DNA from: a virus
Virus record (IMG/VR): IMGVR_UViG_3300006871_000005
Coordinates: 1 to 41,627 of that record
Reading direction: 5' to 3' (one strand)
Length of the DNA: 41,627 nucleotides
Shown piece by piece: positions 1 through 41,627 of this stretch. Below the pieces are notes generated by a model. It saw nothing but the letters and a program-made list of their open reading frames with translations. It was not told the DNA's origin and made no database searches. Both the position numbers and the translations under genes were made by a program. Each line of letters begins with the position of its first letter. Position 1 is the stretch's first letter.

Positions 1-110
1 GCCGCAGCGCGCCGCACCGCGTCAGACTGGACCGACGCCGAACCTTCCCAGCTATTCCTCAGCATCTTCGTTCCTTCCGATCGGTTGATGGCCGGGCGGC
101 TCGGCTTGAG
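1..110. repeat. Left copy of 110-bp terminal direct repeat
   Basis: The first 110 bases are identical to 41518-41627. This is what a circular or circularly permuted genome looks like after assembly into a linear contig, so the genome is about 41,517 bp. Bases 1-65 repeat the 5' part of the 52-aa minus-strand gene at 41424-41582 and should not be annotated as a separate gene. A true 110-bp physical terminal repeat is possible, but an assembly overlap is the simpler reading. Confidence 0.95.
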
Positions 111-243
111 CCGCGAAGTGCGGTCGCGTCGCTTAGTGCGCGAGGGCCGCCGCCCGGCCTACGGTTGCCGAGGTGGCGCGGGGCTCTCCGCACGACAACT
201 CGCGCCCCCGCGGAGCATTCGCTAGTCCACCTCGGCGTTACGA
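66..243. other. Intergenic stretch with inverted repeats
   Basis: I see no convincing gene here. On the circle it lies between the 72-aa gene ending at 244 and the 52-aa gene starting at 41582 (equivalent to 65). It contains a perfect 10-bp inverted repeat, GCCGGGCGGC at 91-100 and GCCGCCCGGC at 149-158, and a small hairpin, CGGCTTGAGCCG at 102-113. An AAGGA ribosome-binding site for the next gene lies just upstream of position 65 on the minus strand. The structure could be an mRNA leader, an attenuator or an intrinsic pause. No U-run makes it a classical terminator. Confidence 0.5.
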
Positions 244-462
244 TCACGCGGCCAGCACCACACGCCGCGCGTCCAAGGCAATCTCGATCTTCACGTCCCG
301 CTCGTCGTCCGCGGCGTCCAGTTCGTACTCGCAGAACGTCAGCGCAAGGGCCGGAGACGTCGCGAGCACGATCGTCTGCGCGGAGCGGTCGGATCTGTAC
401 GACGAGCCCTCGCGATCCGACCACCTCCGCGTCACGATGTACGCGCGCCGATTGCCGCTCAT
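244..462 (-). CDS. Hypothetical protein, 72 aa
   Basis: I do not recognise this small protein. It starts with an ATG at 462 whose bases overlap the stop of the upstream 70-aa gene (ATGA), which supports coupling. The composition is ordinary for a protein (MSGNRRAYIVTRRW near the start, then FCEYELDAADDE), unlike the arginine-rich translations of the competing frames. The acidic ELDAADDERDVKIEI stretch near the C-terminus alternates charged and hydrophobic residues, as in a beta-strand. It is the last gene of the small early cluster before the structured gap at 66-243. Confidence 0.6.
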   Translation of the reverse strand: MSGNRRAYIVTRRWSDREGSSYRSDRSAQTIVLATSPALALTFCEYELDAADDERDVKIEIALDARRVVLAA

Positions 463-671
463 CCCGCCAGCACCTCGCGCGCTGCGGCCATCGCCTCATC
501 CGCCAGCGTCGGGTCACCGTCCTTCGCGCGCTTCGCAATGTCCATCATCATCAGCGCCGCCTGATTGCGCCGATCCGTGTTGAACCGCTTCTCCCCGCAG
601 ATCATCCTGAGCCGATCCGCCAGCGCCGTTCCGTTCGGTTGCGCTGCCGTCACCGTCGCCGCCGTCTCCAT
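459..671 (-). CDS. Hypothetical protein, 70 aa
   Basis: I place the start at the ATG at 671, preceded by a strong GGAGG site (AAGGAGGCG), although the frame stays open much further upstream. The upstream extension is arginine-rich and runs antisense to real codons of the neighbouring zinc-ribbon gene. The protein is alanine-rich and predicted helical, with motifs LADRLRMICGEKRFN and AMAAAREVLAG. It overlaps the upstream stop by one base and the downstream start by four. The function is unknown. Its place in the early cluster suggests a small DNA-metabolism or host-takeover accessory protein, which is inference. Confidence 0.7.
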   Translation of the reverse strand: METAATVTAAQPNGTALADRLRMICGEKRFNTDRRNQAALMMMDIAKRAKDGDPTLADEAMAAAREVLAG

Positions 672-958
672 CACGCCTCCTTCTTCTTCGTGAAAGGTGG
701 TTCGTCCATCCCGATCTCGTCCACGTCCGTCATCTCGTCGCGGCCAGCCAGCCGGTAGAACTCCGCGCAGTCCTTGCACCGCCCGCGCGCGTCTACGTAG
801 TTGTGATACTTCCCGCATGACCCGCGGCACTTCGACTTGTGCAACGAGATCCCGAGCGCGTTCCGTACCCCCGCGCACGTCGCGCAGAGCTTGACGATCA
901 ACTGCCACTCGCCTTGAACCTGATTGCAGTCGCGACACCGCGACACGCTGAGGCTCAT
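671..958 (-). CDS. Zinc-ribbon-like protein, 95 aa
   Basis: This small cysteine-rich protein carries several CxxC-type pairs: CRDC near residue 8, CATC near residue 26, CRGSC near residue 44 and CKDC near residue 62. That arrangement is typical of tandem zinc ribbons that stabilise short phage DNA- or protein-binding modules. The ATG at 958 overlaps the upstream stop by four bases (ATGA). No enzymatic motif is visible. A role in nucleic-acid binding or as an adaptor to host polymerase is plausible but inferred only from the cysteine pattern. Confidence 0.7.
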   Translation of the reverse strand: MSLSVSRCRDCNQVQGEWQLIVKLCATCAGVRNALGISLHKSKCRGSCGKYHNYVDARGRCKDCAEFYRLAGRDEMTDVDEIGMDEPPFTKKKEA

Positions 959-1200
959 CGGTCACCCGCCGCGTCGTAGTCCATGTCGGAGTAGTCGGGC
1001 TCGCCGAGCACCACGGGAGCGTCGAGTGGGAAGAACTGATCCTCCGTGACCGCGTCCATGTCGGGATCTGCGGCCGCCGCTTCGATCGCCTCGTCACGGC
1101 ACGCGCGGCACGAGAACGCCCAGCCGCCACCGATCGGAAACGCGAACTCCGCGACCTTGCCGCAGCCCTCGCACTCGTGAATCTGATTCGGGGTTTCCAC
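955..1200 (-). CDS. Small zinc-finger protein, GTG start
   Basis: The protein has 81 aa, with CEGCGK near residue 10 and CRAC near residue 31, spaced like one four-cysteine zinc knuckle. An acidic C-terminal half follows (DPDMDAV, DYSDMDYDAAGDR). I prefer the GTG at 1200 because an AAGGAG sequence lies six bases before it. The longer version starting at the ATG at 1248 has no comparable site. It is the first minus-strand gene after the divergent control region, so it is probably among the first transcribed. The function is unknown. Confidence 0.7.
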   Translation of the reverse strand: METPNQIHECEGCGKVAEFAFPIGGGWAFSCRACRDEAIEAAAADPDMDAVTEDQFFPLDAPVVLGEPDYSDMDYDAAGDR

Positions 1201-1357
1201 TTCGCTCTCCTTTCGCGGCTCACCCGCCGCACACGTAGAATCGGCCATCCCCCGCCCGGGATCAAGGGTTATTTTCGCTATTTATTACGCAATTCGACCT
1301 TGACCCGGGAGGGGCCCACGGCCGATCCTTAGGGCGTCCCTTGAACCGGAGGACGAA
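1201..1357. promoter_or_regulatory. Divergent control region with inverted repeat
   Basis: This is the only place where genes diverge: the zinc-finger gene leaves to the left and the helicase gene to the right. The centre (1268-1297) is the most AT-rich stretch nearby, with TATTTATTAC. It is framed by an inverted repeat, 1255-1267 (CCCGGG, one extra A, TCAAGG) and 1298-1309 (CCTTGACCCGGG). Two promoters back to back, with the repeat arms as an operator, fit this layout. I could not assign convincing -35 and -10 boxes. A GGAGG site for the helicase lies at the right edge. Confidence 0.55.
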
Positions 1358-2743
1358 GTGGACTATTCGGAGTTCCTGGCATCCAAGGCGCAGTTCGGCG
1401 GCGACGCCGGGTTCGCGCCGATCTGGATGCCCGACTTTCTATTCGACTTTCAGCGCGACCTCGTGACGTGGGCGCTACGGCGAGGCCGGGCCATGATCTC
1501 GGCCGACTGCGGGCTTGGAAAGACGCCCATGCAACTGACCTGGGCGGAGAACGTCGTCCGGAAAACGGGTCGGCCCGTGCTCATCGCCACACCACTTGCC
1601 GTCTCCTACCAGACGGTCCGCGAAGCTGAGAAGTTCGGGATCGACGCCCGGCGCGTTCATGACGGCGCCGAGCCCGCCAACGCTCACATCGTCGTGACCA
1701 ATTACGAACAGCTGCGCCACTTCTCTCCGGACCACTTCTCCGGAATGGTCTGCGACGAATCCAGCATCCTTAAGAACTTTGACGGCGCGCGCAAGGCGGA
1801 GATCACCGAGTTCCTGCGCGCGCTGCCATATCGCCTCCTCTGTACGGCCACGGCCGCGCCAAACGACTACATCGAACTGGGGACGTCGAGCGAGGCGCTC
1901 GGGGAACTCGGGTTCATGGACATGCTGGCGCGGTTCTTCAAGAACGACCAGAACACGGCCAACCCGCGCATCGCATGGCGCGGGCATGGTGGGGAAGAAC
2001 GTATGAAGTGGCGTTTCCGCGGTCACGCCGAGGAACCGTTCTGGCGGTGGGTTTGCTCGTGGGCGCGCGCCGTTCGCCGTCCGTCCGACCTCGGATATGA
2101 TGACGGGCGGTTCGTGCTCCCGCCGCTTGAGGAAGTCGAGCACGCGGTGGCCGCCAGGACGAAGCGCGACGGATGCCTCTTCGATTTGCCCGCGGTTGGG
2201 CTAGCCGAGCAGCGGGAGGAGCGGCGCCGGACGATCGTTGAACGGTGCGAAATGGTCGCCGAACTGACCTACAAGTCGGACCAGGCCCTCGTGTGGTGTC
2301 ACCTCAACCCCGAGGGCGACCTGCTCGCCGAACTGATACCGGACGCGGTGCAGGTGTCAGGATCCAACTCCGACGACGAGAAGGAAGAGGCATTGAAGGC
2401 GTTCGCCGACGGCGACCTGCGCGTACTCATCACGAAACCGAAGATCGGCGCGTGGGGCCTCAACCTGCAACGCTGCGCGCACGTCACCTTCTTCCCGTCA
2501 CACTCCTACGAGCAGTACTACCAAGGCGTGCGGCGGTGCTGGCGCTTCGGACAAACGCGGCCGGTGCGCGTTGAGGTTGTCGCGAGCGAAGGGGAACGCG
2601 GCATCATGAAGAACCTGCGGAGGAAGGCGTCGCAGGCCGATCGCATGTTCTCCTCGCTCGTGTCCCACATGAACGATGCGCTGCGCATTGAGCGCGTCAA
2701 CCCGTTCACCAAAACTACGGAGGTTCCCACTTGGCTCTCGTGA
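1358..2743 (+). CDS. Swi2/Snf2-like superfamily 2 helicase
   Basis: This 461-aa ATP-dependent DNA translocase or helicase shows Walker A as CGLGKT (residues 51-56), motif II as VCDESSILKN (131-140), motif III as TATAAPND (163-170) and a C-terminal motif VI as RRCWRFGQTRP near residue 395. This is the compact phage Snf2-type architecture without large insertions. A GTG start at 1358 has GGAGG seven bases upstream. The stop overlaps the methyltransferase by 13 bases, so the two are translated together. The pair suggests DNA remodelling combined with methylation, for example protection from restriction, but the target is unknown. It is one of only two plus-strand genes. Confidence 0.88.
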   Translation: MDYSEFLASKAQFGGDAGFAPIWMPDFLFDFQRDLVTWALRRGRAMISADCGLGKTPMQLTWAENVVRKTGRPVLIATPLAVSYQTVREAEKFGIDARRVHDGAEPANAHIVVTNYEQLRHFSPDHFSGMVCDESSILKNFDGARKAEITEFLRALPYRLLCTATAAPNDYIELGTSSEALGELGFMDMLARFFKNDQNTANPRIAWRGHGGEERMKWRFRGHAEEPFWRWVCSWARAVRRPSDLGYDDGRFVLPPLEEVEHAVAARTKRDGCLFDLPAVGLAEQREERRRTIVERCEMVAELTYKSDQALVWCHLNPEGDLLAELIPDAVQVSGSNSDDEKEEALKAFADGDLRVLITKPKIGAWGLNLQRCAHVTFFPSHSYEQYYQGVRRCWRFGQTRPVRVEVVASEGERGIMKNLRRKASQADRMFSSLVSHMNDALRIERVNPFTKTTEVPTWLS

Positions 2744-3702
2744 GCGCCGTCGCGGAGCAGGCCATCCACGAACGTTTCGCGCTATATCTCGGGGACTGCT
2801 GCGAGGTTCTACCGACGCTCCCTAACGAGTCGGTGCACCTCTCGGTCTACTCACCGCCCTTCGGCGGCCTCTACAACTACTCGTCCTCCGAGCGCGACCT
2901 CTCCAATTCGCGCAGCTACGAGGAGTTCTTCGAGCATTACGAGTTCGTCGTCCGCGAACTGCACCGGCTTTGCCTGCCGGGCCGGCTAACGGGCGTCCAC
3001 TGCATGGACGTGCCTAGCGGCAACACCGGGCGCGACTACCTCCGCGACTTCCCCGGTGACATCATCCGACTGCACGCCAAGTGCGGGTTCCACTACATCG
3101 CGCGTTACCACGTCTGGAAGGAACCGCTCGGCGTCAGGAACCGGACGATGGCCAAGAACCTCGCGCACAAGTCAATCGTGGACGACTCCTCGCGCTGCTC
3201 CGTCGCGAGCGCGGACTATCTGCTCATGTTCCGGAAGGGCGGGGAGAACTCCGCGCCGATCGAACACCCTGTTGGACTCACGGAGTACGCCGGCGACCGC
3301 TCCATCCCCACCGAACTACTTCCCTTCCGAGGATGGAAGGGCAATCAGATCGAGAACCGGTACTCACATTGGATCTGGCGGCAGTACGCCTCGGCGTTCT
3401 GGGACGACGTGAGGATCGATCGCGTTCTCCCGTTCAAAGAGTCGCGCGACGAAGCCGACGAGCGGCACGTCCATCCCCTGCAATTGGACGTGATCGACCG
3501 CTGTATCACCCTCTGGTCCAATCCTGGCGAGGTCGTGCTGACGCCATTCATGGGAGTCGGCAGCGAGGTGCATGAGGCGGTGAGGATGGGCCGGCGCGGC
3601 GTAGGGATCGAACTCAAGGAGTCCTATTACCGGCAGGCGCTCAAGAATGTGACCGATGCGTCCCTGACGCCGCTGCAAGACCAAATGGCCTTGCCGATCT
3701 GA
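2731..3702 (+). CDS. Site-specific DNA methyltransferase, SPPF type
   Basis: This 323-aa protein is a beta-class-like amino-methyltransferase. The catalytic motif IV is SPPFGG (residues 41-46) near the N-terminus. The S-adenosylmethionine-binding motif I comes near the C-terminus as TPFMGVGSEVHEA, followed by GVGIELKESYY. SPP with an aromatic residue is commonest in N4-cytosine enzymes but also occurs in N6-adenine enzymes, so the base is uncertain. The start is probably the TTG at 2731, seven bases after GGAGG. A GTG at 2740 that overlaps the helicase stop is the alternative. No endonuclease gene is next to it, so it is an orphan methylase paired with the helicase. Confidence 0.88.
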   Translation: MALVSAVAEQAIHERFALYLGDCCEVLPTLPNESVHLSVYSPPFGGLYNYSSSERDLSNSRSYEEFFEHYEFVVRELHRLCLPGRLTGVHCMDVPSGNTGRDYLRDFPGDIIRLHAKCGFHYIARYHVWKEPLGVRNRTMAKNLAHKSIVDDSSRCSVASADYLLMFRKGGENSAPIEHPVGLTEYAGDRSIPTELLPFRGWKGNQIENRYSHWIWRQYASAFWDDVRIDRVLPFKESRDEADERHVHPLQLDVIDRCITLWSNPGEVVLTPFMGVGSEVHEAVRMGRRGVGIELKESYYRQALKNVTDASLTPLQDQMALPI

Positions 3703-3710
3703 AAAGAGGC

Positions 3711-3739
3711 GGGGCGGCCTCCGGGAGAAGGTCCGCCCC
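3711..3739 (+). terminator. Hairpin terminator after the methyltransferase gene
   Basis: GGGGCGGCC (3711-3719) pairs with GGTCCGCCCC (3730-3739), with one unpaired T and a 10-base loop. It sits nine bases after the methyltransferase stop and before the convergent minus-strand gene ending at 3788. There is no long T-run, so termination may be imperfect. The stem could also serve transcripts arriving from the other side. Confidence 0.65.
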
Positions 3740-3787
3740 CATGCGCCGATCCGTCGCGCACCCCCGCAGCACCGGGACCCCGACGAG

Positions 3788-4162
3788 CTACGGCTGGTCC
3801 GTCGCCACCGGGTTGATCGGAGCCGGCAACTGGCCGCCGCCCGTGTTCGCGGCGACCGCCGCCGCCAGTCCAGCCTTCGACGCCTCCAGCTTCGCCACGC
3901 CGTCGTCGATCAGCGCGAGCTGCTCCGGCGTCGCGCCGGCGTTCGCGAGCTGGTCTCTGAGATCGGCGATCACCGCCGTCACTCCGTTCAAAGCCGTCAC
4001 AGCCGATGTCTCCACGTCCACGACCGCAGTGACTTCCGCCGTCAGCGCTTCCAGCTTCGCCTGCAATGCCTCGTTCATCGCTCGTATCTCCTTGGACACC
4101 TCACGCAGGACGCTGACGAGATCGTTGTCCGCGTGGATGTAGTGGTGGACTGTGAACTCCAT
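3788..4162 (-). CDS. Coiled-coil phage protein, 124 aa
   Basis: The protein has no enzymatic motif. The N-terminus MEFTVHHYIH is followed by a long heptad-patterned helix (REVSKEIRAMNEALQAKLEA and on to about residue 95) and a flexible tail containing NTGGGQLPAP. Small proteins of this type, helical and ending in a Pro/Gly-rich tail, are common at the end of phage structural operons and are usually unassigned. It is the last gene of the minus-strand transcript before the convergent terminator. A minor virion or lysis-accessory role is possible, but I cannot support one. Confidence 0.65.
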   Translation of the reverse strand: MEFTVHHYIHADNDLVSVLREVSKEIRAMNEALQAKLEALTAEVTAVVDVETSAVTALNGVTAVIADLRDQLANAGATPEQLALIDDGVAKLEASKAGLAAAVAANTGGGQLPAPINPVATDQP

Positions 4163-4266
4163 CGTACCGCCTCTCGTGCCGCTCTGGTTGCGGGCGCCGG
4201 TGCTGACCCGGCTTCGTGCGGGGGTATGGACCCCGCTGAGATCCGACCTCCCGCCCGCGCTTCGCG

Positions 4267-4800
4267 TCAGATCGGCGCGGCGACGTTCACGCCAGCGCGG
4301 ATCATGGTGATGTGCGTCTCACCGAGCATTCCAGGATACGCCCCAAAGAGCCCAGTGACCTCGGACGTCGCTCCCACTGGGAAGCGCACCAGCAACTCCG
4401 GTCCGACAAAGATCGTCGTCTGGTTGAGTTCCGGCGTTCCGTCTCCGGCACCAAACCCTCCAATCCCCAACCCGAGCCACTTAGGGCGGGCGTTCTTCCA
4501 CGCTTCCGCCTTGCTCCCCACCTTGAAAAACTGGCGGTAGCCCACGCCCATCTGGCGCCCGCCGCCGGTGTCCGAGATGCCCACGAAGCTCACGAGCTCG
4601 CCGAGCAGGTTGTCCGACAACTGCGCGTCGTACTGCATCTCGAGCAGCGCCGTCGCGACGTTCGTCAGGTGTCCGCCCTGCGCGATCGACGTTGCGAACG
4701 CACTACCGCCGAGCGCGACGCCATCGGCCATCGCTGGGGCTGAGAGGAACGCGCTGAGCAGAGCGAGGGCGGCGGCAGCCGCGAGGATCGTGCGCTTCAT
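4267..4800 (-). CDS. Exported beta-barrel-like protein, 177 aa
   Basis: A clear Sec signal peptide starts the protein: MKRTILAAAAALALL, then SAPAMA and a predicted cut before DGVALGG. The rest is glycine-rich with alternating polar and hydrophobic residues (LGLGIGGFGAGDG, IFVGPELLVRFPVG, GLFGAYPGML), resembling a small outer-membrane beta-barrel or a lipid-facing beta protein. The start has a GGAGG site. A phage-encoded outer-membrane protein expressed with lysis genes could alter the envelope or block the receptor against superinfection. That role is inference. There is no lipobox cysteine. Confidence 0.65.
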   Translation of the reverse strand: MKRTILAAAAALALLSAFLSAPAMADGVALGGSAFATSIAQGGHLTNVATALLEMQYDAQLSDNLLGELVSFVGISDTGGGRQMGVGYRQFFKVGSKAEAWKNARPKWLGLGIGGFGAGDGTPELNQTTIFVGPELLVRFPVGATSEVTGLFGAYPGMLGETHITMIRAGVNVAAPI

Positions 4801-4812
4801 GGTCCGAGCCTC

Positions 4813-5301
4813 CTATTTGTCGCCGTTGCCGACGACGTGATACTGCGTGGTCCTGCTCATCGGGGTGCCGTACTCCTTCGCCCACAGTTCGGCGACGCGG
4901 CCTTCCAGCGCCTCGTGCCGGACGATCTGCAACTGCGTGACCTCCTGAAATTGCGTCTCGATCTCCGTGAACTTCTGGCCCTGCTTCACGATGTCCTTTG
5001 CACTCTCGGTGACGCGGGCCTCTGTGTTCTGGCGGGCCTGGATCTCGGCGAGGTACTGCTGCTCGAGTGGCGCGATGGCGAGCCCCCAGAGCGCAGCGAT
5101 CGGGACCACGGCGAGCCCGATCATGCTCACGAACGTCTTGAGGTCCCAGCGACCGATGGCGCTGAGGCGCAGCGAGATGTCCTGATACCGATTGCCGAGG
5201 TCGCTGACGCTCCCGGCGATCGTCCGCACGGAGTCGGCCAACGACGAGACGGAGCCTTCGAGTCGGGTCAGCCTGTCGCCGTTGTCCAGTTCCACGTCCA
5301 C
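4813..5301 (-). CDS. Coiled-coil single-pass membrane protein, 162 aa
   Basis: An N-terminal heptad region (DRLTRLEGSVSSLADSV, residues 9-40) leads to one hydrophobic segment (FVSMIGLAVVPIAALWGLAI, about residues 57-76). A second long coiled coil follows (QARQNTEARVTE to ELWAKEYG). The topology suggests a bitopic membrane protein with helical arms on both sides. The start is a GTG at 5301 that touches the upstream TAG stop. A spanin-like or lysis-regulator role fits the position between the lysozyme-like gene and the exported barrel protein, but there is no family signature to prove it. Confidence 0.6.
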   Translation of the reverse strand: MDVELDNGDRLTRLEGSVSSLADSVRTIAGSVSDLGNRYQDISLRLSAIGRWDLKTFVSMIGLAVVPIAALWGLAIAPLEQQYLAEIQARQNTEARVTESAKDIVKQGQKFTEIETQFQEVTQLQIVRHEALEGRVAELWAKEYGTPMSRTTQYHVVGNGDK

Positions 5302-5552
5302 TACTCCGTCTTCGGAGGAAGCTGCGCGGTCAGGATCTTCGCGTGGCCGACCACGACGGCCTGCTCGTAGGCGTCCTTGATCGGGTGCCGGTCGATGTAG
5401 TCGGCGACCCGCTCGGTAATGAACGAGCCGTCGTAGAGACTGTCGAGCGCCGCCTCGACCTCCGGCCAGCGGTTAGGAGTGCCGTCGATCGCGTCCTCCA
5501 CCGCGGCAATCGCGATGCCCGCGAGGATCGCCTTGACCTGTTCCTGATCCAT
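5301..5552 (-). CDS. Hypothetical protein, 83 aa
   Basis: This is an unrecognised small soluble protein, mostly helical (MDQEQVKAILAGIAIAAVED at the N-terminus, ADYIDRHPIKDAYEQAV in the middle). The short N-terminal hydrophobic run is interrupted by charges and is probably not a membrane segment. The stop overlaps the next start by one base, and only six bases separate it from the 32-aa membrane peptide upstream. It belongs to the lysis and membrane cassette by position only. Confidence 0.6.
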   Translation of the reverse strand: MDQEQVKAILAGIAIAAVEDAIDGTPNRWPEVEAALDSLYDGSFITERVADYIDRHPIKDAYEQAVVVGHAKILTAQLPPKTE

Positions 5553-5558
5553 GGCGGC

Positions 5559-5657
5559 TTACCTACAGAACCAGAAAAAATCGAACCATGCCGCGGGCAC
5601 GGCCGCCACGATCACGCCGAGCCCGATCACCACCGCGCTTACGATTTGCAGTTTCAC
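5559..5657 (-). CDS. 32-aa single-pass membrane peptide
   Basis: A GTG at 5657 overlaps the TGA of the upstream gene (GTGA) and has GGGAGGG just before it. It opens 32 codons ending in TAA at 5559. The peptide is one hydrophobic helix (VVIGLGVIVAAVPAAWF) followed by an aromatic end, DFFWFCR. The ribosome-binding site, four-base overlap and clean transmembrane pattern together make it a believable gene despite its size. A small holin, an antiholin or a membrane-stress peptide are possible roles. Confidence 0.6.
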   Translation of the reverse strand: MKLQIVSAVVIGLGVIVAAVPAAWFDFFWFCR

Positions 5658-5887
5658 GTTCCCTCCCTTGTTGGCTTGGGCTTTCCCTTCTTCATTTCAC
5701 TTCGCAGGCCCGCGATGGCTCTGAGAATGTCTCCGCGCGTAGCCGCCGCCGCGCGCGCCGCTCCGGCCGCCGCCTTCGCCGCTTCTCGTGATGCGACCTC
5801 CGCCGCCGCGATCCGCCGCGCCACGACGGCGATCACTATGGCAACGATAGCCTCCGAAATGAGGGCAATCGCGAGGTTCTTGTCCAT
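5654..5887 (-). CDS. Small N-terminally anchored protein, 77 aa
   Basis: An N-terminal hydrophobic helix (LAIALISEAIVAIVIAVVA, residues 4-22) is followed by an alanine-rich amphipathic helix (EVASREAAKAAAGAARAAAA) and a basic tail (KKGKPKPTREGT). This looks like a type II membrane-anchored helical protein. It overlaps the next gene by four bases and starts three bases after the stop of the holin-like gene. A holin, antiholin or inner-membrane spanin-like role is plausible from the context. Confidence 0.6.
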   Translation of the reverse strand: MDKNLAIALISEAIVAIVIAVVARRIAAAEVASREAAKAAAGAARAAAATRGDILRAIAGLRSEMKKGKPKPTREGT

Positions 5888-5890
5888 GCC

Positions 5891-6304
5891 TCACGAGCCG
5901 GGCTTCGGGTTGAAGACCGCCGACTTGTCCATCGCCTCGTCCGCCTTCGTCGTCACTGGCGCCACGACGTGCTTCTCCATGAGCCCGAACAGCCCCGCCG
6001 TCGTGATCGAGCCGTACAGCATGGTGTCATCGACCCACGGAACGTACCAGTGGAGAACGAACACCGCCGCGTCCCCGATGAACGTGACGATCAGCGGCGA
6101 GGAGTTCGTCCCCGTCAGGTTCGTGGGGAGCCGCGCGAGGAACCGCGACACGAGGCGCATCGGGAGGCGAATCGCGAGCGTGAGAAGCGCATAGAGCCCG
6201 CCGGACATCGGGCCGGACCCGAACGTGTGCCCGAACTCTTGCCAGAGCCCGCCGGTCGTACCCTGCGCGACCGCGGCGACTTGGAGGAACAGGAGAAGGA
6301 TCAT
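5891..6304 (-). CDS. Holin-like multi-pass membrane protein, 137 aa
   Basis: The ATG at 6304 overlaps the stop of the lysozyme-like gene (ATGA). The much longer open frame upstream is antisense-like and arginine-rich. The protein starts with a hydrophobic stretch (MILLLFLQVAAVAQG) and has at least two further hydrophobic segments (YALLTLAIRLPM; VTFIGDAAVFVLHWYVPW), ending in a soluble tail KADEAMDKS. Size, several membrane segments and direct overlap with the endolysin candidate support a holin. The initial segment could instead be a cleaved signal. Confidence 0.55.
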   Translation of the reverse strand: MILLLFLQVAAVAQGTTGGLWQEFGHTFGSGPMSGGLYALLTLAIRLPMRLVSRFLARLPTNLTGTNSSPLIVTFIGDAAVFVLHWYVPWVDDTMLYGSITTAGLFGLMEKHVVAPVTTKADEAMDKSAVFNPKPGS

Positions 6305-6783
6305 ACCGGCGGACCCCCCACGTACTTTGCGTAGTTCGACTTGAACGCCTCGACCGTGCCCGCACCCAGCGGCGTGTTCCAGCGCGACTTCCAAAGGGCG
6401 GCGATGGCGTCGAGGTCCGAGGGGGGAGGAATCGGATCCACGAAGCGCCGAAGCTGGCATCGCGCCATGCACGCCGCGTACATCAGGTTCCACGTCATTT
6501 GCTCGGCACCGCCACCGAGCGGCGCCATGATCCGCCCGAGCTTCGTCACAAGCCCCGGCCGCGCCTGAATGAAGTTCGTCCAGCAGTCCGCGTGTGTGCC
6601 CGGCTCCATTTGGAAAAGGCCGAGCGCCGGGCCGTGGATCTGCGCAATGTACCGGAAGCCGTCCGACTCGTGCGCTGCGATCGCGACGAGCAATTCCTCG
6701 GCGCCCGGCGTCACGATGATGTCCACGATCTCGAGCGCCGGCCGGATCACGTGCTGCCGGAGCTGCTGAACGTCAAGACCCAC
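6301..6783 (-). CDS. Lysozyme/transglycosylase-like endolysin, 160 aa
   Basis: Residues 36-61 read AAHESDGF followed by GPALGLFQMEP. This is the glutamate-containing helix and the glycine-rich LFQ segment seen in phage lytic transglycosylase-like proteins, with the catalytic acid probably E39. Later motifs THADCW and YAACMARC occur in the same group. The GTG at 6783 has GAAGGAGG upstream, so the earlier arginine-rich extension is discarded. It would cut peptidoglycan at the end of infection, or act as a virion-associated wall enzyme, because it follows the tail genes. The neighbouring holin-like gene favours lysis. Confidence 0.7.
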   Translation of the reverse strand: MGLDVQQLRQHVIRPALEIVDIIVTPGAEELLVAIAAHESDGFRYIAQIHGPALGLFQMEPGTHADCWTNFIQARPGLVTKLGRIMAPLGGGAEQMTWNLMYAACMARCQLRRFVDPIPPPSDLDAIAALWKSRWNTPLGAGTVEAFKSNYAKYVGGPPV

Positions 6784-6883
6784 GCGCGGCCTCCTTCTCA
6801 CGAAACTGGGAGCGCGGGGGGCTGTGGCGGGCACCACAAGCCCCGGAGATCGCTCGGCAGGATCCCCTTGTCCGCGCGTCCCA

Positions 6884-8668
6884 CTACGGACCCAACATGA
6901 TGGCGACGGCGTTCTTGACCGACGAATCTTGCGTCGCCTGACCGCTACCGGGCGCGCCCGCGTACACAAGGCATTCCCATCGCAATCCGTCGGAAGCGTT
7001 CAGCGACATGTAGGGCGACGGCCCCATCCCGTCCTTGAGCATCGAGCCCATGCAACCGGCGATCGTCCAGACGCCGGAGCGATCCTGCACGAGCACCTGG
7101 TACATCCCGGCCTTCGTCGCATCGAAGATCGGGAAGCCGCCGTCCTGCCCGTCGAACGTCCAGGGGACGACGCCGTACGAGCCTTTGATCGAGAACGGGC
7201 GGCACCACATCTTCCGCTCGCGGAGATGCGAGAGGTTCATCGTCGTGCCGCTCGCGGCCTTGTGCCAGCAGCGGTAGACGGGGGAGCCGCCAGGGTTCGC
7301 GGCGGTCGTAGGCGCATTGTCCACGCCGAAGACCATGGCCGAGTAGTGGCGCGTGATCGACGGCGTCCGGTTCGCGCCGACGGCGTTCAGCCGGTTAGCG
7401 CGGTTGTAGATCTCCACCTGCCAGAGCGAGGCGGAAGAGCGCCGCGAGAGCACGGAGAACGAGCAATACTCGTCGGATCCGCCGTTCTGGATCGAGACGG
7501 CGCCGTTCATCTGCGCAATGCCGTCCTGCTCGAACATCATTCCCCAGGACGACATCCGCCAGTTCTGTTGCGTGGAGCCGCGGTCGGTGTTCCCCACGTC
7601 GTCGCCGTACACCATCACGCAAGGCGGGTACGTCGTCTTGAGCAGCGCCGTCCCACCCGTGGTCCCGTCCGACGAGAGAATGATCCGGCCATCGAAGCCG
7701 CCGGATGTCGGATCGTTCGCCGGGCCGACATACTCGTACGCGGCGAAGAGCGCCTTCCGGTTGTAGTTCAGCCGCGCGGTGACCGGCGCCGAGAGGTACG
7801 GCTGCGCGACACTGTTCTCCAAACGGAAAGGCATGCGCACGCGGTAGTGGCCCGGGTTCCCCGCGCCCGTCGCGCTCGTGAAGTCCGACGTGAAGCGCGG
7901 CGTCGGCGAGCAGCAGCCGATTGCCCATGCGTGCCAGGTGATAGAGTTGATGAACGAAGACGAGCCCGCGGGGATCGACACGGAGACGATGAGGTTCCAG
8001 TGCGGCGTCGGGTCCTTCGAGAATCGCCACGCGACGTCGATCGTGAGGTCCGCGTTCTGATACGCCGACGGGTAGACCGCGTCCGGGAATGGCCGCGAGC
8101 CCACGCCGAGATCGGTCCAGTGGAGCGAGGAGCTGTCGAGGTTGTCCACGTTGTCCGTCTCGACCTGCGCCGTGTCCCAGCGGAGCGAGATCATCGGCGG
8201 CCACACGGGATCGATCAGCGGGTCACCCCACTGGCCGAGCGACGCGTCAGAACCACCCGCCACGAAGTCCGTGTCCATGAGCGGAATCTCGATCGTGCTA
8301 TTCGTCGCCTGGAAGCACGAGATCAGAACGCCGTTGATCGCTTCGACGTGCGCAGTCTGTGCGATCGGCGAGAGCGAGCCGCTCGGGAAGCTCGCCGCGA
8401 GCGGGATCGGGCGGCCGTAGTCCGCGAAGTACCCGATGTTCAGCGGATCCATGAACGGGACTTGCACGAACCACACGGGCAGCCAAGCCTTGTCGCCCTT
8501 CACGTTGTAGAAGGCGTCGTCCTGGAAGCGGTAGTACTGCCCCGCGTACAGGAACCACCGCCCGTTGGGCAGCGTCGGCATGTAATAGGTGCCCGGCCCG
8601 ATCTGGCCGCTGAACTCGCTCAGGTCCGGGAACGGACGCCACGGCGTGCCGGAGGGAGGGAGGCTCAC
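6884..8668 (-). CDS. Tail fibre or receptor-binding protein, 594 aa
   Basis: This large, beta-rich, aromatic protein is the last gene of the tail module. The sequence is full of short strands and turns (GTYYMPTLPNGRWFLYAG, WLPVWFVQVPFMDP) and ends in a domain with DGFGG-type loops but no collagen repeats. The GTG start at 8668 overlaps the upstream tail gene by four bases. Position after the tape measure and two tail-tip genes makes it the best candidate for host recognition. No chaperone or peptidase signature is visible, so the call rests on position and composition. Confidence 0.55.
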   Translation of the reverse strand: MSLPPSGTPWRPFPDLSEFSGQIGPGTYYMPTLPNGRWFLYAGQYYRFQDDAFYNVKGDKAWLPVWFVQVPFMDPLNIGYFADYGRPIPLAASFPSGSLSPIAQTAHVEAINGVLISCFQATNSTIEIPLMDTDFVAGGSDASLGQWGDPLIDPVWPPMISLRWDTAQVETDNVDNLDSSSLHWTDLGVGSRPFPDAVYPSAYQNADLTIDVAWRFSKDPTPHWNLIVSVSIPAGSSSFINSITWHAWAIGCCSPTPRFTSDFTSATGAGNPGHYRVRMPFRLENSVAQPYLSAPVTARLNYNRKALFAAYEYVGPANDPTSGGFDGRIILSSDGTTGGTALLKTTYPPCVMVYGDDVGNTDRGSTQQNWRMSSWGMMFEQDGIAQMNGAVSIQNGGSDEYCSFSVLSRRSSASLWQVEIYNRANRLNAVGANRTPSITRHYSAMVFGVDNAPTTAANPGGSPVYRCWHKAASGTTMNLSHLRERKMWCRPFSIKGSYGVVPWTFDGQDGGFPIFDATKAGMYQVLVQDRSGVWTIAGCMGSMLKDGMGPSPYMSLNASDGLRWECLVYAGAPGSGQATQDSSVKNAVAIMLGP

Positions 8669-9921
8669 AGGAACACCTTGCTCGCGTCGTCCCAGGTGGT
8701 CATACCCCAGGTCGCGAAGCTGCCGTTCACGACGGTCGCCTCGTGTCCATCGGCGACCGCCTCGAGCCCGATCCCGAGGAGACGCGGCTCCTTGTACGTC
8801 ACGCGGTAGGTCGCCTCGACCTTCGTATACGGGTCCTTCGCGCGGATCCGGTCGTTGAGTTGGACGATCAGCCCACGCGGCCCGGCCACGAACGAGACCA
8901 CGGCGGGGAAGGACGCATGCTGCTCATAGCCGATGCGCGCGAGGAGCGCGGATTGACGGATGGTCGGCGCATAGGGTCCGGGGAACGTGCGCCGGAGCCG
9001 GCCGACCTGCGCCTCGTCCCCGAGATTCCGCGCGCTCGACACCTCTGTGCCCTGGTACTGCGTCGCGACCTGCGTGCACCCGAGGTCCATGGGTCGCCCG
9101 AACTTCCAGTTGCTGGCGTTCGTCTCGTCGAACACGCCCGGGACGATCCACGGCTGGAAGCCGACGGAGCCGCAGGCGCCGGGCCAGAACACGGGCGAGA
9201 TCCGGAAGCGGCCATCCTCGCCGCTCGTGATCTGGCATCCGGAGGAGGCGGCGAGAAGGGTCATCGCGTCGCCGATCCGCGTCCCGGGCGTGATCTCGCC
9301 GTGCATCTGCCAGTCGAGCGTCTGACAGATGATCTCGCACACGTCCCATGTCCCGTCGAAGTACGGCGTGTCGAAGAGCCCGAGGCCTCCTTCAACCATC
9401 GCGATCTCGCGCGCGATCTTCGGCCCCCAAAGCCCCGGCGAGGCCGCCGACGACCAGTAGTTCAGCACCCACCGCTGGGACGTCTCGCGCATCCGGATGT
9501 CCTGGAACCGGCTGGCGACCGTGATCTCGACGCGGCCCTCGATGGGCGTGATGTCGGAGACAATCCCGGCGTGCACCGGGATCTCCTCCTCGGTGTCGTC
9601 GGCGCGCCGGACGGCGTAGAGGTACTCGATCAGGTCGCCGTAGTACTCGGCCGGCCTGCGCCCGCGGAGGATGCTCCCGGCGACGTCGGCCGGGGTGAGC
9701 GCGCCGTCGTCGTTCCGGAGGACGTAGACCACGGTCGGCGTCGTCTCCGGCCCTAGGAAGGGCGCCACGTACGCGGCAATCCGCGGCTCCGAGCCCGCAA
9801 GGATCCGGTCCCCGAGCTCCACCACGCCCCCACGATGGTGCCAGCGCAGCACCGGCCGCAGGATGACACCGCCGTCCGGGCGGTTCAGTTCGGTCCACGT
9901 TTCCTGTGAAATGTCGATCAT
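8665..9921 (-). CDS. Tail-tip or hub protein, 418 aa
   Basis: The true start is the ATG at 9921, which overlaps the stop of the LamG-like tail gene (ATGA); the longer open frame upstream is an arginine-rich shadow. The N-terminal half contains strands around RPVLRWHHRGGVVELG and RVEITVASRFQDIRM. The C-terminal half has VSFVAGPRGLIVQLND and LLGIGLEAVADG, which resemble the beta-sandwich parts of tail hub and baseplate proteins. Its place directly after the large minor tail protein supports a distal tail or hub role. Confidence 0.55.
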   Translation of the reverse strand: MIDISQETWTELNRPDGGVILRPVLRWHHRGGVVELGDRILAGSEPRIAAYVAPFLGPETTPTVVYVLRNDDGALTPADVAGSILRGRRPAEYYGDLIEYLYAVRRADDTEEEIPVHAGIVSDITPIEGRVEITVASRFQDIRMRETSQRWVLNYWSSAASPGLWGPKIAREIAMVEGGLGLFDTPYFDGTWDVCEIICQTLDWQMHGEITPGTRIGDAMTLLAASSGCQITSGEDGRFRISPVFWPGACGSVGFQPWIVPGVFDETNASNWKFGRPMDLGCTQVATQYQGTEVSSARNLGDEAQVGRLRRTFPGPYAPTIRQSALLARIGYEQHASFPAVVSFVAGPRGLIVQLNDRIRAKDPYTKVEATYRVTYKEPRLLGIGLEAVADGHEATVVNGSFATWGMTTWDDASKVFL

Positions 9922-11918
9922 CGGGCCGGGACCAGGAGCGAGTCGTCCTCTCGGTCCACTTCGCCGAGCGCGGCCGTGGTCAGGATCTGGCCGGGCCCCC
10001 AAAGGCCCCGCTGCACGTCCTGGACGCCGTTCAGACGGTACTTCCGGCCCCAGAGCGGGTAGACGTTGTTCAGCCACTCGTCGGCCGAGGCCTTCTGGTA
10101 GAGGTCCAGCACCTCGGCCGCGGACATGGCGTGATCGTCGATCCGGAGGCGGGAAACGCGCGAGGAGACGTGCGTCAGGCCCGCCACGGCCTCCGCGACC
10201 TCGATCCCGGTCCCGAAGCTCGGTTCCCAGGCGCCGGCGCCGGACGCGACGTCGGAGTTGACGAGGACGCCGTTCACGTAGATCGCGCGCGCGAGCTGGC
10301 CGGGCGTCCCCGTGGCGTCCCCGGTGACAGTCAGGTGATACCAGGTTCCCGCCGTGAGCGTCTGAATGGCGTTCAACTGGCCGCCGGCGTTGTTCGTGTA
10401 GAACTGGAGCACGGCCGGCGCGCCGCCCGGGTTGTACGCCAGGAGCCACCTCTGGGCGCCGGTGACGCCCGTCGCGTTCAGGAGGCCATAGAGGATCGCG
10501 GTCCCCGGATCTCCGCCCCAGTAGAGGAAGAAGGAAACCGTCCACTCCCACGCCGGGATGGCCTGCGGGAACGTGAGCGTCTCGGCGGCGCGCGCGATAC
10601 CCGCGGTCCCGTTCGTGAGCACGAGGTCGGTGGGCGCGGCCTTCGCCTCGATCTGCCAGCCCCACATCCAGAAAACGGCCTGCGAGCCGCGGGAGAAGAT
10701 GGCGATATCCGCAGCGTTCTCGGCCGCGATCGAGGCGCCCGTCACGGAATAGCGCGTCCAGTTCTCGGTGAGCGTGATCGTCGTGGTCCCGCGTGTGTTC
10801 GTCGTGCCGCCGTTCCCCGTCCGGAGTCGAAGGTCAACCGAACCGCGCCCCCGGAGCCAGATCGAGCCGGTGTACGTCGTGGAAGCGGCGATCGTCGCGT
10901 TGTCCGTGAGGTCCACGTTGTCCGAGGCGATGATTGTGCCGGCGGCGAACGCCCCTCGGAGCGTCCCGGCGAGGTAGGACGCGGGCCAAGTCGCGTCCGT
11001 GGGATCGGCGGGGGGCGCGACGGCCGTGTCAAAGGCGAGGCTCGAAGGCGCGCCCGTGGCCGTCCAGGCGAGCGTCCCGGAGGCCGCCGCGCTGTACTTG
11101 CAGAGGTTCGTCGTCCCGCCGTCGATCGAGATGGCGGACCCGAGCGGACCTGACGGATAACGCGGTGCCCCCGACGCCGCGTGCCGGATCAGGCCCGTAC
11201 TCGGGTCCACGTAGGAGCCCACGGACGCCCGCGCGAAGGCGCCGGCGGGGCCGATGAGGGGCAGCATGGACGTCCCGCGCAGCAGCCGCGCCAGGAACAC
11301 GGTATCGGCGCCGTAGTCCTCCGCGAGCGTCACGGGCTGCATGAGCCGCTCCATCTCGAGCGCGGCGGCGCGCCCAGCGATGGCCCGGAAGTCGTCGATG
11401 GCGATAGCCGTGGGGTGGCGGAGCGCCGTTTTCACGAGGATCTCGCGGCCGTCCCACGTGTCTTGCCGGAGGTGCATGTCCTGCCGGTCGAAGCTCGTGA
11501 TCTGGACCTGCGTGCTACTCACGAAGGCGGGGGACGGCGAGAGAACCGAGAGGAATTGCCTCGGGAGGCGATTCGCCGCTTGACAGGCGACGGTGAACGT
11601 CTGGGCGCCGGTGAACGTGCCCGCGGCGAACGAGACCGAGACGCCGGGATAGATCGGCCGATCAAGGTTCGCGACGTAGGCGTGGTCCGTCCCGAGGTCC
11701 AGCCGACCGGTCAGCGTCCCGTCGCTCCACGTCACGGTGATCACGGCGTTCGTCCCGATGATCCCGCCGGTGATGACGGTGAACGTGATCGTCCGGTTGT
11801 CGGCGAACAGGTAGTCCCCGGCGAATGTCGGCACCGGCCCCGTCCAGCCGCCGAGCGACGGCGCGCCGAGCGTACCGCGGCGCTCTGGCGCGCTCTGGAG
11901 GTCCACGCGGAAGGGCAT
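9918..11918 (-). CDS. Minor tail protein with LamG-like domain, 666 aa
   Basis: The N-terminal third (VDLQSAPERRG to LMQPVTLAEDYGADT) resembles the tail-tip attachment part of siphophage minor tail proteins. A middle beta domain looks carbohydrate-binding-module-like (ASTTYTGSIWLRGRG, NWTRYSVTG). The last third is concanavalin/LamG-like, with WYHLTVTGDATG, IYVNGVLVN and the usual ending LRIDDHAMSAAEVLDLYQ. Such domains bind glycans and would help contact the host surface. It starts one base inside the tape-measure stop and overlaps the next gene by four bases. Confidence 0.7.
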   Translation of the reverse strand: MPFRVDLQSAPERRGTLGAPSLGGWTGPVPTFAGDYLFADNRTITFTVITGGIIGTNAVITVTWSDGTLTGRLDLGTDHAYVANLDRPIYPGVSVSFAAGTFTGAQTFTVACQAANRLPRQFLSVLSPSPAFVSSTQVQITSFDRQDMHLRQDTWDGREILVKTALRHPTAIAIDDFRAIAGRAAALEMERLMQPVTLAEDYGADTVFLARLLRGTSMLPLIGPAGAFARASVGSYVDPSTGLIRHAASGAPRYPSGPLGSAISIDGGTTNLCKYSAAASGTLAWTATGAPSSLAFDTAVAPPADPTDATWPASYLAGTLRGAFAAGTIIASDNVDLTDNATIAASTTYTGSIWLRGRGSVDLRLRTGNGGTTNTRGTTTITLTENWTRYSVTGASIAAENAADIAIFSRGSQAVFWMWGWQIEAKAAPTDLVLTNGTAGIARAAETLTFPQAIPAWEWTVSFFLYWGGDPGTAILYGLLNATGVTGAQRWLLAYNPGGAPAVLQFYTNNAGGQLNAIQTLTAGTWYHLTVTGDATGTPGQLARAIYVNGVLVNSDVASGAGAWEPSFGTGIEVAEAVAGLTHVSSRVSRLRIDDHAMSAAEVLDLYQKASADEWLNNVYPLWGRKYRLNGVQDVQRGLWGPGQILTTAALGEVDREDDSLLVPAR

Positions 11919-13444
11919 CAGGCCACGCCCGCAGCGCGCATCGCCTGGGCGATCCCATGGGCGAATGCGAGTTGCTCGGAGCGTCCGCCGAAGAGCGTCG
12001 AGGCGTTGATCACGACGGTCCCAGTGCGCATTGAGCGCCGGCCGCCGCCATAGGCCAGCGAGGGAGCCATCTCGGTCGGAGCCCCGGACGTGGCGCCGAT
12101 GATGTTCGAGCCCGCAGTCGAAGCGGCGGCGATCGCGCCGGGTACGTCGCCTCCGGACAGGAACGCCTTGAGCGCCGCCGCGATGATCTGCCGCGTGATC
12201 AGGCGGTTCAACTCCGCGACGATCGACGTCACGAGGTCTGACCAGATCTTCTTCATGGCCTGCGCGAAGTTGCGGTGCTCGACGAGCGCGCGGGCAAGCG
12301 CCGTTGCCGTGTCGTCGGCCGCGGCGAAGAGGTCATCGACCATCGTGGTGCTCAACTGCGCGGCGATCACGTCGGTGTAGTGCATCTGCTCGGCGAGTTC
12401 GCGCTGCGCGGGCGTCGTCGTGTCCGCGATCTCCGCGGCGTACACGTGCATCGACTTCGCGAGCGCGTCCACGTCCTTCTTCATCTCGTCCGCCGCGCTC
12501 GGACCGCCGCGCTTTCCGCGGATCTCGAAGAGGCTCTCGATTCCCTTCTTGTTCTTGGCCGCGTCCATGCCCTCGATGATCTTCTGGAACTCCTCGAAGG
12601 ACTTCGCGCGTTCGGTGAACGCCGCTGCCTCGTCCGCTCCGGCCCCGCGCGTCGCCGCGTCCATGAAGCCGGTGAACGTCTCTTCCGGCTGGCCCATCTT
12701 TCCGGAGCGCCCGGTCCAGCCGCCAGTCTGGAATCCTTCCCAGGCTTCGCGGAACGCCTTGAGCGCAGCCATCGGAGGGGCGGCGAGCGTGCCCCACGTC
12801 CACGCCTTGAGCTTCGCCTCGACGTTTCCAATCGCATGGTCGAACTCGACGACGTTCTCAACCGTCTCCTTCGAGATCACCGGTGCCGCGCGACCAAGCT
12901 TCTCGATCTCGTCCGCGCCCGCCGCCATGACGCCGAGCATTTCCTTGCCCTGGCGTCCGAAGAGGTCGAAGGCGATGCGCGCCTTCTCGCCTTGCGAGGA
13001 GATCCCCTCGAAGCCGCGCGCGATGCGCTCGAAGACGACGAGCGGCGTCTTGTCCGCAAGCTCGTCCGCGTTGATTCCGAGCGCGTGAAGCTGATCGCCG
13101 AGAGTCGGGAGGCGGCGCTGGAGTTCGATGATGGGCCGCGCGAGCGACGTGAGATCGGTGTCGAGGTTCCGCGCGACGTACGCGAGCCGCTGGACTTCAT
13201 CCGTCGTCGTCCCGAACTGGCGCGAGAGCTTGACCGTCTGGCCCATCTCCTCGCCGAGTTCCTTCAACTTCGATCCGACGAGCGCGAGCGCGCCGACTGC
13301 CGCCGTCGCCCCGAGCACTAGCCCCGTCGGCCCCAGCGTCTTCGCAAGGCTCTGTGCTTCGTGGTCCACGGCCTTGAAGACGCCGGACATCTCGTCTTTC
13401 GCGCGGAAGTAGACCGAGAGAAGGTAGTCCTGGCCGCCGAACAT
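11918..13444 (-). CDS. Tape measure protein, 508 aa
   Basis: The protein lies between the tail-assembly chaperones and the tail-tip genes and has tape-measure features. There is an N-terminal helical start (FRAKDEMSGVFKAVDHEAQ), a hydrophobic segment (GLVLGATAAVGALALVG), long helices with MMxxG-like turns, and the phage tail region GTTTDEVQRLAYVARN. The C-terminus has a second hydrophobic stretch (IIAAALKAFLSGG). At 508 residues it is short for the family. With about 1.5 angstroms per residue this implies a tail of roughly 75 nm, an inference. The start has GGGAGGGGG upstream and follows the previous stop directly. Confidence 0.85.
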   Translation of the reverse strand: MFGGQDYLLSVYFRAKDEMSGVFKAVDHEAQSLAKTLGPTGLVLGATAAVGALALVGSKLKELGEEMGQTVKLSRQFGTTTDEVQRLAYVARNLDTDLTSLARPIIELQRRLPTLGDQLHALGINADELADKTPLVVFERIARGFEGISSQGEKARIAFDLFGRQGKEMLGVMAAGADEIEKLGRAAPVISKETVENVVEFDHAIGNVEAKLKAWTWGTLAAPPMAALKAFREAWEGFQTGGWTGRSGKMGQPEETFTGFMDAATRGAGADEAAAFTERAKSFEEFQKIIEGMDAAKNKKGIESLFEIRGKRGGPSAADEMKKDVDALAKSMHVYAAEIADTTTPAQRELAEQMHYTDVIAAQLSTTMVDDLFAAADDTATALARALVEHRNFAQAMKKIWSDLVTSIVAELNRLITRQIIAAALKAFLSGGDVPGAIAAASTAGSNIIGATSGAPTEMAPSLAYGGGRRSMRTGTVVINASTLFGGRSEQLAFAHGIAQAMRAAGVA

Positions 13445-13651
13445 CTATGCCCCCTCCCGCTCCACGTCCAAGAGCCAACTCGCGATCACGGCTTTGCGCT
13501 TCCCCTCGTCTTCCTGCGAGTCGAGAATGTTCTCCATCGGCTGGCCCACGTCGTAGATCACGCGGTCAACCGCGGCGTCGTCCTCACCCAGCAGTAGGCT
13601 CGGCCGGCACCCGTACCCCTTCGCCATTAGATGAAGCCTGAGCGCCCGCAT
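13445..13651 (-). CDS. Tail assembly chaperone, downstream (T-like) frame
   Basis: This frame of about 68 codons overlaps the end of the G-like chaperone gene and ends immediately before the tape measure. It reads MRALRLHLMAKGYGCRPS, then LGEDDAAVDRVIYDVGQP and WLLDVEREGA. In most long-tailed phages the equivalent frame is expressed only as a fusion, by ribosomal frameshift from the upstream gene. The ATG at 13651 has GGGGGCGG directly against it, too close for a normal ribosome-binding site, so expression as a G-T fusion is more likely than independent initiation. Confidence 0.7.
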   Translation of the reverse strand: MRALRLHLMAKGYGCRPSLLLGEDDAAVDRVIYDVGQPMENILDSQEDEGKRKAVIASWLLDVEREGA

Positions 13652-14069
13652 CCGCCCCCGCGCGCTCCCGAAAGGCCCGTTCCGCGCGTTCGCTCCCGAG
13701 GATCGTGAGCTCGGCCATGGTCTCCGAGATCTGCGTCATCAGCCCGATCGGGAGATCCGCCTTCAACTCCGCGACGGTCTTGTAGCAGAGCACGCCGCCC
13801 TTGTAGACGTGGCGGATGAGGATGTCTTGCATCGTGACGGGCTTCGGGTCCTGCAGCGCTTCGAGTGCCTCGCGGACCGACTGCCAGCGTCCTTCGACGC
13901 CCGCCTTCGCATCCGGCGGTAGCGCCGCGAGCATCTCATCGAACGTCGAGAGGAGCGCGGACCGCGGAGAGCCCGCAAGTTCCTCGCGCTCCATCTCGCT
14001 GTACGCTTCCACCACGCGCACGTCGTCCGTGCCACGCAGCGTGATTTCCTTCTTCGGGAGCGTCGCCAC
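13584..14069 (-). CDS. Tail assembly chaperone (G-like), 161 aa
   Basis: This soluble acidic protein follows the tail tube gene, the standard place for the lambda G analogue. It opens with a beta segment (EITLRGTDDVRVVEAYSEME) and continues as helices (FDEMLAALPPDAKAG, SVREALEAL, ISETMAELTI). It coats the tape measure before tube polymerisation. A GTG at 14069 has AGGAGG upstream. The C-terminal 20-odd residues (GADAGAQASSNGEGV) overlap the second frame, and the slip site lies at 13649-13661. Confidence 0.75.
   Translation of the reverse strand: MATLPKKEITLRGTDDVRVVEAYSEMEREELAGSPRSALLSTFDEMLAALPPDAKAGVEGRWQSVREALEALQDPKPVTMQDILIRHVYKGGVLCYKTVAELKADLPIGLMTQISETMAELTILGSERAERAFRERAGADAGAQASSNGEGVRVPAEPTAG
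13649..13661 (-). other. Probable -2 ribosomal frameshift site
   Basis: On the coding strand the sequence GCGGGGGCGGATG spans the end of the G-like frame. Reading GCG GGG and then slipping back two bases gives GGG CGG ATG and enters the T-like frame. Phage Mu uses a -2 shift at a GGGGCGA-type run in the equivalent genes, and this site is close to that. A +1 shift would reach the same frame and is the alternative. Confidence 0.5.
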
Positions 14070-14087
14070 ATCTGCCTCCTAGCCGAG

Positions 14088-15116
14088 TTAGTAGGCCGTC
14101 GTCCTCTGGTTGATCAACGTGAGGGTCATCGGGTGTTCCGTGGCGCCGCCCGCAAGCTGCATCCCTGCGCGCCACGTCAGGTTTTCAGGCTCCACGCCCA
14201 TTGCGCCGCCGTGGTCCTGCGTGCGCGTGATCAAGGTCGCGTACGGCGAGTACATCGAGAGAGCGTAGGAGCCGACCGCGGACGCGAGCGAGACCGACAC
14301 CGTGTCATAGGCCAGCGCCGTAGTGAGCTGCATGATGCTCGTGATCATGTTCTGGTCGGCGAACTCGCGCGCGACAGAGATCTCCGCGTTGCGGTATCCG
14401 TTCCACACGGGTTCGCGGTTGAAGCGCGACCCGGAGAGTTCGCGCTCCGCGAGGTCCACCGTGAACTTCACTGACCACTCGCCGGTGGACGCCGCACCCA
14501 CCTGGGCCGTCGGCGAGACGGTGGCCGGCGTGTCGTGCCAGAGCAGCTTCATGTCCACGAACTCGGCGAAGGGCGCCGTCGAGAACGTGCCCACAGATCC
14601 GCCGACGTACGACGTGCCGCCCGACTGCGCGGTGAAGTCGAAGTCCACGGTCGCGATGCGATTCGGGCCGCCGGAGATCGTCAACGACTTGAGCACGCAG
14701 CCGTTGTAGACCGTCTTCCCGGCGTTGTTGAGCCGCGTGATCGTGAGCGAGGGGTTCATCACCGTCGGTTCAACGCGGTTCAGCGCGAAGGTATGCGTGT
14801 AGTAGGGACCGCCTCCGATGATTGTCGCCGTGTCCACACCCAAGAACTGCTTGAGGAACCGGCCGACGTCCGTGTACTCCAACAGCACGCTCGCGGACAT
14901 CGCGTACTTCGGCGTCGGCTTGAAGCTGCGCTCGAACGCGAGCTGCACACCGCCGCCGCTCGGCCCCGCGTCCGCCTCCACCGTATCCACGCGCCCACCG
15001 GACCACTTCACGAGCCGATACCATTCGGTCATCGAGACGCCAGTTCCGTACGTCGATTCCTCGCCGGCCCCGAGAGCCTCGAAGAGCCCGAGGACCGGAA
15101 GCGTTGCACCAGGCAT
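14088..15116 (-). CDS. Major tail tube protein, 342 aa
   Basis: This beta-rich protein carries features of siphophage tail tube subunits: an N-terminal arm (LFEALGAGEESTYGTGV), strands with GGVQLAFERSFKPTPK and LEYTDVGRFLKQFLG, and a C-terminal part (ENLTWRAGMQLAGGATEH) that fits a tube or capping domain. At 342 aa it is longer than minimal tube proteins, so a surface-exposed extra domain is possible. It lies between the small head-tail genes and the chaperones. The ATG at 15116 has AAGGAG upstream, directly after a hairpin. Confidence 0.75.
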   Translation of the reverse strand: MPGATLPVLGLFEALGAGEESTYGTGVSMTEWYRLVKWSGGRVDTVEADAGPSGGGVQLAFERSFKPTPKYAMSASVLLEYTDVGRFLKQFLGVDTATIIGGGPYYTHTFALNRVEPTVMNPSLTITRLNNAGKTVYNGCVLKSLTISGGPNRIATVDFDFTAQSGGTSYVGGSVGTFSTAPFAEFVDMKLLWHDTPATVSPTAQVGAASTGEWSVKFTVDLAERELSGSRFNREPVWNGYRNAEISVAREFADQNMITSIMQLTTALAYDTVSVSLASAVGSYALSMYSPYATLITRTQDHGGAMGVEPENLTWRAGMQLAGGATEHPMTLTLINQRTTAY

Positions 15117-15131
15117 GTCACTACTCCTTCC

Positions 15132-15147
15132 GGCCCGCTACCGGGCC
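15132..15147 (-). other. Hairpin between small gene and tail tube gene
   Basis: GGCCCG (15132-15137) pairs perfectly with CGGGCC (15142-15147) around a four-base loop. On the minus strand the stem begins inside the stop codon of the 50-aa gene and ends shortly before the tail tube ribosome-binding site. It may insulate the highly translated tail tube mRNA, act as an RNA-processing or stability element, or be a weak terminator. There is no T-run. Confidence 0.5.
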
Positions 15148-15299
15148 TACGGTCCGTCTACGACGTTTCCGTCCGCGGTCTTCACGGCCGTCGCGACTGC
15201 GGAATCCACCGTCACTGGCGTTCCGCTCGTGAGAATGCCCACGTCCTGCAAGAGCCGCGTGTGATCCGGCCCCGTGTACTTGATCTGAACGTTCGCCAT
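15147..15299 (-). CDS. 50-aa head-tail region protein
   Basis: An ATG at 15299 with TAGGAGG upstream opens 50 codons ending in TAG at 15147. The protein begins MANVQIKYTGPDHTRLL and continues with GTPVTVDSAVATAV, ending DGNVVDGP. Very small beta proteins with a KYTGP-like start are common between head and tail genes of siphophages, where their role is usually unknown. It fills the gap between the tail terminator-like gene and the tail tube gene and is too short for routine gene callers. Confidence 0.7.
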   Translation of the reverse strand: MANVQIKYTGPDHTRLLQDVGILTSGTPVTVDSAVATAVKTADGNVVDGP

Positions 15300-15308
15300 T
15301 GCCGCCTC

Positions 15309-15821
15309 CTAGGCGTACCGCGTGACGTCGCCGCCGACGTGATCCCATTCAACTCGGTAAAGCTCGACGCACGACACGCCGCAGAGCGTCCCGTCGGCTG
15401 CGGAGTCCATGATGTGCTGCGGATCGCTCCCGACCCACCAGATGCGCACGTTCGGCGCCGTCCCGATCGTCTTGAGCGGCCACAGCGCCCTATGGATGTC
15501 CCCCTGGACCTCGGTCCACGGTTCGATCGTGTCGATGTCCCCGTTCGGCCGCGTCACGCCGCGGATGTTCACGCGGACCCCGAAGATCGAGCCGTGCCGG
15601 AAGAGGTCCGTGAGCACCTGATCGCCCCAGAGCGTCGATTGCGCGGGGGAGGACCGAGGCGCCAGCCACACCATGGGCAAGTCAAGGTCCTGCTCACCCT
15701 CCCACTCGCAATCCCGCCGCTGGACGCCCCGGTAGTCCCGGGCGTACCCGTTGCCGCGCGACATGGCGCCGAGGGCGGCTTCCATCGCGTTGACCGCCGT
15801 CACTAGAATGCTCGCGCTCAC
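15309..15821 (-). CDS. Tail terminator-like protein, 170 aa
   Basis: The protein occupies the position of the tail terminator or completion protein, after the gp10-like gene and before the tail tube. It begins with a helix (ILVTAVNAMEAALGAM) and continues with strands (LDLPMVWLAPRSS, FGVRVNIRGVTRP, VRIWWVGSD), the general layout of gpU-like folds. A GTG start at 15821 overlaps the upstream stop (GTGA). The assignment is from gene order and fold-like pattern; no diagnostic motif is visible. Confidence 0.6.
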   Translation of the reverse strand: MSASILVTAVNAMEAALGAMSRGNGYARDYRGVQRRDCEWEGEQDLDLPMVWLAPRSSPAQSTLWGDQVLTDLFRHGSIFGVRVNIRGVTRPNGDIDTIEPWTEVQGDIHRALWPLKTIGTAPNVRIWWVGSDPQHIMDSAADGTLCGVSCVELYRVEWDHVGGDVTRYA

Positions 15822-16297
15822 AGGATGCCCAGCCCCTTCCCGACGATCCGCCCGACGATCGCGTTCGTCTCCGCCTTGATCCGCGGATCAGCGTTCCGAA
15901 TCGCTGGCGCGACGTAGGGCCGCGCGGGCATCGTGACCGACTTCACCGAGCGGAACGTCCCGTCGCGCAACTTGAAGACGAGGTACGGCGCGTTCTTCGC
16001 GCGGATCACGCCGCCGAACTCGTGGATCCGCGCGTAGGGCGTCCGCGTGCCGACGACCGACGCAAGCGGCCCGGCCATCTGCGCGACCCACTTCCGCCGG
16101 AGGTCGCCGGAAACCACGCCCAAGGTCGTCGGGCTATGCCCGCGCGAGAGTTCGAGCTGGATCTGATCGCGCAGCACGAGCGCGAGTCGGAGCATCCCCT
16201 GACCGATCTGACGCTCGACCTGGACGCCGCCACGCTTGAACAGTTCCAGCAGCGGCTCCATGCCCGTGACGTGGACCTCCATCGTCGCGCTGCTCAT
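15818..16297 (-). CDS. HK97 gp10-like head-tail joining protein, 159 aa
   Basis: The central segment IHEFGGVIRAKNAPYL, followed by MPARPYVAPAI, is characteristic of the HK97 gp10-like family of neck or tail-completion proteins. In these, the IHEFGG glycine loop and the PARP motif are conserved. The N-terminus contains the typical GMEPLLELFKRGG helix. The start is the ATG at 16297 overlapping the previous stop (ATGA); the longer upstream frame is a shadow. It acts at the interface between connector and tail. Confidence 0.8.
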   Translation of the reverse strand: MSSATMEVHVTGMEPLLELFKRGGVQVERQIGQGMLRLALVLRDQIQLELSRGHSPTTLGVVSGDLRRKWVAQMAGPLASVVGTRTPYARIHEFGGVIRAKNAPYLVFKLRDGTFRSVKSVTMPARPYVAPAIRNADPRIKAETNAIVGRIVGKGLGIL

Positions 16298-16989
16298 CCG
16301 ATGAACACCCCCGCGTAGCGGTCCAGGACCGCCTTCACTTCCGGCAGCATCTCCGTCTTGATGAACGAGTAACTCTCGCCGGTTGGCAGCGTCTTCGACA
16401 CGACGCCCTCCCGCGAGCGCGAGCGGCGGTGCACGAACTCCGCCGCCTGCTTGATTGCCGCGAACCGCAGATCCCCGGCGCGCTCGGCGTAGCCGTAGGT
16501 CGTGGAGTCGCTCGAGCCCGCCGTCGCGTTCGTGAGGAAGCCCGCCGTGTACGTGACCGCCACGATCTCGTCGCCTTCCGGGAAGACGAGCGAGGAGCGC
16601 CTCGTGCGCGCGCGGTACGACTGCCGTAGGTACGTCGCGGTCGCCAGCGTGATGATTCCCGCCTGCTGGTCCAGCATGTACTGGCCGAGCCAGCCGCGAG
16701 TGAGCGAGGGACCGGACGGCCAGGGGATCAGCGTCGTGATCGCCGTCACCGGTCGCTGCGGGAGTATCAATTTGTCCGTCCCGTTGCCCGGGAGCAGCGG
16801 CAGCGTCGTCCCGTCGTGGACGTACTGGCGCGAGAGGAACTTCCGGTCGCAGTACGTCTCGAACTCGTTCGTCACGCCGTTGATGCACTCGGTGATCAGC
16901 GCCTCGTCACGCGACGTAGCGTCGTCCTGGCCCATGTATGCCTTGACGTCGCCGACCGTGCAGAGCGCGTAGGTGATCAATGTGGACAT
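16294..16989 (-). CDS. Head-tail connector (HK97 gp6-like), 231 aa
   Basis: The first half is a helical connector fold: LCTVGDVKAYMGQDD, then DEALITECINGVTNEFETYCDR cut by the turn RKFLSRQYVHDG, a signature common in gp6-like adaptor proteins. The later LPQRPVTAIT and AVTYTAGF strands and the C-terminal helix with LRFAAIKQAAEFVHRRS also fit. The ATG at 16989 overlaps the upstream stop by one base. It forms the ring below the portal to which the neck attaches. Confidence 0.8.
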   Translation of the reverse strand: MSTLITYALCTVGDVKAYMGQDDATSRDEALITECINGVTNEFETYCDRKFLSRQYVHDGTTLPLLPGNGTDKLILPQRPVTAITTLIPWPSGPSLTRGWLGQYMLDQQAGIITLATATYLRQSYRARTRRSSLVFPEGDEIVAVTYTAGFLTNATAGSSDSTTYGYAERAGDLRFAAIKQAAEFVHRRSRSREGVVSKTLPTGESYSFIKTEMLPEVKAVLDRYAGVFIG

Positions 16990-17360
16990 CAGAACACCAA
17001 GTTTCGACGGAGACGGAATGGTGCGGGGATCGTGAGAAAGTCTCGCGTCCCGTCCTGGCTCACAAGCCGGAGCTGCCAGAATCCTTCGATGAGCTTCTGG
17101 CCAGCGGGAAGTGCCGTGTCGCTCGCGGTGAGCGCGAGGCTGATGATCCCGTTCGCAGCGTCCGTGATCGTGACCGCGTGCGCAGTGATCAGGTTCGTGG
17201 TCGGCGTGTCCTCGGGCGTCGCGTGCGCGTAGAAGGTGACGGTGTAGTTCGAGGAGCCGTGCTGGTTCAGCGCATATGGCAGTCCCGTCGCCTGATCGAA
17301 AATCTGGATGGCGCGGACGGTCTTGTTCTTGGCGAAGACGTCGAAGAGTCCGCGGATCAT
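16989..17360 (-). CDS. Small beta-sandwich protein, 123 aa
   Basis: The start is the ATG at 17360 (ATGA overlap); the upstream open frame is a shadow. The sequence alternates short strands: AIQIFDQATGLPYAL, YTVTFYAHATPE, AVTITDAANGIISLALT, then KLIEGFWQLRLV and a C-terminal FRLRRNLVF. The pattern of a variable loop, an NGxxxxxLT strand and a W-x-L-R-L strand loosely resembles the N-terminal domain of baseplate upper (BppU-like) proteins. I regard that as weak. It lies among head and connector genes, so a virion role is likely. Confidence 0.55.
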   Translation of the reverse strand: MIRGLFDVFAKNKTVRAIQIFDQATGLPYALNQHGSSNYTVTFYAHATPEDTPTTNLITAHAVTITDAANGIISLALTASDTALPAGQKLIEGFWQLRLVSQDGTRDFLTIPAPFRLRRNLVF

Positions 17361-18352
17361 CCGCCGCCCTCGTTCCCGTGCGGTAGCTCGATGTTCCCGC
17401 CGCCAACGCCGCCGGGGATGGTCGATCCGCGATACACGAGGTCGGCGATGTTCATGTCGTAATCCCACGCGACGTTCTGCACGCCGTTGGGGAACTTGTC
17501 TGGACCCGCCACCCATAGCAGCTTTTGCGCCTCGAACGCGGCGCGCGCCCAGCCCTCGCCCATCGCCTGGATGTGGCTTGCTTCGATCGTGATGCCGTCG
17601 ATCCCCGCCCAAGTGTCGCCGGCGGAGTTCGCGATGATCGCGCGCACGCCGCCGCCGAAGTTGAACTTCAAGATCGCCAAGAACGTCGAGATCATCTGAT
17701 ACCAGAGCAGGTCCCATGCCGGCTTGTCGGAGTCGTGGAGCACCGGGTCAACGGCCGTTTTGTACTTGTCCCAGTAGTAGGAGGGGATCGCCGCGTAGCT
17801 CTCGTCGGACATCGCGCCGTCGAAGTACGTGGAGGTCGCGCCGACGATGTATGCGGCGATGCGCGCGCCGAGGCTGGCCGACGGTCGCACCATCCAGTGA
17901 CCGTTCGGAGGGCCGATGAGGCCGTTGGGATCGCCATCATAGACCACCCGCGTAAGCGGCCCTGGCGTTCCGGCCGTGTGCACGTAGTCGCCATCGTTCG
18001 CGAGATTCGCGGCCGCGCGCTGTCCGACCCAATAGGCGCCAGCGAATGCCGGCATGAGGCCGCAGATCGTGTAGAAGAGCTTGAGCGATGACGGCGGCGT
18101 GTTCGCCTCCATCGTCGTCGTGTTGAAGCCGGAGGGATTGCAGACGTAGAGGTCGAAGTCGGGAATCGTCGGCTGATCGCCTTCTTGCACGATCGTGTAC
18201 GCGGTGCCCTGCGTGACGGCGCCCGCCTCGATCTCCGCGCGGAGCAGCGAGGTATCCGGCGTCTCGCAGCGCAAGGACGTCGCCGGGGCCTCCGCGATGA
18301 GCTTCGAGAGGTCGGGCGTCGTCGCAACGAGGGGCGCCGTGGTCGTGCTCAT
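17357..18352 (-). CDS. Virion-region protein with TIM-barrel glycosidase-like motifs, 331 aa
   Basis: The C-terminal two thirds carry three spaced motifs expected of a TIM-barrel glycosidase-like fold: YFDGAMSD (residues 176-183), AIIANSAG (238-245) and IDGITIEAS (251-259). A DG..D strand end, an N-x-G strand end and a DG..E strand end are seen in GH114-like and related putative glycosidases. The N-terminal 100 residues are unrelated. The ATG at 18352 has TAGGAGG upstream. The gene sits between the exported repeat protein and connector genes, so it may be a virion-bound glycan-degrading enzyme. Family placement is inference. Confidence 0.5.
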   Translation of the reverse strand: MSTTTAPLVATTPDLSKLIAEAPATSLRCETPDTSLLRAEIEAGAVTQGTAYTIVQEGDQPTIPDFDLYVCNPSGFNTTTMEANTPPSSLKLFYTICGLMPAFAGAYWVGQRAAANLANDGDYVHTAGTPGPLTRVVYDGDPNGLIGPPNGHWMVRPSASLGARIAAYIVGATSTYFDGAMSDESYAAIPSYYWDKYKTAVDPVLHDSDKPAWDLLWYQMISTFLAILKFNFGGGVRAIIANSAGDTWAGIDGITIEASHIQAMGEGWARAAFEAQKLLWVAGPDKFPNGVQNVAWDYDMNIADLVYRGSTIPGGVGGGNIELPHGNEGGG

Positions 18353-18364
18353 GCGCGCTCCCTC

Positions 18365-19135
18365 CTAGGGCGTCTTGGCCTTGATGCGATAGAGGCCCAG
18401 TCGAACCTGCGGCTTGTCGGGATTCACCGGTGACGCTGAGTTGGGCGTGATGTAGACGCTCCACGGCTCGCCTGGTCCGCTGAATGCTGGCGTAATCACG
18501 GTGAGCCCGCTCACGCCGCTCGCGGTCGGCTGCGTAGTCTTCTTCACTGGAGCGGTCGTGCTCACGAAGACCTGCAGCGAGCAGTTGGGCGCGGTGTTCT
18601 TGCGGTATGTCCATCCGACGTAGGTGCAGCAGAGACTGTCTGCGCCCAGCATGAAGCCGAAAGGCGTAGCCCGCGTGGTATCGCCAGGCGCCGCGTTCGC
18701 CCAAATCCCGAGAGAGCCAGTCACCGCCGTTCCGGTCAGAACGAAGGCGTTCGGCACCGGCGTAAGCCAATGATTGGCAGCGGTGCAGTAGACCCAGAAC
18801 GTCCCCGTCGTGTCGCACCACGCGCGCAGCGTGTCCGTGGGCGGCGACGCCCCGAACGAGATCGAGGACGTCGGCCAGCCCTTCGTCGAGTCGGGCTTAT
18901 TTGCCGGCCATGCTTTCGTGCTGTCAGGCTTGTTCGCGGGCCAGGCCTTGGTGCTATCCGGTTTGTTGGCCGGCCAGGCTTTGGTCGAATCGGGTTTGTT
19001 CGCAGGCCATGCCTTCGTCGAGTCCGGACCCTGCGTGACCGGCGAATACGAGATCCCCGCGCCGCCAAAGACGACGCACGCCGCCGCGAGCGTGAGAAGC
19101 GCGCAGACCGCCCGCAGGTTCGTGTTCCGCATCAT
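18365..19135 (-). CDS. Exported protein with five 11-residue repeats, 256 aa
   Basis: An N-terminal hydrophobic signal (LRAVCALLTLAAACVVFGG) is followed by five tandem 11-residue units, four identical (PDSTKAWPANK) and a fifth diverged, then a beta-rich C-terminal domain with cysteines (WCDTTGTFWVYCTA, LCCTYVGWTYR). I choose the ATG at 19135 because it overlaps the previous stop (ATGA) and has GGATGGGA before it. The cysteines, the export signal and the proline/tryptophan linker suggest a periplasmic or surface-exposed stalk carrying a folded head. An unusual place for such a protein is the structural module, next to two other exported proteins. Confidence 0.65.
   Translation of the reverse strand: MMRNTNLRAVCALLTLAAACVVFGGAGISYSPVTQGPDSTKAWPANKPDSTKAWPANKPDSTKAWPANKPDSTKAWPANKPDSTKGWPTSSISFGASPPTDTLRAWCDTTGTFWVYCTAANHWLTPVPNAFVLTGTAVTGSLGIWANAAPGDTTRATPFGFMLGADSLCCTYVGWTYRKNTAPNCSLQVFVSTTAPVKKTTQPTASGVSGLTVITPAFSGPGEPWSVYITPNSASPVNPDKPQVRLGLYRIKAKTP
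18863..19027 (-). repeat. Five 33-bp tandem repeat units coding an 11-aa motif
   Basis: Units start at 19027, 18994, 18961, 18928 and 18895 and run leftward. Units 1-4 encode the same 11 residues but use different synonymous codons (for example TCG or AGC for Ser, AAG or AAA for Lys). The repeat is therefore old or conserved at the protein level rather than a fresh slippage product. Unit 5 ends in GWPTSS and forms the exit to the C-terminal domain. Confidence 0.9.
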
Positions 19136-19551
19136 TCCCATCCGATCAACTCGAAGGGCCCGCCGACCGTCGGCACGTTCACGGCGTCAGCGAACTCCCA
19201 TCCCTGGAAGCGGACCGCGTTCACGAGGAGTGCGGTCCCAGCGGGGATCGGGAGCGTCACGTACTTTGTTCCGCTCGCCCAACCGGGCGCCGCCGGCGTG
19301 TACCATCGGATGTTCACGAAGCCCGACGTCGCCGTGTTCATCAGCAGGATGTTCGCTACGGATTTCCCAGCGGACGCCGTCGTCGTCGCACCGTCCGCCG
19401 TCTGGTTGAAGTAGTTGATGGCGCCAGTCACGCCAGTGGCGACCGCCGAGTTGATGTAGTACCCGAAGACCGGAGGGCTCGTGGACTCCGCGGACAGCGC
19501 AAGGAAGCTCGCCAGGAGCGCGATGACTCGGATCAGGTTTCGCAGTGGCAT
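19132..19551 (-). CDS. Exported small protein, paralogue A, 139 aa
   Basis: A signal peptide (MPLRNLIRVIALLASFLALS, cut near AES) leads into a beta domain beginning STSPPVFGYYIN. The ATG at 19551 has GGGAG upstream. The mature part shares its layout with the next gene: TSPPV(F/Y)G, an N-rich strand, a DxTTTAxAGK-like loop, an RWYxPA strand and a C-terminal WE ending. Tandem duplication with divergence is the simplest explanation. An exported domain in a phage head-tail operon suggests a host-envelope function or an unusual virion surface protein. Confidence 0.65.
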   Translation of the reverse strand: MPLRNLIRVIALLASFLALSAESTSPPVFGYYINSAVATGVTGAINYFNQTADGATTTASAGKSVANILLMNTATSGFVNIRWYTPAAPGWASGTKYVTLPIPAGTALLVNAVRFQGWEFADAVNVPTVGGPFELIGWE

Positions 19552-19555
19552 CGCG

Positions 19556-19996
19556 TCACTCCCATGCGTAGATGTACGTGGCGTTCCCGGCACCCGTCGC
19601 CCCCGCCATGAGCTGGAACGAGTCGAAGGGCATCCCCATGAGCGGCACCGGCTTCCCGGGCTGGAGAATGATCGCCGTGAACCCCGCGCCGGTGTTCGGC
19701 ACGGCCGGGCCGTAGAGCCTGCACTGGATCGACGCGGTAGACGTCGTGAGCAGGAACCAGTTCCGCGTGGACCCCTTGGCTCCCGCCGCGGTGCGCGTCG
19801 TGTCGTTCGCCGTGCCCGAGAAGTAGAGCCGCGCTGGGGACTGGAGCGTCTGCCGCGTCGCGTTGAGGTACGTGCCGTACACGGGCGGGGACGTGTCCTC
19901 CGCTCGAGCGCGGCGCGAGACGGCGGCCAATGCGACGGCGGCGACCACGAGGACCGTGATCGCCACGTCCGGAAGGACCGACGGCCGCGTCAGCAC
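19556..19996 (-). CDS. Exported small protein, paralogue B, 146 aa
   Basis: The N-terminus (VAITVLVVAAVALAAVSRRARA) forms a signal anchor or signal peptide, and the mature part starts DTSPPVYGTYLN. The same order of strands as in paralogue A follows, with FSGTANDTTRTAAGAKG, a CRLYGPAVP strand and the ending YIYAWE. It has a GTG start at 19996 and lies four bases from paralogue A. No lipobox cysteine is present. The function is unknown; the exported pair lies between decoration-like head genes and the repeat protein. Confidence 0.65.
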   Translation of the reverse strand: MLTRPSVLPDVAITVLVVAAVALAAVSRRARAEDTSPPVYGTYLNATRQTLQSPARLYFSGTANDTTRTAAGAKGSTRNWFLLTTSTASIQCRLYGPAVPNTGAGFTAIILQPGKPVPLMGMPFDSFQLMAGATGAGNATYIYAWE

Positions 19997-19998
19997 CG

Positions 19999-20250
19999 CT
20001 ACTTCCCCGCCTTCGCCTTCTCATCCTTCGGCTCGACAACGGGCACCGGCGGCGCGGGCGGGAGCAGCGCCGCAATCTTCGCCGCGTCCACGTCCGTCGC
20101 CGCCCGGTAATCCTCCGCCTTCACCTCGCCCGCAAACGTCTTGAACTCGGCGTCGGAATCGAAGCTCACCGCCGAACCCTCGCCGACCGAGAAGTTCAGC
20201 GGCGGCGTCGCGCAGCCGATCGCCTTGTTCGCGATGATCTTGATTCCCAT
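19999..20250 (-). CDS. Small head-region protein with Pro/Lys-rich tail, 83 aa
   Basis: This soluble protein has an N-terminal beta part (GIKIIANKAIGCATPPL, FSVGEGSAVSFD), a central helix and a proline-rich, then lysine-rich tail (PPAPPVPVVEPKDEKAK). The GGAGG-preceded ATG at 20250 and the position directly after the decoration-like gene suggest a head accessory or head-fibre component. No known family is recognised. Confidence 0.6.
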   Translation of the reverse strand: MGIKIIANKAIGCATPPLNFSVGEGSAVSFDSDAEFKTFAGEVKAEDYRAATDVDAAKIAALLPPAPPVPVVEPKDEKAKAGK

Positions 20251-20262
20251 GCTCCGAGCCTC

Positions 20263-20691
20263 CTACGTGTCGAAGACGGTGTTGTTCTCGTCGATGATCT
20301 CGTAATCCAACTCGACGTGCGCCTGACCGGCCGCGGTCGCCGCGATCGACGTGAAGCGGCAATAGATCGCCGCGTTGTTCTGGATGATCTTCGTGCCGCT
20401 CAGCGTGAAGGCGGTCATCGCGCCCACCACCGAGCCGTTGACGAGGGCCGCCGCGCTGATCTGCGCGCCGCCGATCGCCGTGCCCAGCGCGAAGCTGCAG
20501 CCGGCAACCGTGCCCGCCGTCTCCAGGTCGTACACGATACGGGCCGCGAGAATGCGGATCGACTGGCCCGTGTTGTTGCTGCGCCAGATCACCTCGTCCT
20601 GCGTCGTGGACGCGGGGCTGTCGCAGTTGTACATCGCGCTCTTGATCGTCATCCGCGGATCGGCGCCGCGGATCGTATTGGTAACGGGCAT
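20263..20691 (-). CDS. Capsid decoration-like protein, 142 aa
   Basis: The first gene after the major capsid protein is a mostly beta protein (FALGTAIGGAQISAAALV, AIYCRFTSIAATAAG, HVELDYEIIDE). Gene position and composition match capsid decoration or cement proteins, which bind the outside of the shell. The start is the ATG at 20691 with AAGGAG upstream. A few residues earlier in the frame are encoded but lack a site. Confidence 0.6.
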   Translation of the reverse strand: MPVTNTIRGADPRMTIKSAMYNCDSPASTTQDEVIWRSNNTGQSIRILAARIVYDLETAGTVAGCSFALGTAIGGAQISAAALVNGSVVGAMTAFTLSGTKIIQNNAAIYCRFTSIAATAAGQAHVELDYEIIDENNTVFDT

Positions 20692-20712
20692 CCCTCTTCT
20701 CCTTCGAGTAGC

Positions 20713-20737
20713 GGGGGCGAGCACCCTGCCCGCCCCC
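20713..20737 (-). terminator. Hairpin after the major capsid gene
   Basis: GGGGGCG (20713-20719) pairs perfectly with CGCCCCC (20731-20737) around an 11-base loop. It is 21 bases beyond the capsid stop on the minus strand, where phages often place a partial terminator or a 3' stability hairpin so that capsid is made in excess. No T-run follows, so it may be an mRNA-protecting stem rather than a full terminator. Confidence 0.6.
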
Positions 20738-20757
20738 TAGTTCTGGTCGCCCGCCGC

Positions 20758-22341
20758 TTACGAGGCGCGGACGTCCGGGATGCCGTACGTGTGCTTGTCC
20801 GTCGTCGGAGGCGCCTGATTGAACGCCGCCCGGAGGAAGGACTTGAGGTAGAGCGCGTCCGAGTTGATCGCCGGAATCAGGTTGATCTGGAGATCGCGCT
20901 TGATTCCGAGCAGCCACCGCTCGGGCAGCGTGAGGATCGCCGTCGAGGCCGTCCCGGCGCCCGCGTTGTTACGACCGCTCGCCGCGAGCGTCGAAGGCAC
21001 CCACTCGGAAGCCACGATCGGGATGCCCCAGATCCGGCCGAGTTCGCCGGCCACGATCGTTGCCTGCGGACCATAGACGTCGATCGTCTTCACGACCGGA
21101 TCGCCGACGAGTCCGAGGTAGCCGATCGGATCGACGAACAGGCGGAGCCGCGACGGACTGACGGCACCGTACTTCGCCATCGCCGTGCGCGCCGCATGGA
21201 CCGCCGACGCCGTGAGCTTGCCAGCCTGCGCGGCCGTCTGGAACGCCGTACCACGCGCGGTAGCGCCAGTCGCCACCTGATCCGAGAAGAAGATGTACTG
21301 ACGGAGGCCGCAGAACACTTCGTTCGCGATCCCCGCGCCCACGTTCGGACGATCCGTTCCGTCCATCGCGTTGGCCGACGACTGCAGGAAGAGCGTGTTG
21401 TCGCCGTTGATGATCGCGGAATCCATCGCCTCCGCGTGCGCGAACATGAGCGCCTCGCGGTGCACCGCGATCGTCGAGACGATCAGGTCTTCCTCGGCCT
21501 CGACGGAGCAGGCCGTCGCGCCCGTGAACTTGTACTTCGGCGCGAGTTCGAGGTAGCCCGTGCCCGGCGTGGACAGATCAGCGGCGACAGGGAACATGAC
21601 CGGCTCGCTCGAATCCGTGAACTCCGCCGCCGCCTTGATCGACGCGCGCGCGGTGATCACCGGCTCGCGCCAGATCGCCAGCCCACGCGGGATCTGCCGC
21701 AGCGGGAAGTTCGCAGCGATCCCCGTCGGCAGACGGAAGAAAGGAATCACCTGCGTCGAGTAGACCGTCGGCTTCCACTCCGCGCCCTGGCCGGCGTTGT
21801 CCACCGACCAGAAGTCGTCTGCCGCCTTCGTGACCATCGCCTTCAACCGCGCGAGCTTCTTCGACGTCTTGACCGAGCCGGTGTACACCTCGCCCAGCGC
21901 CTGCGCCTTCATGCGCATGGCGTTGTGGTACAGGTCGATGTCACGGACCTGATCGTTCAGCCGCTGGACCTCGTGCAGCCAGCTTCCGCGCGCCGCCGGC
22001 TCCTCCATCGCCTCGTCGTACCCGAGGTGATGCATGAGCGCCGCCTGGTCGCGCGCGTTGTACGAGCCCTCTGGCGTCGCGCCGTCCATCACACGGCTCC
22101 GGCCCTTGACCTTGACGCCATCCTCCATGTGATCGCCGCGCTGCTTCTGCAGCGAGAGGATGTTGTCGCTCGCCGTCTTCAGATCGGCGGAGCCCGTCTT
22201 GAACGCTTCGAGGATCTGTGCCACGCCCTTGACCCACTCGCCATCGACCTTCTCGGTCACAGGCGGCGCGGGCGGCGTGTGCGTGGCTCCGACAGCGCCT
22301 TCTCCCTCGCCGAAGCGATGGATTGCGTCGTTGGGGATCAT
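20758..22341 (-). CDS. HK97-fold major capsid protein, 527 aa
   Basis: The protein follows the prohead protease and has the HK97 arrangement. Residues up to about 120 form a helical delta or scaffolding-like region (VAQILEAFKTGSADLKTAS), followed by the shell domain with the PFFRLPTGIAANFPLRQIPRG arm and IWGIPIVASEWVPST near the C-terminus. The ATG at 22341 overlaps the protease stop (ATGA). The N-terminal RFGEGEGAV recurs in the protease. The N-terminal region would be removed by the protease at maturation, as in HK97. Confidence 0.88.
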   Translation of the reverse strand: MIPNDAIHRFGEGEGAVGATHTPPAPPVTEKVDGEWVKGVAQILEAFKTGSADLKTASDNILSLQKQRGDHMEDGVKVKGRSRVMDGATPEGSYNARDQAALMHHLGYDEAMEEPAARGSWLHEVQRLNDQVRDIDLYHNAMRMKAQALGEVYTGSVKTSKKLARLKAMVTKAADDFWSVDNAGQGAEWKPTVYSTQVIPFFRLPTGIAANFPLRQIPRGLAIWREPVITARASIKAAAEFTDSSEPVMFPVAADLSTPGTGYLELAPKYKFTGATACSVEAEEDLIVSTIAVHREALMFAHAEAMDSAIINGDNTLFLQSSANAMDGTDRPNVGAGIANEVFCGLRQYIFFSDQVATGATARGTAFQTAAQAGKLTASAVHAARTAMAKYGAVSPSRLRLFVDPIGYLGLVGDPVVKTIDVYGPQATIVAGELGRIWGIPIVASEWVPSTLAASGRNNAGAGTASTAILTLPERWLLGIKRDLQINLIPAINSDALYLKSFLRAAFNQAPPTTDKHTYGIPDVRAS

Positions 22342-23192
22342 GCCTTGCCTCCGACAACCGGAAGGTGAGATCCAACGGTCACGCCCGCCAACGCCGCGCC
22401 CGGAAGACTCCGGAGAACTTCGTTGAGGACCGCATGGACTTCCGCGTGGCCAGGAAGCGGCCCACGCGCTTGCTCGCCGGAGATTCCGGCGGACACCGAC
22501 CTGCCGAGTCGGTCTTTCACCGCGCTCGCCATCCCGAACACGGCGCCACGGTTTGCAGGGACAGGAACGACGGAAATTTCGAGCAGCTCCAGCTTCGTGA
22601 TGCGCGACACGCCCGGACGCTTCGCGTCCTCCTTGATGTCGCCCATCTCCAACCAGAACCCGATCGAGAACGCCTTGAGGATGCCCTCTTCGATCTGCGT
22701 GCGGACCATCTCTGCGGTCCCCGCCGCCTTGGACAGAGCGACGCGCACCCACAGCCCACCGGACTGGATTTCGAGCTTGATGGCCTTGCCGATGGGCATT
22801 GCGAAGGAGTGCGCGAAGAGGACGACGGGGAACTTCTTGTAGCGCGGAAGCGTCTCGCGGAAGGCGTCCGGCTCGACGATCTCCTTGAACGAATCGACCT
22901 GCGTGGTCGAAGCCATGCCCTCGACGACGAACTCGTCCGCGCCCACGCCCTTGGTGACGCGCTCGAGGTTGTCGATGTCGAGGGTAAGGCGCGGCTCCCA
23001 CTCGCCGCCGTTCTTGCCGGCGGTGACGCGCGCAATGAGCGCCGCGATCTCCGCGTCGCTCGTCGTATCGGAGGGAGGAACTTCCGGGGGATGGACCTCG
23101 GCGACGGCGCCCTCGCCCTCACCGAATCGCGCAGGCTCTCCGCTGCCCAGCAGCGCCGCGCACTTCGCATGGCCGAGTTCGTTTCGGCTCAG
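22338..23192 (-). CDS. HK97-family prohead protease, probable CTG start
   Basis: This serine protease of the S78 type matures the capsid. Visible are VVEGMASTTQVDSF (the usual first strand), VLFAHSFAMPIG (catalytic histidine), KAFSIGFWL (catalytic serine) and LEISVVPVPAN. A GTG at 22946 would give 202 aa, but it has no ribosome-binding site and leaves out family-like sequence (EWEPRLTLDIDN). The same frame stays open for 82 codons back to the portal stop, and a CTG at 23192 lies five bases after GGGAG, giving 284 aa. I prefer the longer form. Confidence 0.75.
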   Translation of the reverse strand: MSRNELGHAKCAALLGSGEPARFGEGEGAVAEVHPPEVPPSDTTSDAEIAALIARVTAGKNGGEWEPRLTLDIDNLERVTKGVGADEFVVEGMASTTQVDSFKEIVEPDAFRETLPRYKKFPVVLFAHSFAMPIGKAIKLEIQSGGLWVRVALSKAAGTAEMVRTQIEEGILKAFSIGFWLEMGDIKEDAKRPGVSRITKLELLEISVVPVPANRGAVFGMASAVKDRLGRSVSAGISGEQARGPLPGHAEVHAVLNEVLRSLPGAALAGVTVGSHLPVVGGKA

Positions 23193-25403
23193 TCAATCTC
23201 CCGTGTTCGTGAAGATCGGACGAGTAACACAACGACAATTGCAGACCTGGCCCACGTCGTCAATCGCTCCAGGGTACTCGCCGCGGCTGCCGTCGGGCAG
23301 TACGAAGTTCTCGCCGAGTGCGACGACCACGCCGTCCATGGCCTCATGGTCGGGGCGCACACGGTCGTCCTCCGCCGTCAGCCACTCGTGCTCTTCGATC
23401 CCGGCTTCCTTGTAGACGTCGAGCGAGCCGGCGTTGTAGAGCCCCCCCGTCTCCGTCCGGGCGATCCGCTCCGCCCAGGAACCGGCGAGGTCGTCGAAGT
23501 GCTCCCCGATCTGCCCGGCGAGCTCGCGGACGGTGAGGCCCTCGGTCGCCGCCTCCTCCACGAGATCCATGAGCGCCTGCCGCTGGGTCGCGGTGACTGC
23601 GTCCGTCGCCTCGTTGACCCACTGGCCGAGGAACTCCCGGGCCTTCGGGCCGTCCACGTTCACGACGTAGGACGCCGCCTTCTTCGCGCCGGATGCCACG
23701 ATCTCCGACGCATCCCGGACGCCCAGCTTGTAGGTCGCGCGCGCGGGTGCGCGGAACTCGGCGTTCGCCGAGCGATGGAGGCCCGCGGTGTAGTCGAGCG
23801 CGATGAGCGCGTGCCCTACGGCGTCCGAGCCCTTGGGCGCCGCAAGGTGCAGGAGCCGTAGCGCCTCGGTCTTCCCCGCGCGCGCCGCGCGCCGCGCCGC
23901 CGCCTCCCAGAGCCCGTGTAGCCGGAGGATCCGGGAGGACACCGTCCGGACGATCCGCGTTCGCTCGGCCTTCTCCTTCGGCGCGTTCTTCCCGATCCAC
24001 TCGCCGGGCACCGGCTCGATCGCGGCCAGCGCCATCTCGGGGTCCGGCGCACGCTCGAAGCCGACGCTATTCCCGCCCCCTCCGCCGCCCCCAGGGGCCG
24101 CGGGCGTGTCCCCAGGTGCCCCTGGTTCGGTCGTGGGCGCCACGGGCCGGAGGAACGGCGGGATGTCGCCCCAGGGCAAGGCCTGCCCATAGTCGCGCTT
24201 CTCACGGATCTCGTTGATCGTCTCGATCCCCCGGTCCACGTTCCCTTGGTCGATCGCCGCCGCCGCCCGCGTGTCCTCTTTCAGCGCCTCGATCCGCGAG
24301 TAGTCGAAGACCACCTTCACCCCAAAGATCGTGGTGAGGGGATGCGAGTTCAGGCGCTCGGACTTGATCTCGTTCTGGGGGATGACCGTGCCGCGGTAGA
24401 ACTGCTGGTCCTGCTGGCGGGCCGTCGCGTACGCCGCGTACTCCATCAGCCCGGTCTGCACCGGCGGCACCCCGAACACAGCGTGCACCTCCTCGCGGAG
24501 CATCCCCAGGAGCTTCGTGAACTCGGCCTCGCGCATGTTCATGCCGGCTTCCACGAAGTCGGCCGCCCCGATGAACAGCGTCGAGTGCCGCTTCCCCTGG
24601 CCGACGTGCGCGGAGTTCAGCTCGGCCTTCACCCGCGCCATCTGGGCGTCCGACATCATCCCGCCGGCCGGCGCCTTCACGATCCCCGAGATCCGCATGC
24701 CGTTCCGGAACATGTCCTCGTTCCAGCCGTAGGCCTCGTGCATCAGCCGGAGCGTGCGCTCAAGCTGCCGGAGCCGCGAGAGGCCGTAGAGCGGGTCGCG
24801 GATGTTCGGCTCGCGGAAGTGGATCACCTGGCCGACGTCGAGCGGCACGACCTTCCCGCTGGCGTTCGTGAACTCATAGCCCTCGATCGGGAAGGCCGAT
24901 GACGTCGAGGGGACGACGCGCATCTTGTCGGGCCGCGCGAACCAGATCTCCAGGTTCTGAACGTCGGACATGGATGTGAGCGACGGCGGGTTCCCGCTGC
25001 CGTCGTCGAGGATCCAGTACGCGTTTCCCGCGACGAGGATCGCGAGATCCGAGAGAATCCGAAGCTCCCAGCCGCTCATCGTGTCGTTCGGACGGTTGAG
25101 CCGCTGGATCAGCGGGTGCTCGAAGTCGATGTCCCCAGAGCCGCCCCGCGCGCCCCATGGCACCCCGGCCGCGCTCCGTGAGATCGCTCGCGTACACGCC
25201 TCCACCCACGAGAAGAGCCCCGTCGAGTTCACGAACGCCGCGAAGTCCTGCTCGACGGGCTCCGCGCCCTTGCCCGCGAACATGCGCGAGAGCATCAGCT
25301 CTTCGAGCATCGCCGACCAGATGGGGTTGTTCTTCGTGCGGAAGGAGTGCACGGCTTGACGCGCCGTGCGCACGGGATGCAGGAGGACGTCGGCTAGAGC
25401 CAT
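23193..25403 (-). CDS. Portal protein fused to Mu gpF-like domain, 736 aa
   Basis: Residues 1 to about 430 are a portal protein of HK97 type: WVEACTRAISRSAAGVPW, GNAYWILDDG, VIHFREPNIRDPLYGLSRL and FGVPPVQTGL are recognisable. A glycine-rich linker (GGGGGGGN) near residue 460 leads to a C-terminal Mu gpF-like head morphogenesis domain, ending in IARTETGG, then DDRVRPDHEAMDG and CNCRCVTRP. Fusions of these two are known in phages. The domain is thought to help early head assembly or be injected. The stop codon is UGA followed by C, in frame with the downstream protease. Confidence 0.9.
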   Translation of the reverse strand: MALADVLLHPVRTARQAVHSFRTKNNPIWSAMLEELMLSRMFAGKGAEPVEQDFAAFVNSTGLFSWVEACTRAISRSAAGVPWGARGGSGDIDFEHPLIQRLNRPNDTMSGWELRILSDLAILVAGNAYWILDDGSGNPPSLTSMSDVQNLEIWFARPDKMRVVPSTSSAFPIEGYEFTNASGKVVPLDVGQVIHFREPNIRDPLYGLSRLRQLERTLRLMHEAYGWNEDMFRNGMRISGIVKAPAGGMMSDAQMARVKAELNSAHVGQGKRHSTLFIGAADFVEAGMNMREAEFTKLLGMLREEVHAVFGVPPVQTGLMEYAAYATARQQDQQFYRGTVIPQNEIKSERLNSHPLTTIFGVKVVFDYSRIEALKEDTRAAAAIDQGNVDRGIETINEIREKRDYGQALPWGDIPPFLRPVAPTTEPGAPGDTPAAPGGGGGGGNSVGFERAPDPEMALAAIEPVPGEWIGKNAPKEKAERTRIVRTVSSRILRLHGLWEAAARRAARAGKTEALRLLHLAAPKGSDAVGHALIALDYTAGLHRSANAEFRAPARATYKLGVRDASEIVASGAKKAASYVVNVDGPKAREFLGQWVNEATDAVTATQRQALMDLVEEAATEGLTVRELAGQIGEHFDDLAGSWAERIARTETGGLYNAGSLDVYKEAGIEEHEWLTAEDDRVRPDHEAMDGVVVALGENFVLPDGSRGEYPGAIDDVGQVCNCRCVTRPIFTNTGD

Positions 25404-26932
25404 TCGATCGTCACCGCGCGGCGCGACGCTAGTGCCCAGCAGGCGAGCGCCAAGGCCATGACCGAGTCGGTCACAATCTGCTCGTCGTCCCAGCGATAGT
25501 CAAGCAACTCCCGCACGAGCTGCCCGATGTTCGGGATCCTGATCTCCCGGTGCTGGATCATCCGCTGCAGGTTCACGATCATCATCGTCTTGCTGTTCGG
25601 CGTGAAGATGAAGCCCGGAGGCGCGCCTTCCGCCTTCCGCCAGAGCGCGTTCGACGGGACGTCCAGGTGATCCGAGGTGACCCCGCCCACACCCGTCGCA
25701 TCGAAGATGACCGTGGACTGGAACTGATTGTGCCGCGCGAGCATGCGGGCTTCGACGACCGGCCAGGGAGCGTGCTGGAACCGCTCATAGGCGTAGAGCT
25801 GGTGGGGCAGCTTGCCCTTCCCCCCGCAGTCCGGACACGGCACGTAGACGCCCAGCGAACCGTCACCGCCCAGCACGTGGCCCTTCTCCTGGCAGCGCGG
25901 GCACGTGCCGCTCGCCTCGAGAGTGATCCCTACCGTGTGGTCGATCGACTTCGCGAGGTCCCAGCCGTCCACGAAGAAGAGCGAGGGATCGTAGGGGCGC
26001 TGCTGCGGCATGTCGTCGTCCACGATCGCCCAGATCTCTTCTGCGGTCCACGGCTGGTCGCCGAGGTCCACGAACTCGCACTCGGCCTCCTGGCGGTAGA
26101 GCCAGTCGGGCATGGACGCCTTCATCTGGGCGAGGTCCTCGGCGCTGTTCGCGGGGTTCGCCGCCGAGCCGAACTTGTGGACGGAAAACGTGGGGTCGTT
26201 GCTCGTCTGCTTCACGGCGAGGTCGCGGAAGAACTTCCCGGCCTGCTTCGCCGCGCCGATCGTCAGGCTCCGGCCGCCGCGGTCGAGGAGCGTCGGAAAG
26301 ATCGAGGACCAGAACGTCTTCTCGTTGAAGTTCTTGTGGCCCGCCTCATCCGACACGGCGAACCGGAGACCGAGCCCTTCGCCCGGCATCTCGCCGTCGA
26401 GCGAGTACGCCCAGAGCCGCGTACCCCAGATCGTTTCGAGGCGCGGGTTGGTCTTCGGGGGTTCGCCGCGCACGAGACGCGGGTAGGCGATCCAACGCCT
26501 AGGCCAGCCCTTTTGCCGCAGCAGCCGCGTCCAGTTCATGTCGAGAAGACGGCCGGTGAGATCCGAGGTGGGCGCGAACAGCGCGATGTCCTCGTAGTCC
26601 GCCGTCGCGTTCCACATCATCATCTCGACTTCGACTTCGCGCGCCCCCGACGTGGTGCCGCCCCCGCGCCGCCCCTTCACGAGGACGCGGTGCCTGTGCT
26701 CGTCTGCGTGGAGTGCGAGTTGAAGCTCGTGCGCGGGGCGCCCGTCGGCGGTGTACCCGGTCGCCTCAGTCCAGAGATTCAGAAGCTCCCGACGGATCGG
26801 CGCCAGCTTCGGATCCGTCGCCTTCATCCGCGGTAGCGTCTTCATCATGGCCGCCGCTTCCGCTTCCGAGACGTTTCGGAGCAGAGCCGTTAGCGCGGGC
26901 GCGGAGGAGCTGAACGAAGGGGCTATCGGCAT
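25394..26932 (-). CDS. Terminase large subunit, 512 aa
   Basis: This is the packaging motor. Walker A is unusual: K86 followed by GRRGGGTTSG (87-96), which lacks the normal lysine before Ser/Thr but has one at the start, like the deviant motif of lambda gpA. Walker B is FAVSDEA (191-197). The nuclease domain begins at FFVDGWD (319-325) with a later IFDATGVGG. A CPRC...CPDCGGKG insertion lies at residues 344-372. The start is uncertain: the ATG at 26932 overlaps the small subunit by 167 bases and lacks a strong site, so an internal Met is possible. Confidence 0.88.
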   Translation of the reverse strand: MPIAPSFSSSAPALTALLRNVSEAEAAAMMKTLPRMKATDPKLAPIRRELLNLWTEATGYTADGRPAHELQLALHADEHRHRVLVKGRRGGGTTSGAREVEVEMMMWNATADYEDIALFAPTSDLTGRLLDMNWTRLLRQKGWPRRWIAYPRLVRGEPPKTNPRLETIWGTRLWAYSLDGEMPGEGLGLRFAVSDEAGHKNFNEKTFWSSIFPTLLDRGGRSLTIGAAKQAGKFFRDLAVKQTSNDPTFSVHKFGSAANPANSAEDLAQMKASMPDWLYRQEAECEFVDLGDQPWTAEEIWAIVDDDMPQQRPYDPSLFFVDGWDLAKSIDHTVGITLEASGTCPRCQEKGHVLGGDGSLGVYVPCPDCGGKGKLPHQLYAYERFQHAPWPVVEARMLARHNQFQSTVIFDATGVGGVTSDHLDVPSNALWRKAEGAPPGFIFTPNSKTMMIVNLQRMIQHREIRIPNIGQLVRELLDYRWDDEQIVTDSVMALALACWALASRRAVTIEWL

Positions 26933-27323
26933 CGCTGGTCGTCAGGTTGACGTTCACGTTCTTGCCGAGGTCGTAGACGTCGCAGATGTCGCGGAGGACG
27001 GATGCGGCCGTGCGGATCGCTTCGAGCTTTATCTCCGGGTCGTACGCTTCCTCCACTTCGCGAAGCGCCTTCCAGTAGAGCCGCTCGAAGCGGCCGGCGA
27101 CGGTGCGACGAATGAGCAGGAGCCGCGGGAGTTCGAGGACCGCGAGAAGCTCGGTGATCGCCTTCATGTCCTTGTAGATCATGCGCGGCGTGATCTTGAA
27201 CTTCGCCGCGATGTCGTTGACGGGGATCCCCTCCTCCTCCCGCATGCGGTAGACCTCGCACCGCCGCAGGATCGTGCTCTCGTTCCATTTCGCCTCTCGG
27301 ATGAGCTGGATCGCGTCGTCCAC
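26766..27323 (-). CDS. Terminase small subunit, 185 aa
   Basis: A helix-turn-helix region (VNDIAAKFKITPRMIYKDM, residues 35-53) would recognise viral DNA. The central part is helical (RRTVAGRFERLYWKALREVEEAY), and the C-terminus is acidic and glycine/serine-rich (GSGSGGHDEDATADEGDG), which probably contacts the large subunit. Its position directly before the large subunit supports the call. The GTG at 27323 has only a weak GGGGA site. The last part is encoded in the region shared with the large subunit in another frame. Confidence 0.82.
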   Translation of the reverse strand: MDDAIQLIREAKWNESTILRRCEVYRMREEEGIPVNDIAAKFKITPRMIYKDMKAITELLAVLELPRLLLIRRTVAGRFERLYWKALREVEEAYDPEIKLEAIRTAASVLRDICDVYDLGKNVNVNLTTSDADSPFVQLLRARANGSAPKRLGSGSGGHDEDATADEGDGSEAGADPSGASESLD

Positions 27324-27421
27324 GGATCACGAATCCCCGCCGGGGCCGTTCGGTCGTTGCAAGGCGGAGCAGGCCCCCGCGGCGTTACCGCGCACGGCGA
27401 CCTCGCACCCCGGCGATGGAC

Positions 27422-27556
27422 TCACTTGGACAGCTTCCCGGTCTGCCGCAGCACCCACTTCGCAATCCAGATCGCCGCGACGATCACGACGATCAGCACG
27501 AGGAGTTGCGTGAGCGGGAAGTCGATCACGGAGTTGAAGAGCCCGCGAAGCGTCAT
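27422..27556 (-). CDS. 44-aa single-pass membrane protein
   Basis: An ATG at 27556 overlaps the TGA of the preceding 33-aa gene (ATGA). The peptide has a polar start (MTLRGLFNSVIDFP), one hydrophobic helix (QLLVLIVVIVAAIWIAKWV) and a basic tail (LRQTGKLSK), which follows the positive-inside rule for a cytoplasmic C-terminus. The size is below normal gene-calling limits. It lies between a large exported protein and the terminase genes. The role is unknown. Confidence 0.65.
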   Translation of the reverse strand: MTLRGLFNSVIDFPLTQLLVLIVVIVAAIWIAKWVLRQTGKLSK

Positions 27557-27654
27557 GGCGCCACCTGCTGCGCTGCGACGTGCACGAGGACCCACGCGGC
27601 GACGAGTGCGGCGGCGACCGCCAGCCCCATCACGATCAGAAGGCGCGCCCTCAT
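27553..27654 (-). CDS. 33-aa single-pass membrane peptide
   Basis: An ATG at 27654 overlaps the stop of the large exported protein (ATGA), and its own stop overlaps the next ATG. The sequence is MRARLLIVMGLAVAAALV followed by AAWVLVHVAAQQVAP, one hydrophobic helix after two arginines, resembling either a signal anchor or a free membrane peptide. Two four-base overlaps in a row argue for real translation. Confidence 0.6.
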   Translation of the reverse strand: MRARLLIVMGLAVAAALVAAWVLVHVAAQQVAP

Positions 27655-29549
27655 GGTGCTTCTCCAGCTACACCGACGCGGAAGACGTGGACGACCGGCG
27701 ACGGATCGTAGTTCCCGCCACCCGTGCGTCCACCGCTCCCGCTGTTCCCGTCGTTGTCGCAGTTCGGCTGCGCGACGTACAGGAGATGGTTCGTCGAATC
27801 GTAGCAGACGCCGCCGACGGGGCGGTTGCAGTCATTCGTCCGCGCGAGGTTGTTAGGGTTCTTGTACGGAAGGAAGAACTGGTCCAGCACGAGATACGAG
27901 ATCGGCTCCGCCTCGTACGGCTGCATGTGGCCCTGCGCCATCGCCGTCATGTCGTTCACGGAGTAGATGTAGAGCCGGTTCTCGTACGCGAGGAGCGGGT
28001 CGTCCGTGTTGTACCGCCCGCAGACGAAGGCGTTCGAGTTCGCATCCTGATGGCAAACGCCCGGATCACTACCGAGGCACGTCTGGTCGGGGCTTCCCGG
28101 CTCGAAGTAGTGCGCGATGTACTTGCACTTGTGGCAGACGTAGAAGAGCCCGGCAACCTGCCCCGTATCCACCCACACGCCTTGCTGCCATAGGTCGCAA
28201 TCGTTCAGCGTGTCGGATGCGGCGGGCGGGACGAGATGCGGGGCCACACGGTGGCCGTTCGTGTAATACATGATGGGCACGAATTGCGCCTCGGTCGCGG
28301 TCGCGGCGGTCGTGTCGGGGAACACGTAGACGCCAAAGCTCGGACCATTGCCCGCTCCCTGGCGGCCATAGTCGTCGATCGCCACGTCGCAGGCACCCGA
28401 GTAGCCGCCCTCGCGCGCGCCTGAGCCCACCGCCAGGAACTTCGGCGAAGTGATCCCCGTGAACCGGCTGACCCAAGACGTCGTCGGGCGGCCCATCGAA
28501 TACGCGCACCACTTCCGGTAGTACCAGACGGAGTGCCGACTCGGGTTGTGCGGCCCAAGGTGGAAGGCGCCGTGATCGTTCCCGCTCTTCCGCGTGTAGG
28601 CCACGAGCGGGTCCACCTCGCCGTCCGTCACGCCGTAGTAGTCCCACCGCTGCGACCAGATCGTATGCGCGGAGTCCGCCGCCGTCCCGTCGGACTTCAA
28701 CTCGTCAGCCCACAGCGCGTTGATGCGCGCGGTCCCCGTGGTGTAGCCGCCTCCCCAGTTGGACACGTTGAAGTAGTCCCACGCGATGTGCTTACACGGC
28801 CGGACGATGGACGCCATGTTCAGGTGCGAGAGCGTCCCGTCGTAGAGGAGCGGCGCGGGAATGGACATCGCGCAGGCCATGCCGCCGGCGTGCACAGCCT
28901 TCTGCGTGCGGTCATCGGAGGAATCGTAGGGCGCGGTCGGCGTCTGCCCCTGATTGGACCACGTCGAACACCAGAGGACGCCTGGGAAGCCGTCGGCGGT
29001 CGCGTCGCCCCAAGACCCATAGGCCATCGAGGACGGCGCGCCGTAAGTGAACAGGTCCGCGTAGCTCTTCGTCGGGTGGCGGCCGTCGGCGCCCAGGCGG
29101 AAGCAGCCGAGGTACTGGAGGTCCGCTGGCGTCGCGTCCCGCGGGCCGTTCGAGATCATCGTGATCTGGATCAGCCGCGAATAGACCTCATCGACTTGGG
29201 CGTCCGTCGTGTAGGCCATCACGTAGAAGCTCGTCCCGACGTGCGCGGTGTCCGGAGCGGTCCAAGTGAAGCCGTAGGACGTGCCGGGCGTCGCAGTGAT
29301 CCCTGAGCCCGGGACCGAGATGTGCCGCGTCGTGTCGGCCACGGAGAGGCCGTAGGGCGCGTTCGACGTGTCCGCCGTGAAGCTCACCACGAGCTGCAGC
29401 GCGCCGAGCAGGGGCACGTAGACGTGGGACGAGTTCGGATTCGAGATCGTGACCGCCACCACGCCCTGGGTGGCGCTCGAGCGGCCGGCGAACAGGAGAA
29501 CGGCGGCGAGGACCGCCAGCGCGCAATGCGAGAACCTACGGGGAAACAT
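27651..29549 (-). CDS. Large exported protein, 632 aa
   Basis: A signal peptide (MFPRRFSHCALAVLAAVLLF, then AGRSSA with a predicted cut before TQG) leads a big beta-rich, cysteine-containing protein. The first 130 residues look like an immunoglobulin-like or fibronectin-like module (VTISNPNSSHVYVP, SYGFTWTAPDTAHVG). The rest has many W, Y and G residues and repeated blade-like strands (LQYLGCFRLGADG, VLDQFFLPY), suggesting a beta-propeller or receptor-like fold. The ATG at 29549 has GGAGGT upstream. It is translationally coupled to two membrane peptides. A cell-surface role is inferred. Confidence 0.55.
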   Translation of the reverse strand: MFPRRFSHCALAVLAAVLLFAGRSSATQGVVAVTISNPNSSHVYVPLLGALQLVVSFTADTSNAPYGLSVADTTRHISVPGSGITATPGTSYGFTWTAPDTAHVGTSFYVMAYTTDAQVDEVYSRLIQITMISNGPRDATPADLQYLGCFRLGADGRHPTKSYADLFTYGAPSSMAYGSWGDATADGFPGVLWCSTWSNQGQTPTAPYDSSDDRTQKAVHAGGMACAMSIPAPLLYDGTLSHLNMASIVRPCKHIAWDYFNVSNWGGGYTTGTARINALWADELKSDGTAADSAHTIWSQRWDYYGVTDGEVDPLVAYTRKSGNDHGAFHLGPHNPSRHSVWYYRKWCAYSMGRPTTSWVSRFTGITSPKFLAVGSGAREGGYSGACDVAIDDYGRQGAGNGPSFGVYVFPDTTAATATEAQFVPIMYYTNGHRVAPHLVPPAASDTLNDCDLWQQGVWVDTGQVAGLFYVCHKCKYIAHYFEPGSPDQTCLGSDPGVCHQDANSNAFVCGRYNTDDPLLAYENRLYIYSVNDMTAMAQGHMQPYEAEPISYLVLDQFFLPYKNPNNLARTNDCNRPVGGVCYDSTNHLLYVAQPNCDNDGNSGSGGRTGGGNYDPSPVVHVFRVGVAGEAP

Positions 29550-29573
29550 CCGCCCTACCTCCCGCGCCCGCAC

Positions 29574-29684
29574 CTATGCCGCACGGACCGTCATCCGCGC
29601 GCCGAGTCCTCCGCGGCCGACGCGCCATCGGACGATGTCGCCGCCTTCCCGCGTTTCAACGAACGTACCGTACTCCGAGAGCTT
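29574..29684 (-). pseudogene. 3' part of a phage gene split by the mobile element
   Basis: Joined to 31364-31483 by removing one target copy and the element, this gives one open frame of 76 codons plus stop with no frameshift. Its C-terminal part reads KLSEYGTFVETREGG and ends MTVRAA before TAG. The composition (GC-rich third positions, aromatic residues) is that of a coding gene. It is now separated from its own start, so it is probably inactive. Confidence 0.7.
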
Positions 29685-29710
29685 GAACAATCGGGTAGTG
29701 TCCTAGTTTG
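29685..29710. repeat. Target duplication and left inverted repeat of the mobile element
   Basis: GAACAATCG (29685-29693) is one copy of the 9-bp target duplication. GGTAGTGTCCTAGTTTG (29694-29710) is the left terminal inverted repeat, matching 16 of 17 bases to the reverse complement of the right end. The stop codon of the PIN gene (TAG, 29703-29705) lies within the repeat. Confidence 0.9.
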
Positions 29711-30320
29711 ATTCGGCAGGCGACTCTGGAGGAGGCGTCGTCGGTATGGCAGTCGAATCCGGAGGGGCGCCACTCATTGGAGGAGTCGCCGATGGCTTCT
29801 CGAAATCATCCGGATGCGGACCGAGGCGAGTTGGCTCAAACCCTTGGCCGGCCATAGGGACCTGGGCGTTCTCTTCCGACATTCTCGCCGGCTGTTTGAC
29901 CGAAATCAGATGATCAATGGCCGCAAAATCCCTGTCCCAAACGTGCATAACGTCGAGTCGATGAACGATTGCGGTAGCAGCATGAACGGCATCGGCGGGC
30001 TTAAGCCCGAAATCACGAGACAGCTCAACGGCCCGGAGCGCGACCTTCTGATCTACGTCGATCTTCACGAGCCATTGCTTGCGGAACAGCGCCTCAACTG
30101 CCGCGATTTCCTTCGGCGCAAGTTTACGGCCGGTGGGAAGACTAGACCGCTTCGGCCCCACGGTCTCTGCGATCGACCACACGGACGTGTGGAGCATGAT
30201 CTCTCCTGACTGAGCATGCTTCAGAATGTCCTCGCAAATTTCGCGTCGGCTCGACTCGGCGCGATTGAGAAAACAGATGAAGCATCCCGTATCCCAATAG
30301 ATCCTGGGTGGACTACTCAT
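29703..30320 (-). CDS. PIN-domain ribonuclease, probable toxin, 205 aa
   Basis: The conserved acidic residues of PIN nucleases are all visible: D10 in YWDTGCF, E52 in SIAETV, D110 in LKPADAVH and D129 in VWDRDF. The domain ends near residue 140, after which a proline-rich tail (TPPMSGAPPDS, TPPPESPAE) runs into the inverted repeat, which supplies the stop. VapC-like toxins of this kind cleave tRNA or other RNA. The preceding gene overlaps by eight bases, as in antitoxin-toxin pairs. Lower GC than the phage indicates a foreign source. Confidence 0.85.
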   Translation of the reverse strand: MSSPPRIYWDTGCFICFLNRAESSRREICEDILKHAQSGEIMLHTSVWSIAETVGPKRSSLPTGRKLAPKEIAAVEALFRKQWLVKIDVDQKVALRAVELSRDFGLKPADAVHAATAIVHRLDVMHVWDRDFAAIDHLISVKQPARMSEENAQVPMAGQGFEPTRLGPHPDDFEKPSATPPMSGAPPDSTAIPTTPPPESPAESN

Positions 30321-31107
30321 TGCGGAGATCGTCCAGGTACTCGCCGAGCGTCATCCCGCCCGTGAAGTCTTCGATGGCTCCAGAAATCTCTTCGAGCGGC
30401 ATGTCGGGAGCATCGCCGATCTTCTCCATCTCATTCACCGACACGGAGACTGGATGGCCTAGCGCATTGGACTTAACCATGCCGGTGACGACGACCTTAC
30501 TCTCAAGCGATTCCTTTACGCTCTCAATGATAGCCCGCTGAAAGCGGCACGTGACCGGCTTGCCGGTCATTTCGCTCCAAACTCTGAACTCGTGGCCCTT
30601 GTGCACGCTGATAGCTTCTAGAGTGCCCGTCACGGAACCAAGAGACTCGAACGTCGGCCCCTGAATCGTCTCAATGTTGTGGAGAGTGGCAACGTTAAAA
30701 TGGGCCTCATCACCATTCAACATCACGCGGATCTCCTCGAACTTGTCGCTTGCTCGCATCTTGGCGAGGTAGGCCGCTCGATCGAGCACTTTGTCAGAGT
30801 AGACCTTGGGTCGGTCTGCTGCCACCGTGAGATCGCGAAGGCCAGAGACGCAGGTTCGCATTATGTCAGCGGAATAATCGACCGGAGCCCGACGGCGTTT
30901 GGGAGCCGCTTGGAATCCGATCGTTACGGGACTTCCCTTGGAGATAGAGACAATCTCCCAGGTAACGCTGCCATTGGGGTTATTCGATACCGAAGCGTCA
31001 ATCTCGCGGAGCAGTTTGACGAATCCACGAACCGCTACGATGAAAGGGCCCGGTCGCAGTACGCGATTACGGCCCTCTAGGACTAGATAGAGCGGGTCAG
31101 ACCTCAT
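30313..31107 (-). CDS. Unrecognised partner of the PIN protein, 264 aa
   Basis: The ATG at 31107 has GGGGGA seven bases upstream and is preferred to the TTG at 31122. The protein contains repeated beta segments (SVTWEIVSISKGSPVTIGF and TGTLEAISVHKGHEFRVW, then VVVTGMVKSNALGHPVSVSV) that suggest two related barrel-like domains. It ends with a short charged helix (MTLGEYLDDLRNE) like the C-terminal inhibitor helix of many antitoxins. The eight-base overlap with the PIN gene and its upstream position fit an antitoxin. It is far larger than usual VapB-type antitoxins, so this is either a new partner type or an accessory protein. Confidence 0.6.
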   Translation of the reverse strand: MRSDPLYLVLEGRNRVLRPGPFIVAVRGFVKLLREIDASVSNNPNGSVTWEIVSISKGSPVTIGFQAAPKRRRAPVDYSADIMRTCVSGLRDLTVAADRPKVYSDKVLDRAAYLAKMRASDKFEEIRVMLNGDEAHFNVATLHNIETIQGPTFESLGSVTGTLEAISVHKGHEFRVWSEMTGKPVTCRFQRAIIESVKESLESKVVVTGMVKSNALGHPVSVSVNEMEKIGDAPDMPLEEISGAIEDFTGGMTLGEYLDDLRNE

Positions 31108-31144
31108 CGATCGATCCCCCAACCATCCCTGATGGATGCGGGCC

Positions 31145-31342
31145 TCATTTGGAGGAAGGTCCTGTACCCCTAGTCCTTATTCGCGCGACTTCTCTACGCG
31201 CTTCACGGATTAGTCTATCTCTGATCCAGTCAGAGAGCGATACCCCCGCTAGCGACGCTGCTTCCCGGATGAGACCATCGTGCTCCGATAGGAACCGAAC
31301 TCGGATGGAAGCCTCGTGACGCCGCTTTTCGCGTGAAGCCAT
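31145..31342 (-). CDS. Ribbon-helix-helix-like small protein, 65 aa
   Basis: After a basic start (MASREKRRHEASIRVRF), the region SEHDGLIREAASLAG followed by VSLSDWIRDRLIREAR fits the beta-helix-helix pattern of Arc/MetJ-like DNA-binding proteins, which often act as antitoxins or autoregulators. The ATG at 31342 is only four bases from the right inverted repeat and has no ribosome-binding site, so the message may be leaderless with the promoter in or outside the repeat. It could regulate the PIN operon by binding the element end. Confidence 0.6.
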   Translation of the reverse strand: MASREKRRHEASIRVRFLSEHDGLIREAASLAGVSLSDWIRDRLIREARREVARIRTRGTGPSSK

Positions 31343-31346
31343 AGCG

Positions 31347-31372
31347 CAAATTAGGACACTACCGAACAATCG
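31347..31372. repeat. Right inverted repeat and target duplication of the mobile element
   Basis: CAAATTAGGACACTACC (31347-31363) is the right terminal repeat. Its reverse complement differs from the left repeat at one base (A instead of G). GAACAATCG (31364-31372) is the second copy of the 9-bp target duplication. Confidence 0.9.
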
Positions 31373-31483
31373 CCCATCGAGTTCGACGGACTCGCCGCGG
31401 CGGAGGTTGGCTGCGGCAGCGAACGCGGCAAGGTCCAGCGCGTCGCGCGTGGAGGATGGCGGGAGGCTGCGGTCCGTGCTCAG
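31364..31483 (-). pseudogene. 5' part of a phage gene split by the mobile element
   Basis: The frame runs 40 codons from a CTG at 31483 to the element end. It reads LSTDRSLPPSSTRDALDLAA and on to ESVELDGRLF, then continues in 29574-29684 after excision. No ATG, GTG or TTG is available in frame upstream of a stop. The CTG is preceded by AAGGGAG six bases away, the same arrangement as at the protease start. The function is unknown; the tail of the joined protein looks like a small phage beta protein. Confidence 0.65.
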
Positions 31484-31902
31484 GCCCGACTCCCTTCTGT
31501 CCGCCGTCTGAATCAGCGGCTGACCGCCCCCGAAGGGTGTTCATGCGATCCCGCCACTGACAGACTGTCGCGGACTGGCCGCAGCCCCGCAGTACAGGGC
31601 GGCTCCGCCAACCACAGGCTACAACGGCGAGGCGGGGAACGCACTCCCCGACGGGTCGGCATGGGATGGAACATGGGGTAGCTGTCCAGCCCGTCGGATC
31701 AAAGCTCCGCCCCCGCCCCGCCTTTTTTCACGTCTCCGTCACTTTTTTCTCGGAATCCCGAATCTCCCGGCCATCTCGCGGCATCCCTCCTTCAAGTGCA
31801 CTTCGGTTCACCGTACTTGAGAATCATTCTCATTTGGAACCCGCCCGAACGTGCGAGTCCGGCATCCTGAATTGGGGATTTTTCCCCAGCCGCGCCGTCG
31901 GT
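31484..31902. other. 419-bp region without a convincing gene, structured
   Basis: I find no frame longer than about 20 codons with a believable start. It contains perfect hairpins: GACAGACTGTC (31559-31569), GGCGGCTCCGCC (31598-31609), GGGG/CCCC at 31634-31649, and TGGGGA/TCCCCA at 31873-31888 just after the stop of the 106-aa gene. Two runs of six A on the minus strand and a Fur-box-like palindrome complete it. It lies between the accessory genes and the large exported protein, so it may be a promoter region for late genes or a structured RNA. Confidence 0.5.
31818..31832. promoter_or_regulatory. Fur-box-like 15-bp palindrome
   Basis: TGAGAATCATTCTCA is a perfect 7-1-7 palindrome. It differs from the classical Fur recognition unit TGATAATnATTATCA by one symmetrical substitution. 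It lies in the intergenic region upstream of the late genes. Host Fur could in principle tie late transcription to iron, but a different regulator using the same shape is equally possible. Confidence 0.45.
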
Positions 31903-32223
31903 TCAGCGGATGAGCCGGTACTCGCGTTCGCGCGACTGGCGCTGTCCGTGGCCGTCGCGGACCATGCGGGGGCTCGTGCGGACGTCGATCAAGTGGCCGC
32001 CGTAGCGTAGCTTCCGGAGGTCGCGGAGCCGCGCGGTGATCGACGATTCGGAGTAGAGTTGGCCCGTCTGTTCGCGGACGAGGCGCTGCAGCTCGGAGGG
32101 CCGCCACCAGTCGTCTCGGAAGAGGGTCGGCGGCTCGCTGAGGATCCGTAGGACGAGTTCGCGGCATCCGGCTGCTGCGTGGGCGTCCTCGGGTCCGTGT
32201 GGCCCGGAAAGTTCGGTGAGCAT
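31903..32223 (-). CDS. Winged-helix-like regulatory protein, 106 aa
   Basis: The core has RELVLRILSEPPTLF, then WWRPSELQRLVREQTG and SITARLRDLRKLRYGG with a closing EYRLIR strand. That is the order helix, recognition helix and wing of small winged-helix proteins. The ATG at 32223 has AGAGGAG upstream. It is the last gene before the structured 419-bp region, where its own target could lie. A transcriptional switch from accessory to late genes is a reasonable guess. No ligand-binding domain is present. Confidence 0.55.
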   Translation of the reverse strand: MLTELSGPHGPEDAHAAAGCRELVLRILSEPPTLFRDDWWRPSELQRLVREQTGQLYSESSITARLRDLRKLRYGGHLIDVRTSPRMVRDGHGQRQSREREYRLIR

Positions 32224-32266
32224 TTCGTCTCCTCTAGACGGCGCCCGGCCGTCAGCAGGGACCGAT

Positions 32267-32329
32267 TCAACCGTTCCAGGCGTACCAGTCCACGATGATG
32301 GCGACCCATGGGACCCAGAAGTCGATCAT
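32267..32329 (-). CDS. 20-aa tryptophan-rich peptide
   Basis: The ATG at 32329 overlaps the stop of the HNH-like gene (ATGA) and has GGAGGAG nine bases upstream. The peptide starts MIDFWVPWVAIIV and ends DWYAWNG, with four tryptophans in 20 residues. It is a single short hydrophobic helix with an aromatic belt, typical of a membrane-interface peptide. The strong site and coupling suggest real translation; the role is unknown. Confidence 0.5.
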   Translation of the reverse strand: MIDFWVPWVAIIVDWYAWNG

Positions 32330-32787
32330 GGTTGCTTCTCCTCCACGACGTGGGAGCGGACGAGTTCGGCGGCGCGATGGGCCATCCCTGGCCCTGACGC
32401 CCAGTTGGAGAACGGCAGGAGCATCGCGTTTTCCTCCAGCATCTTCGCCGCTGACTCCAGCGCCTCTCGGTGCGCGGCGCGACGGGTCGAATCGACGGTC
32501 TGTGCTATGCGGGCCCGCTCGCGTTCCAGCTCGCGGATTCGGCGAATCAGATCAATCGCGAGGTGAGGACAACTTTCATAGTGCCGGTTGTCGCAGTGGT
32601 GGCAGACGTTCAATCCTGCGGCCGAACCTTCCGAGCCACGGAAGATCGACCACGCGACGCGATGGGCGCGCTCATCCCCAGCGCGGCCGTAGCCGTCGCC
32701 GTCGGGCGGCCCGATCCAAGGCCAGCACTCGTCGCGGGCGCCGGGAACGATCGTCACGAGGAATTGCGCTTCGTCTAGGGCTCTCAC
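32326..32787 (-). CDS. Degenerate HNH-type protein, 153 aa
   Basis: The first half matches the phage HNH pattern: DECWPWIGPP, then GDGYGRAG, AHRVAWSIFRG and CHHCDN. The expected second half, with a CxNPxHL stretch and GTxxDN ending, is replaced by HYESCPHLAIDLIRRIREL and a coiled coil. The metal-binding or catalytic end therefore seems lost. The GTG at 32787 overlaps the previous stop and follows AAGGAGGAG. It may be an inactive remnant used for DNA binding. Confidence 0.6.
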   Translation of the reverse strand: MRALDEAQFLVTIVPGARDECWPWIGPPDGDGYGRAGDERAHRVAWSIFRGSEGSAAGLNVCHHCDNRHYESCPHLAIDLIRRIRELERERARIAQTVDSTRRAAHREALESAAKMLEENAMLLPFSNWASGPGMAHRAAELVRSHVVEEKQP

Positions 32788-32975
32788 TTCGTCTCCTCCT
32801 TTGCGAGCGCGTCGAGGGCGGCGGCGATCTTGTCGTACAACTCGGGGAATCCCCTCCGCACGATGATCCGGTTGTCGATGTCGAGGATCGTCCTCACCGC
32901 CGCCTTGCACTCCTCGATCGCTTCGCGGCGCGCTTCGGCGCGGTCGCGTTCAACGAGTGCGATGGCGTCCTTCAA
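32784..32975 (-). CDS. Coiled-coil small protein, probably the 3' part of a frameshifted gene
   Basis: A TTG at 32975 begins a 63-codon frame (LKDAIALVERDRAEARREA, then KAAVRTILDI and AALDALAKEETK), mostly charged helix. The TTG has no ribosome-binding site. The 25-codon frame upstream (32950-33027) reads into this one if a single base is skipped at CGCTTG, giving one 80-residue helical protein. A +1 shift at CTT-G or an indel is possible. Confidence 0.55.
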   Translation of the reverse strand: MKDAIALVERDRAEARREAIEECKAAVRTILDIDNRIIVRRGFPELYDKIAAALDALAKEETK

Positions 32976-33027
32976 GCGAGCGCATTTCGCTCATGTAGTC
33001 GTAGACCACCTCACGGGCGTCACGCAT
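32950..33027 (-). CDS. 5' part of the same coiled-coil gene
   Basis: An ATG at 33027 with GGAGGAG upstream encodes MRDAREVVYDYMSEMRS before running out of frame, and it overlaps the previous gene by eight bases. Its helical sequence continues naturally into the downstream frame after a +1 shift. As it stands, it would make only a 25-aa peptide. Confidence 0.5.
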   Translation of the reverse strand: MRDAREVVYDYMSEMRSLEGRHRTR

Positions 33028-33220
33028 TGGGCTCCTCCGCGGTGACCTTCACTTCCTGGCGGCACATCTCTTCGCTGGAGCCGTCGAGCACGATCATCTG
33101 GAGGTGAAGTCCGAGGGCCTGGGCTATGCCTCGCAGTTGGAGGGCGTGGTCCATGCAGATGAAGCTTTCATCCTTCCCGGGCCACGTGTAGCGGAACAAC
33201 GCTCGCTCACTGCACTGCAT
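33020..33220 (-). CDS. Hypothetical protein, 66 aa
   Basis: This is an unrecognised soluble protein: MQCSERALFRYTWPGK, then ICMDHALQLRGIAQALG and a beta-rich LHLQMIVLDGSS. Two cysteines near the N-terminus and CMDH might bind metal. The ATG at 33220 overlaps the upstream stop by one base. It is part of the accessory run; the function is unknown. Confidence 0.6.
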   Translation of the reverse strand: MQCSERALFRYTWPGKDESFICMDHALQLRGIAQALGLHLQMIVLDGSSEEMCRQEVKVTAEEPNA

Positions 33221-33900
33221 CAGGTCTCCTCCGCAGGGTTCGGCGGCTCAAGGTAGCGGACCGGCTTGCCGATCGCAGTGGCATGGGCGATCTCTCGGCG
33301 CGTGCTGTCCCCGATGTAGCCGTCAACGTTGACCACGTAGATCCAATCAGCCATCTCGATCTTCCGCAGGTGAAGGGCATCCATCTTCTCCGCGATGCCC
33401 TGTTCTTCCGCGAGGTGGTGCTCGATCACAGTGCCGTCTTCGCGTCTGGCGTACTCTTCGGGAACGAGGTGGAGTCCGAGCGCAACCTTCCCACCCTTTT
33501 CAAACTCCCACATCAGCACGGCCATTGTGCCGATGAACCGAGAGGAGCCGCACAGGCAGACAATCTCCGGACGGTCCTCCTGCGTGTGCTGCGGCTGGCG
33601 AAGCGCGGAGCGGAGGGTGCGATAGATCAGATCTGCGTCTTTCTGCCACTGCTGTTGTTGCTCATATGAAAGAGCCGTCGTGAACAGGGCTGTGAACAAC
33701 TCCAGCGCCGCTCCCTCCACGTCCTTGCTGGGCGGCGCGTCGGGGAGGGCGCTTAGCGCGTCGAGTTGATCTAGGGCTGTCCGGATTGGATCAAGCGGTT
33801 CCAGCGTAGTAGCGCCCTCCTCAACGAGCATACTTTCGGCAAGGCGTAGCGCGTTACGTGCCTTTGCACTCGCACTCATCGCGGGCTTCGCGTCAGTCAT
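33220..33900 (-). CDS. Nucleoside 2-deoxyribosyltransferase-like protein, 226 aa
   Basis: Residues 112-220 match the nucleoside 2-deoxyribosyltransferase-like fold: VCLCGSSRF, then ALHLRKIEMADWIYVVNVDGYIG and STRREIAHATAIGKPVRYLEP. Members cleave or exchange the N-glycosidic bond of nucleosides or nucleotides, and some phage versions act on host nucleotides. The N-terminal 110 residues are a helical extension of unknown role. The ATG overlap with the next gene and its place in the accessory region suggest nucleotide metabolism or defence interaction. Confidence 0.75.
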   Translation of the reverse strand: MTDAKPAMSASAKARNALRLAESMLVEEGATTLEPLDPIRTALDQLDALSALPDAPPSKDVEGAALELFTALFTTALSYEQQQQWQKDADLIYRTLRSALRQPQHTQEDRPEIVCLCGSSRFIGTMAVLMWEFEKGGKVALGLHLVPEEYARREDGTVIEHHLAEEQGIAEKMDALHLRKIEMADWIYVVNVDGYIGDSTRREIAHATAIGKPVRYLEPPNPAEET

Positions 33901-34139
33901 GGCGTGGGCTCGTAGGGGTCAGTCTTCCCGTCGAAGTGCGCCCACACAACTCCCTCGAATTTCCGGATCTCACCTGGGGTCATCCAGCATCGCAGTTCTC
34001 CGCTTCCCAATGGATAGCCAGCCTGAACGTGATGCCACTTGCCATCATGCGGGGCGTAGAGCCAAACCGTGTGACCGCCGAAGAGGAAGTAGCTCTCAAC
34101 GAGGACGATGGCGGACAGGATTGCCAGTGCGATCTTCAC
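33897..34139 (-). CDS. Small membrane-anchored protein, 80 aa
   Basis: The GTG at 34139 overlaps the previous stop (GTGA). The N-terminal hydrophobic helix (VVKIALAILSAIVLVES) is followed by a mostly beta soluble part (YFLFGGHTVWLYAP, VWAHFDGKTDPYEP). It resembles a signal-anchored periplasmic domain. The long open frame upstream is discarded as a shadow. The function is unknown. Confidence 0.6.
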   Translation of the reverse strand: MKIALAILSAIVLVESYFLFGGHTVWLYAPHDGKWHHVQAGYPLGSGELRCWMTPGEIRKFEGVVWAHFDGKTDPYEPTP

Positions 34140-34372
34140 GACTTGTACGCTCCTTCCTGCTTCACGGCCGCCTCGACCTTCGCACGGTAGGCGCGGAGGG
34201 TTTCGAGTTCCCCGTTCACCTGCGCCACGTACTGCTCGATGAGCATATTGTCCGCGTCGGTTGCCGGACCGCCGCCGCAGTAGACGCACCATGCGCTCTT
34301 GTGAATGCGCCCCAAGGCGGCCAGCACTTCGGCCTTCGTGTATGGCTCATGCTGTGTAGCCTCGTTCAGCAT
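34136..34372 (-). CDS. Hypothetical protein with a CxxC motif, 78 aa
   Basis: The sequence AWCVYCGGGPATD contains a single CxxC pair, and the rest is helical (KAEVLAALGRIHKSA, then QYVAQVNGELETLRAY). The ATG at 34372 overlaps the preceding gene by seven bases and the next by four. A small metal-binding accessory protein is possible. I do not recognise the family. Confidence 0.6.
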   Translation of the reverse strand: MLNEATQHEPYTKAEVLAALGRIHKSAWCVYCGGGPATDADNMLIEQYVAQVNGELETLRAYRAKVEAAVKQEGAYKS

Positions 34373-34659
34373 TCCGGCGCCTCCGCGAGAATGGTGAGTT
34401 CCAGCGCGTAAAGGTCAGTGGAGGTCGATCCGCGAGCCCAGGCCTCGTGCTGACACATGAACTGACTGAACGGCCATAGGCCAAGGAGGCGAGGACCATC
34501 GCTCCAGTAATTCCTTGTACGGCGAACGTGGTGGTTCACGAGACTGCCGATTGCACAGAACCTCTTTCCATCATGGAACTTCCCATTCGCCCCGAGCCTT
34601 CCCGCGGCGAGGTCTTCGAGCAGTTCCCGTGCGGCCTGCTGAATCGTGAGCGGCGTCAC
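34366..34659 (-). CDS. Hypothetical protein, 97 aa
   Basis: The GTG at 34659 overlaps the previous stop (GTGA). The protein starts with VTPLTIQQAARELLEDL and contains FHDGKRFCAIGSLVNHH. The Gly/Ile/Gly pattern and the conserved-looking C-A-I-G-S region appear in several small phage proteins of unknown role. No catalytic motif is obvious. Confidence 0.6.
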   Translation of the reverse strand: MTPLTIQQAARELLEDLAAGRLGANGKFHDGKRFCAIGSLVNHHVRRTRNYWSDGPRLLGLWPFSQFMCQHEAWARGSTSTDLYALELTILAEAPEC

Positions 34660-35474
34660 AACCGAATCCCCGACAGCAGCAGCCCCGGGACGGCCTGCGC
34701 CGGGGGCAGATCCCACGCCACAACGCAGCCCGCATCAAGGGCGATCGAAAGGAGAGAGCGCTGCGAGAGCGTCGTACCTTCGATGCATAGCGCGTCCACG
34801 CGCGGCCCACCAGATACCGGGGCTCCTCCAATGTTTGCGTAGATGGGGCGGCGCATGGCACTGGCGTAGATTGCCAACGTGCGACAGTATGAGGCGCGGG
34901 CCTCGCGATACGAGGCTTCGACCGTTGGGGCTGGCAGATTCTCTCCCGCCGCCCAGGCCGGGCCGAAGAAATCGACGTAGCGTTGCGGCTCCACGGCAAA
35001 CAGCTGATCGGCATAGAGCCCGAGCCGCCGGTCCATGACCGCGTGGTAGACCTGCACCACCTTGACTGCGTTCTTCGGCGCGGGGCGGATCGCGAGCTGG
35101 GGGCAGTGCTCAGCGTCGCTTGGCACAGGGTAGTCCTGCGGCACGAGGTTGCCCGCGTAACGGCAGCCGGCGAGATTCATCCGCACCGTGTCCCAGAACG
35201 GCGAGCCGACTCCCCATCCTGGCAATGCGAAGCTGTCGAAGTATCCCAGGAGAACGATCGTCGGATTCAGCGCGAGGATCGCGTCGATGGACTGCGCGCT
35301 GATGTTCGCCGCGCACACGGCAACGTCCGCCTGACGGATCTGCAGCGTCAGCGTCGGGTTTGTCGCGAGCGAGCGGACGAGCTCGTCAGAGAGAAGGAAC
35401 AGCGCCGAGCCGGTGTGATCCAGCGGCGGCAGCACGGGCGGGTCGATCGGCGGCGGGTTCATGATCGGGCTCAT
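34656..35474 (-). CDS. TIM-barrel glycosidase-like protein, 272 aa
   Basis: The spaced motifs GLYADQLF (152-159), IYANIGG (211-217) and VDALCIEGTT (226-235) give a strand-end D, an N-x-G-G and a D/E-rich end in the same order as in the 331-aa protein at 17357-18352. Such a pattern is typical of GH114-like barrels. The ATG at 35474 has GGAG upstream. Its location in the accessory region rather than among tail genes is odd. It could process host or phage polysaccharide inside the cell or be a moron gene. It lacks a signal peptide. Confidence 0.5.
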   Translation of the reverse strand: MSPIMNPPPIDPPVLPPLDHTGSALFLLSDELVRSLATNPTLTLQIRQADVAVCAANISAQSIDAILALNPTIVLLGYFDSFALPGWGVGSPFWDTVRMNLAGCRYAGNLVPQDYPVPSDAEHCPQLAIRPAPKNAVKVVQVYHAVMDRRLGLYADQLFAVEPQRYVDFFGPAWAAGENLPAPTVEASYREARASYCRTLAIYASAMRRPIYANIGGAPVSGGPRVDALCIEGTTLSQRSLLSIALDAGCVVAWDLPPAQAVPGLLLSGIRL

Positions 35475-35489
35475 CGGGGGGCTCCTTCG

Positions 35490-35672
35490 TCAGTTCGAGG
35501 TCGTGGGACGTGGGTGATCGTGCTGCCATTCGTGGGCATAGTTCAGTGACTGCGCGACGCCGAGGGCGATGAGCATTCCGACGATGAGGACGAACGCCCA
35601 GACGACGACGCCCGCCCCACCTCCGCCCTTTCGACGCTCCATCGACGCGTGATCCTCGTCGCAAGTCATCAT
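35490..35672 (-). CDS. Small membrane protein, 60 aa
   Basis: The ATG at 35672 overlaps the stop of the nuclease gene (ATGA). A charged head (CDEDHASMERRKGGG) is followed by one hydrophobic helix (GVVVWAFVLIVGMLIALGVA) and a tail of polar and histidine residues (HEWQHDHPRPTTSN). It is a single-pass membrane protein of unknown role. The much longer open frame upstream is a shadow. Confidence 0.6.
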   Translation of the reverse strand: MMTCDEDHASMERRKGGGGAGVVVWAFVLIVGMLIALGVAQSLNYAHEWQHDHPRPTTSN

Positions 35673-36109
35673 CTCGCCATCGCCTTTCTCTCCGCTCGTT
35701 CGGCTCTGCGCTTCGCCGCGTCTCGGTAGTCGCGCAACGCCGGGGCCAGCCACTTCAAGTTGAACTCGCGTACCTCCATGCCGCTCTTGAGGTCGAGGCA
35801 CATGTCCGCCGTCTGCGTCGCGTTGCCGACGACCGCGCAGCGCATCCGATCGAACCAGCGCACGAAGAACTCGTACTCCTTGTCCGTGAGCCGTTGCGCG
35901 CTGACCGGCTTGCTGCCGTCCTTGATCTCGCACCAGCATGCGACGTCCCGAACGCCGATCAGCGTGAGCAGCAGCTTGTCCGGGATCCCGTTCCCCGCGC
36001 CGCTCGTGTCCGCGACGTACACGCCGAGCTTTGGCGGAATGCAGGATAGTGCCGCGTCGTTCGCATCGCGGCGACCGCGGATCAGTGCGAAGCGGGAGGA
36101 GGGCTTCAC
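35669..36109 (-). CDS. PD-(D/E)XK nuclease of the VRR-like type, 146 aa
   Basis: Catalytic motifs are PD (residues 43-44, in GNGIPDKLLL) and EIK (61-63, in CWCEIKDGSKP), followed by ARRLT-like SAQRLTDKEYEFF. Small phage nucleases of this kind resolve branched DNA or trim ends. A GTG start overlaps the previous stop. It lies in the replication module next to the helicase-loader-like gene, so a role in recombination or resolution is likely. Confidence 0.7.
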   Translation of the reverse strand: MKPSSRFALIRGRRDANDAALSCIPPKLGVYVADTSGAGNGIPDKLLLTLIGVRDVACWCEIKDGSKPVSAQRLTDKEYEFFVRWFDRMRCAVVGNATQTADMCLDLKSGMEVREFNLKWLAPALRDYRDAAKRRAERAERKAMAR

Positions 36110-36453
36110 GACTTCGCCTTTCGCTTCCGGTAGTCCTTCGCGTACTTCCGAGACTTCGTCGCCTCGCCGTCCTTCGTCGCTTCCCGAACCACCTTCCCCG
36201 TCCAGTCCTTCAACCGAACGCCGGTCAGTGGCGCCGCCTTGAGTGTGACGAGGTGGTCGCTATACTCCTCGTCCGCGCGGAAGCGGCTCGTCCGGATGAC
36301 GGGCTTCAACTTGCCGTCCCCGTGCCGCAGCTCGACGATGAAGTCGTGGGGCTTCGCGTTCGCGCCGTGGTCCCCGGTGATCCGCTTCGACCGCGCCCCG
36401 TCGCGGATGACCGACCGCAGCCCGCCGCTCGTCTGCTCGCGAAGGCCCTTCAT
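36106..36453 (-). CDS. Hypothetical protein, 115 aa
   Basis: The ATG at 36453 overlaps the upstream stop (ATGA). The protein is basic and rich in charged residues (GLREQTSGGLRSVIRDG, AKPHDFIVELRHGDG, then a Lys/Arg-rich C-terminus YAKDYRKRKAKS). A nucleic-acid-binding role is suggested by its charge and its place between replication genes. No family is recognised. Confidence 0.55.
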   Translation of the reverse strand: MKGLREQTSGGLRSVIRDGARSKRITGDHGANAKPHDFIVELRHGDGKLKPVIRTSRFRADEEYSDHLVTLKAAPLTGVRLKDWTGKVVREATKDGEATKSRKYAKDYRKRKAKS

Positions 36454-36899
36454 GGCGTCGCTCCCTGGGTTGGCTCGGCCTCCCGGCCGAACTCCGTGCC
36501 GCATCGCTTCGGACAGACCGCGCCGTGAACCCCAAGGAATTCCTCCCGCGCCTCGAGGTCGGGGAACCCCGCAGCCGCCCACGCCGCGTGCTGACCGTTC
36601 GTCCGGATGCGGCGCACGCTCCCCGGCACGGTCGCGTCAGGATGCTCGCGCTTCCACCGCTCGAAGTGCGCCCAGGAGTCGAGATAGCCGGCGTCCTGAT
36701 GGACGATGAGCGAGCCGTCCGGGGCCTTCATCGGACGCATACGTGGATCGTAGACCTGGTAGTGCTTCCCTTCGAGGTAGTCCTGCCAGTGGCGCGCCGT
36801 CGTGAGCCCGCGATCGAGCTGCCGGTCCATGCCGTGGGCGACGCGCTCCCACCCAATCCGGCCGCCGCCAATGACTTCCGCCGTCGATTCCATCGTCAC
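36450..36899 (-). CDS. Hypothetical protein, 149 aa
   Basis: The start is either GTG at 36899 or ATG at 36893, the latter with AGAGG upstream. The protein has an RGLTTARHWQDYLEG helix, a short strand region (HYQVYDPRMRPMKAPDG) and a C-terminus with CPKRCGTEFGREAE. The CxxxC near the end might bind a metal. It lies in the replication and recombination block; the role is unknown. Confidence 0.55.
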   Translation of the reverse strand: MTMESTAEVIGGGRIGWERVAHGMDRQLDRGLTTARHWQDYLEGKHYQVYDPRMRPMKAPDGSLIVHQDAGYLDSWAHFERWKREHPDATVPGSVRRIRTNGQHAAWAAAGFPDLEAREEFLGVHGAVCPKRCGTEFGREAEPTQGATP

Positions 36900-37765
36900 C
36901 TCTGCGGGTTGTAGGGCCGGCCAGTCGCCGGGTCGTCGCCGAACTCGGACCGGCCGCGCTTCGCCTCGCGGCGCTTCCTGGCGGTGTGCTCTGGGTTCTC
37001 CCAGTCCTTGCCCATGTTGTCGAGCACCGCCGACAGACTATAGCCGTAGGGCTTGCCGTTCTTGTCCCTCAGCGCCTTCAGGCCATCGCGCGACTTCTTG
37101 AGAGCGCCCTTCAGCAGTTCGGGTGTCTTCCAGGATGAGCAGGTGCCCTCCTCCGCGGCCGCCAGTGCCTTGGCCGAGTCCTTGGGCGTCACCACGGCCT
37201 GCTGGCCCTCGTCGTCCTCGTGGAGAGCCCGCCAGGCTCTCAGGATGCGAGCCTTCTCGTCCTTCGGCAGTCCGCCGTTCGTGATGACGAGATCGCGGTG
37301 GGGGATCCCCTCACTCTCAGATTGAGATTGAACTTGAGATTGAACTTCATCTTCATCTTGTGCGGACACTAAAGGGTCTGAGTGCATTTCCACTCGACGC
37401 GGCAAGTGGATTTCCACTCCGTCAGATACATTGACTACCGGCGAGCAATAGACTGACGCGGCTGATGTGTGGTAGCTGCGGCCGAGGTCCTGGAAGCGGT
37501 CGAACTCCGCAACAAACAGCGCCTCACGGCCTTCCACGTCCCGCGCGTGGATAAGCCAGCCGAGCGCGACGCACTCGTTGCGGATTTCTTCGATCTCCTT
37601 CCAGGACTCACACGTGCCGCCGAGGCAGAGCGAGGAAAGCTCGCGCGCCGAGTATGGCAGGAAGCCATCGCGGTCGGTGTACGCCTGAATCGCGGCGAAC
37701 ACAGCGCGCGCCGGCCAACTCGCCTTGAACCACTTCCCCGACGCCAGCAGTTCGCGGTGGATCAT
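36896..37765 (-). CDS. Replication initiation or helicase-loader-like protein, 289 aa
   Basis: The N-terminal half has winged-helix features (MIHRELLASGKWFKA, AARAVFAAIQAYTD, then SARELSSLCLGG), and the C-terminal half includes GWLIHARDVEGREAL and a basic tail ending GRPYNPQR. The order is that of phage replisome organiser or O-like proteins. I choose the ATG at 37765 because GAGGGG lies before it; the ATG at 37780 (five residues longer) has none. A glutamine/serine stretch (QSQVQSQSESEG) is a linker. Confidence 0.55.
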   Translation of the reverse strand: MIHRELLASGKWFKASWPARAVFAAIQAYTDRDGFLPYSARELSSLCLGGTCESWKEIEEIRNECVALGWLIHARDVEGREALFVAEFDRFQDLGRSYHTSAASVYCSPVVNVSDGVEIHLPRRVEMHSDPLVSAQDEDEVQSQVQSQSESEGIPHRDLVITNGGLPKDEKARILRAWRALHEDDEGQQAVVTPKDSAKALAAAEEGTCSSWKTPELLKGALKKSRDGLKALRDKNGKPYGYSLSAVLDNMGKDWENPEHTARKRREAKRGRSEFGDDPATGRPYNPQR

Positions 37766-37766
37766 C

Positions 37767-38138
37767 CTACCCCTCGCCATGAGGCTTCTCGAACGGAGGC
37801 GGAAGCGGGATCGGGCCACAGACCGCGATCGCATCGGGCCAGTGGAGATCGTTTCCGGCCCCCGAGTCCCAGTCGGGCCCCAAGCTCAACTCACTCCGAT
37901 CGATCTTCACGGGTACGGCCGTCACCCCGTCCGTCGCCCACAGCCATGTCCCATCCGGCCACACCCTCCCAGGCCAGTTCTCCCACTCCACGCGGCACCC
38001 CCAAACGAGAATGGCGCCCGAGATCTCGCGAGGGTTGGGTCCCCGCTCGACCATCGGGCGCCAGGCTATCCCCGACACCAGTCCCCGCCCCGCGCGTCCC
38101 AACTCCGGCGGGGGCGGCGCATCGCGCCGCAGACGCAT
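37767..38138 (-). CDS. Hypothetical protein, 123 aa
   Basis: This frame ends with TAG two bases before the replication gene's start. The central part is convincing (ISGAILVWGCRVEWENW, RVWPDGTWLWATDGVTAVPV) and likely forms a small beta domain. The first 25 residues (RRDAPPPPELGR) may not belong, because no ribosome-binding site supports the ATG at 38138; an inner GTG or ATG is possible. The function is unknown. Confidence 0.5.
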   Translation of the reverse strand: MRLRRDAPPPPELGRAGRGLVSGIAWRPMVERGPNPREISGAILVWGCRVEWENWPGRVWPDGTWLWATDGVTAVPVKIDRSELSLGPDWDSGAGNDLHWPDAIAVCGPIPLPPPFEKPHGEG

Positions 38139-38161
38139 TCACGCACGACGCGCGCCGAGCG

Positions 38162-38917
38162 TCAAGCATGATTCAGACTCTCCCGCACGGCCTTCGCGAC
38201 GGCGCGGCCCATCGCAATGGGCACCCCGTTGCCGATGGCATGGATCTTCGCCGCCACGGTCATTCCCGGAAGATCGAAGCTCTCCGGAAGCCCCTGCGCG
38301 CTGACCGCCTCTCGGAAATAGCGCTGCGTCTTGGCGCCCATGATGTAGCCGCTGCGCTCAGCGCCGTTCGGCCGCCGCGTCTTCTTGGCGCTTCCGCCGC
38401 CGCCAATCGCCACCGGAACCCAACGACCGCCGCTCGCGAGAACGGCCGGTAGAGGATTCGGGCAGTGAAGGACCAGTTCCTCTACGGCCAGCGCGCGCCC
38501 GTCTCGAGTACCGAACGAGAAGCGCCGAAGCCGCGACGTGTGTCCGCCGACCCAAACGTCACGGATCAGCCGCTCCCGGACGACATAGCCTTCGACGATG
38601 GGCGGCGGCGCCTCGGGGACTTCCTCCATGAGGAACCATCTCGGCGCAGCCTCCGATACGCAGCGGACGTACTCCGGGATCAGGTCGGCCGCCACCTTCT
38701 CCTCGCCGTAGACGTGCCGCACGAGGTTCGCCAGACGCGAGAACCGCTGACATGGCGGCCCGCCGATCACGCCGTCAAACTTGCCAGCCGGCGGATGAAA
38801 CGTCTTGATGTCGCCGCCCCACAGTAGGTCGGGACCTCGCACGACGCAGAAGCCCTCTTGCTCGAAGGCCATATCGAGTAGCCCGATCCCCGGAAACAGC
38901 GACAGCACGAGACTCAC
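38162..38917 (-). CDS. DNA C5-cytosine methyltransferase, 251 aa
   Basis: Recognisable motifs are I (LSLFPGIGLLDMAF, residues 5-18), IV (GGPPCQRFS, 52-60, with catalytic C56), VI (MEEVPE, 97-102), VIII (SRLRRFSF) and X (AIGNGVPIAMGRAVA). The length is short, so the target-recognition region is small. A GTG at 38917 overlaps the previous stop. Together with the SPPF-type enzyme at 2731-3702 the phage has two methyltransferases. Orphan phage C5 methylases commonly protect against host restriction. Confidence 0.88.
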   Translation of the reverse strand: MSLVLSLFPGIGLLDMAFEQEGFCVVRGPDLLWGGDIKTFHPPAGKFDGVIGGPPCQRFSRLANLVRHVYGEEKVAADLIPEYVRCVSEAAPRWFLMEEVPEAPPPIVEGYVVRERLIRDVWVGGHTSRLRRFSFGTRDGRALAVEELVLHCPNPLPAVLASGGRWVPVAIGGGGSAKKTRRPNGAERSGYIMGAKTQRYFREAVSAQGLPESFDLPGMTVAAKIHAIGNGVPIAMGRAVAKAVRESLNHA

Positions 38918-39129
38918 TTCGCCCTCGGCCTTCCACGCGGCCGGTAGGCTCGCGGCTCCTTCGGCCAGCGCTGGATCTCGGCCACGGCAAGCGCGACGGT
39001 CAGGTGCTTCCGCAGCGCCTGCTCGACGACGCTGGACTGCGTGACGCCCGCGGTCCTCCGGTACGCGATGTACCGCAGGAGGTCGCGGTGGACCCGCGCG
39101 TCGATCAGCGGCGTGATCTTGACCTTCAC
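38914..39129 (-). CDS. Ribbon-helix-helix DNA-binding protein, 71 aa
   Basis: The strand and helices VKVKITPLIDARVHRDL and VTQSSVVEQALRKHL fit an Arc/CopG-like ribbon-helix-helix protein. The GTG at 39129 overlaps the RecT stop and follows AGGAGAGG. A basic C-terminus (PRAYRPRGRPRAK) would help DNA contact. It probably regulates early transcription or assists recombination, judged only from its fold. Confidence 0.65.
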   Translation of the reverse strand: MKVKITPLIDARVHRDLLRYIAYRRTAGVTQSSVVEQALRKHLTVALAVAEIQRWPKEPRAYRPRGRPRAK

Positions 39130-39890
39130 GCGACTTCCTCTCCTGGCTGTCGCTCCTCTGCGGCCTCGGTGGCCGCGCCCAGCTCCGGGACCTCCACGTC
39201 GAACGGCTGCCGGTCCCCCGTGTCCGCCGCCTCGTCCAGCGAAAGCGCCGTCTGCATCTCGACGGACAGCGGCATCAGCTTCATCAGCGAGAGCACGGCC
39301 GTCTTGCAGGCCATCGCCGCATAGTCGGTGACCCACGGCCCGGACTTACCTGCGCGGCTCCGCGCCTTCCGCGACTCGATCTCCTTCCGCGTGTGGACGA
39401 CGAACATCGTCCCGCCCTGGATCGTGTCCACGGTGCAGTAGGCGTGCGTGAGCTTGAGCGGGTCCGTCTCCTCGCCGGGCTTGTGCTTGAGCACGCCCCG
39501 TGCGCCATATTCGTAGTCGAAGATGTCCCCTTGGAAGACGGCGTGCGCGCTCATCGATGTCACCATGCCGGACCGCCACGCCAGTTGCGCGAGCCCTCGG
39601 TATCCAGTCACGAGCACGCATTCCCTACCGAACGGGATGCACCAGCACTGCCCGAGCACGCCGGGCTCAAGACCGAGCTTCGCCGCCTGCAAGAACGCGG
39701 CGAGCGTGCTGGCGCGGTCACAGTCCAGGAGCGCGGGCATCTTCCGGATCTCCGTCTGCACGATGACGACGAAGCGTTCCGGCGTCATGCCCTTCGGCAA
39801 GATCCGGCGCAGGACTTCGAGCATCTTCGGGCCGCGGAGCTCGTCCATCAGCGCGGCCTTCTTCGTGGACTCCGCTACGAGTTGGGTCAC
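39126..39890 (-). CDS. recT: RecT-family single-strand annealing protein, 254 aa
   Basis: Motifs typical of the RecT family are seen: LRRILPKGMTPERF, CDRASTLAAFLQAAKLGLEP, CWCIPFGRECVLVTGYRG and the later KTAVLSLMKLMPL. The protein binds ssDNA made by the exonuclease and anneals homologous strands, driving replication-coupled recombination. The GTG at 39890 has GGGAGGT upstream and overlaps the previous stop. Together with the YqaJ exonuclease it forms the RecE/RecT-like pair. Confidence 0.88.
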   Translation of the reverse strand: MTQLVAESTKKAALMDELRGPKMLEVLRRILPKGMTPERFVVIVQTEIRKMPALLDCDRASTLAAFLQAAKLGLEPGVLGQCWCIPFGRECVLVTGYRGLAQLAWRSGMVTSMSAHAVFQGDIFDYEYGARGVLKHKPGEETDPLKLTHAYCTVDTIQGGTMFVVHTRKEIESRKARSRAGKSGPWVTDYAAMACKTAVLSLMKLMPLSVEMQTALSLDEAADTGDRQPFDVEVPELGAATEAAEERQPGEEVA

Positions 39891-40093
39891 TGAATGGTAC
39901 CTCCCATGTTTGCGAGCTTGTCGGTGAGATCGCGCGCGAGTGCCATGAGGTCTTTGTAGCAGTCCTCGCAGACATCCACCGCATCCGAGATCGGATCTCC
40001 CGGGAATGCCTTCGCGTACTCGGCCTCCACCTCTTCGCGCGATCGCTCGGCGACGCAGGTTGCCCCGCAATGCGACCACACGAACCTCGTCAT
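39887..40093 (-). CDS. Small zinc-binding protein between exonuclease and RecT, 68 aa
   Basis: The ATG at 40093 overlaps the exonuclease stop. The sequence begins MTRFVWSHCGATCVAER and has VDVCEDCYKDLMAL; the CxxxC and CxxC pairs would bind one zinc. It lies inside the recombination operon, coupled on both sides, so it may help the exonuclease-RecT pair or bind DNA. No known family is certain. Confidence 0.6.
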   Translation of the reverse strand: MTRFVWSHCGATCVAERSREEVEAEYAKAFPGDPISDAVDVCEDCYKDLMALARDLTDKLANMGGTIQ

Positions 40094-41427
40094 CCCGCGG
40101 CCCTCTTCTCGTGTCGCCGCAGCACGCGGAACTCCGCCGCCTTCACGACGTGCTCGGCGCGCTGCTGGGTCCGGTACGAATAGCGGACGCCTGACGCGAG
40201 CGTGCCTTCCGTCGCATCGGCCAGCGCCGCCTTGATCCTCTGGTTCGCCACTTCGAGGTCCTTCTCGACGGTCGCCTTCGCGCGGAGCAGCTCCTCCCGC
40301 TCGCGGTCGAGGTCGATGAACTCCCCGGGCAGCGCGATGACCGCGCCAGTGTCCCGCGGATACAGCAACTTCAGCGCCTCGCGGCTCGCCTCCGTCCCGT
40401 CCGGCGCCGGCGGCAAGTCCTTCTCGACGCGCTCCCAGAAGTCGGCCTCCGCGTCGTTGAGCCGCGCAATGAACGCATCGTCCCGCGGCAGGTCGATCCA
40501 GAGCAGCCGCGACCCGTTCACCAGCACCACGACGGACGCCCACGAGAGGCCGGTGACGGCGAGTTGGTGCTGCACCTGAGCGACGACGTGCGGCGGCGCG
40601 CCCTCCGTCCATGACCAGCCCATGCCCGTCGTCTTGAGCTCGATCACGCCGAACGGCAGCGGGGTTCCCGGATCTTCCTTCCGGAACCGCCAAGCGTCGG
40701 GCGTTGCGAGTTGCCACGATCGTTCCGCGGAGCGGCAGAGCGTCGAACACGGCTGGACCTCGTGGCCCGTCTCTTTCCCGTACTCCGCGAGGACGATGGG
40801 CTCGAGCAGCGTGCCCCACCGCATCCGCTCGGAATCGTCGCGCTCCGGGCTCAGCCCCTTCTTGTCCGCGTACACCGACAGCGGGGACGCCCACGGCGAA
40901 ATCCCGAGGATCGCCGCCGCGTCGCTCGACCCGATGCCCTTGCGCCGCTCGGCAAGCCACGTCTCCCGGTCGCGCGAGTCGCAGACCACCTCGAAGGCCG
41001 CCGCGGTCGAGACGACCTTGGGAAGTTGCACGGCCACACTCACGCCTTCCCTGTAGTAGCCGTTAGAGGTTCCGTACCATCGGATTGTGACATAGCCCTT
41101 GAGGGTGGCGAACTTGTAGAACGTCCAGGTGAAGGACTCTCCCGGATAGTGACTCGCCGGGGGCGGAGCGTCATCGCTTGAGACGGCCTCCGCCATCGTA
41201 AGCGGAGACCCCAGGAGATCGTGCAGGTCGCCATCCACGTCCTCGATGCTCACCGATTCGCAGCAATCTTGCTCGTGCCACAACCGAACGAGCGTGCCGT
41301 CCGTAGCCGCGAGGTGCAGTTCATCCCCGCTGCGCTCCGCCAAGCTCAATGTCTTCCCGACCATCAGCGAAAGGTCTTCCAAAGATCCTGAGTTCCACCG
41401 CCCCACGCTCTCAAAATCGATCGTCAC
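40090..41427 (-). CDS. YqaJ-type exonuclease with extra N-terminal domain, 445 aa
   Basis: Residues 150 onward form a YqaJ/lambda-exonuclease-like domain: IGSSDAAAILG (166-176), GTLLEPIV (E209), ATPDAW (D244) and VIELKTT (E263, K265). It digests dsDNA for RecT. Residues 20-135 form a separate domain with WHEQDCCESVSIEDV, LLGSPL and TWTFYKFATLKGYV, then TIRWYGTSNGYY. This closely resembles a small protein (DUF7448-like) normally encoded alone. A GTG at 41427 has GGGAGG six bases upstream and overlaps the previous stop. The fusion is unusual. Confidence 0.85.
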   Translation of the reverse strand: MTIDFESVGRWNSGSLEDLSLMVGKTLSLAERSGDELHLAATDGTLVRLWHEQDCCESVSIEDVDGDLHDLLGSPLTMAEAVSSDDAPPPASHYPGESFTWTFYKFATLKGYVTIRWYGTSNGYYREGVSVAVQLPKVVSTAAAFEVVCDSRDRETWLAERRKGIGSSDAAAILGISPWASPLSVYADKKGLSPERDDSERMRWGTLLEPIVLAEYGKETGHEVQPCSTLCRSAERSWQLATPDAWRFRKEDPGTPLPFGVIELKTTGMGWSWTEGAPPHVVAQVQHQLAVTGLSWASVVVLVNGSRLLWIDLPRDDAFIARLNDAEADFWERVEKDLPPAPDGTEASREALKLLYPRDTGAVIALPGEFIDLDREREELLRAKATVEKDLEVANQRIKAALADATEGTLASGVRYSYRTQQRAEHVVKAAEFRVLRRHEKRAAG

Positions 41428-41582
41428 CACAGCCCTCCCGCTTTGCCGGCCGCGTGCAGCAGTCCTAGCGCCACGAGCACGCAGCACCACTTGAACGCCC
41501 GCGACTCCCGCAGCTTCGCCGCAGCGCGCCGCACCGCGTCAGACTGGACCGACGCCGAACCTTCCCAGCTATTCCTCAGCAT
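41424..41582 (-). CDS. Small protein with one hydrophobic segment, 52 aa
   Basis: The ATG at 41582 has AAGGA upstream and opens 52 codons ending in TGA that overlaps the exonuclease start. It begins MLRNSWEGSASVQSDAV and has one hydrophobic segment (WCCVLVALGLLHAAG). Its 5' part is duplicated at 1-65 by the circular overlap. It is the first gene of the recombination operon. The role is unknown; it could be a small membrane-anchored protein. Confidence 0.6.
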   Translation of the reverse strand: MLRNSWEGSASVQSDAVRRAAAKLRESRAFKWCCVLVALGLLHAAGKAGGLW

Positions 41583-41627
41583 CTTCGTTCCTTCCGATCG
41601 GTTGATGGCCGGGCGGCTCGGCTTGAG
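41518..41627. repeat. Right copy of 110-bp terminal direct repeat
   Basis: This is identical to positions 1-110. One of the two copies must be dropped before counting genes or computing genome length. Confidence 0.95.

Follow-up and report, generated by a model that had tools for sequence, protein, structure and literature searches.

An RFGEGEGAV peptide shared by the maturation protease and the capsid scaffold domain of a phage: a possible assembly tag

What brings the correct number of prohead proteases into the shell is only partly understood. In phage lambda (gpC and Nu3) and in herpesviruses (assemblin and scaffold), nested genes give the protease a scaffold sequence, and it is this sequence that incorporates the protease. 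The HK97 protease reportedly has its targeting signal in its C-terminal part, and we know of no peptide that is common to protease and delta domain in heads of the HK97/T5 type. The HK97 procapsid contains about 60 protease copies (PMC12749128). In T4, ten N-terminal residues of IPIII are enough for head entry and the propeptide of IPII is identical (PMC9026906, PMC5694885); the propeptides of the gp21 protease have been suggested to act like this capsid targeting sequence (PMC9026906).

The window, which is the stretch of DNA analysed here, comprises 41,627 bases of 66% GC and forms a linear virus record; its head genes lie on the minus strand in the order terminase large subunit, portal-MuF, Peptidase_S78 protease and major capsid protein:

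25394..26932, minus strand: terminase large subunit (PHROG 2, E=3.1e-19)
23193..25403, minus strand: portal protein carrying a fused MuF (head morphogenesis) domain (PF04860, E=1.5e-53; PF04233, E=5.3e-14)
22338..23192, minus strand: prohead (head maturation) protease, 284 residues, its frame counted from the first codon beyond the portal stop
20758..22341, minus strand: major capsid protein of 527 residues, with the HK97 fold (T5 pb8 type) and a scaffold (delta) domain at its N-terminus

The locus resembles HK97 and T5 heads in its gene order of portal, protease and capsid, in the delta domain on the capsid protein and in its separate protease. Protease and capsid are two genes rather than one open reading frame, and the capsid ATG overlaps the protease stop (ATGA at 22338-22341).

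Both assignments rest on several kinds of comparison. The protease matches PF04586 (Peptidase_S78; E=3.3e-19, residues 97-217) with 70 bits against a curated cut-off of 21, and PHROG 80 (head maturation protease); its His/Ser residues, H128 and S176, are invariant across 30 sequences, and its best fold match is 5jbl (T4 gp21; E=2.2e-6), with herpesvirus proteases next. In an AlphaFold2 model built on relatives' alignments the S78 domain is confident, the N-terminus to residue 44 is of very low confidence, and a helix is predicted at residues 46-58, with a linker of low confidence. The capsid protein has weak PHROG matches to major head proteins, tblastn matches to T5-like and other phage capsids, and fold matches to the T5 and DT57C capsids with E down to 5.8e-14. 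Most of its residues 1-33 are modelled by AlphaFold2 without confident structure, and helices at 35-79, 96-105, 120-148 and 157-179 precede the HK97 shell fold with modest confidence. This region is read as the scaffold domain:

21826..22341, minus strand: predicted scaffold (delta) domain, which spans residues 1-172 up to a near-invariant Lys172/Ala173 junction

Lys172 is conserved in at least 90% of the aligned sequences and Ala173 is invariant in a smaller alignment; the pair is close to where the scaffold helices end, ahead of the shell domain. The HK97 capsid protein is cut after a lysine, and Lys172/Ala173 is likely to mark the region of maturation cleavage in the capsid protein of the window.

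Two copies of one peptide lie near the N-termini of these two proteins:

23103..23129, minus strand: RFGEGEGAV in the protease frame, residues 22-30 as numbered from the CTG at 23192
22291..22317, minus strand: RFGEGEGAV in the capsid protein, residues 9-17

A preliminary description of this DNA had placed the motif in the protease extension and the capsid N-terminal region, each time before a proline-rich stretch, and we find both nine-residue copies there, on the minus strand, followed by HPPEVPP in the protease and HTPPAPP in the capsid. A six-frame search of the window gave no third copy in any frame. The 27-mers that encode the motif, CGATTCGGTGAGGGCGAGGGCGCCGTC in the protease and CGCTTCGGCGAGGGAGAAGGCGCTGTC in the capsid, differ at five of 27 positions (3, 9, 15, 18 and 24), every one of them a third codon position and every one synonymous. 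The GAG/GAA and GGC/GGA changes named earlier are correct and form part of the set, since CGA/CGC, GGT/GGC and GCC/GCT differ too. Five random substitutions in the motif would all be synonymous with P=4.75e-4. Because nine residues are identical while all five DNA differences are silent, the motif appears to be under selection at the protein level; the comparison points to RFGEGEGAV being constrained as protein, in agreement with the earlier view that the protein and not the DNA is conserved. An element acting at the DNA or RNA level, such as a purine-rich signal for translation or packaging, would fit the purine richness of both copies and their nearness to the gene starts (+25 and +64), but differences confined to third codon positions are the opposite of what conservation at the nucleotide level would leave. 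Because only third positions differ, we set this idea aside as extremely improbable.

The GEGEG core is of low complexity, and the match could in principle be a coincidence of glycine/glutamate-rich sequence. Nine residues is the longest common substring of protease and capsid, a length reached in none of 20,000 composition-preserving shuffles (longest 8, with one occurrence) and in none of 10,000 first-order Markov resamplings (longest 7). The next best of the 703 gene pairs of the window has seven residues in common, with values of at most 7 across the 702 pairs other than protease and capsid, and the 67 split protease/capsid pairs of relatives likewise share at most 7. The nine-residue match is beyond chance and statistically strong.

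The similarity between the two proteins extends without gaps over 35 residues, with the motif at its head:

23025..23129, minus strand: shared 35-residue block of the protease, consisting of the motif, the proline-rich linker HPPEVPP and the start of a helix (gap-free alignment, AlphaFold2)
22213..22317, minus strand: shared 35-residue block of the capsid, consisting of the motif, the proline-rich linker HTPPAPP and the start of a scaffold helix (AlphaFold2)

The block has a BLOSUM62 score of 80, compared with a shuffle mean of 25.7 and a maximum of 52. The portion after the motif is weakly significant alone (42 of 2000 shuffles were as good), and the alignment shows no similarity between protease and capsid upstream of the motif; a sharp, conserved nine-residue core heads a loosely similar segment. 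Common to both proteins is a layout of motif, proline-rich linker and helix, the predicted helix starting 15 residues (protease) or 17 residues (capsid) after the end of the motif (AlphaFold2). When compared with PHROG and with solved structures, the block had no PHROG match and no structure match of note. The shared part is short, separately encoded and a diverged copy, whereas that of lambda and the herpesviruses is long and results when one gene is read in overlapping parts. For the split relatives, a general resemblance of protease flanks to delta domains was considered and rejected, the best z being 4.7, with coiled-coil-like similarity only, as against about 10 for the window pair. Also rejected was a candidate third bearer, an 83-residue protein at 19999-20250 that contains NFSVGEGSAV and PPAPPV but whose similarity falls within the shuffle range.

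The start codon of the protease bears on whether its copy of the motif is translated at all. The frame opens right after the portal TGA (23193-23195), in the same frame as the portal, and before the protease domain it holds no ATG, GTG or TTG upstream of GTG 22946 (residue 83). No standard start codon precedes the motif, which would be untranslated in the protease if synthesis began at this GTG; the GTG is downstream of the motif, of K81 and of the strands predicted at the beginning of the protease domain. Such a start would remove those strands and K81, which is invariant in the close alignment, and for this reason we conclude that initiation probably occurs upstream of it. Codon usage also argues against non-translation, since the protease frame is the best of the three throughout the extension, if only by a narrow margin around the motif. 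The most likely start is a CTG preceded by a plausible ribosome-binding sequence:

23190..23192, minus strand: candidate CTG start, directly after the portal stop
23198..23202, minus strand: Shine-Dalgarno-like GGGAG, spaced 5 nt from the candidate CTG

Alternative routes are readthrough of the UGA, which would give a portal-MuF-protease fusion, a frameshift, or an assembly error; for the protease product to include the motif, translation must use a non-ATG start or read through the stop. An ordinary start codon precedes the protease domain in 169 of 172 relatives. A weak start could limit the copy number of the protease. Taken as one, the two objections, coincidence of composition and a motif left untranslated in the protease, appear quite unlikely to explain the pair.

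Exact-peptide scans of viral_contigs with capsid and portal queries revealed no close relatives; profile-guided scans yielded many distant ones. RFGEGEGAV is absent from both proteins in all 110 related loci that carry protease and capsid genes. A search for the same pair of motifs in related phages had been proposed as a check; neither partner of any relative has the motif, but no protease in the set exceeds about 45% identity, and at this distance the outcome speaks neither for nor against the idea. The shared peptide is known from one phage only. A pattern back-translated from RFGEGEGAV matched one contig, which is unrelated and has no protease, capsid, portal or terminase match, and the loci matched by a shorter motif pattern in genome_contigs likewise have none of these; neither was retained. 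Also discarded was RFGEGEGIG, repeated in reverse-strand frames of seven related contigs (L168, L176, L178, L181, L183, L186 and L187), which is probably antisense to phage genes. A search for prophages in about 1,490 bacterial genomes of four phyla, plus single genomes, gave no capsid match at the set thresholds, a weak negative, and plasmids gave no match.

The relatives are informative in another respect. In 43 of the 110 related loci protease and capsid are in one open frame, and in 67 they are apart. Single-frame loci encoding protease, scaffold and capsid include L211, L212, L213 and L215 (fusions of the PHROG 617 and 4523 type) as well as L217, L218, L233, L245, L256 and L291, and the five best matches to the window protease are all fused (L211, L212, L369, which is an overlapping copy of L212, L291 and L213). 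These fusions have the closest proteases, at about 45% identity, and related capsids; they differ from the window in forming one chain instead of two genes, and those inspected have short N-termini with neither an N-terminal extension nor the motif. A tree built from 80 protease domains places the window protease among nine fused rows and one split row (support 94/90); the placement is unsure because the branch of the window protease is long (1.63), and several changes between the fused and split states occur on the tree.

It is possible in this light that the shared segment is an evolutionary relic, an ancestral protease-capsid fusion having split or been partly duplicated so that both products kept an N-terminal segment with no shared function today. 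The fused state of the nearest relatives, the overlap of capsid start and protease stop, and the location of the block at both N-termini, with divergence downstream, would all suit such a history. Even decay would then be expected rather than a sharp nine-residue core, an N-terminal segment of this kind is missing from the fused relatives, and nine fixed residues with five silent DNA differences (P=4.75e-4) point to selection; we regard a functionless relic as improbable.

A second contrast concerns the other end of the protease. In split relatives a median of 274 residues follows the protease domain, compared with 60 in the window. The long tail that most split relatives have at the C-terminus may serve protease entry, and with 60 residues in its place another targeting device would be useful to the window protease. 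A fused relative takes its protease into the shell as one portion of the scaffold-capsid chain. The window protease has neither the fusion nor the long tail, but its N-terminal segment copies the tip of the scaffold domain, and a shared tag would be an economical reading of this arrangement.

Two functions had been offered in the preliminary description, a self-recognition or cleavage tag of the protease and a docking peptide for assembly. If the first were correct, the protease would recognise and cut both copies of RFGEGEGAV, that of its propeptide and that of the capsid N-terminus, for example after F-G-E, which bears a loose similarity to the hydrophobic-x-Glu sites known for T4 gp21 (LIE-9 in gp21, PMC9026906). 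The long propeptides of SPN3US are cut at several sites (PMC10052503), and in T4 one short peptide does both targeting and cleavage. The capsid copy, however, occupies residues 9-17, at the tip of the predicted scaffold domain, about 155 residues ahead of Lys172/Ala173, and owing to that distance it is not the expected maturation site. The motif is moreover missing altogether from relatives of both proteins, and a cleavage site would not need nine strictly conserved residues. Cleavage at the motif thus seems unlikely, although its loose likeness to gp21 sites leaves some chance that a propeptide is removed there. Docking is the best-supported of the suggestions made earlier: a predicted function, it fits the anatomy of a disordered tag, linker and helix, the apparent selection on protein, and a family rich in fusions.

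We propose that motif, linker and helix together constitute an N-terminal assembly-targeting tag that the maturation protease and the scaffold (delta) domain of the capsid have in common, a reading to which we give a little less than an even chance. During procapsid formation, the tags of both proteins would engage the same partner, either other scaffold domains or the portal/MuF complex, and this engagement would draw sub-stoichiometric protease into the procapsid interior; destruction of the scaffold domain would follow, probably together with that of the protease extension. The protease would in effect carry a copy of the scaffold start as its entry ticket, replacing the covalent protease-scaffold-capsid fusion of its nearest relatives. 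The proposal builds on the shared block, its excess over chance, the constraint on protein, the position in both proteins, the split of the genes and the fused relatives, and from these we infer the binding of the tag, its partner, the targeting and the later removal.

The proposed tag is best read as analogous to the T4 capsid targeting sequence (internal proteins IPI-III), placed on the capsid's own scaffold domain. Both are short N-terminal peptides common to two or more head proteins, and that of T4 directs procapsid entry; the likeness drawn here is one of description, and for the window targeting is a presumed role. The bearers in the window differ from those of T4 in being the protease and the capsid scaffold domain, with no separate core known as the target. 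If the proposal is true, the protease-entry step becomes directly testable through a nine-residue peptide, the splitting of fused protease-capsid genes without loss of protease incorporation is explained, and enzymes might be loaded into shells derived from phages by means of a short, portable tag.

A broader, rather doubtful extension is that, where protease and capsid are separate proteins in this T5-like lineage, some phages swap the covalent link for the same terminal module on both proteins, which would set the amount of protease. Another such case may be the split relative L216 (4620-7864), in which zinc-ribbon-like segments with two CxxC each are present in the capsid N-terminus (WKCTKCGELHESKVDKCSKC) and in the protease tail (CECVECGNKVESKKHCKDIKCSKC). 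Among the 67 split relatives L216 is the only one with CxxC pairs in both protease and capsid; as a single case seen post hoc, it suggests that the sharing of terminal modules between the two proteins may recur.

Elsewhere in the window, the protein encoded at 18365-19135 has four tandem 11-residue repeats of the KPDSTKAWPAN type behind a signal-peptide-like N-terminus, and these correspond to a 33-base DNA repeat at 18872-19024.

Follow-up and report, generated by a model that had tools for sequence, protein, structure and literature searches.

The question raised by this locus is where translation of a phage head protease gene begins, when the gene follows the portal gene directly and opens without a conventional start codon. 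The window (the whole stretch of DNA analysed, a virus record of 41,627 bases with a G+C content of 66%) is a single contig from one metagenomic assembly. On its minus strand, the portal gene ends with ...TRPIFTNTGD-stop, after which the same frame continues with LSRNELGHAKCAALLGSGEPARFGEGEGAV... into the protease (Table 1). Counted from CTG 23192, the protease frame has 284 open codons before a stop whose last base is 22338, and its first ATG, GTG or TTG is GTG 22946, at codon 83. The first-pass annotation had described the portal stop with its 82 open same-frame codons, the lack of ATG, GTG or TTG before 22946 and a GGGAG five bases before the CTG adjoining the stop; direct reading bore all of this out, coordinates included. 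Two explanations had been left side by side, initiation at the CTG or readthrough of a UGA-C stop.

Table 1. Features of the portal-protease-capsid region, in window coordinates
Feature	Position	Strand	Evidence
Portal protein with C-terminal MuF domain, 736 aa	23193..25403	-	Pfam Phage_portal 1.5e-53, Phage_Mu_F 5.3e-14; phrog_2662 portal 8.6e-88
Portal stop TGA	23195-23193	-	read directly from sequence
GGGAG, Shine-Dalgarno-like, 5 nt before CTG 23192, within the end of the portal gene	23198..23202	-	anti-SD duplex -7.4 kcal/mol
CTG, proposed start codon, adjoins portal stop	23190..23192	-	inferred
Proposed full protease CDS, 284 aa, stop codon 22340-22338	22341..23192	-	Peptidase_S78 3.3e-19; phrog_80 head maturation protease 1.9e-26
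82 codons ahead of the first normal start, coding in the protease frame	22947..23192	-	codon score; conserved lysine at codon 81
RFGEGEGAV, protease codons 22-30	23103..23129	-	common to capsid protein N-terminus
RFGEGEGAV, second copy, capsid protein residues 9-17	22291..22317	-	only two copies in window
GTG, earliest conventional start codon; dismissed as the only start	22944..22946	-	weak SD -2.2; 9 residues left before invariant glycine
Major capsid protein, ATG overlaps protease stop (ATGA)	20758..22341	-	T5-like capsid proteins by tblastn (best E about 1e-9); weak phrog_267, phrog_544

The Peptidase S78 match of the protease reached 70 bits, for a curated cut-off of 21, and H128, S176 and E205 (the catalytic-type His and Ser among them) are invariant in 58 aligned sequences. 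The confidently modelled part of the AlphaFold prediction is a core that begins at about residue 84-88 and ends at 221; for this core Foldseek returned the herpesvirus proteases, or assemblins (E 6e-6), and T4 gp21 (5jbl; E 2.8e-4, rmsd 2.8). By its fold, its conserved residues and the position of its gene between portal and capsid, the protein resembles the Peptidase S78 prohead proteases of HK97/T5 type (PF04586, phrog_80); unlike them, it is extended N-terminally by about 65 residues, which include a motif common to the capsid protein, and its gene has no normal start. Because the core begins at about 84-88 and the residues before it are mostly of low confidence (1-83, save a moderate-confidence helix at 46-57), the predicted structure alone does not require the upstream part. 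A first strand at residues 68-79 was not confirmed by AlphaFold, and the argument from this strand therefore relies on the alignment only.

Is the 82-codon stretch translated? With codon scores trained on the clear genes of the window, it scored +0.14 to +0.15 per codon when read in frame, while the two remaining sense frames gave -0.56 and -0.70; values were about equal on either side of GTG 22946 (0.14 upstream, 0.16 downstream). The signal is strong from codon 41 onward; over codons 1-40 it is weak (-0.10 per codon), yet this frame is still the best one on total score. Ten ORFs, each with 15 or more open codons ahead of its first normal start, served as an internal control. Only that of the protease had a positive score there; the leading stretches of the nine others ranged from -0.23 to -0.68, save for one antisense ORF inside the portal gene (-0.01). 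The protease is thus the sole credible gene of the window with coding-type composition 5' of its first normal start. Given the phage's own codon usage, the probability that 82 coding codons would lack ATG, GTG and TTG is about 0.008. Just before the GTG, residue 81 is a lysine in 55 of 58 aligned relatives.

The motif common to protease and capsid, RFGEGEGAV, bears on the same point. Its two 27-nt copies differ at five sites, all of them third positions and all synonymous, so both have been kept as protein, in frame. A scan for RFGEGEGAV codons gave 15 chance matches, none of them in a protease or capsid gene. The common segment is in fact longer, RFGEGEGAVxxxHxPPxxPP, at 23129-23073 in the protease and 22317-22261 in the capsid (minus strand); nothing comparable was seen in relatives where protease and capsid are separate genes. 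This segment may be an assembly or packaging tag.

Related loci were collected by an alignment-based search (80 protease loci) and a portal-based search (80 more), which together contained 138 protease ORFs. The nearest protease relative from the alignment-based search is about 45% identical, and the collections searched contained no close relatives showing conservation of the start codon. Exact-peptide searches of viral contigs with protease, portal, capsid and terminase gave no useful relatives (four short weak matches for terminase), none was found in bacterial genomes with the portal, and a search for the junction pattern gave one match, unrelated. In 136 of the 138 ORFs, a normal start precedes the invariant glycine (G92 in the protease of the window) by 15 codons or more; the distance is usually 18-42 in the first set of protease loci, and GTG 22946 would leave 9. 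The two exceptions are L056 (apparent frameshift) and L101 (fragmentary record). L056 was discarded as a second startless case: in L056:3157-4208 the N-terminal ORF lies upstream in another frame from the protease domain, the sign of an assembly error or of a frameshift, possibly a programmed one.

Taken together, codon usage, the synonymous motif copies, lysine 81 and the start distances of relatives make translation of the 82-codon stretch well supported at the sequence level. The same holds for a frame extending 5' of the GTG, which both explanations in the first-pass annotation needed. That GTG 22946 would be the only start, with the 82 codons untranslated, is scarcely credible. In its favour, this codon is a conventional start, and the part of the fold predicted with confidence sets in only around residue 88. 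But the Shine-Dalgarno (SD) interaction of the GTG is weak (-2.2 kcal/mol), coding-type codon use, common motif and conserved lysine all lie 5' of it, and the N-terminus it leaves would be much shorter than that of every relative possessing a normal start.

Before codon 22, the only in-frame start candidates are CTG 23192, CTG 23153 and CTG 23150. The SD duplex energy is -7.4 kcal/mol for the first and -3.0 for each of the others; the other genes of the window range from -0.6 to -11.3, many being at -7 or better. Since about 7% of CTGs across the gene region have an equally strong SD by chance, that of CTG 23192 is supportive but not proof. Two codons in other frames were also considered and rejected. 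A start at ATG 23170 (+1 frame, SD -2.4), besides requiring a change of frame ahead of codon 22, conflicts with the motif in frame 0; TTG 23196, which overlaps the stop, opens a frame of only about 25 codons. CTG 23192, which adjoins the portal stop and has the strongest SD of the in-frame candidates, is probably where the protease begins, by re-initiation. A start at the inner CTGs (codons 14/15) is quite improbable: from CTG 23153, RFGEGEGAV would be preceded by 8 residues, the same number as in the capsid protein, but both inner CTGs have the weaker SD and neither adjoins the portal stop.

The junction itself has counterparts among the relatives. The portal stop is followed directly and in frame by the protease ORF in 11 of the 138, all 11 with a normal start available; the layout is therefore nothing unusual, and it is the start codon that stands out. 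At the same junction L077 has TAA-ATG (AGAGTAAATG), with GGAAGAGTAAATG where the window has GGGAGATTGACTG, and portal stop and protease start are nearly adjacent in L086, L103 and L104. The SD energy, the adjacency of stop and start and the TAA-ATG of L077 favour the CTG start over readthrough as the choice between the two earlier explanations.

Readthrough of the UGA would yield a portal-MuF-protease fusion as the only or an additional source of protease. A single stop in the same frame, in UGA-C context, speaks for it, and the arrangement recalls the programmed readthrough fusions of viral structural genes, where one in-frame leaky-type stop separates two such genes; unlike in those, neither a fused homologue nor a stimulatory element was found here. 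Portal and protease share one ORF in none of the 138 cases, whereas protease-capsid fusions are common (26 of the 58 loci in which both were detected). Downstream of the stop, a 5-bp hairpin 6 nt away lies in a region whose z of about -1.3 is not significant. The UGA-C context, singled out in the first-pass annotation, proved unremarkable: TGA-C also ends called genes at 4267, 19556 and 34656, and TGACTG occurs 13 times in the window for 14.4 expected. Moreover, with readthrough the protease would be made only as a minor share of a protein present in 12 copies, and the tight same-frame junction exists in 11 relatives that have normal starts. It is thus very improbable overall, unlikely as the main route and possible as a minor product. 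A reassigned TGA code was dismissed: genes end at TGA at expected lengths and no internal TGA is needed.

There is another way to account for an odd start codon, namely that the real phage has a normal one (e.g. ATG at 23192, or another exposed by one base) and that the contig carries a base error or a minority variant. The data come from a single metagenomic contig, normal starts are found in 136 of 138 relatives, the very position of CTG 23192 is occupied by ATG in L077, and L056 and L101 show that such records can contain frame-breaking flaws or oddities. Still, a consensus base error falling exactly on the start codon is improbable and the protease frame is otherwise clean, so that we regard this explanation as rather unlikely.

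To return to initiation at CTG 23192, the protease gene would run from this codon to 22338. Ribosomes ending the portal at the TGA would be held by the GGGAG just 5' of it and re-initiate on the adjoining CTG with the initiator tRNA (fMet). The product would be a protease of 284 residues whose extra N-terminal segment, of about 65 residues, bears RFGEGEGAV, and the weak start codon would hold the protease well under capsid levels. We infer the CTG start, the coupling to portal termination and the dosage effect alike.

Bacteria do initiate at CUG, if poorly (PMC11497404), and CTG starts are very rare, at 0.024% of annotated genes, a figure cited in PMC11983097. The nearest parallel is RepA of IncFIB plasmids, which starts at a CTG served by a good ribosome-binding site; annotations usually place its start wrongly, at a GTG further down, and its low expression appears to be on purpose (PMC11983097). 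There, a plasmid replication gene is concerned, the GTG is 14 codons away and the start was proven by N-terminal sequencing and mutation, whereas here the CTG start is proposed from sequence for a phage head gene with 82 codons before the GTG. The part of the literature on CUG/CTG or non-canonical starts that was covered showed no head gene of a phage for which a CTG start had been proven. We regard the locus as a credible example of CTG initiation in a phage protease gene, a rare event known from elsewhere and not a new system. If true, it would mean that a phage head gene can start at CTG and that the amount of an assembly protease can be set through CTG initiation coupled to a preceding stop. 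As most gene finders take only ATG, GTG and TTG, they would trim 82 residues here, including the motif common to the capsid; start distances in relatives, combined with codon scores, provide a simple test to find more such genes.

The closest protease relatives by sequence are protease-capsid fusion proteins (phrog_617, phrog_4523), for instance those of L040-L042. In many of the closest relatives (L040, L041, L042, L046, L048 and others), a portal or portal-MuF gene is followed by a single gene for protease and capsid, whose joint product has about 600-850 residues; in the window, unlike in these, the two are separate, with genes overlapping by ATGA. A scenario that we consider quite unlikely is that an ancestral protease-capsid polyprotein was split in two and that the N-terminal tag of the capsid (RFGEGEGAV...HxPPxxPP) was copied onto the protease for entry into the procapsid, the CTG start coupled to portal termination setting the protease-to-capsid ratio.

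Two other genes of the window, both on the minus strand, deserve mention. A small protein encoded at 18365-19141 has a tandem PDSTKAWPANK repeat of about five units near its N-terminus. The ORF at 40090-41538 encodes a RecE-like exonuclease (phrog_434, 9e-77), with a second domain upstream that matches phrog_2650.
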